Shown: positions 1-64,000 of the stretch, in pieces | How the letters are laid out: each line of letters starts with the position of its first letter | Numbering within the stretch: position 1 is the stretch's first letter | From: Neoscytalidium dimidiatum | Lineage: Eukaryota > Ascomycota > Dothideomycetes > Botryosphaeriales > Botryosphaeriaceae | Assembly: GCA_037367355.1 (NCBI GenBank) | Contig: CM074699.1 | Coordinates: forward strand, 2,356,001-2,420,000 | Direction of reading: 5' to 3' | Length of the DNA: 64,000 nucleotides | Notes under the pieces: model-generated | The model's database searches: none | Told to the model about the DNA's origin: nothing | The model's input: the letters and a program-made list of their open reading frames with translations, nothing else | Position numbers and translations under genes: made by a program

Positions 1-1
1 G

Positions 2-88
2 ATCACCAATCCTCGTCTGCATGACCGCAACTCCTTCACCACGCGCTTGAAGAACGCGTATGGTCCCAACGTTACAGCTGACGGATAA
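2..88 (+). CDS. Possible 3' end of a gene cut by the window edge
   Basis: An open frame enters from the left edge and runs 28 codons to a TAA at 86-88. The conceptual peptide ends NAYGPNVTADG. Composition is protein-like, but with so little sequence this could be a chance open frame. No family recognised and the start is outside the window. Confidence 0.3.
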   Translation: MTNPRLHDRNSFTTRLKNAYGPNVTADG

Positions 89-346
89 TTGTCCTCATTC
101 ATATCGCCGACAGCGCTGCTAAAGTGAAGTACACTCCGGGGTTAGACAGAAACGCCCGTGCGGTCAATCGAGACGCTCGTCATCGACGTCATCAAATTCC
201 GAGACCATCGACGCCATATTCCCATATCGAATCGCCATCTCCATTGATGATGCCATCTCTCTCAATTGCCAATCTTACATGTGCCACCCTCCGTGCTGGG
301 TTCATTTGTTTCACCGTTGTTGTTGAGGCTCGCCGTTCGTGGACGT

Positions 347-734
347 TTATTTCGTTCCGGACGCACCATTAGTGCCACTTGCGGCTGTGGCAGGACCACG
401 AGTAAAGCTGTGACGTGATGATTAGTATGAGGGATGGGTTTATGGCGCACACAGGCTCATACTCGTTCCACAGCTTGCCAAGGAAGCCGGGTGCAGGCCG
501 CTGTTCAGAGAAGCTGGCACGGGCGGCCGATGCACGCTCGTTGGTAGTATCACGCTTAGCCGCCTGCAGAGCGGCGAACCGCTCGGTAGCAGAAGACTGA
601 AGGGGCAATGCCATGTCAGCATTATTGTTCCTCGTTGGAGGTACGACCATTGGAATTGTGAAAGCATTGATAGTAATGACCGAGGTGTAACTCACACGGC
701 GGCGGCTGGTTGCGGAGTTTCCGTTGTCGGCCAT
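347..734 (-). CDS. Small conidiation-specific-protein-like (Con-8-like) protein
   Basis: Three exons (696-734, 463-596, 347-407) give a 77-aa protein. Both introns are GT-AG, and the second has a CTAATC branch site close to its CACAG acceptor. The protein is small, basic and probably disordered: a short N-terminal stretch ending in RRR, a central ERFAALQAAKR segment, a SFSEQRPAPG segment, then a conserved-looking GFLGKLWNDFTRGP block and a Gly/Ser/Thr tail. I recall this layout from small fungal proteins annotated as conidiation-specific protein 8, which are induced in sporulating or stressed mycelium and have no known activity. That name is from memory and is the uncertain part. The exon model is well supported, because all three pieces join in frame without a stop. 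No membrane segment or signal peptide. Confidence 0.7.
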
Positions 735-1414
735 GTCAACTTGCTTGTCGCGGGTTCGAAAGTAGTCTTAAGAATCGAGTGCGGTCGCAAGAACGTATTG
801 AATGTATTCAGATTGCAGAACCCGAATGAGTCTGGCAAACAGAAGTACGGAGGGAGGCAGGCGCCTCTATTAATATGTCCCCCTCCCAGCGGCATGCACG
901 CCAGAGGACAGCACGCCACGCACCTAGCTCCCCTCCCTTACTCATCCAAGTCCACGTCCACCAACAAGCCACGCGAGCAGGCGACGCCGATGACAGTCTC
1001 CTGATGATGATGAACACATTACCCCGCCGCCTGGGACGCACCAAGCCAGCGCTGGCTTCATGCACGCAACAGGCCAGCCCGAAACCCAAAACACACGCCG
1101 GACCAACCGCCGCCAGAGCAAAGCTTCCGCGCAGCCCAGCCACACGTAACTTTGCTAAAACCCCCGTGCATAACTGTCCGCCGTTCCAGGGCTGCCAAAT
1201 CACAGCGCTGCCATATGTGCTTGGTTGAGCTTGCGCATGGGTCCCTGGCATGAGCTCCCCGCTCGATGCCCTGGCCCGCTGCACTTCCGCCGATGATCGC
1301 CCGCTTCCATGATTGGCGTGCTACGTCGTTAGTAGCAATGGCTGCCTTTTGGGCTGACGCTCGCCTGAGCGCGAGCTGACCCGCTTGCTGCAGGCAGAGG
1401 AGTTCTCGTCTCAA

Positions 1415-1452
1415 GCACCAGCACCAGCACCAGCGCCAGCGTCAGCGCCAGC
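1415..1452. repeat. ACCAGC/GCCAGC microsatellite
   Basis: Imperfect hexamer tandem array of ACCAGC giving way to GCCAGC and GTCAGC variants, in intergenic DNA. Confidence 0.8.
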
Positions 1453-2974
1453 TCCCAGCTCCGGCTCCGGCTCGTGCGAGCTAGCTAGCTTGTGCTCCAA
1501 CTCTAGACCACCATCCGCGTCGGTCCTATACACGGCACGAAAGAGCCACCCAGATCCGCACAGAGTTCGAATTCGAATCAGCTTGATTGCTAATTCGGAC
1601 CAGTCCGGGAAGCGATGAGCGAGGGCATTACCAAGCGCTCCAGCCGGCGATACGTCGTCCACGCGCCAGCACACAGGAGCCAGGTGCCAGCCGCCAACCG
1701 CCAACCGCCAGCCATGCCGGTCTGTCTAGAGTACGGAGCGCGGAAGGCAGAGGAAAGGCAGAGGATCGTCGGCCCCTCGATCAGGCTAACGCTCCCACTA
1801 GCAGCCAAGACCCTGGCTGAGCGAGAGACGCCATTGGTGACAGCCCGCTGGCGCACCCGCTTCGCCAGTGCCGGCGCGGCGCTGCCTCCCCCCAAGTCCC
1901 AAGTGGAGCGCGGACGGAGCTGCCATCCAGACTTTGCCAGTGCTCTATGCTTCTCATTCCGTTCCGTGTACCGCTCTTTCTGTCGCATGCCGTTTATCAC
2001 CTCCTTCGTAAGTGGCTTGTTGCTTGCCTTCCACTCCGCGACGCGAGCTGTACACCACTGTCAATCACTCGCCTCCCACCGCCCTACTCCCCCACGCTTC
2101 CATTCACACTTCCACACGGACCTTTTCGGATGCTTCGCAGCTGGGCAGGCAGCAGCGCTAGACAACCCAAACTCGCGACACCGGAAGGTACAAAACAAGA
2201 ATAGAGGAGAAAAGCTTAAGCCCACCCGCGCTTCGTAACTGCGTACACTGCCTGTACGTACCTGATCCATGTTCGGTTCCCCGCATTTTTTTTTTTTTTT
2301 CAATGTGCGTGCTCTAGATACGCCGCTCATCAGCCAACCAACTCACCAGCCAACCAAATGACGCACGAATCAGCAAAAGCCCCGTTTCGTGGGTCAACCA
2401 AAGTACGCATGCCCTGCCAAGCCTCCCTCAAAGAAGGAAACAATATGCGAACGAGAAGCCCACTCCCGTACACGCGGGCATTGGCATGCACGAACTATTG
2501 CAGGGGATGAGGCTTGAGGGTGGCTTCCTTCCCCGCCTTCCGACAGAAAACCCCCCCCGCCCCGCGGGAGAAAAAGAGAGGAAGAGAAGTGGGCACGCGA
2601 CCGACACGCGCTTCAGATACGGGCCGTGTACAGTAGTCCCGTCGATTGATCGAACTCCTCGCCGGCCAATCCGCTTGTTCCGCGTTCGCTAGTGGAGCCT
2701 CTCCGCTGCTGGTTAAATGCAAAAATCCGCATGCAGGGACCTCTGGCGTGCGATAGATTGCCTTCTGGACTTCACAGTCGTTTCGTTGAGTGGCTCCGCT
2801 CCCGGACTAGTAAGCTTTGCAGCAGTGCGAAAACAATTGTTTAATTCTGCAATGTTGGGCGCGTTGAGATCCAAAGCCGGTTCTAAAAGTATCACAACTG
2901 GTAAATCATTGTGGTCGAGTGATACCACCTCTTATCCACCAATGAGGAACCGCTGCCACTCCATCACATAGGGT

Positions 2975-3045
2975 GCTGAAGCAGTCGTCCGGAGGTGGAT
3001 GTACGAAAAACTGGGGACACTCACGTCCGGATGACTGCTTCAACT
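2975..3045. repeat. Imperfect inverted repeat (hairpin)
   Basis: The 19-base arm at 2975-2993 is the reverse complement of 3027-3045 with two mismatches, separated by 33 bases. The right arm overlaps a segment that recurs near 50288-50325, so this may be a fragment of a dispersed element rather than a local hairpin. Confidence 0.75.
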
Positions 3046-3544
3046 CCGTATACCTAGATACCCACAGTTGCCAAGTGCCGTGGCCACGCTTTGAACCAGA
3101 CCTCGTATCAGCCATCTGATGGATCTTAGATGGAGAATTGTGCGGATAGGAGCAGGCAACACATTGGATCAAGGCCCACCTAGTGCACGTTCATATCATC
3201 AGCGTAGTCTATCTTGAAAATGTCTGAACGTCTCATACGCGTCAAAAAGATATGAATCCCAAGCTTGGCTGAGGATGAAAGACTATAGGAACCGTAACAG
3301 AGGGGAAAGTCCGTCCGCTCGTCGGACGTGGAGGGCGACGATCTGTGGGGCCGCCATACGTCATCATCTGCATTCCACATGCGACCCCCACGACCATTCC
3401 CATCCCTCCCCTCATCCCTCGCTTTGCGTGCGCGCAAACGGTCACGAAGCCACCCAGGAACATTCCAGATCCACTGGCTTCCATATCGAGCTAAACCAAG
3501 AGTTCTATCGCCTGTGACCTGCGCCCATCCACCGTAGTCGCCTC

Positions 3545-6500
3545 TCATTTGACGATCCTGCACACCAGGTCCTGTGCGTCCACTGAGTCGCCTTCCTTGA
3601 CGCCCAGCGAGCCAATCTTGCCCGAGTGCGGTGCCGAGATAACCATTTCCTAGATCCACTATCAGCGACTCATTCCGCCAGGAAGTCAATGTGATCCTCG
3701 CTTCATCACTTACCATCTTCATCGCGCTGAGCACAGCAATAGGATCGCCCTTCTTGACGTCTGAGCCGTCGTGCACACGCACCTCCACCACGACACCAGC
3801 CATGGGCGAACCGACTTGGCTGCTGTCGCTGCTGTCCGCCTTGGGTCTGCTGGTGTTCTCGATTGCTGCGTGCTTGTCGTCCACCGTGACTTGCCTAACT
3901 TCGCCGTTCATCTCGTAGAAGACCTCGCGCTGGCCCGTCTGCTCTGACAGCGGTCCGACTGCGAGGAGCTTGAGGATAAGCACCTTGCCCTTCTCGAGCT
4001 CCACATGGAATTCTTCGCCGATTTCGGGCCGCGACAGGAAGAAGCGAGTCGGCAGTACCGACAAATCGCTGTACTTCTGCTGGAACTTCTTGAAATCCTC
4101 GAATACCTTGGGATACATGACGTAGCTGGCAACATCCGTCTCGGTCGCCCCGCCAAACTTCTCCTTCAGCTCCTTACGAATCTTTTCGAAGTTGATGGGT
4201 TCCAGGTACAAGCCCGGACGCTTGTCCATCTTGCGGCGGCCACGCAGAGCTTGCGTGCGCAGCGGCTCAGGAAAGCCACCGTAGGGCTGGCCCATGAGAC
4301 CCTCGAAGAACTCCAGCACAGAGCTGGGGAAATCGAGCTGCTCAGCCTTATTCAGAACATCATCGTAGCTGAGGTTGTTCGAAACCATGAACTGAGCCAG
4401 ATCGCCAACGACCTTGGAAGTTGGAGTGACCTTGACGATATCACCCAAGATGTCGTTGGCCTCCTCGTAGGCCTTCTTGGTTTGCGCCCACTTCTCACCC
4501 AGGCCTTGCTGGGAAGCCTGGAAGATGAGGTTGGTGAGCTGGCCACCAGGGATCTCGTGTTCGTAGACCTCAGGGTCCGGGCCAGTGAGGCCTGCCTCGA
4601 AAGGCGAGTAAAGCAGACGGAGCTGCGCCCAGTAAGCATCAAGATGGCGAATGACGTGGCTGTCGAGGCCAGGGTCGTGAGGGCCGCCCTCAAGCGATGC
4701 AAGGATGGCACCAATGCTAGGCTGCGAAGTCATGCCCGACAAGCTGTCAATAGCCGCATCTACCGCGTCGGCACCAGCCTGAGCGCATGCGACCATCGAT
4801 GCCACACCAGTACCCGCCGAGTCGTGAGTGTGGACATGAATGGGAAGATCAGGGTATTTCTCCCTGATGGCACCAACGAGCATGGTCGCAGCCCTGGGCT
4901 TCAAGACACCCGCCATATCCTTAATACCGAGCACGTGCGCCCCCATCTTGACGATTTTGTCCGCGAGGTCCATGTAGTAGTCGAAGGTGTACTTCTTCTT
5001 CTTGGGGTTCTGTTCAGAATGTGTTAGCGTTTGCTCTGTTGTCATGTTGTCGTCAATGTAAATTTGTGTTGCAAGGTAAGAAATCAGTTTTTGCTGGGTA
5101 GTGCTGGCATGATCGTAGAGACTGCAATAGTAGAAATAGCAAAATAGGACAGCGTCCAACAGTATCTCGATGTGGGGAGATTTTAGACCGTCGACCCTGG
5201 GTCTAGAGGCTTTTGGCTGGCTTTGGTGGCATGTTTCTTGCTTGTAAGGTGATTGTTGAGCTTTTGCTTGGTGGTGCCAGTATAGTCGCAAAGACCGCAA
5301 TAGTATCTCCGACAGACACGATTGGCAGAATGTAAGGTCTGCTTCGCGGGATCCTTAACGACATTGGTGACGCCGGCAGCCTTGTCGATATGCTTCTTCA
5401 GGGTGTAATGGTAGTTCAGTTGATTTCTCGCTCCGAAACTGACATTGCAAATTTTGCAAGCCCACTTGCGCAAAGCCATGTTCTTGTCTCTTGTTCTCTT
5501 CGCACTCGCTGCTGTCCTCTCTGGGCTACGTGTTGCAGCGTCCCTCCTGGAGTTCTTCAGTTTCCTCTCGGCATCAATGACCTCGCTTTGCTCAAGGGAC
5601 AGGCTGTCGAGAGTCCCTGGGATGCCATCTTTGAGAACGTTGTGATTGCAACAGCCATCGTATTCCATTTTTCTCGAGATCCCAGGAGCAAAGATGAGGC
5701 AGTTTGTAATCTGTGGTACGAGACACCATGGCCCACAGCATGATGGAAAAGGTAGCCTCAAGGAGAAGAATGAGGGCACGCAATGGGAGCTGCTTCAAAC
5801 CAGTTCGAAGGGGCATCTAGCAGAGGAGTCCTTTGTGCGTCACAAAGTAGCCGTCGTCCAAGGCGAGCTTGACAAACTGAGGCAGATTTCTGCCTTTATC
5901 ATACTGCTTGAACCGGGTCGCTAGACCGTACACTGCTTCGACACTCGATCCGATGTAAATCTTAGATCGCCAACCAGACTTCTCGAGCAAAGCCAGGTAG
6001 ACGCCTCAGAGCTTCTTGCCGTCTGTTGGCAAGGTCTTGTAACAGGCAATGGTCGGAGGAGATGGATATTGGACGACGTCTAATAGGCCAGGAGCGAAGG
6101 CGAGAAGCGAATCGGAGAAGAGTTGTAGAAGCACGGCTTGAGAAGGGAGTACCGTGACGTAAGCGGGATTTTGCTGGCTGGTAGGAGTGAGAGTAAGAAA
6201 CTTCCGGCTATGCAACAGTATGAAATTGAGTGTATCGGATTCCGTGGAAGACATCTTGGCCGCGAATTGCGCTGTTGTTGTGTCGACAGAGTGATCTCGA
6301 GAGGCAGAGAACGCCCATGACTGAAGGCTGCCTGGAGGCAGCAGCTCCTCTGAGGAAAGTGTATGCTATGATGGGTGCGTTGAGGTTGTAGTCTAGGAAA
6401 GCGCAGGCCGGGAAGGCCCACGCCGGGAAGGCGCCGGCCAGGAAGGTGTAGACTAGGAACGCCAACACCACCACCAGCTGTTGAAAGTCGGATAAAAAAA

Positions 6501-9096
6501 TGAAAAGGAAAATGGAAAAGCAATAAAAGTGTACACCTACCAAAAAGTCCCCTGAATAGCAAAACGTACCCTCAGCGACACCACCGGCCTTCAGCACGGC
6601 CTTGATGCCGACCTCCAGCTGTTCGACATCGTTCAGGGCGTCGAAGACACGGAAAATATCAACACCATTCTTCTTAGCTTGCTCGACAAAGTGATCGATG
6701 GCGTTATCCGGCAGCGAAGAGTAAGCTACACCATTGGCGCCTCTGAGGAGCATCTGGAACGGGATGTTGGGTACCAGCTTCCTCATCTGCCTCAGCCTAT
6801 CCCAAGGATCCTCGTAGAGGAAGCGCATAGCCACATCGAAAGTAGCTCCGCCCCAGCACTCAAGCGCCCAGGCATTGGCGTACGCATGGCTAGTCTCCTT
6901 GGCGACATTGAGCATGTCGACGGTCCTAACCCTTGTGGCAAGAAGAGACTGATGGGCGTCACGCCAAGTGGTGTCCATGATTAGACACCCCTTGTTTGCG
7001 CGAACTGCCTTGGCGAAGCCCTCCGGGCCCTTCTCCAGGATAACGTTCCTCCAGCCTTGCTGACACGGCAGAGAGGCATCGAGGGTTTTACCCTCACCAG
7101 TCTTGAGTTCAGGAATCTTGATCTCTCCCTTGAACTTAGGCTCGCCGATCTGACCCTTGATCTGGCTGCCGTTGACAGCAAGATCGCCGAGATAGGACAG
7201 GAGTTTCTGGGCACGGTTCTGACTGCCAACGAGAGCGAAGAGCTCGGGAGTGTCATCGATGAACGTGGTCCAGCACGTTCCCTCGATAAATACAGGGTGG
7301 GTAAGCAGCGAAGCCAGGAAGGGAATGTTGGTCTTCACACCACGGATGCGGAACTCCACCAGTGCACGGAGCATCTTTCTCCTTGCAATTTCGTAAGTAG
7401 ACCCATGGCAAGTGCACTTGACCAGCATTGAGTCATAGTGAGGAGTGATAACGGCGCCAGCAAAGCCATTGCCACCATCCAGGCGTACTCCGTTACCGCC
7501 TGCAGAGCGGTAGACCTCTATCTTCCCGGTGTCCGGAGAGAAGCCTTTCGCCGGGTCCTCGGTGGTGATACGGCACTGAATGGCGAAGCCGCGGGTCGAG
7601 ATCCGGTCTTGGGTCAGACCAAGTTGGGCAAGAGTAGCGCCGGCGGCAATCTGGATTTGGGCAGCGACGATATCGATTCCGGTAATTTCTTCGGTGATGG
7701 TGTGCTCGACTTGGCTGTTTCGGAGTCAGCAGCTGCCTAAAACGGTAGTCCCAAGCTCCTGTTTCACTTACATTCTAGGATTGATCTCAATGAAGTAGTA
7801 TCTGTTTTGTTGATCAACCAGGAACTCCGCTGTTCCCGCGTTGCGATAGTTGACCGACTTGGCGAGCTTAACGGCATCCGCCAGAATCGCGTCGCGGGTC
7901 TCCTGCGGCAGATCCTTTGCAGGCGCAATTTCAACGACCTTCTGGTGACGACGTTGGACGGAGCAGTCGCGCTCGAATAAGTGCACCACGTTTCCGTGGT
8001 TGTCGCCGAGGAGCTGGACCTCAATGTGCTTGGGCTTATCGAGGAAGCGCTCGACAAAGACGGTGCCATTGCCAAAGGCAGACTTGGCCTCGGAGGTGGC
8101 ACGCTCGAATGAGTCCTTTAGACTCTCCTGATCGCGGACCACTCTCATACCACGACCACCACCGCCAAAGGCGGCTTTGATGATGATAGGAAAGCCATAC
8201 TGGTCGGTGAAAGCCTTGACCTCTTCGTACCTCTCGACAGGATCTGGTGTTCCGGGCACGACGGGGACGTTGCACTTGATAGCTAGCCTGCGGGCTGAGA
8301 CCTTGTCTCCGAGGGCGTCGATGGTGCTGGGAGTGGGTCCGACGAACTGGAGTAGGCAAAGATGTTAGCAATCATCTTGCACAACGACGCGACGCGCATC
8401 GCTGCATGTGAGACGGTTCCACAATTATGTAGCTGTTGGGGAGCTTGGCAGCCCGCCGAGAACCGTGCTGTCTCGTCCGCAGCGCCGGCGGCAGAAATAC
8501 GTCCCGCGGCGCTAGCGTGGTGGAGAGCGTGCTTTTTTTTTTTTTTCCAGTCATAAGGCAGGGCGGGCGGATTTTGCCAACACGGCGAAATTGGTCAACT
8601 TACAATCAACCCAGCCTTCTCAACGTTGCGAGCGAACTCGGCGTTCTCAGACAGAAAGCCATAGCCTGGGTGGATCATGTTGACATCGTGCTGCAGCGCA
8701 ATCTTGATGATCTCGTCGCCGGCCAGATAGGCGCCGACGGGCGTGTACTGCCCCCGCTTGCCGATGACGTAGGCCTCGTCGGCCTTCTGCCTGTGCATGC
8801 TGAGCCGGTCCTCGTAGCTGTAGACAGCGACTGTGTGCAGCGACAGCTCGTGTGCGGTACGGAAAATACGAATGGGGATTTCTCCTCTGTTTGCAACTGA
8901 CCGGTCGTCAGCTCTCCTGCGGGCGCCGGCTGCGCAGTAGGCGGGGCTTACCCAGAATCTTCTTCAGCTGCATGATGGAACTGTTAGCGCGCAGTCGCTG
9001 GTGCACCGAGTTGCGCTTGTCAATGTGGTCATCCTCGGAGTCTTCGATGGCCACGGCGGCCTGGCTGACGGTCTTGTCGACCATGAGGTCCGTCAT
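3545..9096 (-). CDS. pyc: Pyruvate carboxylase
   Basis: Cytosolic biotin enzyme that carboxylates pyruvate to oxaloacetate, using ATP and bicarbonate, to refill the TCA cycle and feed gluconeogenesis. Six exons: 8952-9096, 8604-8896, 8346-7772, 7714-6541, 5009-3714, 3649-3545. They sum to 1,195 aa, the normal fungal length. Visible landmarks: [14 protein letters not shown] near residue 46-60; the ATP-grasp glycine loop GGGGRGMR near 207-214; FIEINPRIQVEH across intron 3; the carboxyltransferase start [10 protein letters not shown] near 584; and the biotin site AMKM with the acceptor lysine at about 1160. Introns 1, 3 and 5 are 55-64 nt and intron 2 is 257 nt. Intron 4 (5010-6540) is 1,531 nt, splits GDFL from NPKKKKY in the carboxyltransferase domain, and contains a nuclease/zinc-finger pseudogene. 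The ATG at 9094-9096 is the first in frame. Confidence 0.97.
5050..5135 (-). repeat. Decayed extra copy of the second C2H2 finger
   Basis: Read on the minus strand, this stretch aligns without gaps to the second finger of the neighbouring pseudogene: [16 protein letters not shown] against [19 protein letters not shown] identity looks like roughly 70 percent by eye. The first zinc cysteine remains; the second cysteine and both histidines read tyrosine. It lies after the pseudogene stop and about 40-50 bases upstream of the intron acceptor. Confidence 0.75.
5183..6254 (-). pseudogene. GIY-YIG nuclease-like / C2H2 zinc-finger pseudogene inside a pyc intron
   Basis: Lies wholly within intron 4 of pyruvate carboxylase, on the same strand. 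From an ATG at 6252-6254 it reads a short N-terminal region, then a GIY-YIG-like domain: GVYLALLEK, ten or so residues, KIYIGSS, then a conserved-looking arginine ([10 protein letters not shown]), [13 protein letters not shown], and a glutamate in LLLEATF. Two C2H2 fingers follow, both with spacing CX2CX12HX5H (CKIC...H...H and CGLC...H...H). It is broken by an in-frame TGA at 6006-6008, a TAG at 5817-5819 and a frameshift at the five-base A run at 5668-5672. Both stops sit where tryptophan codons would be one G-to-A change away (inference). I recall uncharacterised fungal proteins pairing these domains, but could not search. Function unknown; a nuclease or selfish role is inference only. Confidence 0.8.
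6388..6462. repeat. Five-unit 15-bp minisatellite in pyc intron 4
   Basis: Five adjacent 15-base units. The outer two share gtagNctaggaaNgc and the inner three are GC-rich variants carrying a ggaagg-type core. On the minus strand it is open and would encode related pentapeptides ([25 protein letters not shown]). Confidence 0.75.
8533..8546. repeat. Poly-T run in pyc intron 2
   Basis: Fourteen consecutive T on the plus strand, so poly-A in the transcript, within the 257-nt second intron of the carboxylase gene. Confidence 0.9.
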
Positions 9097-10197
9097 GGCG
9101 GGCGGGATTGCGGCGTGGGAGGGGGAAGGAATCAATGTTACGACGTAAGGCTAATGAATGGCACAGTGAGGAAGCTCGAGGTGTTGGAAGAGAGGCACGG
9201 AGAAATGGAGGAGGGCGGGCTGCAGAGCTTGTTCAGCGGAGGGGTGGTGCCCTTTTGAACACCTGCCAGTAGCTCCCCCCAGGTGGGCTGAAGCTAAGGC
9301 CAATAGCCTGCAGCACAGCTGCTGCACGCATCGGCGATAGCCCCAGACGACAAGCACATGATGAAACACATCTGCTAAGGGAAACCAGCCGCCCGCGCTC
9401 GCTGCACTTTGACCCGCGCCGTTGATAACGCGCGGCGTAATGCTGTTGCTGGTCTTTGTTTACAGGTCGCCAGCATGCATTCGCCCGGTGCTCCGCTTTC
9501 CCTCGGCTGAGGAGTCATCGCGGGGCTGGCTCGGGCGGTCGGGCAGTTGCGTTGTCATCCCAGTGCAGATCGCTGAAGGGCACGCAGCTGCGATGGCGGA
9601 GATGCGGCGGAGGCATGCTATCTCGGCGACGGCGTTGCTAATATCGACCACCACATTCGCCTCTACAGCCAGCCGCCGGCCATGCCAATGCGTCGTTAAA
9701 TTTTCTGCCATGGCCCAGTCGATGCCCAGCCTGCTTCACCTGCCGCCCACGCTTCACACCATTGGTGCGCCCCCCAAACTCCCTCGAGCAGCTCGATCGC
9801 ACATCAGGGTCCCACCGTTTCACTGGACTTGCGGACCGCCTTGGCACAGCTCAACGCTTGCTGCTGAGGCCTCCTGACGCATCGGAGCCCCGGCCTCCCG
9901 CTTGATAGCACAGTAGAAGAAGCAAATGCAATTCGAAGATCCCCACCCGGGACCGAAATTAGAATACAGGCTAAGATCTTTTCGCACCAATGCAGAAACC
10001 ACTCCGTCCCTCGTCATCGTTCATCAATACAACGTGGCCTGTCCCTGTACCGAAGCCAGAACCCAAAGCCGGTGCTAAGAGAACTATGCCCACCCGGGCC
10101 TTGAAACGGTCCGCCGCTCGCATGCAACCCCTTCGTAGTCCCAAATAACCCATTAAAAGAAGAACATTTCGTAGCTACCAAGAACCGGTCAAGCAGC
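9097..10197. other. Intergenic: pyc promoter side and clathrin 3' side
   Basis: About 1.1 kb between the carboxylase start and the clathrin stop; both genes are on the minus strand. No gene or clear regulatory motif recognised. Short GC-rich open frames on both strands overlap one another and look like chance. Confidence 0.6.
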
Positions 10198-13100
10198 CTA
10201 GAACGCACGGTAGCCTGTGGCTTGAGGCGCGATGCCGTTGGCCTGCCCATACGGAGCCGGTGAAGGCGCGCTCGGGCCCTGCGTGAGCATGAGGCGAGAC
10301 GCGCCGAGTATCGGCGTGTTCTCCTCGTTCTTCTGCTGGGACTGCTCCTTCGCCTTGCGCTCCTCGTTATCCTTCTTGAGCAGCTCAATCGTCGCGGCCT
10401 GTTGCGCCAAGAAGTTGATCATGTATGGCTGCAAAACATTAGTGCTAACCCAGACAAGCACGCCATTTGAGCAACTTACCATCGTGAAGTCGTGAAGACC
10501 GTTACGCCAGGAGACCTCCAGGATGACGTCCGGGCGGATCAGGTCGTAGCAAGCGTAAAGCATGCCAACGTAACATTCGCGGCTGCCGATATCGACAAAC
10601 TGCACCACCGTCAGCTGAGATGTGTGGAGAAGGAAATGAGTCATAATACGTACGTAGCGAAGCAGCTCCTCAACAACCTCCGGCTTGCCGGACATGGCTG
10701 CCGTCTCAATGGCATCCTTGAACAGCTTGTCTTGCTTGGACAAAGCAATGGACTTGTCCCAGCGCTTGTTCTTGCGGTAGATATTGGCGGCGATCTGCCG
10801 GAAAAACACCAGGTCGTGCTTTTCGAGGCGCTGTGCGAGTTCAACCGCGTCGTAGTTGTCGTAGTTCTCGACCGAGTCGCGGAGCGTCTTGTAATCCTCC
10901 TCCTCAATGAGCAGATCGTTAATGGCATTGTTCACAGCCCTCTTGTTCTGCGTTTGGACGTTGAGCAAGAATGGCTTGATGAGAGGGATATTGTCGGACT
11001 TCTCGAACATGCGAACAACACGATTAACGTCAATTCTAGGAGTGAGCGCTTGGAGTAGATCAGTGAGCAGAGAAGGCTGTTCCTGCAGGTAGAAGTTCAA
11101 TGCGCGGTAGTAGATCTCCAAGTTAGCCACCTTGACGATCGTGTCCTTGAACGAGTGATGTTCCCAAGCATCCGCAGCACGCTCCATCATGGCAAGGGCT
11201 GCGTTATCCGGCTCGTCGTAGTGCACGTACAGGAAGACCAATTCGGGCCAGAGGTGTGCCTCCTCGCAGGCGCGAATCATCTTAGGAATGTTAATTCGAG
11301 ACCAGAACAGACGGAGGTGCTCCATGACACGTTCAGGATGATACTTGGACAGAGCAATGCCGAGCTCGGTGAACATGCCCATATGAGCACGCTCCAGACC
11401 AAGGCCAGCTTCGAGAAGAGCTATGAGCTCGTCGAAATAACCATTCCTCTCATACTGCTTGACAAGGTCTGAGAGCTCTTCGGCGTGGACAATGAGGTTG
11501 AGACCGCAGATCTGCGCGAGGCGGAATTCCTTTTTAGCAACACAGGCTTCATTGACCTGCTTCCAGACCTTAGTGCTGTTGGCCTTACGAGCGCATTCAA
11601 CAGCAGCTTGGTAGTCTTCAAGGTGCACCAGAGTGGTAGCAAGCTTGGCCCAGTTCGAGATGCTGGTAAAGAAGATCTTCGCAGCCTCATGGTATCCCTC
11701 CTCGTAAGCCTTGTCGCCAGAAGCTTCTACGTCCGCGACATTGGTGGCACGGAGGAAATCTTCAAGTTCAGCAAGCTGGTTGGTACGAGCGTAGCAGAAA
11801 GCCAACGCAGTGTCGATAGGAGGCTCACGCAAAGTCTTGCGAGCCATCTTCAGAAACTTGATGAGATCGTCATCCTTGCCCGCATGCGTGGCAATTTCAA
11901 TGACTTCATTGTAGTTTGAAGGATCTTGAGCGCGAATGTACGACTCAATAGAGTCGGTGACACGCAGGCCATCTAGCTGAGCCTTGGCGACCTTACTCCA
12001 AACCTCAGGCAGATCGACACGATCAGCATATTCCTGAGCACGATCAATGCTGACAATGTGGTCAACCAGGACATTGACGGCCTCAAGGTGGTTGTTGTGC
12101 TTCTTGTGGATCTCGAAAGCTTCGTCATACATGCCAAGCTCAATACACTGCGTGGCGATGTCGTCTGGAGTGTAGTTTTCGAGCTGTTGAATGTAGCCCA
12201 TCAACCGACCCTTGTCAGACTTAGCGGCCGTGAGCATAAGCAGATTTTGAAGAGTTGGGTTGTCGCTGAAAGCAGACGGTTCCAGAATGATCTTCTCCAA
12301 AAGCTCGATAAGCTCACCAGGGAGATCATTGCTAATGAAAGCCTTGACAGCGATAGAGACCTTGTCAGGCTCTTGAGACTCAGGCACAGCAGTGGCAATG
12401 ACCTGGTCGACGACTGACCTCCGGAACAAGTTGTTGGAGCTCAGCACATAATCCCAGATCTCTGGATCAGAACGCTCAAGCAAATACCTGGCCTGAGCCT
12501 TGAACATTGAGTTCTCATTGGTGATGTTAATGAGCTCAAGGTCGTTCTGGCCCTTCTGATAGGCAATGAAGGCAAGGTTTGGGTCACGGGCCTCGCAGTA
12601 TTTACCAACAGTCAGTGTGTCGTATTGATCGTTCTCGCGCAGAAACTTCTCCGGATTGTTGTTGCTATCGATATAGATCTTAGCCAGCGCATTGTAGACA
12701 GCCTGCTGTTGGTTTCCACTAGCGAGAGTGGCCTCAAGGAAGGGCAACAGAAGCTTGAGGCGGTTGCGGGTCTCCACCTCGGAAACCAGTTCATCAATAG
12801 GGATCGACGCAGGGTTGACCGATTGCAGTAGGCCTTTGATGATGTTCTCGTCACAGTCAACATCGAGGAGACCACCGATAACAGCTGGAGTCCGCGAGGG
12901 GTTTACGCGCTGGACGTAGACTTCGATTGACTTGAACTGTTGTTGCTTGTACAAATACAATACCAAGTCGTGGATGAAGTTGAACCGGTCGCAGACAATT
13001 ATGAGCGGAAGCTGTTCCGTTAACCTGGCCTCCTTGAGGAAGTTCTTCACCTTCTCCGGATCGAAGAAGTTGTTTTCGCGGCAAATCCGCTCGACTTCAT

Positions 13101-15573
13101 TGAGCTGGCCCATTGCAGTAGCCGCCTCGATGTATTTGAAGACGACATCTTTGTCCTCGCTAAGGTTCACGATGCCGCCAAGGTAGTAGAAAAGGCCTTC
13201 CGCGGTGCGGTATTTCTCGAGGAGGTCAATGATCCGCGTCGGGCCGAGGAGATCAGAATACTTCTGAGCAATGCGGATGACAGCCTGCAAGTTCTGGCGG
13301 ATATTTGTCTTGAGCATCTCGTCCAAACAGTCCAAGGACAGGTCAACGGTCAAGTGTCCGAAATAGTTGATCAACCACTCCTCAGGGAGCTTGTCCGTGT
13401 GGACGATGATACGCTTGATAGCCGTGGGGTCGTCATTGTGTTCCAAAGCCCTTGTAAGCAGGCCAGCGTTCTCGCACAGCTGAGCAATGCGTGCCTTATC
13501 GTAGTGGGAGAACATCTCGTTCCCTAGAATGGCATCCGCAACCTGAGGAGCATTCAGCAAATTCATCTCCAAGAGCTTAGTCTGGAGGTGGCCTTGCTCA
13601 GGGAGATTCGGCGCGAGCACATCCAGCAAGAAAGCAGTACACTGCTGAATCATGCCTTGTGATTGGAAGATGTCGACAACGCGATCAATGTCGATCAAAG
13701 GACCGCTCTCTTCCTTAGCCAGGGCCGTGGCAAACTCAGCGCCCTTTTCAGGGTTGACTCGCACGATGTGCTGGAGCAAGACCGTGAAGTCGGGTGTATA
13801 ACCGCTCTGCTTTGCGTATGGAAGGATCTCGTCAAAACGGCCGAGCTCCGCCAGCGCAGCTACAACCTTCTGGGACGAACCAGCCTGCTGATAGATGGTC
13901 AAAGCCAAATTAAGGTCGTGCAGCCTAACGATGTCGCCAAGCTGCTCTGAACACTCCAGCTTGCCCTCGCCCAGCCACTTCTCCAGAAGATGCTTCCGTC
14001 CTTGTTGTAGCACAGGACGCACCAGTTCCAGTGTTTCGAACTGATTTAGCTTGCCCTTATCCAGGAGCATGCCAAAGTATTGGAGAATGACAGACAACTG
14101 GCCTTGCTGGGGAGGTGCCTGCTTGAACCGCTCGATTGTCTGGGGCGTGCGAAGGAAGCCGCGAGGAGAATTTGCCGCTGTCTTAGCTGCCTCAGCATAC
14201 TGACCTGACGCCAACAAATTCTCAAACTGCTGCTGATACAAGTTGTCCGCGCCCGGCAGGCCAGCACGAGAGGCCAACCTATACGCCAACTCAGCATTGG
14301 CTGGGTTCTGCAATAAGTAGGGTATCACGGTATTCTCGTCGAGAGTAACGGATAGAACCTGGCCCTTGCGGTTGATCCCGATGATGCCTGCGGAATCGGA
14401 ATCTGGCGCGGTAACGAAAATCGTGTCGCTGGAAATCCGGTTCATGAAGATGCAGGTGCCCGTCTCCAGGTCGTACAAGTGAATGAAACCGTATTTGGTG
14501 ACCAAGTAGATGATGTTATACTTTTGGGAGACCTGCATTGCGACTGGAAAATCGTTAGTAGCCTCGGGCGGGAAGTAGACATCAACAGCTTTCTTCGGAA
14601 ACTGAGGGTTTCCGGCCTGGTGGTCGATCTCTACAACATGCAGCTTCGCGCCCGTTGCGGTCCTCACAGCAAAAGTGAAGACCTTGGTATCGGCAGGTGC
14701 GCCCTCCATGCGGAGATTTCCGAAAGCGGCGGCGTGACCCTCAATGTTCTGGCTAATGCCGCGATCCCTCGAGTAGAGCTGCATAGCTCCGACAACGCGG
14801 CCCTGCTGCTGAGAGATGCCTACAATGACAGACCACTTCTCCTCCTGGTTGACGCGGTAATTGATAATTTGACAGCCCTGTCTAACGTCAATTGTAACCC
14901 TCTCGCACGAAAATATCATGGTATAACGCCCACCGAGAGATTGGGGTTCCGGTCGAAGATTTTGACCGGTGTAGCCTGATTCGGGTCGAGGACGTTCCAA
15001 TGGTAGACGGAATTCTCAGTGACGAGGCCTAGGCTCGATTCGCTGAACCACTTCCAGAACACAACGTCCTCGTTCATGGTGGCCGACTTCAACTTCGCCT
15101 TCTGTGCCAGGTCGAAGATCTGCAGTGTCCGCTGCTGGGCCTTCAACGCAATGATCTGCTTGTTCCAGTGCATGATGGCACTATCGGCCTTGATAGGCCG
15201 CCGGATGATGTTGTTGCCATTCTTGAGGTCGATTATGATGACTTCGGGCGACGCGGTCTGGTCGGCCTGCTGCCTGACGCAGATGTACGAGTCGGACTCA
15301 AGGGTCTAGGCGAGCGAGTCAATTCCAGCGCGTTCGGCGCAGCTGCGCTCAACGGGGCGCGACTTACACATGAGTTGAATCCTATCGAAGTGGGCTGCTG
15401 TGCGGTCAGCGCGACGCTCCAACCAAATGTACGCTGGCGCGAACGGGTTGACGTACGAGGATGTCGACTTGCGACAGCTGAGCCACAGATGACGGTCAGC
15501 AATGGATCACATATAGCGCGCGGATGACGCATACCTGGAGCAGCTCGGAGAACTTAATGGGAAGCGGTGCCAT
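10198..15573 (-). CDS. chc1: Clathrin heavy chain
   Basis: Forms the triskelion legs of clathrin coats at the plasma membrane, Golgi and endosomes. Seven exons: 15535-15573, 15457-15477, 15368-15394, 14934-15305, 10654-14877, 10480-10599, 10198-10428. The total is 1,677 aa, matching the family. The N-terminus MAPLPIKFSELLQ is typical; the terminal beta-propeller fills roughly the first 330 residues and the rest is alpha-solenoid clathrin repeat. Exons 2 and 3 are only 21 and 27 nt; they are needed to restore the conserved LSQVDILPTSIGFNSC stretch. The introns at 10600-10653 and 10429-10479 are multiples of three with no stop, so retention would insert residues rather than truncate. The C-terminus has RLMLTQ, close to the QLMLT motif bound by Hsc70 during uncoating, then a Pro/Gly tail. 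Confidence 0.97.
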
Positions 15574-17186
15574 GGCTGCGAGTTTACGGGTTTGCGATTT
15601 CGTTACGCCAGCTCATCAACCAGAACCAACGCCACTCGTTATTAAGGAGAGGGTAATCGGAAGGGAAGAGGAAACCCAACAAGCCGGAGCGCCGAGCTTG
15701 CAGGAAGGCAATCCAGAAGGAAAAGGCAGGGTGGGGAGTGAGGTGGTGATAAAGGTAAGGTCTACTGTGGTCAGGAGTTATGATCAAGCTGGCCGCGAGC
15801 TGCCAGACGGACACCGAATCCACTAGGCCGCTTTTGGTCTAGAGGGTCGTCATGGCACCCGCCTAGGCAGGCGCTGCGCAGAGCTGCACATGCCTGGCAC
15901 TTTCATTTGTACCATGAGGCTCTAGATTGTGAGCTGCACGCACTCTTTCGCAAATGCCGTTGAAGCTGCAATGTCTGGCCGCATCCATGTTCCATCCACT
16001 CCCGTTCTCCCATAGTGCTCATCACAACGCCAGCTCACCGCGCAACAGCGACGAGAAAGAAAATGAGAAAGTGGCATGTCGTGGCACACTATCATATAGC
16101 AAATCATCCGCGCATGGCACAGTACGATTTCTCCCGCCAGCGCCTGAATAACCAGGACAGGCATGCCGGTGAGAGCATTGTGTCGCCTACTGCACATCGA
16201 TGTCTCCCAGCTGAACACTTCCATCTACCTTGTGTCCGCGTCTACCTAAAGCGACAACGGCAATCGCATGCTCATCCAAGACGGTTAGAGATATGCAACA
16301 GCGCCGCCAAACGTACATCTGCTAACCTGTGGTTCGATGCCCGAATTGCCCTCCGTCTTACTGTGTCTAGCTGGGCTTTCGATACTACTATATAGGCGGG
16401 AGCCGAGTATTATTACAGAAACCTATAGTGATTTCAGTGGTCACAGTTTAGCTCCCAGACGTCTAGCGCTTTGATCCATAACGCTCTTCCGCCTTTGGTC
16501 TTGAGAATCTGGCCGCTGCATGGGTTCAAGGTATGGAGAATGCTGTGCACCCAATGCTCCACCCCCTTTAATGTCTGCTGTTAAGATGCGCCGGCAAACG
16601 GATCCTGGTGCATTAGTTTGGAGAAGAAAAGCCACAAGCAATACTGCAGGCCAGCTTGGGCAGCCACGGACTTGCCCATCTTTTGACCGACAGTGGTGCC
16701 TTAGCGGTCGTCCTTTTTTTAGACGCAGTGCCAGCAGAGACCAAAATCCGGCGCTATGTGCCAAGATCGGCTCCTGCGGAACAGATGAGCGACGTGGAGC
16801 GTTTCAGTGGAAGCAGACAGCAGGCTGCATCAGTGGTTGGTCACACAACGCTGAACCAAACGAGCATGTCGTTTGGCGGAACAACGAGAGCCAGGGACGC
16901 TGGCATATAAGTATGTTGAAGCGCTTGACCCGGGAACGTGGTATGTGAATGGTGAAATGCAGCAGCCCGAGCCGGAAAATTAGCGAGGGGATGGGCGCCC
17001 GTAGTAAGAAGCAGAGCCGCCGAACAAAGTCACTCACCCTCAAGCAGCCCACCTTCAATTTCCGCATCCAACTCTCCCTCGCCACGACCGCCCACGCCCA
17101 AGGCGCACTGTGTCCGACGGTCTATCCCAGCCACACTCGCCTACGCTTTCTAACGCGATCTTCGCGTATCCGCGCTGCCCAACACT
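15574..17186. other. Divergent intergenic region (clathrin / eIF3j)
   Basis: Holds the upstream regions of clathrin heavy chain (leftward) and eIF3j (rightward). No additional gene recognised; open frames near 15.6, 16.0, 16.5 and 16.9 kb are short, overlap on opposite strands and match nothing I know. Confidence 0.6.
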
Positions 17187-18224
17187 ATGCCGCCATCCAA
17201 GTGGGGTACGTCATAAACCACGGCCACAAAATTTCCTGTCAGCCTGCGAGCATCTGCCTCGCACGGCAGGCTTAAACAGCGGACAAGGCTGACAGGTGCT
17301 GCTTATTCGCAGACGACGAGAGCGAGGAGGAGAGCAACTCCCCTCCGGCACCGGTTGTGCGCCGTGGCAAGTTTGACGATGAGGAGGACGAGGACGAGGT
17401 AGGCCCGCGCTCACACTCGCACATACGTCTTCTACGCAACATGCCCTGACACTACCTAGGTCCTTGATTCGTGGGATGCCGCCGAAGATTCCGACGCCGA
17501 GCGCGAGAAGGCGAAGAAGGCCGCCGAGGCTAAGGCAAAGGCAGAGGCGGAAGCTAAGGCCAACCACAAGAGTAAGAGCCAACGTATAGAGGATCGCATC
17601 AAGGAGAACCAGCGGAAGAAGCAGGCCGCTACAGACGATAGCGAGGAAGAAGAGGATGATGCTACGCGCCGTGCACGTCTGCGAAAGTCCGAGATGGACT
17701 CCGACCTGGCTGCTGCTGAGGACCTGTTCGGCGAGCTGGCAGTTGGCGGTGGCAGCAAGCGCTCCACCACGAAGCCTGTTCTTCTGGCTGATCCGAACGA
17801 CTCCAACAACACCATCGACCTGTCGACTCTCAAGATCTTCAATCCGACCACCAAGGACGACTTCCACAAGCTCCGCGACACGCTGGCACCACTGCTCTCG
17901 GCCAACTCCAAGAAACCGCAATATGCACTCTTCCTGCAAGAGTTCTCCAAGCAGATTTCGAAGGAGCTGCCCAGCGACCAGATCAAGAAGGTGGCCAGCG
18001 GCTTGACAACGCTGTCAAACGAGAAGATGAAGGAGGAAAAGGCAGCGGAGAAAGGCGGCAAGAAGACTAAAGCAGCAAAGACAAAGACCAGCTTGAACGC
18101 GGCACGCGACGTCTCGTACAAGGCTGATACTGCAACCTACGACGACGACTTCGGCGAGTAAGTATTCGCGGCCATCTCGAAGCTTGGCTCAAACTGACAT
18201 TGCCTCAGCGACGATTTCATGTGA
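17187..18224 (+). CDS. hcr1: Translation initiation factor eIF3 subunit j (Hcr1)
   Basis: Loosely bound eIF3 subunit that sits in the 40S decoding region and helps initiation and ribosome recycling. Four exons: 17187-17205 (19 nt), 17313-17398, 17460-18157, 18209-18224 (16 nt), giving 272 aa. The protein starts MPPSKWDDESEEE, is strongly acidic at the N-terminus, has a charged helical KKAAEAKAKAEAEAKA segment, then the conserved TLKIFNPTTKDDF region, and ends in the family's DDDFM tail supplied by the last exon. That tail is split by an intron whose 5' site overlaps an apparent stop (GAGTAAGT), so the unspliced frame looks prematurely closed. A start further upstream is not supported. Confidence 0.95.
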
Positions 18225-19336
18225 AACCCTTTACGGCTCGTCCTTTTACATCCCACCTCCCCCACCTACTCGAAGCGACATACATCAACTTGTGATGTTG
18301 CTGCCGATGCTCCGCGTGCGCAAGTACGCCTCGCGGCGGAGCTCGTCTTGCCCTCTTGAAACGGCCCGCATTGCTCTCACGCCAATCCGGCAGACTAGCG
18401 ACAAATTGGACGGGGCTGTCTCGTGTGCAAGAGGCATTCAAAGCAGCAGATCGGAAACCGCAGCCTTGTAGGATTTACGCATTCGCGAAGGCTGGAGGCG
18501 CCTCTATTGCATTCCTCCTGGCGTTCAGAAATCGGCTGCACCTGCACTAACCCTTCCGTATCCCTTCAGTCAAAACGCCCTCTTTCCTTCTCATTCTCTA
18601 GCGTTTGGGTTCCTTTGGGCACACGTGGGTCTGTCTGGTCGGCACGATGTTCGGTTTTCATGTATCTTACTTGGGTAGTTTCAGGGAGGAGCAATGAAGT
18701 AGCTTTCCCCTCTTTCTCTACACTTACGCCCGGGAACCGCCTCGCCCGGGGTTCCATTTTGCGTCCGGATGCCTCGCCTCTGCCTTCCCCGAGCTCGCCG
18801 ATCATGTTCGCTTCTCGAGGCGCAGTAGCGTTCGGCGCGAATGTGCAGAGTGTGGCCCGGCCGTGCCGCTCAATGCAAACACTACGGCCGTGATCCACAC
18901 GAGGTTGTAGGACGAGACCTACCACCCGACTACGCCGCGCCGGGTGGTCCACCATTTAGAAACAGAGGATGTGCTTGTTCACCTCATTTTCCACAAATGA
19001 CGCCGGCTACACTTCCCCATGAAGGCAGTTTCCGTAGGGTTTTCAGAAGGTTTACGCGTTCGCCGTTGGGCTGTGGCTATGGTTCCTGAACGAGCCATGG
19101 ACCATCCCGTAGTGCCAACTATGCAAAGTAGCCTAGCCTCCGACGTGTTTGTATGGGATAAGTTGTGCAAGAAAACTCTGTGTCGTGTGCTACCTGCTTA
19201 GTTTCTCCATATAAGAAGGGCGAAGCACTCAGGCCAAGCTACGTCTCGAGGCAACCCTCCCGGCTACCATCAATACCTCTTTTTCTTTTTTTTATACTTC
19301 TTCGTACCGCTCCTTCCGGTATAAACATCTGTTCAA
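18225..19336. other. Intergenic region, no gene recognised
   Basis: Between two plus-strand genes. The last 150 bases are T/C-rich, as in many fungal leaders. A 129-codon minus-strand open frame (18566-18955) has no recognisable content. Confidence 0.6.
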
Positions 19337-20329
19337 ATGGTCGCCCTTGTCGAGAGCCACGCCCTTCAGCCGAAGCAGTTCATGTCTTCTCCCAAGGCAC
19401 ACGCTGCACAAGAGGCAATCAAAGTGCAGGGTCGTCTATATGCAAGGCTCAGAGATGAGGGCGGCGACATCAATGTTCTTCGGGATATTTTAAGAAATAT
19501 GATTGCTGATTCGGAAAAGTGAGTACAAACTTTCCCATCTCCACTACTCTACGCGTCAACCTTCCTCGCCTTTTCTCTTCCCTTTCCTTCTTTCTCTTCT
19601 CCTTGGGCTCCTTTTTCGTTTTCTTTTCTTTTTTTGTTAGTCGTATATCCTTTCTTCTATTTCTCTATCAAAAGCCATTACTACACAACCTCGGTTTTCG
19701 GAGAACCGAAGCGAACACATCATTCCACGTACGTCGAGCTGGACCTTCATCGCTCGCAACGTTAAAGTTCAGGCTCTCCGTCCGGCAGGAGATCATCTCG
19801 GATCCAGGTTTCATGTAACCGAGCTTCTATTTTCATCACCTACATGCGATGTTGTCGCTACTCGATTGCGCAATATATCCGGCATCCTACATATTAATGC
19901 AGTATGCACTTCATGCATCATGCATACCCGACACCTCCACCTTCCACGCACAAGACACCGTCTCTCCATATAATCCAGACTTACTTTCTTCCTGAACTCT
20001 GCGCTCATGTTCTTGTCCACCATCATTTCCGTTAGCTTTGGCCCTTCGTTTTTGTTTGTCCTTTAGGAATGCCCCCAAGCCTATGTAGGCATTCGCTTCG
20101 GTTGAACTAATTTCGGTGATTTATTAGACTTATCAGCACCCTCGTTCAACAGCAAAGCACATCCTCGGCAGAACCATTCGAGGTCCATGAACGACGGATC
20201 GAGACACTACAAGCCAACATCGCACAATACAGGCTCCAATCGCTTCACTTAGAACTCGACGATGGTGCCCAGGGCAAAGAGGGTTGGGATGAGCAGGAAC
20301 GGAGCTCATGGCTGAAGCTTTGCGAATGA
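19337..20329 (+). CDS. Small conserved-looking protein of unknown function
   Basis: Two exons (19337-19518, 20128-20329) encode 127 aa. The join across a GTGAGT donor and a TTATTAG acceptor keeps the frame and makes a continuous helical protein. Residues roughly 20-100 are rich in E, Q, L and R with heptad-like spacing (RLYARLRDEGG, LRDILRNMIADSEKL, RIETLQANIAQYRLQSLH), suggesting a short coiled coil. No signal peptide or membrane segment. The 609-nt intron is long for this window and contains long T/C tracts; an alternative 3' exon inside it cannot be excluded. I do not recognise the family. Confidence 0.6.
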
Positions 20330-21013
20330 TTATGACAAGAGTCCTAAAAGGGTGCATTCGCACCTTTTCATGTTGGGTTTCTGGGTTTTCCTATGTCTTC
20401 TTTCCTTCTTCCTGATTATTTCTTCCTTTCTCCATTCTTTCCTTTCCTACGATTCTCCCTTCTAGGTGGATCCGAGCTTGCAAGACATCCTTCTTGCTCG
20501 ATTTGCAAACTAGTTTTCGGGATTTCTTGGTCTGAGGGGCTTGGGGAAGGATGCCTTGCGCGACCGAAGAGGACCAGTCATGAACACAGCAATCCTTGCA
20601 AGTGACGAAAGGGACGAGAAAGCGGCGGTTTTACCATCACTCGCTCAGAACCACGACCCGCGGGCAGCCCGCGGCCAAAATTAAATCAAAACTCCGAGAA
20701 GCTGCTTTTCCTGTGCATCCACTACAGGATTCGGGGCGGTTCTCCGAAACCGAGAGAAAACCGTCCTCGGCTCACCAATGAATCTTGCAGATGACCCTGT
20801 TCAGTGCAGCCCAAAACGCCGTGCATGCATGTTTTGTGACCGATATCCGAGCTCAGAGCGCAGTGGCCTAATCCAAACCGAATCGCCAAGTACCGAGGTT
20901 TGGCAAGACCTATGGAGCCGTGCTTGGGTTCATAGTCGGGGACGGACCTTTCCCACGTAAAATGACTAGGTCGATGTGACTTTGGTAGTATCATGTCCGA
21001 GTCTAAAGAGCAT
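20330..21013. other. Convergent 3' region between an unknown gene and fcf1
   Basis: No gene recognised. Contains a short GC palindrome (cgcgggcagcccgcgg near 20658) and T/C-rich sequence just after the upstream gene, probably 3' UTR. Confidence 0.55.
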
Positions 21014-21805
21014 CTATTTTTCCGGGGCATCTGGCAATCTCTCGATCACGTATTTTCCGCGGGCCACGGACATGATGGGAATGCCGGGTATCTTTCGTAT
21101 CCGGCGGCGGAGGTCCCTATCATTCGTGGCGACAATGTAGATCTTGTGTTTCTGGACTCTGTCGACAATGCCTACCCAGACGGTTAGCAACGGTGACGTT
21201 TTTATGCCTACTAGAGCTTATCCTAATCACGGAGAACTCACAGTCATCTGCATATACGCCTTTGTGATCGCATTGGAGCGTCTCGAACCTTGGGTCTCTG
21301 GCTAGTCGTAAGGCGAGACGGTATTTCGGACCCAGCTTTTCCAGTTCGGCCATGCTGAATGAAGGGGAGACTTATTAGCATCAATTCTTCGTGCCCAGAG
21401 CATTGACGGGGGAGAGCGCCTCACACGCAAGAGGTGATGATTGGTGTTACTTTGGCATAAAGAACATCCATCATTGCCGGCAAGAGGTCAAGCTTGCGCT
21501 GTATAGTGTGGGATATAAAGTTCTGCAGCGGCGACGTCCATCAGCAAGATAACACTTGGGGCATGTTCGTAGATGGTGCTCACCGTGTCGACAAGGACCT
21601 GATACGGAGGAATCAAGGCGGTGTTGTACTGGAAGAACAGTGACGAGGAGACTTGAGGCACCTCGCGGACGACTTCGTTGCCCTGGGCCTTCTTTTTGGC
21701 CTGCTCGGCGTCGGCAGCAAGCTGGTTTTTCTTGAGGCGGGCATCGCGCTGACCGATGATGCGCTTGACCTGGGCGAACTTGCGAGTGCGCTTCTGGACA
21801 CCCAT
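21014..21805 (-). CDS. fcf1: rRNA-processing protein Fcf1 (Utp24), PIN-domain nuclease of the SSU processome
   Basis: Endonuclease-fold protein of the nucleolar small-subunit processome, implicated in early pre-18S cleavages. Four exons: 21584-21805, 21425-21522, 21242-21354, 21014-21171, totalling 196 aa, the family length. The N-terminus MGVQKRTRKFAQVKRIIGQRD is diagnostic. The PIN acidic residues are present: VDTNF, ELEKLG, KGVYADDC and TNDRDL. The C-terminus YVIERLPDAPEK also fits. Three introns (61, 70 and 70 nt) split codons cleanly. An in-frame ATG at 21974-21976 would add 57 residues including a run of His and Gln; the conserved start at 21805 is preferred. Divergent from the Csi2-like gene. 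Confidence 0.96.
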
Positions 21806-22582
21806 AGTGACGAGAGCTCTGAGGACGGAGTCGAGCGCGGGCAGGAGGGCGTGGTGCGTCGGGCGCGGAGGCTGGTGGTGGTGGTGCTGGTGGTGGTGGT
21901 GCTGGTGGTGGTGGTGGTGCACAGCTGCGGGTGCAAAAAAGTGAAGGCGAAGGCGAACGCGAGCAGCGTTATCCATCAGGCTATGTACATATCGGGAGCC
22001 GACGAAAGGCCGGGTTACTCAGGGCTGGGATGGCTATTCTTGGCCTGTTTACGCCTGGGGAACGAACGTGACCCCTGCTGATCGCACAGCAAGGAACGGC
22101 GCTTCCGGGGCCCTGCAGCGTCAGAGTGCTCAGGTCCCACAGCGCTTCTCCAGATGCTGCATCCTCCCCTTCCGAGCCTGTGCACTGGAAGCCAAAAGCA
22201 CTTTGCTCGTGCAGTGCCGAAGTCTGAAGATTCCGCCCTGCTCTCTCGCCGCCTGCCGTCTTCCAGCCCTCCAGCCCAGAGCGGGCCGCTCGCCAGCGCT
22301 GAGCCACGCGAAGGAGCGCCAATACGAGCCCGTCTCGTCGCATTGCCGCCCTCCTTTCGTTTCTATCCTCCTCCAGAACATCCTCCAAGTCCTGTCGCCC
22401 GCCAAGCGCCTGCGTGCCACCGTCCTTCGCTTGGTCGCATTCCAGCGCTCTCGACACCACCTTCGTTTGCGCCGACCGCCTCCCCGTCCCTTCGCTTCTC
22501 TCCTGAGCCAGCGGCGATCCTGCTCCTCCACCCTCGGTCCTGACCTCGCCGTCGCCGGCCATCCCACGGCCAGCTGCCCACC
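21806..22582. promoter_or_regulatory. Shared divergent promoter region of fcf1 and the Csi2-like gene
   Basis: 777 bases between two divergent starts. GC-rich, C/T-biased on the Csi2 side, with long open frames on both strands (plus 22068-22625, minus 21981-22631) that I regard as compositional. Includes the GGT/CCA repeat at 21871-21920. No specific operator recognised. Confidence 0.55.
21871..21920. repeat. GGT/CCA microsatellite
   Basis: Runs of GGT interrupted by GCT just upstream of the fcf1 start. On the minus strand it reads as His/Gln codons in frame with fcf1. Confidence 0.9.
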
Positions 22583-23915
22583 ATGCGGTGCGCTGCCCGA
22601 CGCCTGCTTGGGCGCTATCTGCTAACACCATCGCAGGGCTTTCCTCTATGCGCTCCTCCTACTTCTGGCATTGACGACTCTTGCCTCTGCCCAGAACGAC
22701 GCGACCACCACAGCCGCCGCGACGACAGGAAATAACGACGCCACCTCCACCACTGGCGCATCTGAGACGACGGCCGAGGCGACAACTACTGCAGCCACGA
22801 CGACCGCGAGTGACACTACATCATCTGACGAAAGCAGTGCTACCAGCGAATCTGCATCGAATACCGACTCGGCCGCCTCTACCACCGCTGCCGCGACGAC
22901 GACCGACGATGCCTCGTCCACGACTTCGGCGGCCACAACCACCCGCAGTTCGGCTACCACAACTCTTGGAAACACCGCCAGCTCGGTTCGGTCGCTCTCC
23001 GACCTTCCGACTCTTGCCGGCGCCGGTATTCCCACAATGATTGTCCCAGATCTTTCGCGCGCGCCTTTCATGCAGAAGTCGTCCTATCCGGAAGGAACCG
23101 TTTTCATCTGTGTTGGTGCAATCCTAGGTTTCCTTGGTTTCTGTATTTTGGCGTGGCGTGCCATGATCGCATATTCGCTGCACCGCAGCGTCAAGAAGGC
23201 TGCTTTGGCTCAGAGCATGAGCGACAGCAAGACGATGCGCGGCCCCGGTTCGACGTACGGCCCCGGCGGCGCCATGTACAACGCAGTGGGACACGGCAGC
23301 ACCTTGTCGCTGGATCACCTCAAATCGCCCCACCATGCTGGTCCCAAGTCGCCGTTGGAAAAGACGCGTTTTGCTCCCAGCCAGTCGTCGCTCTTCTTCT
23401 CTCCCACTGCAGACAACCCGAACCGCGTCTCGCACTACAGTCTGCCTGGAAATCGCTCCTCCACCTATCTGCCTGCTGGCTATTACGCGGCAGGAAACTC
23501 GACTTTAAGCCCGACCGCGAACACATTCGGAAACCCCCGTACCCGTTCTATGTATTCGCAAAATTACAGCGGTCCTTCCCCGCCCGAGTCTCCGGGGTTG
23601 GCCCCGAGTTCTCGTGACGGGGCTACGCACGTTCCGCACAGCCCGCTTGAGACGAGGCATACAAGTGGTTCGTACTACCCGCGACCACCAGGAAGCCGCG
23701 GCAACGACTCATCTGCGGGCGGGCGCAGTAGTGTTGGTGGGACTGTCGCGGGTGGAAACAGTACAAGTACCCTCAATTTGAATGCTCCGCCACAAGGCCG
23801 AGCACCGAGTGCTTATCTTGAGGATCTGTTTGAAAATGGCACTGACCTTCCCGGACCGGGCCCCGACCATTACACACCGAGGCGCGGCCGCCGTGAGAGC
23901 GGTTCTCGATTTTGA
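22583..23915 (+). CDS. Csi2-like single-pass membrane protein
   Basis: Exon 1 carries only five coding bases (22583-22587); a 49-nt intron with a CTAACAC branch site follows, and exon 2 runs 22637-23915, giving 427 aa. Splicing creates a signal peptide, MRAFLYALLLLLALTTLASA, which the unspliced frame lacks. Next come a Ser/Thr/Ala-rich, probably O-glycosylated ectodomain (about 21-140), a PEGTVFICVGAILGFLGFCI-type membrane segment (about 154-180), a basic juxtamembrane HRSVKKAA, and a long disordered tail with many SP and PP motifs. The layout resembles the Csi2/Prm5 group of yeast proteins linked to chitin-synthase traffic or cell-wall signalling; that assignment rests on topology and the membrane region, so it is moderate. 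Confidence 0.75.
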
Positions 23916-26900
23916 GAAGTATATGTGTAGCTGCTTATTTTCCGTACCATTTAGCATAGTAATCGGACATGAAGGGATTGCGCCGCAGAAGAACACGGCA
24001 TGGTAGACGCTGAGCATCAACTTTCTATCGGAGGAGAGCAGGCCCACTGTTTTCATGGGCAGCTCAGCAGTCGTATCGACCTAAGTATTACATTTCATCA
24101 CAGGGGCGGATCTCCTGATTTTGCATGCGGTTGCTTCATGTACTGCAAACATCATTTTCTACGTTCATGAGCACCCCTTACTTACCAGTAAAGAAGGAGG
24201 CTCCCAAGTAAAAGCTCTAATGAGGTGACGAGGCGCTTGAAGCTGACGGGGGTCTTCTTTGGGAGGTGCACATCTTTCTTATTTCTTTTCCTCAGAACTA
24301 CTGGTTTGGGAGGACACGAAGCATGTGTACGATATCACTGCCATTTGACTTTGCATAAGGGTAGATACATTGTAACAGACGAGCAATTGGCATATGAGGT
24401 CATCTAGAAGATGCGAGTACGCGTTTTTTAATTTTTCCTGCGCGCATGCGATCGATACTTCCGTACATTACATGACATAAAAATGTCTACTTTGAGGAAG
24501 CATTCCTATTTAAAAACTGGTAGCGATGTAGCCAGAATCAGGATATGCGGATTTGGAATAACAGTCCGAAAGGGAGGTTGGAGCATTCCAGAATTCTGCA
24601 AAACGTAATGCGAACGCTTGCAGTCTTTGTCTGCCAGTTTCATCACTCACTTACCTGAAGAGCTGTCACCATCTACGCTGATAAGCATACAAGCCCTCCT
24701 TCCTCTATACTCGGCCAAATGACACACCGAAACGTCCTCCTTCACGCCATCGCCGCCAGCTCCCAGTCTATTCCCCCGAGGCCTCTCGTACCGGCTGAAC
24801 GCCACGCGCGGGCCTACCCGGCGTCAGTTGCTTCATCCCGACCTCTCGTCCGGTGCACCATCCTCGACACACCGAGCCCCGAGCCCCGAATGCCCCTCAG
24901 CCCTCCCCGTATCCACCCTATCGTACGTACCTAGGACATATCTTTTTTTCCATGGAAGGATGGATCCCTTTCATCCCCGACAGCCGAGCCTGAGGAAAAC
25001 GTACATACGAAACACTCGCAACACCGGCCGCTTGCCCTTCCCTCCCCGGTGATCCGTCCCCGCGATGACCGACCTCGGTCAAGCTCTTTCTCCAAAAATG
25101 ACATGAGCCCTTCGGAACCAGATCTCCACAGTCATACGTTTAAGCGTTTCCCCGGGGCAGAGAAAATCCCAATAGGCGGGAGCCGGGGATGATGTAATCA
25201 GACCATGCGGCGTAGCCTCTGCACATCTTATGGGTTTTGGGCACGGAGAGAAGGGGAGAATACACAGCTTACCCGCGCTATGTGGCCGCGGATGAAATCC
25301 GGTGTGGTGGATCTCAAATACGCGCGAAGGTCTTTTTTAGGTAGTTGATATACGTGAGCGGCAATTGTGTCCTGACTTGCGTGGTCGTGTGGCTTCAGCT
25401 CAGATTTGCATACCTTGCTTCATGTGGAGCCGAGGGATTTGTTGTGCTGTGTATCTCCGAAAGCGAGGATGATGCAGGCGCGAAGGCGGATACTGAGGAA
25501 GAGAGAGCGAAGGTCAGGACAGGCAGCGGCATCATCGTCTAAGATGTACGAATGCGCCGTTCGTTTTTCAAGAAAGACGTATGATAAGAACATCTATAAA
25601 TTCGTGGTCACGGAAGGACTCCTACGAAATGTGAGTTCGAAGCGATGTATGTCGTTGAAATGTTGCCTCCCATGACAGCTGGCCACGTTGCTTTCTAGCG
25701 TTCCTAGCCCCTCTCTGGATCATCCATTACCGCCCAATACCGTCCACCATAGTGATTCAATGACTAGTAGTCCAAGATTTTCTCCCACAAGGATCGACCA
25801 GTGACCGTGCCTGGACTGCCTCGTCATCAGGCGCATGTGTGCCACTCCAGTCGAAGGAACCACAGTTCCTATAGATGAACCTCACCGGATCATCCTTCTC
25901 GAAGCAGAAACTCTAAATTCTAGGGATAAGCGGACCAAAAGCTAATATTTACTGCATCCGACACAAGACCAGAGTCAATCACGTCAGGGAGCACTATTAT
26001 TAGTCCAAATGCGCCCATAGGGTATCGATAACTGGTGCGGACCGAGTTTGTGTAGGGACCTGGCTCGGCTCATTTCGAAGATTCCATTTACTGATGTGAA
26101 GCTCCATCGTCGGCAGTGATGAGTTTCTATAGAAATGGAAATCAAGGGGATTCAGGGCGCAAGTGAGAGATGGTGGCATACATCAGACTAGCAGGTTCAC
26201 TCAGCAGTCGAATTTTCAATGTGAAGGCACCAAACTCCATGTTCCCACCCCGGCCATCAATTGGTAGTCAATTCGCTTGCTTGATTACAGGAGCATTCAG
26301 AACTGCGGGGCCATACTTTTATTTCCTTGTCCTGTTTTCATTCCCTAAGCACCGCCCTCCGAAGAGGGAAGGCAGTCGCAGGAACGCCTTGTCTGCAGTT
26401 TCTTCAAGGAAAAAAAAAGAAAAAAAAACAAAAGGAGCAACATCGGCAATGAAAGGCTACCTTATACATGGTTACAGAAAAGAAGACGGCGCCATTTGAA
26501 CTATCCGCAATCAACCGTTACCCTGAAGCCATCTGTGATACTCGCAAGTAGAAACCCCTAGGAGGGTGCCATCGTGAATAGAAGATTTAAATGAAGGCGA
26601 TCATTGCATCAGAAGTAGCTGCGCCCGAAAAAACTAGCAGGATTTCGACTTCCCAAACCAGTTCAGGTAGTACAACAGTTATCCTAAAAGACAAATAAAC
26701 GCCGTGAACACGAAACAGAAGTCGTAGCCGTCGTTACGGAACCGTCGTGATGATATCATGGCCCAAGACAGGATTGGGTCGCATAGACCACGGGGCAGGC
26801 GTGTAGAAAGCAGCGGAAGGCTGCAGAGGCAAAGATAGTTGTCCCTTAGAGATAGGGAGTGCTTCCTTTGGTGTTCGCAAACAGGTCAACGAGTGAATGT

Positions 26901-27174
26901 TATTATAGCGCGCACGCAAATGTGGGCATGCAGACAACAACGCTCAGATCCATAGTCACCGGATCAGTAGGCGGGAGAATGCAGTAGATCATGTGGCGGT
27001 CGATCTTCTCTTTCGATCTTTTCCTTTCCGGGCACGGTGAGGATGAATTATGCGACGGTTTTTTCGACGTCGACATTGCTGTCCAGGTCGAGTGTATCAA
27101 GAGGCACTGTATCATGTCCGACGAGTGGGCATTAAGTAATGCTCAGTCGCAGTATATCGGCATCGTTGATGTGG
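23916..27174. other. Gene-poor region, 3.3 kb
   Basis: No credible gene on either strand. Open frames are short. An A-rich low-complexity stretch lies around 26408-26434. The first part is probably the 3' UTR of the Csi2-like gene and the last part the 3' UTR of the minus-strand gene at 27175. No transposon signature seen. Confidence 0.55.
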
Positions 27175-28112
27175 CTAGTCCATGTAGAAGTCACCCTTCA
27201 AGATGCGCTCTTGGAATGCGTCAGGAGCCTTTGCGACCTTGGGGACTTCGCGAATGGGCTCAGCAGTAGCAATACTCTTAGCCCGGTGGTGCATGGGAGG
27301 AGACACGCGGCCAGGACTAGCGGCAGAGATGGATGAACGCTCAGCTCTAGTGCGCATGTTCTCGGCGAAGTTGAAGCCATCTGCGAATGAGAACGTAGCA
27401 GTTAGTAAAAGCCCGACAACTAACGTAGTCGATGGAGCATCTTCTTTCGTGCTAGAAGACAAGGCCTGGAGAGCGGAACGCAGAGGCAAAGGTAAACAGA
27501 TGGCGAAGCCAAGGGGATAGGGACTGTACACGTAACATGCGGCAAGGGCAACGCAGAAGGGATGGAGGGCAGCGAGCAGGACAGACCTCGACCCTTGGTC
27601 GCAGTAATGTTCGCAGACGGGGTAGGAGACTTGAAAGAAGCATTGGGGCGAGCTCTACCATTGGCAGACGTGTTTCCGCTCCCACTTCCCTGCTTCACGT
27701 CACGAAGCGCCCGAGCACCAAAGCTCAGCCTACGCGCGAAGGGCGATGTGGCAGCAGTATTCGGCGGACTGTTGGAGCTGGATGTGTCGTCATCATCGAA
27801 TGGACTCTCGTTGAAGGAGCCAGAGGTTGCTGAGGAGATGCTCTCCCCCCGGCTCCGCATCGTGCTAAAGGGGGAGGGCTGGCTGGGCGAGCCCGACAAG
27901 CCGAGCGTGGTCAGCGATAGGCGGCGGCGACTCGCCTGGGCGGCAGCAGAGGTTATGGGACCTTGGTAGTTGGAACTGGTGTTTGCATTGCCGTTCGGGC
28001 TCTGGCCGCTGGGCTGACGGCCGAACAGGTCGGCGAAAGCCTGGCCGGCAAAGGATGAGCGACGGCGCTCGGTGGGAGGGGGCGAGCGGGGCGGCGAGTT
28101 CGTGTCGGACAT
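27175..28112 (-). CDS. Conserved fungal protein of unknown function, Ser/Pro-rich
   Basis: Two exons (27587-28112, 27175-27380) make 243 aa. The intron is 206 nt, with donor GTCTGT and a perfect TACTAAC branch site before TTCGCAG. The N-terminus reads MSDTNSPPRSPPPTERRRSS then FAGQAFADLFG. The middle is low-complexity Ser/Asn/Gly with basic RRRLSLTTLGLSGSP and SPFARRLSFGARALRD patches that look like kinase sites. After the splice come DGFNFAENMRTRAERSS and a C-terminal DAFQERILKGDFYMD. The N-terminal and C-terminal blocks look conserved and I recall similar hypothetical proteins in other filamentous fungi, but no function is known to me. No membrane segment. Confidence 0.8.
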
Positions 28113-28340
28113 GGCGGGATTCGCGGGAAGGGAGCGGTGGTGGGTTCAACGGTGGCGGGCGAGGTGCAGAGAGCAGAGGTGGACAGGCTAACAAGCCCGG
28201 CACGGGGCAGGCGCTGGTTGTATAGCGCGAACGGTAGGTGTGGGCGACGGGCGACGGGCGACGGAGCGTTCCCGAGCGGCAGGCGGCGTGGGATTACGTC
28301 AGGGCAGCGTGGCGGCGCTCGGTAGCAGGAGAGAGTCCAG

Positions 28341-28366
28341 GCAGGTCGCAGAGGCAGGTCGCAGAG
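28341..28366. repeat. 13-bp tandem duplication
   Basis: gcaggtcgcagag occurs twice back to back, with a partial third copy. Confidence 0.85.
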
Positions 28367-29583
28367 GCAGTACGGGAGCAGCGTTGAGAGGTAGGTAGAG
28401 TGAGGTCAGTCGAGCGGAGCGGGCGAGGAAGGTCGAGGAATGCAGAGCGGGCTCGCGAGGAGGAGGTGGTAAATAATGGAGCAGGAAGGAGCAGCCACGA
28501 CTCGCCGCTAGGGACCGCCGATCGCTGCCGCGCACGGGATAGCGCTCCCCGCGCTTTCAGAGCGCCCCGGTCGGCGCGCCGGCCGGACATTGGCTTCGTT
28601 ATCGCTCCGCTGACGTGCAAGCTCAACCCGCCGTCGCTCGTCTCGCCGACCAGGAACACACCACCCCCCCTTCCCCGCCTGCTGCTGCACCCGGAGCCGT
28701 CGCAGACGCACACGCCGATGCTTCCAGGAGGCATCATCCCTTCCCCAAGCGAGCCCCCACGTGAGCCTTTCGCGTCCGCAGCCAACCGTCTTTGTCTGCT
28801 CGCCTCCAGCTGCCGCCCACAACTCTGTCTCAGGCCCTGTGGCCTTCCCATCACGTCATGCAGGGCCTTTGCGCATGGCATACGCGTGCTGTGCAAAGCA
28901 CACCTGTCCCCAGCGCCCGTGGCAGACACCCACCCTGCCAAAGATTATGCATGCCGCCCCGTCGCCGCCGCCCCGACCAGCCAGCTTGCACCAAAGTCGT
29001 GCTCGGCCATGTGTCGGTGGGCGCTTGCCTGCAGCCAGCGGTCTGAAAGGGCGTAGTCTGCCTGCTCCATGCTGCTCCATGCTGCTGCCCGGCGAGTCAG
29101 CGTGCGAGCCATCAGATCTTCGACCCGACCCACCCGCTGCAATCTGGAACTGCCCAACCCCGCAATTCCTGCGCTGCAACGCCGTCATCTCTGACCATCC
29201 CAGCGTGCTTGGGGCAGGAACAGTAAGCTTGTTGGCATGTTTGTGCGTCCCTTGCGCGATATGCCCTGCGTGCCGCCCATTTCAGCATACCCATTCCCGT
29301 AAACAGCTGTCCCTGTGCGCTTTGGGAACGCTCATACCGTCGACCCTGTGGTCCCATCTAGGCCTGCCAATGTGCGACGTTGCTGGTGCTTGAAGCCGTC
29401 ACCGGTGGCCTGCCAATGCGCGCAGGTGTCTGCGTGAGGGGAGAAAAATGGGCCCAAAGAACGGTGGGCTCAGGAGACATCTCAGGACCTCGTCACGCTA
29501 TCGGCGGCAATGTTCCGACCCCTTCTATCGGTTTTCCAACGTCTCCGTTCCTGGCCACGAGGACTAGAAACGTGTAATGCCCG

Positions 29584-29973
29584 ATGTCGTGCTGCCGGTG
29601 GTTCGACCGTCACCTCATCCACTTTAGTTCCGACCTCTCACAGCCCCACCAATCTCAAGCCATCTCGAAGATCTTCGGCCCGTCCCGCTCATATCAATGC
29701 TTCTTCATGCTCACCGATGCTCACGCCAGTGGTTATGTCTCGCGCCCATCAGGAGATCTGACCCCAGGCCTTCTTGAAGCCTGGTCTCGTCTATTGCCGC
29801 AACCTGCCAGATCGATCGTGGCGTCGGTGCAACACTTGAGCGATGTCACACAAAGAGCCTGGCCTGGCCTTGCAAACCTCAAGCTTTCGACAAGCTTGCT
29901 CCCTGATCGTCAAGCAATGCCACTCTCGCTCACAAAGTCAATTCTAGCTGTTCTTTCATCCGCCGGGGCTTGA
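29584..29973 (+). CDS. Weak candidate ORF, 129 aa
   Basis: Open from ATG at 29584 to TGA at 29971-29973. The second half reads like a soluble protein (TPGLLEAWSRLLPQPARSIV, then QRAWPGLANLKLSTSLLPDR), with ordinary composition, unlike the GC-driven frames around it. No family recognised, no upstream exon found, and no obvious promoter. It may be a relic or chance. Confidence 0.25.
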   Translation: MSCCRWFDRHLIHFSSDLSQPHQSQAISKIFGPSRSYQCFFMLTDAHASGYVSRPSGDLTPGLLEAWSRLLPQPARSIVASVQHLSDVTQRAWPGLANLKLSTSLLPDRQAMPLSLTKSILAVLSSAGA

Positions 29974-31053
29974 CTGTGGCGATGGCGCCAAGTGAAAAAC
30001 GAGAACGTGGCTTTCGTACATAGTTCATCATAACTTGGAGTTGATAGCTTTTGTCGCTTAAGCTTTCGACCTCCGTTTGAGCCGCCTCCACCGAGACCAA
30101 ATGCCTGAATCCGCTTGCTTCAGCACGCTCCTGGTCACCGCCCGTCATCTGGCTTACAGGACGGAAAGCGAAACAAAATTGAAATCGCAGTACCATACAG
30201 AACAGCTTATTAGAATCATTATCAGGTAACACAAGAGAGGGTATTATAGCATAAATGGCCACAGATGCCATGGAGGAAAAGCAGTGTCCAGTAACTCTCG
30301 GTTGTCTGGGTGTCTACAAGCAACGCACACCAGAGATCTCGTCGTCCTGGTTGTTGCTGAACCGCGAAGTATTTCACCCTACAATCACGAAATCGCCATT
30401 CAGTCGGAAGAGCTCGATACTGGAAAGTATCTATTTGGAAGAGCGATCTATTCGATAGCATAGAGGAAATTCGGCTGGCACTGTCATCGCAGCCTGCTAA
30501 TGTCAGAACATCGAGGCTCTCGACGGTACTGTAAAGGCTGTAGTGTCCTCAAATATTTGTGACATAATGACTTCCTCTAGAGATGAGAATTGATCAACCC
30601 TGTTGTTGTTAATGTTGGAAACGATGGTCTGATACATCTAAGAGAAGATATCGCATAGCACATTCAACTGTGTCTCAAGTATTTGCCGGCAAGGATTTCC
30701 AGTAATCAATTTGCGTTCTCGGTCCAGCCAAAGGACGCATGCAAGAATGATAAGGTACAAGGAAGGCAAAAACATACATGGTGGCGTAAGCGAATAAGAG
30801 AACAGAGGAATACATCCAAGAAAAAAGCAAAAGTAGAAACGCCTACCCCTCTAACCTGAACAAACCGTGTAGAAACAAGTGGAAAGAGATGGACTGATAG
30901 TAAGATACCGAAATCTAGGGAGAACAATGTGAACGAGTGGCGCTTTGGCAGTGAGCCTTTGTATCTACCGTTTCATTCCTTACATCCCACAACTTCTCCA
31001 AACCCCTAAAGCTCTTCCGTTGGTTGGGAATTAGCAGCAAATGTCATCTCTGT

Positions 31054-32283
31054 CTATTCAATCTGTGTGATGAGTTGCTGTAGGCCTCTTAGATAGTCTG
31101 GGTTCCTTCCATCACGTCTCAAGCTGTCCTCAATTAGGTCCAGATAAGCCTTGTGGCTTCGAAAGACATGTGATGCGGAAGATGCGAGATCGAGGAGTTC
31201 TTCCAAAATGAGGTGAGGTCCGGGCGACTCTATAACGAGGTGGACGTAAAGATTGTTGTCCGCAGAGTCGGCCTCCATATGACCGGAAGCATTGCCATAA
31301 ACATTGAAATTCCTCTCGAAGACTCCGCGGAGCATTCCCATGAGAAGTCCAACCACGACCCACATATAACGCGACTGGCTGTTCATGCTGGATCTGATAT
31401 TCATGATATCTGAGGCATGTTTTCGTAGCTGCCGGGTACATTCTTCGACGTTGATTGCGTCGAGGGAAAAAGGGTCCCCTGCGGCATCGAACTTTCTGAA
31501 AGTCTCCTGATAGTCCAGCATCTTCTGAACAAGTCTGGTAGTGATGCTGAATGCTGGTGTGAGAATCTGATCCAGTTCCCTCCTGAATCTGTTGTCGTTG
31601 TAGTGCTCGATGAGGCTGATGAACCTTTGGAAAACATTTTCGAGAAGCCCTTCGTCGTCGCGATTGAATGCTTTGAACTGGTCCTCTATCATCTGGCTGG
31701 GTTTGATAACCCATTTCAGTCTTTCGCTGATCCGGACGGTGAGTTCCTCTGCCTCGACGCCATCACCGGCGTTCCCATCGTCCGTGCGCGGCCGTACGCG
31801 AATATTCCACCCCAGTATCTGCTGGATGGTAGGGTGGGTGAGAGCTTTGATATGTCGGAAGAGGCTTTGGTAATGAGCAACGGAACCATCTGCTAACAGG
31901 CGAATGTTGTAGGGTATCCGTCCCCACGCCTGTTCGCCGGTCCTCATAAGCTGATCGACAAGCCAGAATATGTGCTGCAGAGACGGGTTAACAGAATGGA
32001 AAAAGCGGGTTCGAGATTTGAGTAGTACCTCGCACCCAATTCCGTTGCTTTGACACCAACAAGTTGGCCGATGCCCTTCACTGATCTGCACTTTCCAGGT
32101 GGCGTCTCCCGCTTGAATTGCGAAAGTATAACACGCTTCTACACCATGGGTCTCCTCACAGTCCACCACGCGGAAAGGCCTCTGTAGCCCGTTCAATGCA
32201 TTCGCTTTGGCGGGGGAATCTCGCAGATCGTGGAAGTCATAGAGAAGGTTGGTGTTGCGGGAGCGGATGATTTCTTGATCCAT
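31054..32283 (-). CDS. SWIM-type zinc-finger-like protein of unknown function
   Basis: Single exon, 409 aa, starting MDQEIIRSRNTN. The frame stays open upstream to about 32502, but the upstream part is low-complexity and the ATG at 32281-32283 gives the cleanest N-terminus. Residues about 45-120 resemble a degenerate SWIM module: a beta-rich lead-in (YTFAIQAGDATWKVQISEGH), CWC, then a C and H (GIGCEV; LQHIFWLVDQL). SWIM modules bind zinc and mediate DNA or protein contacts. The rest is alpha-helical, with an acidic linker (TDDGNAGDGVEAEE) and no known catalytic motif; a VVVGLLMGML stretch is hydrophobic but short for a membrane segment. I recall hypothetical fungal proteins with this HIFWL pattern. 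Role unknown. Confidence 0.75.
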   Translation of the reverse strand: MDQEIIRSRNTNLLYDFHDLRDSPAKANALNGLQRPFRVVDCEETHGVEACYTFAIQAGDATWKVQISEGHRPTCWCQSNGIGCEVLLKSRTRFFHSVNPSLQHIFWLVDQLMRTGEQAWGRIPYNIRLLADGSVAHYQSLFRHIKALTHPTIQQILGWNIRVRPRTDDGNAGDGVEAEELTVRISERLKWVIKPSQMIEDQFKAFNRDDEGLLENVFQRFISLIEHYNDNRFRRELDQILTPAFSITTRLVQKMLDYQETFRKFDAAGDPFSLDAINVEECTRQLRKHASDIMNIRSSMNSQSRYMWVVVGLLMGMLRGVFERNFNVYGNASGHMEADSADNNLYVHLVIESPGPHLILEELLDLASSASHVFRSHKAYLDLIEDSLRRDGRNPDYLRGLQQLITQIE

Positions 32284-33858
32284 GGCGGGGAGAGGCAGGG
32301 ACGATAGATTGAGAGATACAGCACTGAAGGTGACTCTGGGGGTTTCAGAAGATGCCGGGAGTTGTTCTGGAGTTTGAGTGGTGGTGGTGATCGTCAGCTT
32401 TGATCCTTTGCGCGGGCTATTTAACTTGATGGCGCCTGCTAACCTCGCCGCACCGCAACGTACAAGAAAAGGAAAGTTGGCACAGAGAGATAAGTTGACC
32501 AAGCCTCACGTTGAAGCGGCGCTTAACGGCGTGGACAGAGATGCCAGCAGCGCCGCCGCGATAGCACCGCAAACGGCAAGAGAGTACCGCCGCAGGGCGG
32601 GGTCGCTCATGGTGAGTCTGCCCTGCTCGAAGGCGCACTAGCAGAGAGGACAGCCAGCTGCGGCGTAGTTGAGCGGAGATTGATGCGATCTCGCATGGAG
32701 ACTAGATATGGCTGTGGACGATCACACCGGTCCTGATGGGCTGCCCACAGCGCACGGATGGCGTTCGCAGACTGCTTTGCCGCATCAAGATGAGCTGCAG
32801 CCTTGATAGGCGATGTCCATGAAATTGCGCAAGCTCTGAATTCACGAATGAGGGCGCCGCCGGGCTCAACGGACCAGGTGCCTCCTATTGAAGGCACCAG
32901 CCGCGGCGCAGCTGCGAGCCATGGCAGCGCGAGCCAGCGATCCAAAGTGCGGTGACGTGAGGCGTGGAGACGGCGACGGGGACGAGCGCCGCACGATGCT
33001 GCGAGCCTGGAACAGGCCCAGCTGGCGATGAGCGAGAGCGGAAGTTGCGTCAGTTGGATGTTGGGCGCGAAGAGTGTTGCCAGGGAGAGAGTGTGGAGGC
33101 TCTGGTCGTTGCCAAGCCATCTTGCATGTAGCATGGCTGTGCTGCAGGTGCGCGGGGCTAGCTATTTTAAGTGCTCTTCTTCTCTCTCGCTTTCGCACCA
33201 ACACCTCTTCAATTCTCCGATGAGGCTTGTTCCTGTGCAAAATTGTGCGGGAGATCACCAGGCGCTTAGATTCGCACCATCGATAGGTTACACAAGAATA
33301 GATGAACCCCAACTTCACACCTCTCTCTGCCTTGCGTAAATCGAGAGCCCTACGCGCGCCGCAGCCCAGCCTCGTCTGGTCTCCACATAAACGCCCGCTC
33401 AGAAACAGCCCGAAAGATCAACGCCCCAGAATGCACTTCTGATCGTCTGCGGTAGCACTAATATTACATGTACCAAATTGCCAGTTTTCCCGCGTGCCCA
33501 GCACATGGATATTCGAAGCCGCAATGTCACATCCCGACCCCAAAGATGCCTGAAGGCCAAAAATAAAAATAAAAATAAAGATAAAGAAACACAACGAGAA
33601 CGAGGGACAATACAATGTTCCCCACGCTTCTGTTCATAGCTCCCTGGGTCCTATTTCAGCTGTGGCCCGCACGGCGTCATTCTAGCAAAACAGCAGATGG
33701 TTATCCGCGGCGGTAAGTTTGGTAAGAGTACGGAAATGCTTTCCACGCAGGATAACCCCGCGCAAAGTGATCTGTCAGGTGCAGACCTATGCTGTTTGTC
33801 GTGTAAGCCAACCCGTCTTCACACGTGGCTTGGAGGGACTCACGCTGGTTGGGGCTGC
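32284..33858. other. Intergenic region, no gene recognised
   Basis: Upstream of the SWIM-like gene and downstream of the bZIP-like gene. Long minus frames at 32607-33318 overlap a plus frame and show no recognisable content. An aaaaat microsatellite lies at about 33559-33588. Confidence 0.55.
33559..33588. repeat. AAAAAT microsatellite
   Basis: Short array of aaaaat units ending in aaagat variants, intergenic. Confidence 0.85.
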
Positions 33859-34317
33859 TTACCGCGAGCTCCCTCCCGTCCGAGACCCAGAGGCACATAC
33901 AGACGTCTCGCGTGAGCTTTCATGTGAACTCTGCTCTTTCGCTTTTCCCGATTCCACGATGTACTTCATGGACACCCCTCCCCACGGGAGTCCGGATAGT
34001 TGCCTACTGGGATATTGGTCGAACTCGCCTGGCTCGGGCGGATGATAGGCACCCCCAGCCAGTTTTTGGTTCGTCGTGTTCCTCTCCTTCGCCTCGCGCT
34101 CCTCCTTGGCCTTTTGCCCTGCGCCGAACAGTTAGTGGTCAAGTCATCGACAGCTGTACGGCGTGGATTCCCTACGGTATCTTCTCTGTGCTAGCTTATT
34201 CTGGATCTTACGCCTCTCATTTGGATCCTCGACGTGAGCCCAATCATCACCAGGCGAGTGCCATGACTCACCGCCCGAGCTGGATCCTTCGCCGCCCGCG
34301 GGTTGTCCCTGGGACAT
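33859..34317 (-). CDS. Short bZIP-like protein
   Basis: Two exons (34176-34317, 33859-34118) encode 133 aa; the join is in frame across a 57-nt GT-AG intron. After MSQGQPAGGEG the protein reads SPGDDWAHVEDPNERRKIQN and KLAQRRYR, the basic region of fungal bZIP factors with the N-x7-R signature (N..AQRRYR), continuing QKAKEEREAKER. The intron falls exactly inside RYR, as often seen in this group (recollection). No leucine heptad zipper follows; instead comes a conserved-looking YHPPEPGEFDQ segment, SGLPWGGVSMKYIVESGKAK and a Ser-rich tail ending RTGGSSR. Without a zipper, dimerisation and DNA binding are doubtful. The TAA overlaps a possible GTAAGC donor, so a further 3' exon is possible. Confidence 0.8.
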
Positions 34318-37300
34318 GATGCAATAGTCTTGGTGGGATTGCGGTGTTGTGATAATCTCGGTGCCGCTCAGCTACAACCTGAGAGAGGTTGGAATTGCAT
34401 GTGGCGCGGACAGAACAGCTGGCTTGCTTCATAGAGCGGTGTGCTGGAGTAAATGTAGTCTGGAGGGTCTTGCGGCGGCAGTCGCAAGTTATGGGCGAAG
34501 TCTTCTGTGCCGCACGCAGCAGACCCCTGGAACTGACGATCTTGGTGAATGACGATTCAGAGACCCCGCAAGCTGAAGGCTGCAGCAAGCTCACTAAAGT
34601 CCTGGGCGGGTAATTGAAAACGGGAGGCGGCGCGGTCGTTACGTTCGAGGACGACCGCAGCAATGTCGACATCGTCGAAACCTAGCAGTATGGAGTCAAT
34701 TTCACTCTTATGAGGGCCGCATACTTACAGGAGCGCTGAATAGCGCTACTTGTCTAGGGCTGAGATGACAGCGTCATCCGTAGACTATATTCTTCAAACG
34801 GAAGGCTGAGCGAGAGAGCATCGCGACAGCCGTAGGCAGCACTGCTAGTCGGGGGTGGCGAAGGCGGATAGAATTACCATTGACTCAAAAGCGGAAGGAA
34901 GCAGCAATCAGTTCATGGTGGACAGAGTACAGAGCTCCGTCCGCTCCAATGAAAAAGCAGCCAGGAGAAGCTGCAGAAACGATGGCAGAAGGAAAGAAAA
35001 ATTAGGCAACGGTCCCAAGGTTCTAGAGAGGCATGCAGAAGAGAGCAAGCATGCGGGCTTGGACGACGAGCTGGGTCGAAGGCATCCTTCGGCGATTGAT
35101 CGTGTGCCAATCGGCAGCTCTAGACGCGCATCAGAGGAACAGATGACGAGATACACCATCAGCCGCACGGGTCAGGAGTTGACGGTACCCATGTCGAAGC
35201 GGAGCATGACGGCCCAAACGCATGGTCGTTGGTCGGCGGTTGACGCAAGACAAGCTCCCGTCTGCGCGGCGTAGATCCACGGGAGCCAAAGGTACCTGCA
35301 TTTCCTGACCATGGCTACCGTCTTGCCTGCATGCGCCGCGAGGCACTCATCGGCAAGTCCGCACCGACACGTCGCCGTACCAAGTCAGCCTTGAGGCCGA
35401 TAGGAGACAGCCCACATCCGCCGCTGATTGGGCTGTGGTCGTGATTCTGCCCGCCAGAATTATGAGTGCGGAGGTCATGTAGAGCGCTGGCATGCTGCTG
35501 GGGCGCGATGCATTATCGCATGTACCATGTGCCTGCGGCCTCGCCAGACAAGGCGGCGTAGGGCGACGGCGAAGGCTCCAACGGCTCAAGTCTTGGTCCA
35601 GACGCCCAATACTGCCCTATTCGGCAAGCTGGGCGGTTGGCGGTACATGCGCTAATCAGCAACTGCGGTCAGCCCGGGCTCGCCTTCACCGACGGGCGGC
35701 GTGGGGGCCGGGGAGCGGAGATCGGCCGGAAAGCTGTGGCAGCTGGCAATTACCAAGCGATGGGCGATGCTGCTACGCGATGATGAGAAGCAGCGGCGGA
35801 GCGGAGGCAGTCGAAAAGCGGTGACGCCGAGCAGTCGCGCGCATCTCCAGGCCAATGGGCGACGGCCGGCAAATGGTGTAGGGCAGCGCTGCGCCAGACG
35901 AGGCCTCTGCAGACCGCCAGCCCCATGCCCCTCCAGCAGGCCTCAGGCCTCAGGCAGCACTCATGTGAAACCATCACCGCATCCCCACCTCAACCACCCC
36001 GCCTGCAGCCAGACATCCAGAACTCTTCCCGCGCCTTCCGCGCAAGCTTCGTTCTCGCTTTCGTTTGACCGTCAACCACAGCCTCGGGCACCCGCTCCAC
36101 CAGCAATTGGAACCAGCGCATGGCCGCGCTGCCGAGCATCGTTAGCCCATGCGCGTCCACGGACAAGCCAGCCTTCTATGCCACTGGCTACCTGCGTATT
36201 CCACTCTTATCATGTCCTGCCAGGCATGACATGCACCTGTCCTCGCTCGTCGCATTCTTGCTTCATCGGAATGCATGCTCGAACAGCTCCTGTTCTTCCG
36301 GTAATCCAAGCGGTCAGCTTATCCTGCGCATCAATGATTCAGGCACAGCTGTGCCGTAAAACGGTTTCCCTTCGTCTCGCTTTCTCTTTTCTAAGCATTC
36401 CGTCGAAAACTGCCTCCTGTCATCTGTGAACTGTGCTTCACGGTTGGAGAGCAATGGCAGGGCGCGCTTCCACGTCTTCATTTCCCGAAAGAGCATCTTT
36501 ATTCTGCCTTATTTATTTTGTGTCACAACAGGTAGGCATTGATCCTCAAAGGGGAAAGTCTCCTTGTGTAGCGGGCGTCTGGCGCTGAAGAATGCTTGGA
36601 GCCATACGCCGCAGCGCGTTGGCGTCGGCTTCAGCTTGAAGCAGGAGACCCCCATCGTTTAGAAACGTAATGACTGACACTCGCCTGGGTACAGGGGTAG
36701 CGCAAGACTGGATTATAAGAATCACGCCGAGGTCCCGACTCAGAGGGCGGCATGTTCGTCAGGTAAATTAGTCCTACTGCTCCAGAGTGAATGAACAGTA
36801 GGGTGGAGAAGACGCGGCCCTGCTAAAAGCCTGTTTTGCTCTTCCACTGATTGATGAAGTATGCTTCAGGGCCATTGAACGACACGAGAGGCAGGCAAAT
36901 CGTGGTAACGGGCCGGTCGCTTCCAGCCGGCGGATCATGATGAAGCGAAAAAAAGGCGCCGCGCCGGACATAATCTGGTCGTAACATGGGGCCAGATGGT
37001 GCGTTGGGCGGCTCGCCGGACGCGGACACGATGGCTATATTAATAGAAGTACGGTGCGACATTGTGATGTGCAATGCACACGGACAGCCGAGAAAGTAGA
37101 GGACAGGCAAGTCATTTTCCGGGGGTCGAACTTGCTGGATAGAGTGCGCCGTGGGCAAGTCAGGCAAAGTGTCAGACTGTGTGGATGGAGATTTCGGCCA
37201 TACCAAAATTTAAAGCCCCGGCTTAGTCAGCGCACCAGGTCGCGTGCTAATCTCTTTCCGCTCAGCGCCGCATGGTTCTCCTTTTCCTCTTCATCACACA

Positions 37301-38140
37301 TTCAACCCGTCTTCGGGCGGGACGTACACTTAATCAACCGCCTGCGCAGATCCCATGAGCTTGACGGTCATATTGGCGTACCAGACCAACCTCGAGGCGG
37401 TCCAGGTCCCCACGACTCTGGCGCAGACATCCATCTGATGTCGAAGGCGCCCGGAGCCGCCTGGCTGCCAGACACAGCTGCCGCCGTGAGCATTTCTGGC
37501 AAATGAAGCTACGCCCGCGCCGGCGGCTCGGTTCAATGAGACGCTGCGCTGCCCGGCCGCCCGCACTTGGCGACGGGCCTGGCACGTGTGTAGAAGCGGC
37601 ATGCTGCGGCGCCGCATGACGCCTGGGGCCTGTGGCCTGTGGCCTGTGGCCTAGAGCCCGAAGCCTGACAGCAGCGTCCTCAGCAGCTCGAGCGATGTGG
37701 CGGGCACAAAGGCTCGCCAGTCCACGATCGAGCAGCAGGTGCACTCGGCGCGGACAATGATTATCAAGCGAGTCTATCGCATTTAAAATATACTCGGGGA
37801 CGCCGCAGCAGGATACGTGGGTGCACTGCCCCTGACGCGCCATGTCCTCGCTCCGAGCGAGCGCCACTTCTATATGGGCGACGCTATCCGCCGCGGCAGC
37901 AGTGAGCCCGACCACACGACTCATCTGCCCGCCAGCACCATCAACCTTATGCGGCTGCCCGCTGTACACACCTGGAGCCGCTTTTCCCTCTCCTTTTGCT
38001 CTTCTTTGCGCCCTCAGCATGCCCGCGCTGGCACGCCTTGCCCCTGGGTTTAGCGTGACCTGACGTCTGTTTACCGATCTCGAGGGTCGCATCCGTCCCT
38101 CCTCCGCACTCCCTCCGATCAGCCCAAACCACCATCCAGC
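34318..38140. other. Gene-poor region, 3.8 kb
   Basis: No convincing gene. Long GC-rich frames (plus 35701-36429, minus 37334-38092) overlap opposite-strand frames and lack recognisable domains. Contains a 7-bp tandem repeat at 37627-37653. The C/T-rich end near 38.0-38.14 kb is the likely leader of the ArfGAP gene. Confidence 0.5.
37627..37653. repeat. 7-bp tandem repeat (ggcctgt)
   Basis: Three full units of ggcctgt and a partial fourth in intergenic DNA. Confidence 0.85.
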
Positions 38141-40302
38141 ATGAGCTCAGCCCTGAACAAGCGCCAGCAGGCGCGCAACGAACGTGCGCTTCAGGACCTG
38201 ATCAAGTCCGTCGCAGGAAACGACAGGTGTGCCGACTGTGGTGCGCGGAACCCAGGTGCGTGATGAAGCCCGCCAGCTGCCCTGCCGTTCGCGCCGCCCA
38301 ATGCTAACCGTCACTGCAGGATGGGCAAGCTGGAGTGTAAGTCCCGGCCCGCGCAAATTCCTCCATTTGCCTGCGCATCCTCGGCGCGATGACTCCCATC
38401 CAAGGCTGGAGGCTGACATGTCCGTGTGACAACAGTTGGGCATCTTTCTCTGCATGCGATGTGCTACGCTGCATCGCAAGCTCGGGACGCATATATCGAA
38501 AGTCAAATCGTTGAGCATGGACAGTTGGAGCAACGATCAGGTCGATGTGCGTTTTCCGCCTCCTCGCTCAGCTGGCACATAGTAATCCTCGACAGAACAT
38601 GAAGCGCGTAGGCAATGTGGCGTCCAACCGGATATACAATCCGAACAACGTGAAACCGAATATACCAATTGATGTCGACGAGGTTGAAGGTGCTCTCGAG
38701 CGTTTTATCCGGCAGAAGTATGAACACAAAGCCTTCAGTGCGGAGTCGAGGCCGGGAACTAGGCAGAACACAGGGAGTACGAGCTCCGCAGAGGATCGGC
38801 CCCCACCACTACCCCCCAAACCAGGAAAGCGTTTTGGTTTTGGCCTCCGGGCTTCCGCTACTGCTCCAGTCTCCAAGCCAGACCCGAATAGCCCTCCGTC
38901 ATCACCTGGTGCCAGCATTGGCCTTAGCGGGTTTGGGGACTCTTCACCACCAAGAATTAACAAGGCATCGAGAGTATTTGGACACAATGTACGCAGTGCT
39001 TCTGCCGACAGCTTTGAAACAAAGCTCCAGACGTTAAAGGACATGGGCTTTCCAGACGAGAAACGCAACATGACTGTGCTGAAAGGTCTCAATGGAAACC
39101 TGGAGAAATCCGTTGAGACGCTAATCAGACTTGGAGAGGGAGGGAGGACTCTTTCTGGAACACACACACCCGTGTCTGCCCACAGCGAAAGCGCCAACGG
39201 ACTCTCCATTGGGCGAAGCAGACCCTCTGCTCCTCCACCAACGGCTCCAGCTGTAATGAATTCAATGAACCCATTCGACAGGTTGGACGTGGCACCATCG
39301 ACCTCTCAGCAGTACTCGGGCCTACAGCCCCAGTCGACTGGAGCATCTTTCAACCCTTTCTTTCAATCTTCCCAATCTCCCGCAACGGCACACCCAACCT
39401 TGGATCAGTCCTTCCAAGGCCTTCAACTTTCCCAGCCACAGCAGCCACAGCAGCCACAACAACTGTTTCCGAATCATACTGGAGGTCATGGTACGCAAAA
39501 CCAACAACCTGGGTATAATCCATTTCTGCAGACCTTTACTCCACCGCCTGTTCCGCAAATACCGTCGCAATTCACAGGCGCTCAGCAGAACCAGCAACCT
39601 TACGGTCAGCAAGGCGGAGTTCAGTCTTCTCAGGGGGGTAATCCATTCCTGAAAACCTCCCGCTCGCAAGTTTTCACTTCCAGTAATCCTTTTAATGCTC
39701 AATCATCTTCCGCCTCAACTTTTGGCCAGTCTTTCCAGCAGCAGCACCAGTTTCAGCCTGCTCCTAATACGCAAGGCCAAAGGTTTCAATCGCAACCGCA
39801 GCAACCGGCGCAGTTCGGTTACGGGCCGCAGCAGCAGCAGCCCAGCACCGGATACCAACAAGTACACGACCAGTTTCAAGGACAGAACGCTTATCAGCAA
39901 TTCCAGCAACAGTCCGTTCAGCTTCCTAACCCCTATCAACCGCAGCCACACTTCCCCATGCGTCAAGATAAGAATTCTATCTTGGCCCTGTACAGTCAGC
40001 CTCATCTCACACCAGCACCGGCTCCGGGGACTCTGACTACAGGCTCTGGCGACAGCATACTCGCGAACGGGCAGCCGAAGCGCAGCGTGACACTGCCCAT
40101 CACGTCGAACACTGCTGGCGACATGGCTGCACAGCCAGGTAGCATGAACCCATTTGCGCAAGCAGCAGGGCAGCCAGTCGCCGGCGCCAATGGCGGCGGA
40201 TCACGGCACGTGAGTCAAGAAAGCGTCGACTTCTCCGGGATGATGGGTGGCCGGCAAAGCCCAGACGCATTTGCGGGGCTAAGCGCACGCTTTGGTCGAT
40301 AA
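38141..40302 (+). CDS. ArfGAP domain protein with UBA-like segment and Q-rich tail
   Basis: Activates GTP hydrolysis on Arf-family GTPases in vesicle traffic. Four exons: 38141-38255, 38320-38336 (17 nt), 38436-38546, 38596-40302, giving 649 aa. The ArfGAP zinc finger is complete, CX2CX16CX2C: C30-C33 in CADC and C50-C53 in CMRC. The arginine finger follows as R58 in CATLHRKLG, and VGNVASNRIYNP marks the domain end. A UBA-like segment (FETKLQTLKDMGF...VLKGLNGNLEKSVETL) sits near residues 230-270. The rest is Pro/Gln/Ser-rich with repeated NPF and NPFL-type motifs (FNPFFQ, NPFLQTF, NPFLKTS, SNPFN), which usually bind EH-domain endocytic proteins. ArfGAP + UBA + Q-rich tail resembles yeast Gts1 and relatives. 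Confidence 0.92.
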
Positions 40303-41257
40303 ACATGGGGAGGGCAGAGTGAGAACAGATTCATAGGGCGCTTGTTAATATCTCTTGCCCTTTCTCCTTTAAGTATCGAGGATTGGATTAATGTTGGGAG
40401 GAACGCATTTGGCAATGTCTCCAGAATTTGGATCTCGGAAGCAGCCCATGCAGTTGCATTCAGCGTAGACGTAGAGGCAAGCGGCACAGAACATCGGCAG
40501 GGGTGTCGGCATTGTCAGCTTGGGAACAGCTGTTGGCGCTGGAGCGCAGGCAGGCGGCAGATGCACAGAAGAATGGAAATAACAACGCACGAAGCAGATG
40601 CAGCGTGATGCACAAACCGTGGCCCTGGCGCGCCCAGAAGTCGCATGCCGTTGGACTACTGTGAGCGGCCTAGTGTGGGTGCCAGAAACAGGGACAGCCT
40701 CGTGGAGTAGAGACCGGCTGTTAAACCGGTGGACAATCATGGGCCTGGCAAGAGCATGTAAGAAGGTGCGCAGGAACGCCATAGCCGAGCCGAGCCGTCG
40801 TCATTGCAGCGCTTCGAGGACTCCGCGCGCTGGCTCGAGGGTTGGCCAGGCTGGCGGCCAGCAAATCAGCGGCCGGAGCGGCGCTGGGCCACCTCCCCGC
40901 GCGCTTACAGGCCGGCAATTAGGCCTCTGACGTCTGGGCGCAGGCATATCACAGCCGTCGGGCAGCTCCATTGGGCGCGTAGGACCCTCGCAGACCCTCG
41001 ATATCACGCGCTGGCCTGGCGCTGCCTGGCCCGGCGACCAAGACCTCTGGACAACTTCCGTACCTACAAAGCTGACAGCGCGCGCCTTTTCTCGCTCGTT
41101 TCCGCTGTGCCTTGCCCGGTCCTGACATCCAGTGCGCTTGCCGCAGCTGTCGTAATCCGCACCCCACCTCGCCGCCCGCCTCGCATGCGCACTGCCTACT
41201 CCCAATTCGCCGCCTGCCTGCCTCCCGCCTTCGCCAGCTTTCGCACGCACCAAGGCC
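40303..41257. other. Intergenic region, no gene recognised
   Basis: 3' side of the ArfGAP gene and upstream region of the WW-PhoD gene. Overlapping GC-rich frames on both strands judged compositional. Confidence 0.6.
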
Positions 41258-44200
41258 ATGGACGGGTCACGGCGTCACGGCCGTCCGGAAGAAGAGCTCT
41301 TCCTGGGGCAATCCGGCAATGAGCCCGAGACACCCACCGTGGGTCCGTTGCGCATTAACAAGCGCGACAACGCTGCCTCACCTCCTCCGCGCGCTGGCTC
41401 CGCTAGCAGTCTGAACGAAGGCCTCTCGCGCCCGCCGCCTGTGCCCAACTTCCCTGCCCCGACTACCACGCCTCCAACGGGTCCGCTACCCTATCCCGAT
41501 GACGGCCCGCGTCCGCAGGCCACTGGTGGCCGCCGTGTCTATACCCCGCTCTCAGAGCGCGAAAGAGCGTCTAGGAACAATACGCCCGAGCACGATGGAA
41601 ACAGGCGCCCGTCCGGCAGCTCAACGCGTACGCGGTTCGATGCGAGCGACCCGCACCGACCTACAGTTTCGGGCTACGCCTACGCGCCCTATCCTGCTGA
41701 AGACGGCCTCGCCGGCCCTGCACAAGCAAGACCAGGCGACAAAAGACATGGCACTCCGAAGCCGCTACCTGCGTCGCCTGGCCCTGAGACTCCAGACAAG
41801 GAGGGCTTGTTCCAGAAGCCGCCCCAACGCTCTGGTTCGCAACCGCAAGACGCCAACCAACGCCCCGCAGAGGCTGATCCAAATCCATACCCAGAATACC
41901 ATCAACAATACTGGCCACCGCCCCCCACAACAGCCTCGTCGCCACAGAATCAAGCCCTGAGGATACCCAATCCCGCTGGTGTGAACCGCCTAAGTTCTAC
42001 CGCATCGACATCCACAACGCGAGCACAGCGAGGATCGCCACCTCCTCCGGAAACGCCTGCGGTCGATCATCCACCAGGTGGTGGAATCGAAGCTCGTTAT
42101 GCTGCGGCAGGAATTGCAGGACCATCTACGTTGAATAGCATTCAAGCCCAGAATGCAGCGGCGAGCCAGCGACTACATCAATACGGCGGACAGCCTCCGC
42201 AATTAAGTTCTCCGCCTCAGCAAGTCCAACTACCACCACAGAGACCGTGGACCCCGACAGAACAACCGGGATCACAGCCACATGGACCTCCGACTGTCTA
42301 TCAAGGCCTTTCCGAGGTTCGACCACCGGCATCTTCATCCAGTCCGTTGGGCGGTCATTCTGCAGTCTCCTCTCCACTCCCATCCTCGGCGGTACAGAAC
42401 ACACCGCAACAAGCCACTGCTACGGGAACAGCTGCTGCGAGTGTCGGTCTTCGCCCTGGTGAGCAGACTCTAGAAACAGACTTCCAGCGCATGAATGTCA
42501 GCGAGGAACCACCACCAGCCTATTCAAGTGTGCAACCTCAAGCTCCCCAGGGTTACCCCAATGAGAAGCGCCCTTCTCCAGCTAATCAACAAGTTCCAGC
42601 ACCGGGCACAGCGGTACCTGCAGATCCAAATTTGCAAGGGCATCCTGCCTTCGCGAATCAACAAGGACAGCCGCAGGTGCCTCCTGCTCAGCCGGGGGTG
42701 CAGCCTCCTGCGCAAGCACAACCACAGCCGCAGCAGCATGTCGGACCTAGTAACCTGGCGCCTCTTCAGATCCATCCCCATCAACAGAACGCTTCGCCTG
42801 GCCCTGGGCCTGGCCCAGCTTCGCCCCCGCCTCTTCCGGAAGGATGGATTGCTCACTTAGATCCGAATTCAGGCCACTACTATTATATTCATCTTCCAAC
42901 CCAGTCTACGCAATGGGAATTTCCGAAAGGACCCACTCCTCTGAATCTCAGCGAGCCTCTATCTCCAACAGGAACATTCGTAAACCCCTTGACCTCACCT
43001 GGGCTAGGATCATTTTCTGGAAAGCCCGTGGCGTCCCCTGGGTTCCCTCCTCAACAAGCAACGTACCACGAAGGTATGCCAGTAATGGCGGGTCTTTCCA
43101 GCCCTACTGCAGCAGGCTTCACTGGTCCACCTCCGCAGGCTGGGGTGGACATGTACAAGATCCAACCTACCAACGGCGTCTACTTTGGGCCGTACTTGCG
43201 TTACACCAATATGGATTTGGAGCGCGGTATCTGGCTTGGTTCTATTTTGCTCGTCACCGATGCGCCTCAGCCCCCAACTATACACATTCATCAGAGCGTG
43301 GATCTCTCTCCCAACCCACGGCAGCTGAAGGCCAACCCTATTTACAGTCACCAGAGATGGATTTTCTACAGATACGACATCGACCTGAAGATGGAAGAGG
43401 ACCACGCTGCAAAGTGGACTTACGCTGTTACTTCACACCTTGGCTGTACGAGGTATGAATTTCTTGTTGCTGGTCGTCACGAAACAAGTTGGCGTTTTAT
43501 TGCGCATTCAGGCAACGATTTCGCTCTCAATGTCAGCGCCAATGAGCGCCAGAAGCTGGGTGGTGTTGGCTACATGTGGAAAGACATCCTCCAGAAGCAC
43601 ATCGAGTGCGGCGGTTTCCACGTTCAGCTAGGGCTAGGTGACCAGATCTACGCAGACCGTGTGTGGAATGAGATACCTCTACTGAAGCAGTGGACGTCGA
43701 TGAGCGGCAAAGATAACAGGAAGAACGCGCCTTGGACGGCGAAGCATGAAGAAGACGTCACACATGCCTACTTCCATTACTACACCAGCCATTTTGATCA
43801 ACCACATCTTCGCGAGGCATTCGCGCAAATTCCCCACATTTTGACGCTTGACGACCACGACATGTAAGTGGTCATTTCTGACTTCGTCTGCCGGATCAAT
43901 TTTTCTGACTTAACCTTAGCTTCGACGGTTGGGGTTCTTATCCCGAGTACATGCAGTTCTCCAATATGTTCAAGAATATCGGACGGATTGGCATTGAGAT
44001 GTACCTGCTCTTCCAACATCACACCACTTTGGAGATTCTTCGCAACGTCAACAATGATCAGGATTTGTTTACCATAACCGGAACTGGTTGGCACTTCGTC
44101 AAATATCTGGGCCCGTCGGTTGTGGTAGTTGGCCCAGATACTCGATCTGAAAGGAATCCGCACCAGGTCATGGCCGGACCAACATATCAAGGTCTCTTCC

Positions 44201-45122
44201 CCAAAGTGGCCTTGCTCCCCCCGAGCGTCCAGCATTGCATTTGGATGGTCCCTGTGCCTCTTATCTACCCGCGTCTGGAGTCAGTCGAGCATCTCGCTAG
44301 CACCATGGCGACAGGCAAGAAAGCAGTCACTGGCACTTTCAACATGCTGGGCAAGGTGACAAGCTCTGTCGCTGGAGTTGTTGGCGCCAAAGGCGTTGTT
44401 GGAGACGGGTTCAACTCCGTTAAGAAGGCCGTTGGCAAGTCAGGCTTGATGAGCGGTATCCTTAGTCCCTTTGGAGAGATCGATGTGCTTGATGAGCTCC
44501 GTGATCAATGGACGCATGAATCAAAGGTTGGTCAGTCCGCTTGTCCTTCAAGACCCCTTCCTAACAGCGTAATAAAATACAGGATCTCGAGCGTACCTAC
44601 CTCATTCGTACGCTGCAGGGCATCGCGCACAACAAATCTCTTCGAATCACTTTCTTCTCTGGGGATGTGAATTGCTGCGGTGCCGGGCTCGTGCATGATC
44701 CATCCCGTCTCCAAGACCACAAGACAATGTATCAGATAATCTCATCAAGCGTCGTCAACAGCCCGCCATCTTCCTACGTACTGCGTCTCCTCCACAACAA
44801 CAAGCCACTTTACGTTCCTGCGAATGGCCATCGCTCCACGCACAGTCCTTCTGATACTAAGGAGGAGATGATGGAAATCTTCACACAAGATGTCAATGGC
44901 CAGCCCCGCGAAATGAGACGACTGATGGGTCGCAGAAACTACGTGGCATGTGTCATTTACGATCCAGAAATTGTGAATGGCACCTTCGGCCAAGCAGTAC
45001 CCGGTCATGGTGGCGGCAAGCTCAGCATCGCAGTCGACTTCATGGTACAGAATGAGAACCTGTATGGGGCACCAATGAAGTACGGGCCTGTGATCATCCC
45101 CAGCCTCGAGTACGGTAGGTAA
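41258..45122 (+). CDS. WW-domain, PhoD-like metallophosphatase protein
   Basis: Three exons (41258-43863, 43920-44526, 44583-45122) encode 1,250 aa. Residues 1-520 are disordered and Pro/Gln/Ser-rich. A WW domain follows at about 525-560 (PEGWIAHLDPNSGHYYYIHL and WEFP), which binds proline-rich ligands. From about 631 onward is a fungal PhoD-like domain: NGVYFGPYLRY, GLGDQIYADRVW near 794 (metal-binding GD..YAD), LTLDDHDIFDGWGSYPE at the first splice (DDHD motif), and SGDVNCCGAGL near 1098. PhoD enzymes are calcium/iron phosphodiesterases, but many fungal members lack shown activity. In classic members the last motif reads GDVH; here Asn replaces that His. Long, soluble, no signal peptide, so probably intracellular. 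The second donor is an unusual GTTGGT. Confidence 0.88.
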
Positions 45123-45794
45123 AAGGTTTGGAGGGCGGGCCTTGTAAGACAAGAACCTCAGGCTAGGCTAGACCAGGCGGGGATTGTTAGGGAATGCTCC
45201 GGTGATACCACTTTTTTTTTTTCCTCCTTTTGCTTTAAAGCTCTTTAGTCTTCTCTCTTCTAGTTGGGTCAAGATTAGCGTGGCATTCTAGGTATCTGAG
45301 GCGTCTTCTCGCTTGGGGAGTGTGGTGGAAAGCATGTCCTAGACTGCGAGCGATAAATGGCGAAAACCGAGAGGTAACCTCGAGATGGTATCCCAGCCGT
45401 GCGATGGAAGGAAAACCTAGTGATTCATGAGACCTATGACCAATTTGCGATTCTTGACAGTTCGAGACGCATAAATGCGAGCCCCTGAGCAAGTGAACCA
45501 GCTCCCGCCAGCCGACAAGGGGCGGGGTGTTCCTCATTGACGTGGTCGGGCGGAGCCCTCGGTAGGGCACGTGCACACCTTCAGCGATTCCCAGCGAGCT
45601 CGGCGTCCGCAAGTACAGTCGAAAGACTCCGCCACCAACACTCAGTCCTCTCTCTTTGCGAGGCGAGTCTAACTTTTCTACTACCATGATCCTGTCCTAA
45701 ATAATTCGGCGACCATAATCACCACAACTTACCGAGGCCACCAACTCAGCGCCACCCTCTCGCACCCCACACCTATAGTAACGCTTCGTCGGTC
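45123..45794. other. Intergenic region, no gene recognised
   Basis: Contains an 11-base T run (45212-45222) in the likely 3' UTR of the upstream gene and a C/A-rich leader before 45795. A 150-codon minus frame (45235-45687) has no recognisable content. Confidence 0.6.
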
Positions 45795-46912
45795 ATGGCG
45801 GTCGCAGGTACGCCTGCAGCAAATATTGCTCGTTCGCTACGCTTCAACATTCCTCGAACGCCAATTGCTCATGGTCTGCATGCGGTTTCTGGGGCCGCTC
45901 TGGACCCTGCATCACAGTTTCGCTGTATCGCCTCCGCCACCTACTCCAACAGTAACCACCATCCGCAAAGTCGCACGAATGCTGCTTCCCCTCTTCTACG
46001 CCGCGAGAGAGGATGCCAGGTCGGCCTTACGAGAATATCCCTACGGTCTTTCTCAGCAACAGCTGCTAGGCCGAAAGACCACCACTTCGATACTTTGAAA
46101 TTCGTACAAAGATTAAAAGATGAGGGGTTGACGGAAGAGCAGGCGGTGGCTATGATGAAGGTCCTGGGCGATGTAATAGAAGAGAGGTACGTGATGACTA
46201 TTTGACAGAGCATAAGGCGTACTCTTCTGTGCTCTAAGATATCATTCCTCCATGGATGTTCGTTGCTGATTGGTCTCACTTGGTTAGCATACAGAATCTC
46301 ACCCGCACGATGGTCCTACGCGAAGATCAGGAGCGGGCAACTTATACGCAGAAAGTCGACTTCGCGAAGCTGCGCTCCGAGCTGCTGACAGCCGATTCGA
46401 CCGAGATGTCACTGACGCGCGCATCGCACGAACGCCTCACGAACGAAATAGCCAAGCTGAATAGCAGGTTGCGGGACGAGATACAGCGAACTCAGGCGAG
46501 CGTACGCCTGGATCTGAATCTCGAGAAAGGTCGCATCCGAGAGGAGGCTAATGTGCAAGAGCTCAAGCTGAAGGAAACCGAGACCAGGATTGAACAGGAG
46601 ACGGCGGTGCTGCGCGAGAAGCTCGAGGCAGTCAAGTTCACGACACTACAATGGCTGATGTGAGTATTCTTATTGGCGCTGCTCATCAAGGTGGTCGCTT
46701 TAGCAGGCCTGTTTCCTGGAAGCATTCGTGAAAGCGGCGCTTGTAGCTGCAGAGAGATTCAGGCGACGGGTGTGATTACTGCTGGCGCGAGAGTGCCCGA
46801 GCGTCCCCTCCACATTTGCTTAACGTATTGAACGAAACAGCTAATTATGAACAGGGGTGTCTGCACGGGTACGGCGGCATTGATTCTCGGTGCTTGGAGA
46901 TTGCTTATGTGA
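45795..46912 (+). CDS. Mitochondrial coiled-coil membrane protein, DUF1640 / Fmp32-like
   Basis: Three exons (45795-46186, 46288-46659, 46855-46912) encode 273 aa. Layout matches the DUF1640 family (yeast Fmp32, animal MCUR1-like), inner-membrane proteins implicated in respiratory-complex assembly and calcium-uniporter regulation. The N-terminus is long, Arg/Ser/Ala-rich and lacks acidic residues early, typical of a matrix import signal. FDTLKFVQRLKDEGLTEEQA and VAMMKVLGDVIEESIQNLTR follow, then a long charged coiled coil (about 140-250, with RASHERLTNEIAKLNSRL and LKLKETETRIEQETAVLREK). The last short exon supplies the C-terminal membrane helix GVCTGTAALILGAWRLLM. An alternative acceptor at the CAG ending near 46840 would change the tail; the chosen one gives the helix expected for the family. 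Confidence 0.85.
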
Positions 46913-48136
46913 AAGCTTTCTGGAGGAACGGGGTTCATTTCTCGAGCGAGCTGCAGGCTCGATTTAGGGACAGCTTAGGTCTGACGGAACATGCCTTTCT
47001 GTCAAGAAAGATGTGCTCTAAGAAGGATGCTTTCATATGGGTGAGCGACTTCCAGGACCGAATTCCCGATGGCATGGTACCGATTCAACAACAGCGATGG
47101 ACGAAAAGAGCTGTGCGAGCGCGGAGGCGAGAAAAGAGGCTGGATGGCGAGTTTGCGAGGTGCAGAGGCCAGCGTATCAGACCGCGTCAGGCATGTCCAC
47201 TGTATGCTTCTAGAAACGCTATTTTTGAATGAAGATCTCCCGCCGCCTGGCCAGGAGAGGCGCTGGATGCAGGATGAGGAAGGACGAGAATATGTAATAC
47301 AAGTCGTAGCACGCGACATCGCACAGCAGAAATAGAACAGTGCGCTGTACACAGCCGGCACAGCTGCCGGCACCGGTGTCAGCTTGCGCCGGGCTCCTGT
47401 AATTGGGCCAGATTATGGGTTATGCTGGTCTCCCATCTCAGCCCTCCGCTCTGTTAGGGAGATCTTGCAACGCTGTAGCAGCACTGGTGGAAGCACGGCC
47501 ACGCGCTGCCGTCCTGGCCGGGAGTGGTGCTGGGGGGGCTCTGTGGCCAGGCGGCCAGGAGAAGGGTGCGAGGCGAGGAAAACAACGGGCGCGTAGACGT
47601 CTCCTGGGGATCGTCGGCGCATGAGCGCGCGCGCGCGCGAGACACAGCCCGGAGCCGGATCACGGGGTCTGGCCCATGAAGGCGCGGTGGGCTGTGATTG
47701 GCGCGGCGCAGCGCTCTGGACGCAAAAAAACAGGCGGGCCAGCGTGGTCGCGGCTGCCTGGCTGGCTCTCGGAGCGGCAGCAAGGCGGCTGGAGATTTTT
47801 TTTTTTTTTGGTGGTGGTCGCATGTGCGTGTGGGTGCGTGGAGCGGAGTGGATGCGTGTGCGTGGGCGTGGGCGTGGGCGCTGGCACACTGGCGCCAGAT
47901 CTCGCTGGGCCGGGCGGTACGTAGGCGTGGGCGTGGGCAGTAGCCTCTCCTGCGCAGAGGCGCTCGCTGCTTGCGCGGGGCATTTCGAAAACGCTTGGCA
48001 AGCACTTAATCCACCGGCCCTCGTCCCGTCACTCTCCCCCAACACCATATCGCAAACCTACACAATCCTCCCTCCTTCCTCCATTCCACCCCCAGCGTCT
48101 CCCACCACCCGTACCACACCGTCTTTCACCGTCAAA
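46913..48136. other. Intergenic region and 14-3-3 promoter
   Basis: Holds a weak ORF candidate (47069-47335), a GC alternation near 47627-47640, a 14-base T run (47796-47809) and a gtgggc-rich stretch (about 47850-47880). The final 100 bases before the 14-3-3 ATG are strongly C/T-rich, typical of well-expressed fungal genes. Confidence 0.6.
47069..47335 (+). CDS. Weak candidate ORF, 88 aa
   Basis: ATG at 47069, stop TAG at 47333-47335. The C-terminal half, LLETLFLNEDLPPPGQERRW then MQDEEGREYVIQVV, is protein-like and acidic. No family recognised and an overlapping frame competes, so it may be chance or the last exon of an unseen gene. Confidence 0.25.
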   Translation: MAWYRFNNSDGRKELCERGGEKRGWMASLRGAEASVSDRVRHVHCMLLETLFLNEDLPPPGQERRWMQDEEGREYVIQVVARDIAQQK

Positions 48137-49496
48137 ATGGCCAACGAAGTAAGTCTGCCCTAGGCCTGCTCTCGCCGCCCCCTAATCGCGAGACCGCTGC
48201 CCGCCCCCCTCTGTTGCCCTCACCTTAGCTGCCGCAAGACGAACCTGTGCTGACCTGTCTGCCTCTGTCCAGCGTGAGAGGTACGCTCCCGCCGCGCCCG
48301 CAGGCCGCCGTCCCGTCCTTCTGACCCCATCTGCAGCAAAACTTTCCTCGCCCGCCTGTGCGAGCAGGCTGAGCGCTACGATGGTACGTCACGCACTCCT
48401 CCCCTCCTGGCTGCCGCTGGTCGCTGACGCTGTTGCCTCACAGAGATGGTCACGTACATGAAGGTCAGTCACCACGAGCATTGACAGTGAACGAGCTGAG
48501 CAGCTGACGCGCACCACAGGAAGTTGCGAAGGTATGCATGCCCTCGCCCGCGCTAGCAGAGCAATTGATGGCAACACGTGGTTAACGCAACAGCTTTCAC
48601 AGCTCGGCGGTGAGCTTACTGTGGATGAGCGCAACCTTCTGTCCGTCGCCTACAAGAACGTCGTCGGTACCCGCCGTGCGTCGTGGCGCATAATCTCGTC
48701 GATCGAGCAGAAGGAGGAGTCCAAGGGCTCTGACAAGCATGTCGGCACCATCCGCGAGTACCGCCAGAAGATCGAGACCGAGCTTGAGAAGGTCTGCCAG
48801 GATGTTCTCGATGTCCTCGATGAGTCCCTCATCCCCAAGGCCGAATCCGGCGAGTCCAAGGTCTTCTACCACAAGATGTACGTCCTCCGCTGTGCCCGCG
48901 TCCGCAGCCACGCGCCCCTGCCATCTGGCGCTGCCGCCGTCGCCGCCATCGAGGCAATTCACTGATTTGGTTCGGTTCAACAGGAAGGGTGACTACCACC
49001 GTTACCTCGCCGAGTTCGCATCGGGTGAGAAGCGCAAGGTCGCTGCTACCGCCGCGCACGAGGCTTACAAGGTTCGTCTGCCATGTGCCAGGCGGCCAGG
49101 GTCGTCATTGAAACGGCCACGGCTAACCGAGAATTCCAGACTGCCACGGACGTTGCCCAGACCGAGCTCACTCCCACGCACCCCATCCGCCTTGGTCTTG
49201 CGCTCAACTTCTCCGTCTTCTACTACGAGATCCTCAACTCGCCCGACCGTGCGTGCCACCTGGCCAAGCAGGCGTTCGATGACGCCATTGCCGAGCTCGA
49301 CTCGCTGTCAGAGGAGTCGTACCGTGACAGCACGCTCATCATGCAGCTTCTCCGCGACAACCTCACGCTCTGGACCTCTTCGGACGGCAACGAGCCCGAG
49401 CCTGCGTCCGAGGCGCCCAAGGCCGAGGACAAGCCGGCTGAGGAGGCGCCCAAGGCGGCTGAGACGAGCGAGGAGCAGCCGGCCGCGGCCTCCTAA
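48137..49496 (+). CDS. 14-3-3 protein
   Basis: Phosphoserine/threonine-binding dimeric adaptor. Eight exons: 48137-48148, 48273-48280, 48337-48383, 48444-48463, 48520-48531, 48603-48877, 48984-49071, 49140-49496. The 272-aa product begins [20 protein letters not shown]. Exons 1, 2, 4 and 5 are 12, 8, 20 and 12 nt, so the first 46 codons are cut by five introns. Family signatures are intact: [20 protein letters not shown] (phosphopeptide-binding basic patch) and [20 protein letters not shown] near the end. The tail is acidic and Ala/Glu/Pro-rich. The acceptor for exon 6 was set at the second CAG (48600-48602) because it gives [15 protein letters not shown] as in relatives; the first would insert LSQ. 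Orthologues are yeast Bmh1/2. Confidence 0.97.
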
Positions 49497-50523
49497 GCGG
49501 GGACGGATTCGGTGCGCGGAACAAGACATCTGAAGTTACTGCCGCGGCCTAATCTCCACGGCTCATCTGGTAAGACACAGTCTTTCTCGAGGGAACTGGA
49601 GCAAATGGGTTGGGGGCAGCAAGGGTGGCGTATAGTTGTCTGAGGATCGAATCATCATGGAAAGCGAAGAGTTATCGTGCTTGGTTCGGCTTCGGAACGG
49701 TGATCCTTTGATTGTCTTGTTTTCTCTTTTCCCTTTTTTCCCATGCCTCTGCTCTCTTTGAATCATCCTCCGAGTACACTAGCGATGCGTGATTCCTTAG
49801 GGATCGTATATCCCCGATTACCAATGATATCGACACGTCTGCTCAGACCACTGATGCCGCCTGGTGAGAATAGGGGTCGACGCTCAGACCCTTGGGATAA
49901 CACGATGAACGAGGCGTCTACTCGGGGCGTTGATGACGGCCCCCGCCTCAGGCCGCACACCGGGCACACTCGCATCGCGACGCGGGTCATGTGTGCAATC
50001 CATCAAGCGCATCAACCCCTTCTGCGAGCGATGGCGGAGGATGCGCGGCGGCAGCTGTACGTGGCGTGCTTTCATTCACGGATGTCACACCAGCGCGCGA
50101 GGATAGGAGCGGACAGGCGCGGACGCGCAGGACGCAGGCGTCCTATCGGAAATATGTACATGGGCGAAGGGAGAGTAGAGGGTTTGGCACCTCGCATGGG
50201 CGGCGTTCCGCAGGCTCTAACCCGCAACAAGCCAACTTTTACGTGGCCAGTAGAAGTGTGCGTCGGGGAAGCAAGCGCCTAGAAATGTTGGCGACACTTG
50301 CGTCCGGATGAGTGCTTCAACTGCCCATGGGAGGTAAAGGGTGAGTCTTGCGGGCTGCGCAGGGTTCTGCCGCTGCGTTCCGCCGCCGGCGTTTGCTGCG
50401 GGCGAACGCCGACGACTAAACCGCATCGGGGGAGCTGCTCTCGAAATTTTGGATTGCATCTCGTCGGCACAACGCTTTCTTCAGCCTACCACGTTTGCCC
50501 GTGCCCGCAGGTTTCCAGCAGCC
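49497..50523. other. Intergenic region, no gene recognised
   Basis: 14-3-3 3' UTR and ytm1 upstream region. A 179-codon plus frame (49743-50282) is Arg/Gly-rich and unconvincing. Includes one copy of the dispersed repeat (50288-50325). Confidence 0.6.
50288..50325. repeat. Second copy of a dispersed short repeat
   Basis: Matches 3012-3049 at about 30 of 38 positions in the same orientation, with a shared core gtccggatga. The first copy is the right part of the hairpin at 2975-3045. Confidence 0.6.
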
Positions 50524-52062
50524 ATGGCCGACCAGTCCAGTCAGGTGCGCATTCAACTGACCACCCGCCACCCGGACATCGCCATCCCCCAGAATCCAGG
50601 CGAGCTTCTCGTCTCGACATGTGAGCTCTCCTAGCCAGCCACGCGCGCATGCGACGCCATGCTAACCAGTCTCGAGCCAGCTCTCCGCCGCTATGCCCTG
50701 TCTACCCTTGTGAACGACCTCCTCGAAACTCCGAGACCTACTCCCTTCGAATTCCTCATTAACGGCCAATTTCTACGCACCTCGATTGATGAGTTTCTGA
50801 CCGCGAACGGCATTTCCGCAGAAAGCGTTCTCACGGTCGAGTATGTTCGCGCCCTAGTACCGCCACTACACGTCGCCTCTTTCGAGCATGATGACTGGGT
50901 CTCTGGTGTGGATGTTCTGTCTAGTCATTCGCAAGCAGCGGAGTGGAGCAACCAGACCGTGGTTGAGGGACAAGAGAGGATATTGTCTGCCTGCTACGAC
51001 GGTCTACTGCGCGTGTGGAACCCCTCCACATCGGAAATCATAGCAACGTCACCTGGAGTAGGCGGACATACCTCCTATGCAACATCTGCAAAATTTCTCT
51101 CCCCTACAAGCCTTGTCTCCGCAGGCGCAGACAGGACGATTCGCGTCTGGGAATACAACGAAGGCGACGCCGGGTCCCTGCCCTCCACCCGGCTCATTTC
51201 CCCAACATTAGAGCTCTACGGCCACAAGGCAAGTGTGGAAAGTATCTCTGTCCACGCACCTTCCTCTCGCATCCTCTCCGCGTCCGCAGACAACACTGTT
51301 GGCGTCTGGAGCACCACACCCATCAATGCCCCTGCCGCACCCGTGAATCTTCTCCCCAGCGCCTCCGCATATTCGAACAAGCGCCGGAAACTTGCTCCCA
51401 AAGAGCTTAAACAATTCCCCAGCGGACCAACTGCTCAGTGTGGACCCCTTCAACTTCTCACTGGCCACAATGCCCCAGCGTCAGCCGCCATCTTTGCGCC
51501 TACGGACCCGACCGTTGCCTACTCGACGTCCTGGGACCACACTTTGCGCACGTGGGATTTGCCAACGGGCACCTGCGTTGATACACGTACGACTGCGCAG
51601 TCTTTGCTTAGCTTGTGTGCTCTCTCAGAGCTACGATTATTGGCTGCTGGCACCAGTGCCCGCCACATCACACTCTTCGATCCCCGCGTAGACGCTCGTA
51701 CGGTTGCCGCACTTACCCTGCGAGGCCACTCGAACGCCGTCGTTGCACTAGCACCACGGCCGGGAGACGCATACGGATTAGTTAGTGGCAGCCACGATGG
51801 AACGTGCAGAATATGGGACGTCAGAAGCGTGAGCGCTGGTGTTAAGGCTGATGGTGACGCGGGAGGTGGACAGGTGGGCGAGCCTGTCTACAGGATCACC
51901 AGGGAGAGCATCGAGGGCGATAGCGAGAGGCGACCTGGAGGAGATGGGGTTAAAGTATTTGGCGTAGTATGGGATAAGGAAGTGGGAGTTGTGAGTGCTG
52001 GAGAAGATAAAAGAGTACAAGTCAACCGGGGAGAAGGGAATGTTCGTAGTGGAGAAGTATGA
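50524..52062 (+). CDS. ytm1: Ribosome biogenesis protein Ytm1 (WDR12)
   Basis: WD40 subunit of the Nop7-Erb1-Ytm1 (PeBoW) complex that matures 27S pre-rRNA and the 60S subunit in the nucleolus. Two exons (50524-50620, 50681-52062) encode 492 aa. The N-terminal NLE/ubiquitin-like domain (about 8-100) is the site that the Rea1 MIDAS binds to strip the complex: QVRIQLTTRHPDIAIPQNPG, LRRYALSTLVNDLLET, FLINGQFLRTSIDEFLTANG. A seven-blade propeller follows with clear WD ends (IRVWEYNEGD, VGVWSTT, LRTWDLPTG, CRIWDVRS). The intron acceptor was placed at 50680, because the earlier AG at 50669 shifts the frame. The C-terminus VVSAGEDKRVQVNRG is typical. Confidence 0.95.
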
Positions 52063-52932
52063 GAGGGCTGGAGATACGTGGAAACTTTTACACGTGTTAC
52101 AGTAGAAAGGGCAATTACGCATGGGAAATTGAAGCAGTCCGAATGCGTATGTTTTGAGCGTCGTACATTTTCGTCTGCATGATCACTCCAACTCTCTCCG
52201 ACTCATATATCAGGATACTATCGCAGTGTGTCTTGCTCTTGGGGAAATTGGCGTTGGAAAAGCAATACTCGACTTGCACTCGGTAGGCACCATTTGGGTC
52301 AGATTCGTTCTATGTATACCATTCAGGTTTACTTTCACTGCTCTTATATTCAACTTCGCCTTTCTCCTGCAGTGCTAGTGTAATCTACGACATAATATCC
52401 ACCAAACATCCGTGGTCTTCTACCTTGGTTAGCATGCGCTTGACAGGCGCAACATCTCTTCTAGAGCACGACTACGGGCTCTCGTTTCGGACTAACAAGG
52501 TGATCCACCAATCGAAATGGGATCAAGAAGTATGGCAAAGGCTCTAGGTGTGATATCAACATTCTGAGAAGTACTGTATTGGGTATAAATTCTTTGCAAA
52601 CCTTCTACGCCTTCCAGGACCAGGATTAAGAGTCATTTCCTTCCCTCCCATAACACATAAACTTCATCTTCCATCAAATTGTTTGACGTGTGGAAGTTCG
52701 CAGCTCCGCTGACACCCACCCAAAATCCAATTCTCAATCTACCACTGCTTTGTCTACCACTGCTTTGCCCCGTGGAGATATCAATTTTCTGCCGTGTTGC
52801 GCCGGACTCCGGGCATGTAGTACGGGAAGGGTTGCTTAACTCTTTCATATAAAACAAGTGTTCGCCGTTACCGTGTCTTCACATCCATCTTGAAACTAAT
52901 ATAGATGTCAATCGTCACGGTCACCTACATCC
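52063..52932. other. Convergent 3' region of ytm1 and trm112
   Basis: No gene recognised. Contains a 15-bp tandem duplication at 52738-52767. Confidence 0.6.
52738..52767. repeat. 15-bp tandem duplication
   Basis: tctaccactgctttg occurs twice in direct succession. Confidence 0.9.
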
Positions 52933-53428
52933 TCAGACTAGGTGGCTGGGGAGCAAGAAATTGGCGATCCCCTCCTTGACGGCGTACTCGTGCCCGCAGT
53001 TGGCGCAGACCAGCCTCCCCGACGCTATCGTCGTCTCGAGCAGTAGGTTGTGCAAATCCTTCAACATCTGATTCGGCTCCTCGATCTCATCTGCGGCATT
53101 CGCCGTCGCGATCCCGAGGGCTTCGGGCTCGGGCGCCGTCTCTGGGAGGTTGGGCAGGCCGAGCTGGTCACCATTATGTCAGCATTGACATGCCCTTTGG
53201 CGAGAAATAGTGGTTCTCGAAGGGAAGCAAATGTGTACATACCTCTGAAGCAAGCGTTCTTAGTGCCTCCCACTCCAGCCGCGGCAAGATGTTCCGGATG
53301 AACGGCGGGTTCAGGTCGGTTCCGACGACTTCAAGCTCGGCGTCGCGTGGATGGAGTGGAAAGGCAGCCGCACTGGACTTGCAGGCCTTACGCGCACAGG
53401 TAAGGAAGTTGAGTGTGAGAAGCTTCAT
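52933..53428 (-). CDS. trm112: Trm112, methyltransferase-activating zinc-ribbon protein
   Basis: Obligate partner of several methyltransferases acting on tRNA (Trm9, Trm11), 18S rRNA (Bud23) and the release factor eRF1 (Mtq2). Two exons (53243-53428, 52933-53163) give 138 aa, the family length. MKLLTLNFLTCARKACKSS carries zinc ligands C11 and C16; the second pair is in LVCANCGHEYAV near the end. The central helical insert runs LNPPFIRNILPRLEWEALRT. The C-terminus GIANFLLPSHLV is the conserved hydrophobic end that contacts partners. An upstream in-frame extension exists, but the conserved start at 53426-53428 is clear. Convergent with ytm1, another ribosome-assembly gene. Confidence 0.96.
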
Positions 53429-54131
53429 CTTCTCTTCGTCGTTCCCCAAATTGGTGCACTGGTAAGGTTGGGAAATGTCTGCGCTCACACTTTCGCTCGA
53501 CGTAACCTGAATCGCAAAGGTGGACAATGGTGAAGAACAGGGGGTGCAAGCTGTCGATAGGCGACTTCGGCGAGAAGTTTGCCTTTGTGCGTGGACGAAG
53601 ACTGAAGGACGACGGGTGATCAGCGGACGTACTTGAGGAATTTTTTTGGCTTGCCGCGAGTCAGCGAGCCCTTGGTTTTAAGCTTATCTCCCCGCATTAC
53701 GCTAGTGCATGTTTAGTCATCTGAAAATTCCACTATAGTCCAAGAATCGTTGAAACAGCAAAATTATCTTCGAATCACGTCTCGTGAGTAGTCAAGGCAG
53801 GTTTTCGAGCCATAGTTCTATCAATTTCAGCCGTCTGAGCTTCTGGTTCTATTTCACTTGCGCACACCCTGCATTATATTCGAGAGTGAGGGAAAAAGGC
53901 CCCAGTTTGTATCACCTTCAACAAGTCTGAACTCTTTAACTCTCATCTCGAATCCAGTGCATGAACTGCAGCTAAGGAACTTGAATCGAGATACGGTCGC
54001 ATTTACCATTGACCGACGTGAAGAGCCTGAGGATATCCTTTCTTTCCAGTCGAACCTCGCAACGCCAAAGTATGTCTCCTACCACGAACATTTGGCCGAA
54101 AGGGATGTCCTCATACGGCGCGACCCATCCT
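53429..54131. other. Intergenic region, no gene recognised
   Basis: Upstream of trm112 and downstream of the Rad60-like gene, both minus strand. A 134-codon plus frame (53858-54262) overlaps the last exon of the Rad60-like gene and is judged a shadow. Confidence 0.55.
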
Positions 54132-55612
54132 TTAATCGAAGTGCATCTCAAGCGCATCACCATCCTCGAAGTCATCAAGATCTGCCATGGTTCCACTGGG
54201 ACTCAGTCTTTCACCATCAAACAGTATGTATGGTCGTTTACTACCAGAAACCTCCAGTTTAATGAGGGATGACTTTGCAAGTTTTCCGAAAGTGGTGTCC
54301 TATCAGAGGTCAGTACTACAAAGTACAGGTTCTTATCAGGCAAAATGGTGGGGACGGTACCGGACCGCAGGTGAACTTCGCATCGCCAAAGGCCTTCGTC
54401 TTGATGATCACCCTGATCCTCTTCTGCTCTGGCTCCAGCTCAGGTACCAGTTCCAATTCCGGCTCAGGTTCAGGTTTAGGATCACGTTGCTGCCGCGCCT
54501 GCCGAAGGTCCTCCTCATATTCTTTCATTGTAACAGCTTCTAGAGTGACTTTGCCATCACTCTCATCCCAATCTGGATTATCCTTCATGTAAACATTACC
54601 AAAGTCATCAACTACCAGACCTAGACTTCTGCATGTTGCAACATCATACAACCGTCTTCCCTTAAACGTGAAGAAAACAGAATCTGTCACTTCTGGCTCG
54701 AAGCCTTGCCTTTGGCACCAAGCATGCCTCACTTCCTGAAGACGTTGGGAGAGTTTGCGTGTGACTATGAGCGGTCTCGTTCCCGGTATCCGTGAAGTGA
54801 TGAGTATCTGCACTGCCGGATCTGGTGGAGAGATTTGTAGTGGCGTACTGCTACCCCTTGTCGTGCCCGGGCTTGGTTCATGCTGGCTTCTTGCAGGCGA
54901 CCCTGGCGCAGCCTTTTGTTCGTTTGCAAGTCTCTGCTTGCGTCGCGTCTCTCGTATGATCTCCCTTATTTCCGGATCAGACTCGTCGATAGCGTCGTCG
55001 GCGTCTGCTGGAACAGACTCTGTGGCCTGCATCTCGCTTTCCTTCACTAGAGAGCTGCCATAATCCGAATCGCTATCACCAAGGTCAATCACCAGCGCTG
55101 ATTCGGAATCTGCTTTTTTCTCCTCCGCGGCGGCTTCGTAGCGTGCCGAGAGCGAATTGACGTTGGTGTGCAGCCGAGGCGAACGTGTGGAACGTAATCG
55201 CATGCAACTCTCAAGGGAAGACGCACTCCGGCTTCTGCAATATTCATGAGTATGTGCGAGCAGTTATATACTGCCCAAAAACTCACTTCTTGCCATCCTT
55301 CCGCGGAGCTGGTATCTCGTGCCCCACGCCGCTGTGAGGTTCATCATCATCAGCAACCTTCCGACGTTTACCCTGCCTGGCAGCTATGAGCTCTTTCATC
55401 CGAGCCTTTTCCTCCTGCTCTTGTTGTTTTTTCTTCCGCGCGTGCTCCTGCTCCTCCATAATAGCAGAAAACGTTTGCTTGGCCCCGTCAAACATGGCAA
55501 CTGGGTCGTCATCTTCGGTATTATCGCTCTTCTGCTTCCAAGATGGCTTCTTAAAAAATGAGCGCTTCTGTTTTGGTGGCGCGCTACTGGCGGCCGAAGC
55601 GCCGTCGGTCAT
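54132..55612 (-). CDS. Rad60/Esc2/NIP45-type protein with SUMO-like domains
   Basis: Genome-stability proteins of this type carry tandem SUMO-like domains that contact the SUMO machinery (Ubc9) and the Smc5/6 complex. Three exons (55287-55612, 54361-55234, 54132-54299) encode 455 aa. Residues 1-115 are polar and basic with an RSFFKKPSWKQK patch and a coiled-coil KKKQQEQEEKARMKELIAAR. An acidic stretch with an SUMO-interaction-like ALVIDLGDSDSD follows near 155. SUMO-like domain 1 (about 250-340: VQILITSRIPG, FFTFKGRRLYD) and domain 2 (about 375-455: RIRVIIKTKAFGDAKFTCGP, YILFDGERLSPSGTMADLDD) close the protein, which ends LEMHFD. The two introns restore both joins exactly. Divergent from lsm6. 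Confidence 0.82.
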
Positions 55613-55968
55613 GATATCCTCCAGCACAGCGCGTGGTTCAACTGCTGTCTGCGTAATGGGCGGAGTGTTTGAATCGCCGTTTAAGATCAGATGCTGAATA
55701 GTCTGACTTTGAAGGCGCACAAAGACGGCATTGCTTGCTCGAGCTGAGTGGAGGAGACAGGTGTAGGGAATGTGTCGAACGATGATGAGAGGACGCTTGA
55801 AAGTTGTCGGCGATTGTGCGCCGTGAAACGCCGATGGAATTCCGTTAACGCGCGCGGTCCCGTGAGCACCGAACCTAAACTATTTCACCTCCCCCAAACC
55901 AACCCACCCCCCAAACCAACACAAAACACAACAAGTTTTCTCACTGGCCTCGGAACTAAATTACAACC
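55613..55968. promoter_or_regulatory. Divergent promoter of lsm6 and the Rad60-like gene
   Basis: 356 bases between two divergent starts. The lsm6 side is C/A-rich (repeated ccaaacc/ccaacc near 55893-55922). No specific factor site assigned. Confidence 0.6.
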
Positions 55969-56332
55969 ATGGAGAACGGTGCTAGCGATGCAAAGGATCC
56001 CTCCGGGTTCCTCAGCGAGATCATCGGCGCCCCCGTCACAGTCAAGCTGAACTCCGGCGTCGTCTACAAAGGTGTGTATCCCGGCTTTGACCCACTTGGC
56101 CAGCTGTCAAAACGCCTGTGCTAATCGAGGACACAGGCGAACTCCAATCGGTGGACGGCTATATGAACATCGCTCTCGAGCAGACCAAAGAGTATGTCGA
56201 TGGCAAGCTGCGGAGAAATTACGGCGATGCTTTCGTCAGAGGCAACAATGGTACATTCCAGCCTGCCAATTTCCTGATATAGCTTACTCCTACTAAATCA
56301 TTGCAGTCATGTACATTTCTGCTGATCATTAA
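55969..56332 (+). CDS. lsm6: Sm-like protein Lsm6
   Basis: Subunit of the Lsm2-8 ring on U6 snRNA and the Lsm1-7 ring in mRNA decay. Three exons (55969-56071, 56137-56250, 56307-56332) give 80 aa. Sm1 motif: GAPVTVKLNSGVVYKGELQS then VDGYMNIAL; Sm2 motif: FVRGNNVMYISAD. Length, the GYMN loop and the short tail ending ADH fit Lsm6 rather than its paralogue SmF. The last exon codes for only eight residues after the splice. Confidence 0.95.
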
Positions 56333-58718
56333 ATGCGCGAGGGACTCGAAACATTGAAAAGCAAAGGATTACAGACCGAAACGAACGCCTCCAACATTTT
56401 GTTGCGCGTTGAAGCCTGCCCAGTATTTCAACACGAGAACATCTTTCTGTGACTTTTGAAACAGCCTCCGGTGTCTCTACAGGTATGCCACAAAGATAAC
56501 TACTGGGGTTTCTCCGGGTTAAGAAACGCTTAGGCCGAGGGACTGAGCTGGAGGTTGGCAAGTGCTTAGGTTTCGGACAAAGTACATGCCTCGTCTCAGT
56601 ACTGCAAAGAGTGCGAATAGATAATCGGATTATATCGATTGGTTCCTCTGCTTACTGAAATCAAGCTATTGCGATCGAAAACCTGAGTGCAACCTCCTTC
56701 CTTTGCTGGCTTTGTCTCAAAGACTTGTGGACTCCTCTCGCGTGGACAAACCCGCTTTAACGTTTTCGTGTCTCGGCTCAGAAACATGGCGCAGTCGCGT
56801 GTAACTCCTAATCACTTTCAATGTCATTTGGGTATCAGGGTCGAGATCGAGAAGTGTTCTGTGCGTAAAGAGTAAAGAAAGAAAGCCGACGCTAGTGAGT
56901 GACGGTGGGCATGCAACAGGCATACGACGGATGCTCGCCTGCGCACCTTTGAAGCGATTTCCTCCTCACCATCCACAGCCTTTCTCAGTATGCTGCTCTG
57001 GCTGACCTCTGCAGGGCACTTGTCAGGTTGCACAGTGGATCCGTGGACGCGCAACGTAAGTTCGGTACCATGGCCGACTCCTCAGGTTTCCACCTCCCCC
57101 CACTCAGGGCTGTTGTGCTAGTTATTCAAAACTTGCATTGGTCTATGAGGTTTTCCTGGCAGCAATTCTTCCTTGAATGCGCGCTGTTCTGCCCGCGCAT
57201 AAATTGAACCACAGTATAGACGATTAACGTTCCCGGTTGCTTGGCAACATGAAGTGCTTAATCTGACGAACGATATTCGTGCTTGGAGTGTACGAAGAAC
57301 AAACTGCCCGACAAGATATCAGAGCTTTGGAAGTGGACGGCGTCCGAACTTTACCGGTACATGCGAAATCGGCAACAATGGCACGATTTCCCTTGTCACG
57401 ATATGCGGAGCGATGTCTAATCTCGTATTGCATCAGTGGCAGCTTTTGCAAACCCGAAAGTGCGGCAACAATCCTTGGCCACCATGTTGCTCCCAGCTCG
57501 TTGGGGCCGAACAGTCAATGTCCCGCAACGAAAGGGCCTGAAAGAGTCATGCCAAAGAAAACTTCGAACGGGTTTTGAAATAGTGTTCCGAGTATTTGAC
57601 TCTGAGCGAGGGGCATTATTTTTTGGGGTTGCTCATGGAGGCCATCAAGGCACTCTACGTGATCTTAGTAGCGTTAAAATAGATAGACCACAATGTTATT
57701 TTTTTGCATCGAATTACGGTATCTACTCAAAGGTCTTCTCTTACCAGCAGATATTCTGAATACCGGATTGCATCGATTAGGGCGGAATATGAAACCCTGA
57801 GTTTGCGGGAAAGTGAAATGTACATGCCGGGGCAATGTATCCAATCTCATAAATATGAATGACTACTAGCTCTAGCAAGTTGTGGCACTACATATGTGCA
57901 TACCGAAATCAAGCAAATTCATCATAAGACATTGGTCACGAGCGATACTGCAGTTTCCGTCCTGAGTCGGACCTTCGACCAGTGGATGCAGGGCTGCTGG
58001 GCACGAGGTTGTCTCAAAACTCAGGGCGCTTGCTTCATCGAAAGCTGCAGCACAAAGAGCTCCGAAGCAGCTCCGAAGCGGCTCCCATGGTACAACATGA
58101 TGATTTGCAGAATCCCACTGAGAATCCGGTTAATGCAGTCGTTTCTATGGATATATTGCTGATCCGAGCGCTGGGGACTATGCCTTCGGCAGCAATGGTA
58201 ACACACAAAGCATGCCGCAGACCCACACCGCTCGACCTAGTCCCGGGATGGCAACGAGCTGAACGGCCTCTTCCGTAGGCAGTCCAGCACATTTTGGCCC
58301 TAGGCGAAGATAGATTGCAGAAAGGCTAGAGAATTGCCGAGCCAAATAGAACTATCCAGAATATACGCCTTAGCCGAATAACCGCCAACAAGCATCTCAG
58401 CCGATAAGATATTCGCCATGCGGGATACAGGGGCCTTGACTGTTTGAGACACAGCCGCATCATAAGATTGGGCAGAGTATCACAGAGATGTGATCTTAGT
58501 TCTGCAGGAGATAGTGATCAGGTTCCGGCGCGAGGCTTTCCACACCATGGCCTGTAGATCTGTCTTCCAAGGCCCGAGCCGCATCGTGCATATCGGGCGA
58601 TTGACGATCTATACGACACCTGGAAGGTATTGCGGCAATCCGGGGAGCCCACGATCTATGCATTGGACTTGGGCCGAGGCAGCCGGTGATGAGTCGTCGT
58701 GTACGTGGAGGGTGGCTG

Positions 58719-59663
58719 CTAATCGGATATGGAATGGATGACGCGGCCGCGAAGATATAAGAGGCTCATTGCTGGCCCAGAAGTGTGCGAGACACAGCAG
58801 CGCGACAGCATCAGAGGACGACAGCGAGACAGCAGACATGCGGTGAGATGGGAGGGAGGGGTCCCGGCGCAGTCCCGAACGAAACCGGCACAGCGGCGAA
58901 CAATGGAGGCGAGAAGAATGGCCTTTGTCAACGGCGCGACCGGAGCACATTCCAACGGCAACCCAGCGAACGGTCCATGACATACAGCAGAGACTCGCTC
59001 GCCAGGCTCCCGGGCGGCGGTGCGGTCACGACGGCCGGAGGACGGCAGCAGCAACAGTTCGTCGATGGCGCTCAGCCGTGCAGCGTCCAATTTCCGGGGG
59101 CAGCAGTGCGCCCAGCCTCGTTTGTGGCTGGGAGAGGCTGGGGGCGGTAGGCGGCGCAAAGCTGGGCGGAGCGAGGTATGGCGCGGCGGACGGGCTGGCT
59201 GCTTTCGAGCAGATTGGTAGAGACGGCGGTCGCTCGAGAGGCCGTTTTCAGGACAGCGGAGGCTTACAGAGCGTTTGTGCTGGATCGGGTGCGACGGCGA
59301 TGCCCGCGGCCAGCCGACGAGCGTAGAGGCAGCATGCGAAGCGCGCAGCAGTCGCACAGCGCCAGGCGATACATCATCATCCTCGTCTGTCGCGTGCAGC
59401 GGGGGGGCAAAGGCGTGGGCGGCCTGCGCGATGGGAGCGGCCGAGCGCGGGCGTTGGCTCGGGCGCTGGTGCTGGCTCTGGCTCTGGCTCTGGTTCTGGC
59501 TGCTGGCCGCTGTTGCTGCTGGCTGCTGCTGGCTGCTGCTGGGCCTCGTCAGGGGGCGGGCGCGGGCAGCGAAGGCCCGGCGGAGAGTGGCGCCTGCGAC
59601 GGCGGGCGCGGGCGACGAGACTGGTCGAGCGGGTGCTTGGATCGACGGCCGCTGCACATCCAC
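58719..59663 (-). CDS. Weak candidate ORF, 314 aa, low complexity
   Basis: Open for 314 codons from an ATG near 59661. The first part is Ala/Pro/Ser/Gln-rich with a QNQSQSQSQHQRPSQRP stretch encoded by a microsatellite; the rest is Arg/Ser/Cys-rich with no recognisable domain. Several plus frames of over 100 codons overlap it, so high GC content may explain the length. Not recognised. Confidence 0.2.
   Translation of the reverse strand: MDVQRPSIQAPARPVSSPAPAVAGATLRRAFAARARPLTRPSSSQQQPAATAASSQNQSQSQSQHQRPSQRPRSAAPIAQAAHAFAPPLHATDEDDDVSPGAVRLLRASHAASTLVGWPRASPSHPIQHKRSVSLRCPENGLSSDRRLYQSARKQPARPPRHTSLRPALRRLPPPASPSHKRGWAHCCPRKLDAARLSAIDELLLLPSSGRRDRTAAREPGERVSAVCHGPFAGLPLECAPVAPLTKAILLASIVRRCAGFVRDCAGTPPSHLTACLLSRCRPLMLSRCCVSHTSGPAMSLLYLRGRVIHSISD
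59464..59550. repeat. CTGGCT/GCTGCT microsatellite
   Basis: Imperfect array of ctggct and gctgct units; on the minus strand it reads as Gln/Ser then Gln/Ala codons. Confidence 0.85.
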
Positions 59664-60547
59664 ACGATCTGACTTCTAATAATGAACGGCTGAATGATCC
59701 CTGACGCAGGCCACTTTATGCTCCTCGTTCCTTAGGCTGCTTACCTAGCGCTGCCGGCCTCGTATCACTCCTGACCCGGCACCGCGACCTCTGCCAGTCT
59801 TGCACCTCGCTCGAACTCGAACCCTCCTCCGCATCCGTCTGTCTATCGTCTCTCGTTCAGGGCCTGTCCCCTAATTCGCAGCGTCCGATCCAAATCAAGC
59901 CTGCCCGCATCCAAGGTAAGCGTCATTCTGCGTTCCTCGGCGCGCCTGGGGCTAGGAGCAGCCGCACCAAGAGCCAGCCCACAACAACCCGCCTCAAGTC
60001 GCTCCACCGTCCCGATCGCTTGCTCAACACCCGCCAACCCGCCTGTCTACCTTCGTCCCCGGTCTGTCGCTGCCCACGTCGTCCTGTCTCTGTCTGCTGC
60101 TGCTGCTGCTGCTGGCCTGCCCCGCCTGCGCCTGCGCCCGCGCCCGTCACAGCACACCCGTCCGCAGCCCGCGCCCTCGCCGCACGCTTCTTCTCACTGG
60201 AACCGCTGCGCTCGAGCCCGTCTGCCCTGCGGTTGGGTTGTCTGACTTCGCCAGCTGCCTCGAGCGCTGTCGAGCCGCACTGCTAACCACCGCTTCGCCC
60301 ACAGAGCTTCGACGCCACTCTTTTCTGCCGCCAGCGACGCTTCCTCGAGCCGCCTGGACAGTCCAGTGTTACCGCCGAGTAGTCGCCACGAGCTCGCATA
60401 CGTCACCGCATTTTCGCCCTAATTCTGTCTGCCACTCGATCGATGCGCGTTTGAGCAGCGTGGACGCCTAGCATATCTACGGCCCGGGTTCGCTGCCGCT
60501 GCTGGACGGTCGTTACACCTCACCTCGCAAATTCGCTCCCACCCACG

Positions 60548-63500
60548 ATGCCGAATTTCATGCCCAAGGCTTTCACACGTAGGAAATCATCGGGGAACGC
60601 GTTGGAGGAGTTCGACAAGCCCACAGAGTCGACCTTCAGGGTTATGCCTCGTACTGAGGTGCAGAAGTCAGCCACCACCGGCGAACTGGGCCTGGGTGTC
60701 AGGCGCGCCTTCAATTCGCGCCCCGTGAGCTCGCCCATGGGGCCCATGCAGCCGGCCCAGCCAATCCAGCACTTGAGGCAGAACTCGTACGACGAGAGCC
60801 CCTACGCCGGCCCCGGTAATAGGTAAGATACTGCGCATTGTCTTTTGCTGCTTTGCCTAATTGTGCACTAGGGGAAGCAACGGCAGCAGTGCCGCGAACT
60901 CCAGTGCCTCGCGGTTCTATGACACGGGCTCATCCGCGCGTTACAGCTCTACCTCGACTCTGCCCTCCTCTGCCGAATTCGAGAACGACGATCTTTTCAC
61001 CAAGAAAGTTCCTGTGCCAACCGAGGCCCGCGACCGCACATCGTCCTTTACGAGCATAACAGGCCGTTTCGCATTTCATCGGAAATCTGGGAAGACCTCG
61101 GGCTCCCCACCCGCCAAGAACGATCTGGAAGACGTCAGTCTCCAGAATTCCGGTCGGGATCGCGCTATGACCGCGAGCAGTTATGCCAGCACGGCCCATC
61201 CGCCGAAACTCGAGAATCTCCCGGCAACGGACTTTGGTAACGACTTCGGTGACCTGTTCACCAGTTTCGCTAGTCAGCAGCGCAAGAGCGCCATCCTCGA
61301 GGAGTCGCCTCTCCCGCACCCCCCTCCGCTCGCTATGAGATCCGTGAGTGTGACAGGTCCTCGTGTTTGGTATTTATTAATTGTTATGACCAGGAGTCCG
61401 AGCCCATGCTGCCTCCACCTCCCAAGACTTTTGCGTCTTCCAGACCCACTCAACCTCCATCTCCCATTCGTGTTGACAGAAGTAAAGACGTGGGCGGCTC
61501 TCCCTACTCATGGGACAGTCGTGACTCCAACGATGCCCTGATGGCATCTCCTCCTGCTGCTGCTCACTCGCCCTACAACGAGAGGCCTCCGCCTGTCCCC
61601 CGCCATTCTGCCCCTCTCGCTGCCAGCCCGCCTCCCCCTCTCCAACCTCGTACCAACTCTAGCCCCGTCTCTGAACGCAAGCCGGCTCGCAACGGGCTGA
61701 TGAAGACTACTTCGACGCCCGTCGAGGATGAGGATGCCCGAATGGTCCGAGAATCGTTTAGGGCTAGCCGCGACGCCAAGGAGTTAGAGGCGGCGGCCCA
61801 GACTCGCCAAAATGGATCGTCTGAATCCTCCGTGAAAACTCCATCCTTCTCTTCTGCGCATTCGAGCGTTCAATCCCAGCATCAGGCGCAGCCTGTCACG
61901 GCTGCCTCCTCTCCGGACTCGATGGCTGAGGCCACACCTCGTGCCAAGGGCGCCAGCATGGCCAATGAAGAATCGCGCCCGTTGTTCAGCAAGACGCCTC
62001 CAACACCTCAGACGACACGGCCTGGCGTTCGTTTTGAGTCGCAGAAGCCGGCGCGTATGACTCAGGCTGAGTTTGCCGTTCTGCAACGCCAACATCAGAA
62101 GGACCCCCTAAGTGATGACGAGTCTGACGCGTCTGATGAGTATATTGATGACGACCAGGAAGAGGAAGAGCGCAAGAAGATTGAGGAGATGCGGAAGATT
62201 CGCCAGCAGCAGCAGGAGAAGATGACCGCACATCGCGAAATGATGAAGAAAACGGTCGGCGGCATGAACCAATCCTTTGGCGGTTCTGCACGCCCTGGAA
62301 GCATGGACCGGCCTGGTCTTAACAGGGCTAGCATGAGCACCTCTGAGCTTCTTGGAAATAGGACTTCCTACTATGGAGGCAATGACGAGGAAGATGAAAC
62401 AGATGATATCCCCTTGGGTATTTTGAAGGAGCACAAGTTTCCAAAACTTGGTAACCGTCTGTCGCACCACAGCTCCCTCACGAATCTTCGCTCAGCTTCT
62501 GCACAAGGCATGCGCCCTTCGTCTGCCGCTGGCTCTGTCGTTGGAGGCTCTAACAACCTGCCCCCCTTCGCCCGTGGTCTCCCGGCCGATCTTCCCTCTG
62601 AGCCTTATCTTGGCGCCAATCTGGTCCAGCAGCCCATGCGTGAATCCATTGGCTATGGTGCCATGGGCCCTGCTTCAGTGTATGAAGGCTCGACCGGTGG
62701 CAATGCACAGCCTACGTTGGTCAACATGATTGCCGATGCCGAGCAGGCGAAGGAAGCGCGGAGGGGAGGCGCAACCAAAATCTTCGGCACCGGCAATACA
62801 TATGGACAAAGGTTGCCCCAGCCGGGTGCTATGCAGCAACAGATGGGCATGGGTCAGGGCATGGGTATGCTTGGGCTGGGTATGGGCGTACCTCAGGTGC
62901 AGCCCCAGCCCCAGCAGATGTTCATGGGCCAACAGCAACAGCAGCTCAGCATGAATATGAATATGCAACAGATGCAGATGCAGCAGATGCAGGCAATGGC
63001 CCAGCTTCAGCAGCAGATGCAGATAATGTTGCAGCAGCAGCAGATGGGTATCCAGCAGGGCATGCCGCAGATGGGAATGCAACCCATGATGCAGCAAGGA
63101 ATGATGCCCCAGACCAACTTCTTGTCGCCTAACCCCTCGCAACGCCCAATGTCTATGGCTAGCAATCAGGGACTCGGACAGCAACGCACCATGAGCATGG
63201 TCAACCCGCCTAAACTGAATTTCAACGGACTGCAGCAGCAGTTCGGGAGTCATCTGGGCGCCGGCTACGCGCCGTCTCTCGCGCCCTCTGAGCGCAGCAA
63301 CGTAGGCAAGTCTGCCCGCTACAGGCCCGTTACGCAGCAGATTCATGACGGCAGTTCTACAGTCATGTCTCAGTCGACCGTTCAGCCTGGCCAGGCTGGC
63401 ACGAACCGCTTGACCATTCGGGTCAAGGCGAAGTCGCCCAAGTCGCAGACGAACGGAGCCGACGAAGATGACAACGACGATGGTTGGGGGTCTCCAAAAA

Positions 63501-63571
63501 AGAAGTGGTCGGCGAAGAAACGGTCACAGTCGGACAACCAGCTCACCGACTTCATCCCCGCTTTCGAGTGA
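60548..63571 (+). CDS. Large low-complexity fungal protein of unknown function
   Basis: Three exons (60548-60822, 60872-61343, 61394-63571) encode 974 aa. Starts MPNFMPKAFTRRKSSGNALE, a basic N-terminal block I recall from hypothetical proteins of filamentous fungi. Next come Ser-rich and Pro-rich disorder with PPPP and PPxP motifs (SH3-type ligands), FGNDFGDLFTSF, an acidic stretch leading into a coiled coil (DDDQEEEERKKIEEMRKIRQ near 510-545), a Met/Gln-rich tract (about 765-830) encoded by cagatg/cag repeats, and a basic C-terminus NDDGWGSPKKKWSAKKRS ending DFIPAFE. No membrane segment or enzyme motif. The blocks at both ends look conserved while the middle is repeat-driven; it may be a scaffold, but that is a guess. 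Confidence 0.82.
62895..63085. repeat. Met/Gln-coding CAG/CAGATG repeat tract
   Basis: Inside the 974-aa gene: dense cag, caa and atg codons encoding a Gln/Met tract, likely length-variable between strains. Confidence 0.85.
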
Positions 63572-64000
63572 ACATTGCGGCCCGCCGGATTAACGAGACG
63601 ACGCCACGACTTTCCCTTCTTTTTCCGCTGCACGATTTCGAAGCTCTGTTCCTCTCACGCTGCGAAAATAGTTCCATGGGCCAAGTTTTGGGCTCTTGCA
63701 TTTTGAAGCATTGACTTGCGTCTCGTTCTCTCGCACTCCCCCGGGGATCCTGATACCACCTCATTTTGCGTCTTATTTGGCTTGCTGGTTTCCACGTTTT
63801 CCGCACGGATCCGATCATTTTCTTGACACGTCGATTTCGCACACCTGGGTGGCTAATAATCGCGCATCACGGCATTGGGAGGTACACAAAAAGTGGCACG
63901 GGTGCTCTCGGTGCTCGAACCGCACCTCACACACCGCTTTGGCATGCGACCTTCACACTTATGTTTCTAATTTGCATACATTCCCGTTCGGCATACCCAC
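63572..64000. other. 3' flank of the 974-aa gene, no gene recognised
   Basis: Probably 3' UTR and intergenic sequence up to the window edge. Only short frames. Confidence 0.6.

Follow-up and report, generated by a model that had tools for sequence, protein, structure and literature searches.

A dead nuclease gene in a pyruvate carboxylase intron, with intact relatives in other vital genes, suggests a selfish element spreading through ordinary nuclear introns

The minus strand of the analysed stretch of Neoscytalidium dimidiatum DNA (64,000 nucleotides, hereafter the window) carries the pyruvate carboxylase gene, PYC, which is single-copy, with one match in the 43.76-Mb genome. Its fourth intron stands out by length. 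The first-pass annotation had placed it, exactly, at 5010-6540, with 1,531 nt; for the remaining introns it gave 55-257 nt, where we measure 57-257 nt. The gene is laid out as follows.

8887-8951, minus strand: PYC intron 1, 65 nt (hand count from printed boundary sequences)
8347-8603, minus strand: PYC intron 2, 257 nt (hand count from printed boundary sequences)
7715-7771, minus strand: PYC intron 3, 57 nt (by script)
6541-7714, minus strand: exon 5' of intron 4, ending in ...CYSGDFL, with Pfam PYC domains
5010-6540, minus strand: PYC intron 4, 1,531 nt, GT-AG, phase 0 (sequence read, boundaries by script)
6535-6540, minus strand: intron 4 donor, GTAGGT (read and by script)
5023-5027, minus strand: branch-like CTAAC, 12 nt ahead of the region of the intron's last triplet
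5010-5013, minus strand: intron 4 acceptor, ACAG (read and by script)
3714-5009, minus strand: exon 3' of intron 4, starting with NPKKKK...
3650-3713, minus strand: PYC intron 5, 64 nt (by script)

Aligned with human PYC, the spliced protein runs across the intron 4 junction without a gap and with its frame restored. Canonical spliceosomal splice sites are present in this intron, the one whose signals were examined. No group I or group II signature was found: an Rfam search of 4900-6700 at E ≤ 10 gave two unrelated sub-threshold matches. The 5' part of the intron also holds a short tandem repeat (6395-6446; 15-nt unit, 3.5 copies).

Inside intron 4, on the strand of the host gene, lies the nearly full-length relic of a gene for a protein of about 350 residues; two in-frame stops and a single frameshift disrupt it.

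6006-6254, minus strand: relic piece 1, ATG and N-terminal region, 43% identical to P0001 residues 1-76
6254-6252, minus strand: ATG of the relic
6006-6008, minus strand: in-frame stop ending piece 1
5817-6005, minus strand: relic piece 2, GIY-YIG core (GVY...KIYIG...R...QY), 56% identical to P0001 residues 84-145
5817-5819, minus strand: in-frame stop ending piece 2
5675-5816, minus strand: relic piece 3, helix containing the conserved Glu, as far as the frameshift, 53% identical to P0001 residues 148-194
between 5673 and 5692, minus strand: frameshift
5183-5692, minus strand: relic piece 4, linker and two C2H2 fingers (Pfam zf-met, zf-C2H2_jaz), 53% identical to P0001 residues 188-346
5183-5185, minus strand: final stop of the relic
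5069-5132, minus strand: degenerate extra finger-like stretch beyond the final stop, 72% identical to the second finger at 5242-5305

The four pieces match the 352-residue protein P0001 in order, with two-sequence E-values of 2e-18, 7e-24, 4e-15 and 1e-60, and this collinearity with a single protein leads us to reject a chance reading frame. The relic, its own ATG, its orientation and its breaks had been recognised from the letters alone, and hold; so does the zinc-finger domain, as the fingers of piece 4 score above the Pfam cut-offs. Repeat-induced mutation is unsupported as a source of the damage: relic and window have TA/AT indices of 0.70 and 0.64, and a second index gives 1.30 and 1.31. 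The extra finger-like stretch shares 46 of 64 positions with the second finger, compared with 31-37 in ten letter shuffles.

A search for relatives returned 266 proteins at E ≤ 1, 120 of them listed, and the named ones belong to ascomycetes. They keep C2H2 fingers beside a nearly invariant GIY-YIG active site: among 133 sequences Tyr86 is found in 132, Tyr100 in 131, Gly102 in 132, Arg114 in 129 and Glu166 in all 133. All five residues can still be read in the relic pieces. Across P0001-P0120 the C-terminus ends exactly in SSS in 31 of 120 proteins and has SSS within the last 12 residues in 50 of 120, a tail kept despite an overall identity of about 40% among the listed family proteins.

The modelled structure has a GIY-YIG fold, whose best match among solved structures is the domain of the homing endonuclease I-TevI. 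The Pfam check proposed for the frame pieces succeeded for the C2H2 fingers but not for GIY-YIG: the PF01541 profile has no match at E ≤ 1 to the relic piece, P0001 or P0002, and is not among the 25 families listed, out of 97, for 60 family members. A match to PF01541 is usual for the GIY-YIG nuclease superfamily, not defining. Plain Foldseek gave no match at E ≤ 0.001; by sequence, the sole solved structure matched by the relic core is PvuII (E 0.97), and of the 286 matches of the family profile to solved structures the best 60 are all zinc-finger proteins. The absence of GIY-YIG similarity had been named beforehand as grounds for abandoning the nuclease reading; that similarity is present, and the GIY-YIG assignment rests on the modelled fold, the motif residues and profile-profile comparison.

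GIY-YIG domains occur in Penelope-like elements, and introners are known mobile introns. The relic could accordingly be the cargo or remnant of a gene-invading transposon whose copies are removed by splicing, be it a DNA transposon, an introner or a retroelement (for example a Penelope-like element with an endonuclease). We regard this as very unlikely. A scan of seven frame pieces around the intron showed no reverse-transcriptase or transposase family, and with it no linked reverse transcriptase of the Penelope type; the four inverted repeats all lie away from the ends of the intron. Searches of the genome with the relic, the intron DNA, P0001 and P0002 revealed no other nuclear copy at E ≤ 0.001, the intron DNA matching only itself; one family query gave two weaker matches, at E 0.05 and 0.11. 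Introners, likewise mobile spliceosomal introns, come as many near-identical introns per genome, in contrast to the one copy here.

Longer relatives were sought with the family part of a longer query, which returned 13 NCBI gene models of 658-1,522 residues. In all 13, representing 12 further loci and six genes, the nuclease interrupts a conserved housekeeping gene; such fused models are a biased sample of the family, and the introns of relatives are deduced from them. The nucleases of these relatives are intact, whereas the window copy is degenerate.

Aconitase: Vermiconidia, Meristemomyces, Cosmosporella, Zymoseptoria, Diaporthe, Lachnellula and Elasticomyces (seven species, three sites)
PYC: Elsinoe, at GFAGAIIT/PHYDS, a site different from CYSGDFL/NPKKK in the window
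Carbamoyl-phosphate synthase: Monosporascus
ATP synthase: Fusarium fujikuroi (two models, one locus type)
Clathrin-repeat protein: Meristemomyces (P0122)
PMT1: Neocucurbitaria

Within their Pfam families, we take the ATP synthase to be the alpha subunit and the clathrin-repeat protein to be the clathrin heavy chain. A clathrin-type gene, whose counterpart carries the family member in Meristemomyces, adjoins PYC in the present genome (10201-11229 of the window). P0031, from Elasticomyces, is all nuclease, yet its source names the protein 'cpa2', a hint that its host, as in Monosporascus, is carbamoyl-phosphate synthase. Open reading frame extensions of metagenome family members were also scanned for host exons, and none was recognised.

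All 13 cases are automatic models, and in one Fusarium pair a ribosomal-protein gene is attached upstream as well; annotation may thus have fused neighbouring genes, leaving the window case as a lone accident. Joining neighbours would leave the host protein whole, and a whole host protein beside the nuclease occurs in none of the 13 models. Each is broken mid-sequence, with host sequence on both sides of the nuclease in three models, which resume on the other side, the first part only in six and the last part only in four. As the window case was read directly from DNA, splice signals included, we consider such an artefact extremely improbable.

Besides the relic, the 73 rows of the nuclease tree comprise 60 family members and 12 of the gene models, the thirteenth (P0134) being omitted as a duplicate. 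The seven nucleases carried by aconitase genes of Dothideomycetes, Sordariomycetes and Leotiomycetes are set apart from all other rows by one branch (84/90), which 82% of 200 bootstrap trees recover, in a bootstrap that had not settled; none of 500 shuffles was as low. Over 14 rows, with the host of P0031 taken from its name, the host-gene label requires five changes, the minimum for six genes, a count that 5 of 1,000 shuffles attain. For fungal class, over 13 rows and with Fusarium placed by its general classification, four changes are required, and 382 of 1,000 shuffles do as well. The two nuclease copies of Meristemomyces stand far apart on the tree, as do those of Elasticomyces. In the opposite direction, carbamoyl-phosphate synthase is represented by two rows that are not each other's sisters, and the proximity of the two PYC rows is only weak. 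Altogether, the nuclease tree follows the host gene and not the fungal class, and the aconitase group, together with the comparison of the overall host-gene label with shuffles, points to target-gene specificity.

These patterns also weigh on a reading without mobility, in which a host family of nuclease/zinc-finger genes reached introns by duplication, introns tolerate such inserts, and the copy here became a pseudogene. Nested genes do exist in eukaryotes; the copy in this genome is single and dead, and we infer the homing activity of the family. Chance duplication would not pick the same genes repeatedly, though, and all 13 models lie inside very conserved genes, seven of them in aconitase at three sites in three classes, with a tree grouped by host gene rather than class. 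We therefore hold non-mobile nesting to be unlikely.

The insertion sites of the relatives can be located in the genome of N. dimidiatum. Five of eight are uninterrupted exon and three hold a plain intron.

Uninterrupted exon: ATP synthase; aconitase site 2; the PYC site of Elsinoe; PMT1; clathrin
Plain intron, 146 nt: aconitase site 1
Plain intron, 54 nt: aconitase site 3
Plain intron, 428 nt: carbamoyl-phosphate synthase site

Site positions come from gene models, so 'same site' means to the residue in some cases and nearby in others: the three models of aconitase site 2 end within seven residues of one another, and one model of site 3 ends four residues ahead of the intron in this genome. 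The three plain introns gave only chance-level matches to the nuclease. At 428 nt, the carbamoyl-phosphate-synthase intron is long relative to the other introns examined in this genome. The aconitase exons of this genome share 87% identity with a leotiomycete and 86% with a dothideomycete, values too close to tell the two classes apart.

We think it likely that intron 4 carries a decayed homing-type endonuclease gene, belonging to a fungal nuclear family that resides in spliceosomal introns of conserved housekeeping genes. Our reasons are the fingers, the complete frame within a GT-AG intron, the conserved targets, the tree ordered by target and the sites that are empty elsewhere. Cutting, homing, spread among alleles and expression of the nuclease are what we infer from them. 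The intact protein, with an N-terminal region, a GIY-YIG nuclease and C2H2 DNA-binding fingers, would be produced from a complete frame of its own, ATG to stop, on the strand of the host gene. It would cut an intron-less allele at a coding site matching the exon junction, and repair from the intron-bearing allele would copy in the intron together with the nuclease. The spliceosome would then remove the intron, so that the essential gene still works; for this family it would do what self-splicing does for group I introns. After fixation the nuclease would be under no selection and decay, and the window copy may represent this late stage, with the intron kept and the nuclease decaying. The mobility proposed in the first-pass annotation gains support from the 13 of 13 models with a nuclease in mid-housekeeping gene, from the tree by host gene and from the uninterrupted exon sites here. 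Its picture of an element that lands in introns needs amending: the family seems to favour certain genes as targets over introns in general.

More tentatively, and with somewhat less than even confidence, fungal nuclear genes could gain spliceosomal introns through the action of homing endonucleases: intron and nuclease would enter an uninterrupted exon as one unit, the nuclease would decay and a plain intron would remain. The window would then show the stage of the decayed nuclease, and aconitase sites 1 and 3 and the carbamoyl-phosphate-synthase site in this genome the stage of the plain intron. If so, a share of the introns found in conserved fungal genes would be scars of homing.

Nuclease genes in introns of conserved genes are familiar from the GIY-YIG homing endonucleases of fungal mitochondrial group I introns. 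Those introns are self-splicing, whereas PYC intron 4 is nuclear, has spliceosomal signals and no Rfam intron match. Outside the window, contig C40 holds 33 of the 34 GIY-YIG profile matches of the genome, most of them paired about 176.9 kb apart, in frames that are open only if TGA codes for Trp; the contig has the look of a large mitochondrial genome that was assembled as roughly two copies, head to tail. I-TevI, from the td intron of phage T4, shares the N-terminal GIY-YIG domain, by fold match, followed by DNA-binding parts, and itself has a zinc finger; it differs in belonging to a phage group I intron, and no sequence similarity to it was detected. Nuclear group I introns of rDNA with His-Cys homing endonucleases are also nuclear, occur in fungi and protists and carry homing nuclease genes, but they are confined to rDNA, splice themselves and use a different nuclease family. 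PMC11889510 concerns rDNA introns and has no bearing on this family.

The closest parallel is the 'shintrons' of mirusviruses, spliceosomal homing introns named in 2025 (PMC12768974, Nat Microbiol). They are GT-AG introns without group I or II features, they carry HNH, GIY-YIG (132 genes) or other endonuclease genes and they prefer certain target genes, homing being deduced there too (PMC12768974). The fungal family shares target-gene preference and GT-AG spliceosomal introns with endonuclease genes, a relic in the window and, judging by gene models, intact in relatives. Shintrons sit in giant-virus genomes, mainly in virion genes (PMC12768974), whereas the present family occupies fungal nuclear housekeeping genes and has C2H2 fingers. 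Viral and prokaryote contig scans gave 26, 15 and 27 pattern matches, none confirmed as relatives; within the viral contigs that the two viral scans covered, no relative was found. We found no report of cellular spliceosomal homing introns in the mainly open-access literature searched, and among its relevant papers the term is confined to PMC12768974. On this basis, our best reading is that the family is a cellular case of the just-described spliceosomal homing introns, and that their cellular occurrence is new.

How spliceosomal introns are gained is a long-standing question. With culturable fungi, genes such as aconitase, intact and decayed copies and empty sites, homing by way of the spliceosome would become directly testable. 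The family would also supply naturally occurring selfish nucleases that bear zinc fingers and have nuclear genes as their targets.
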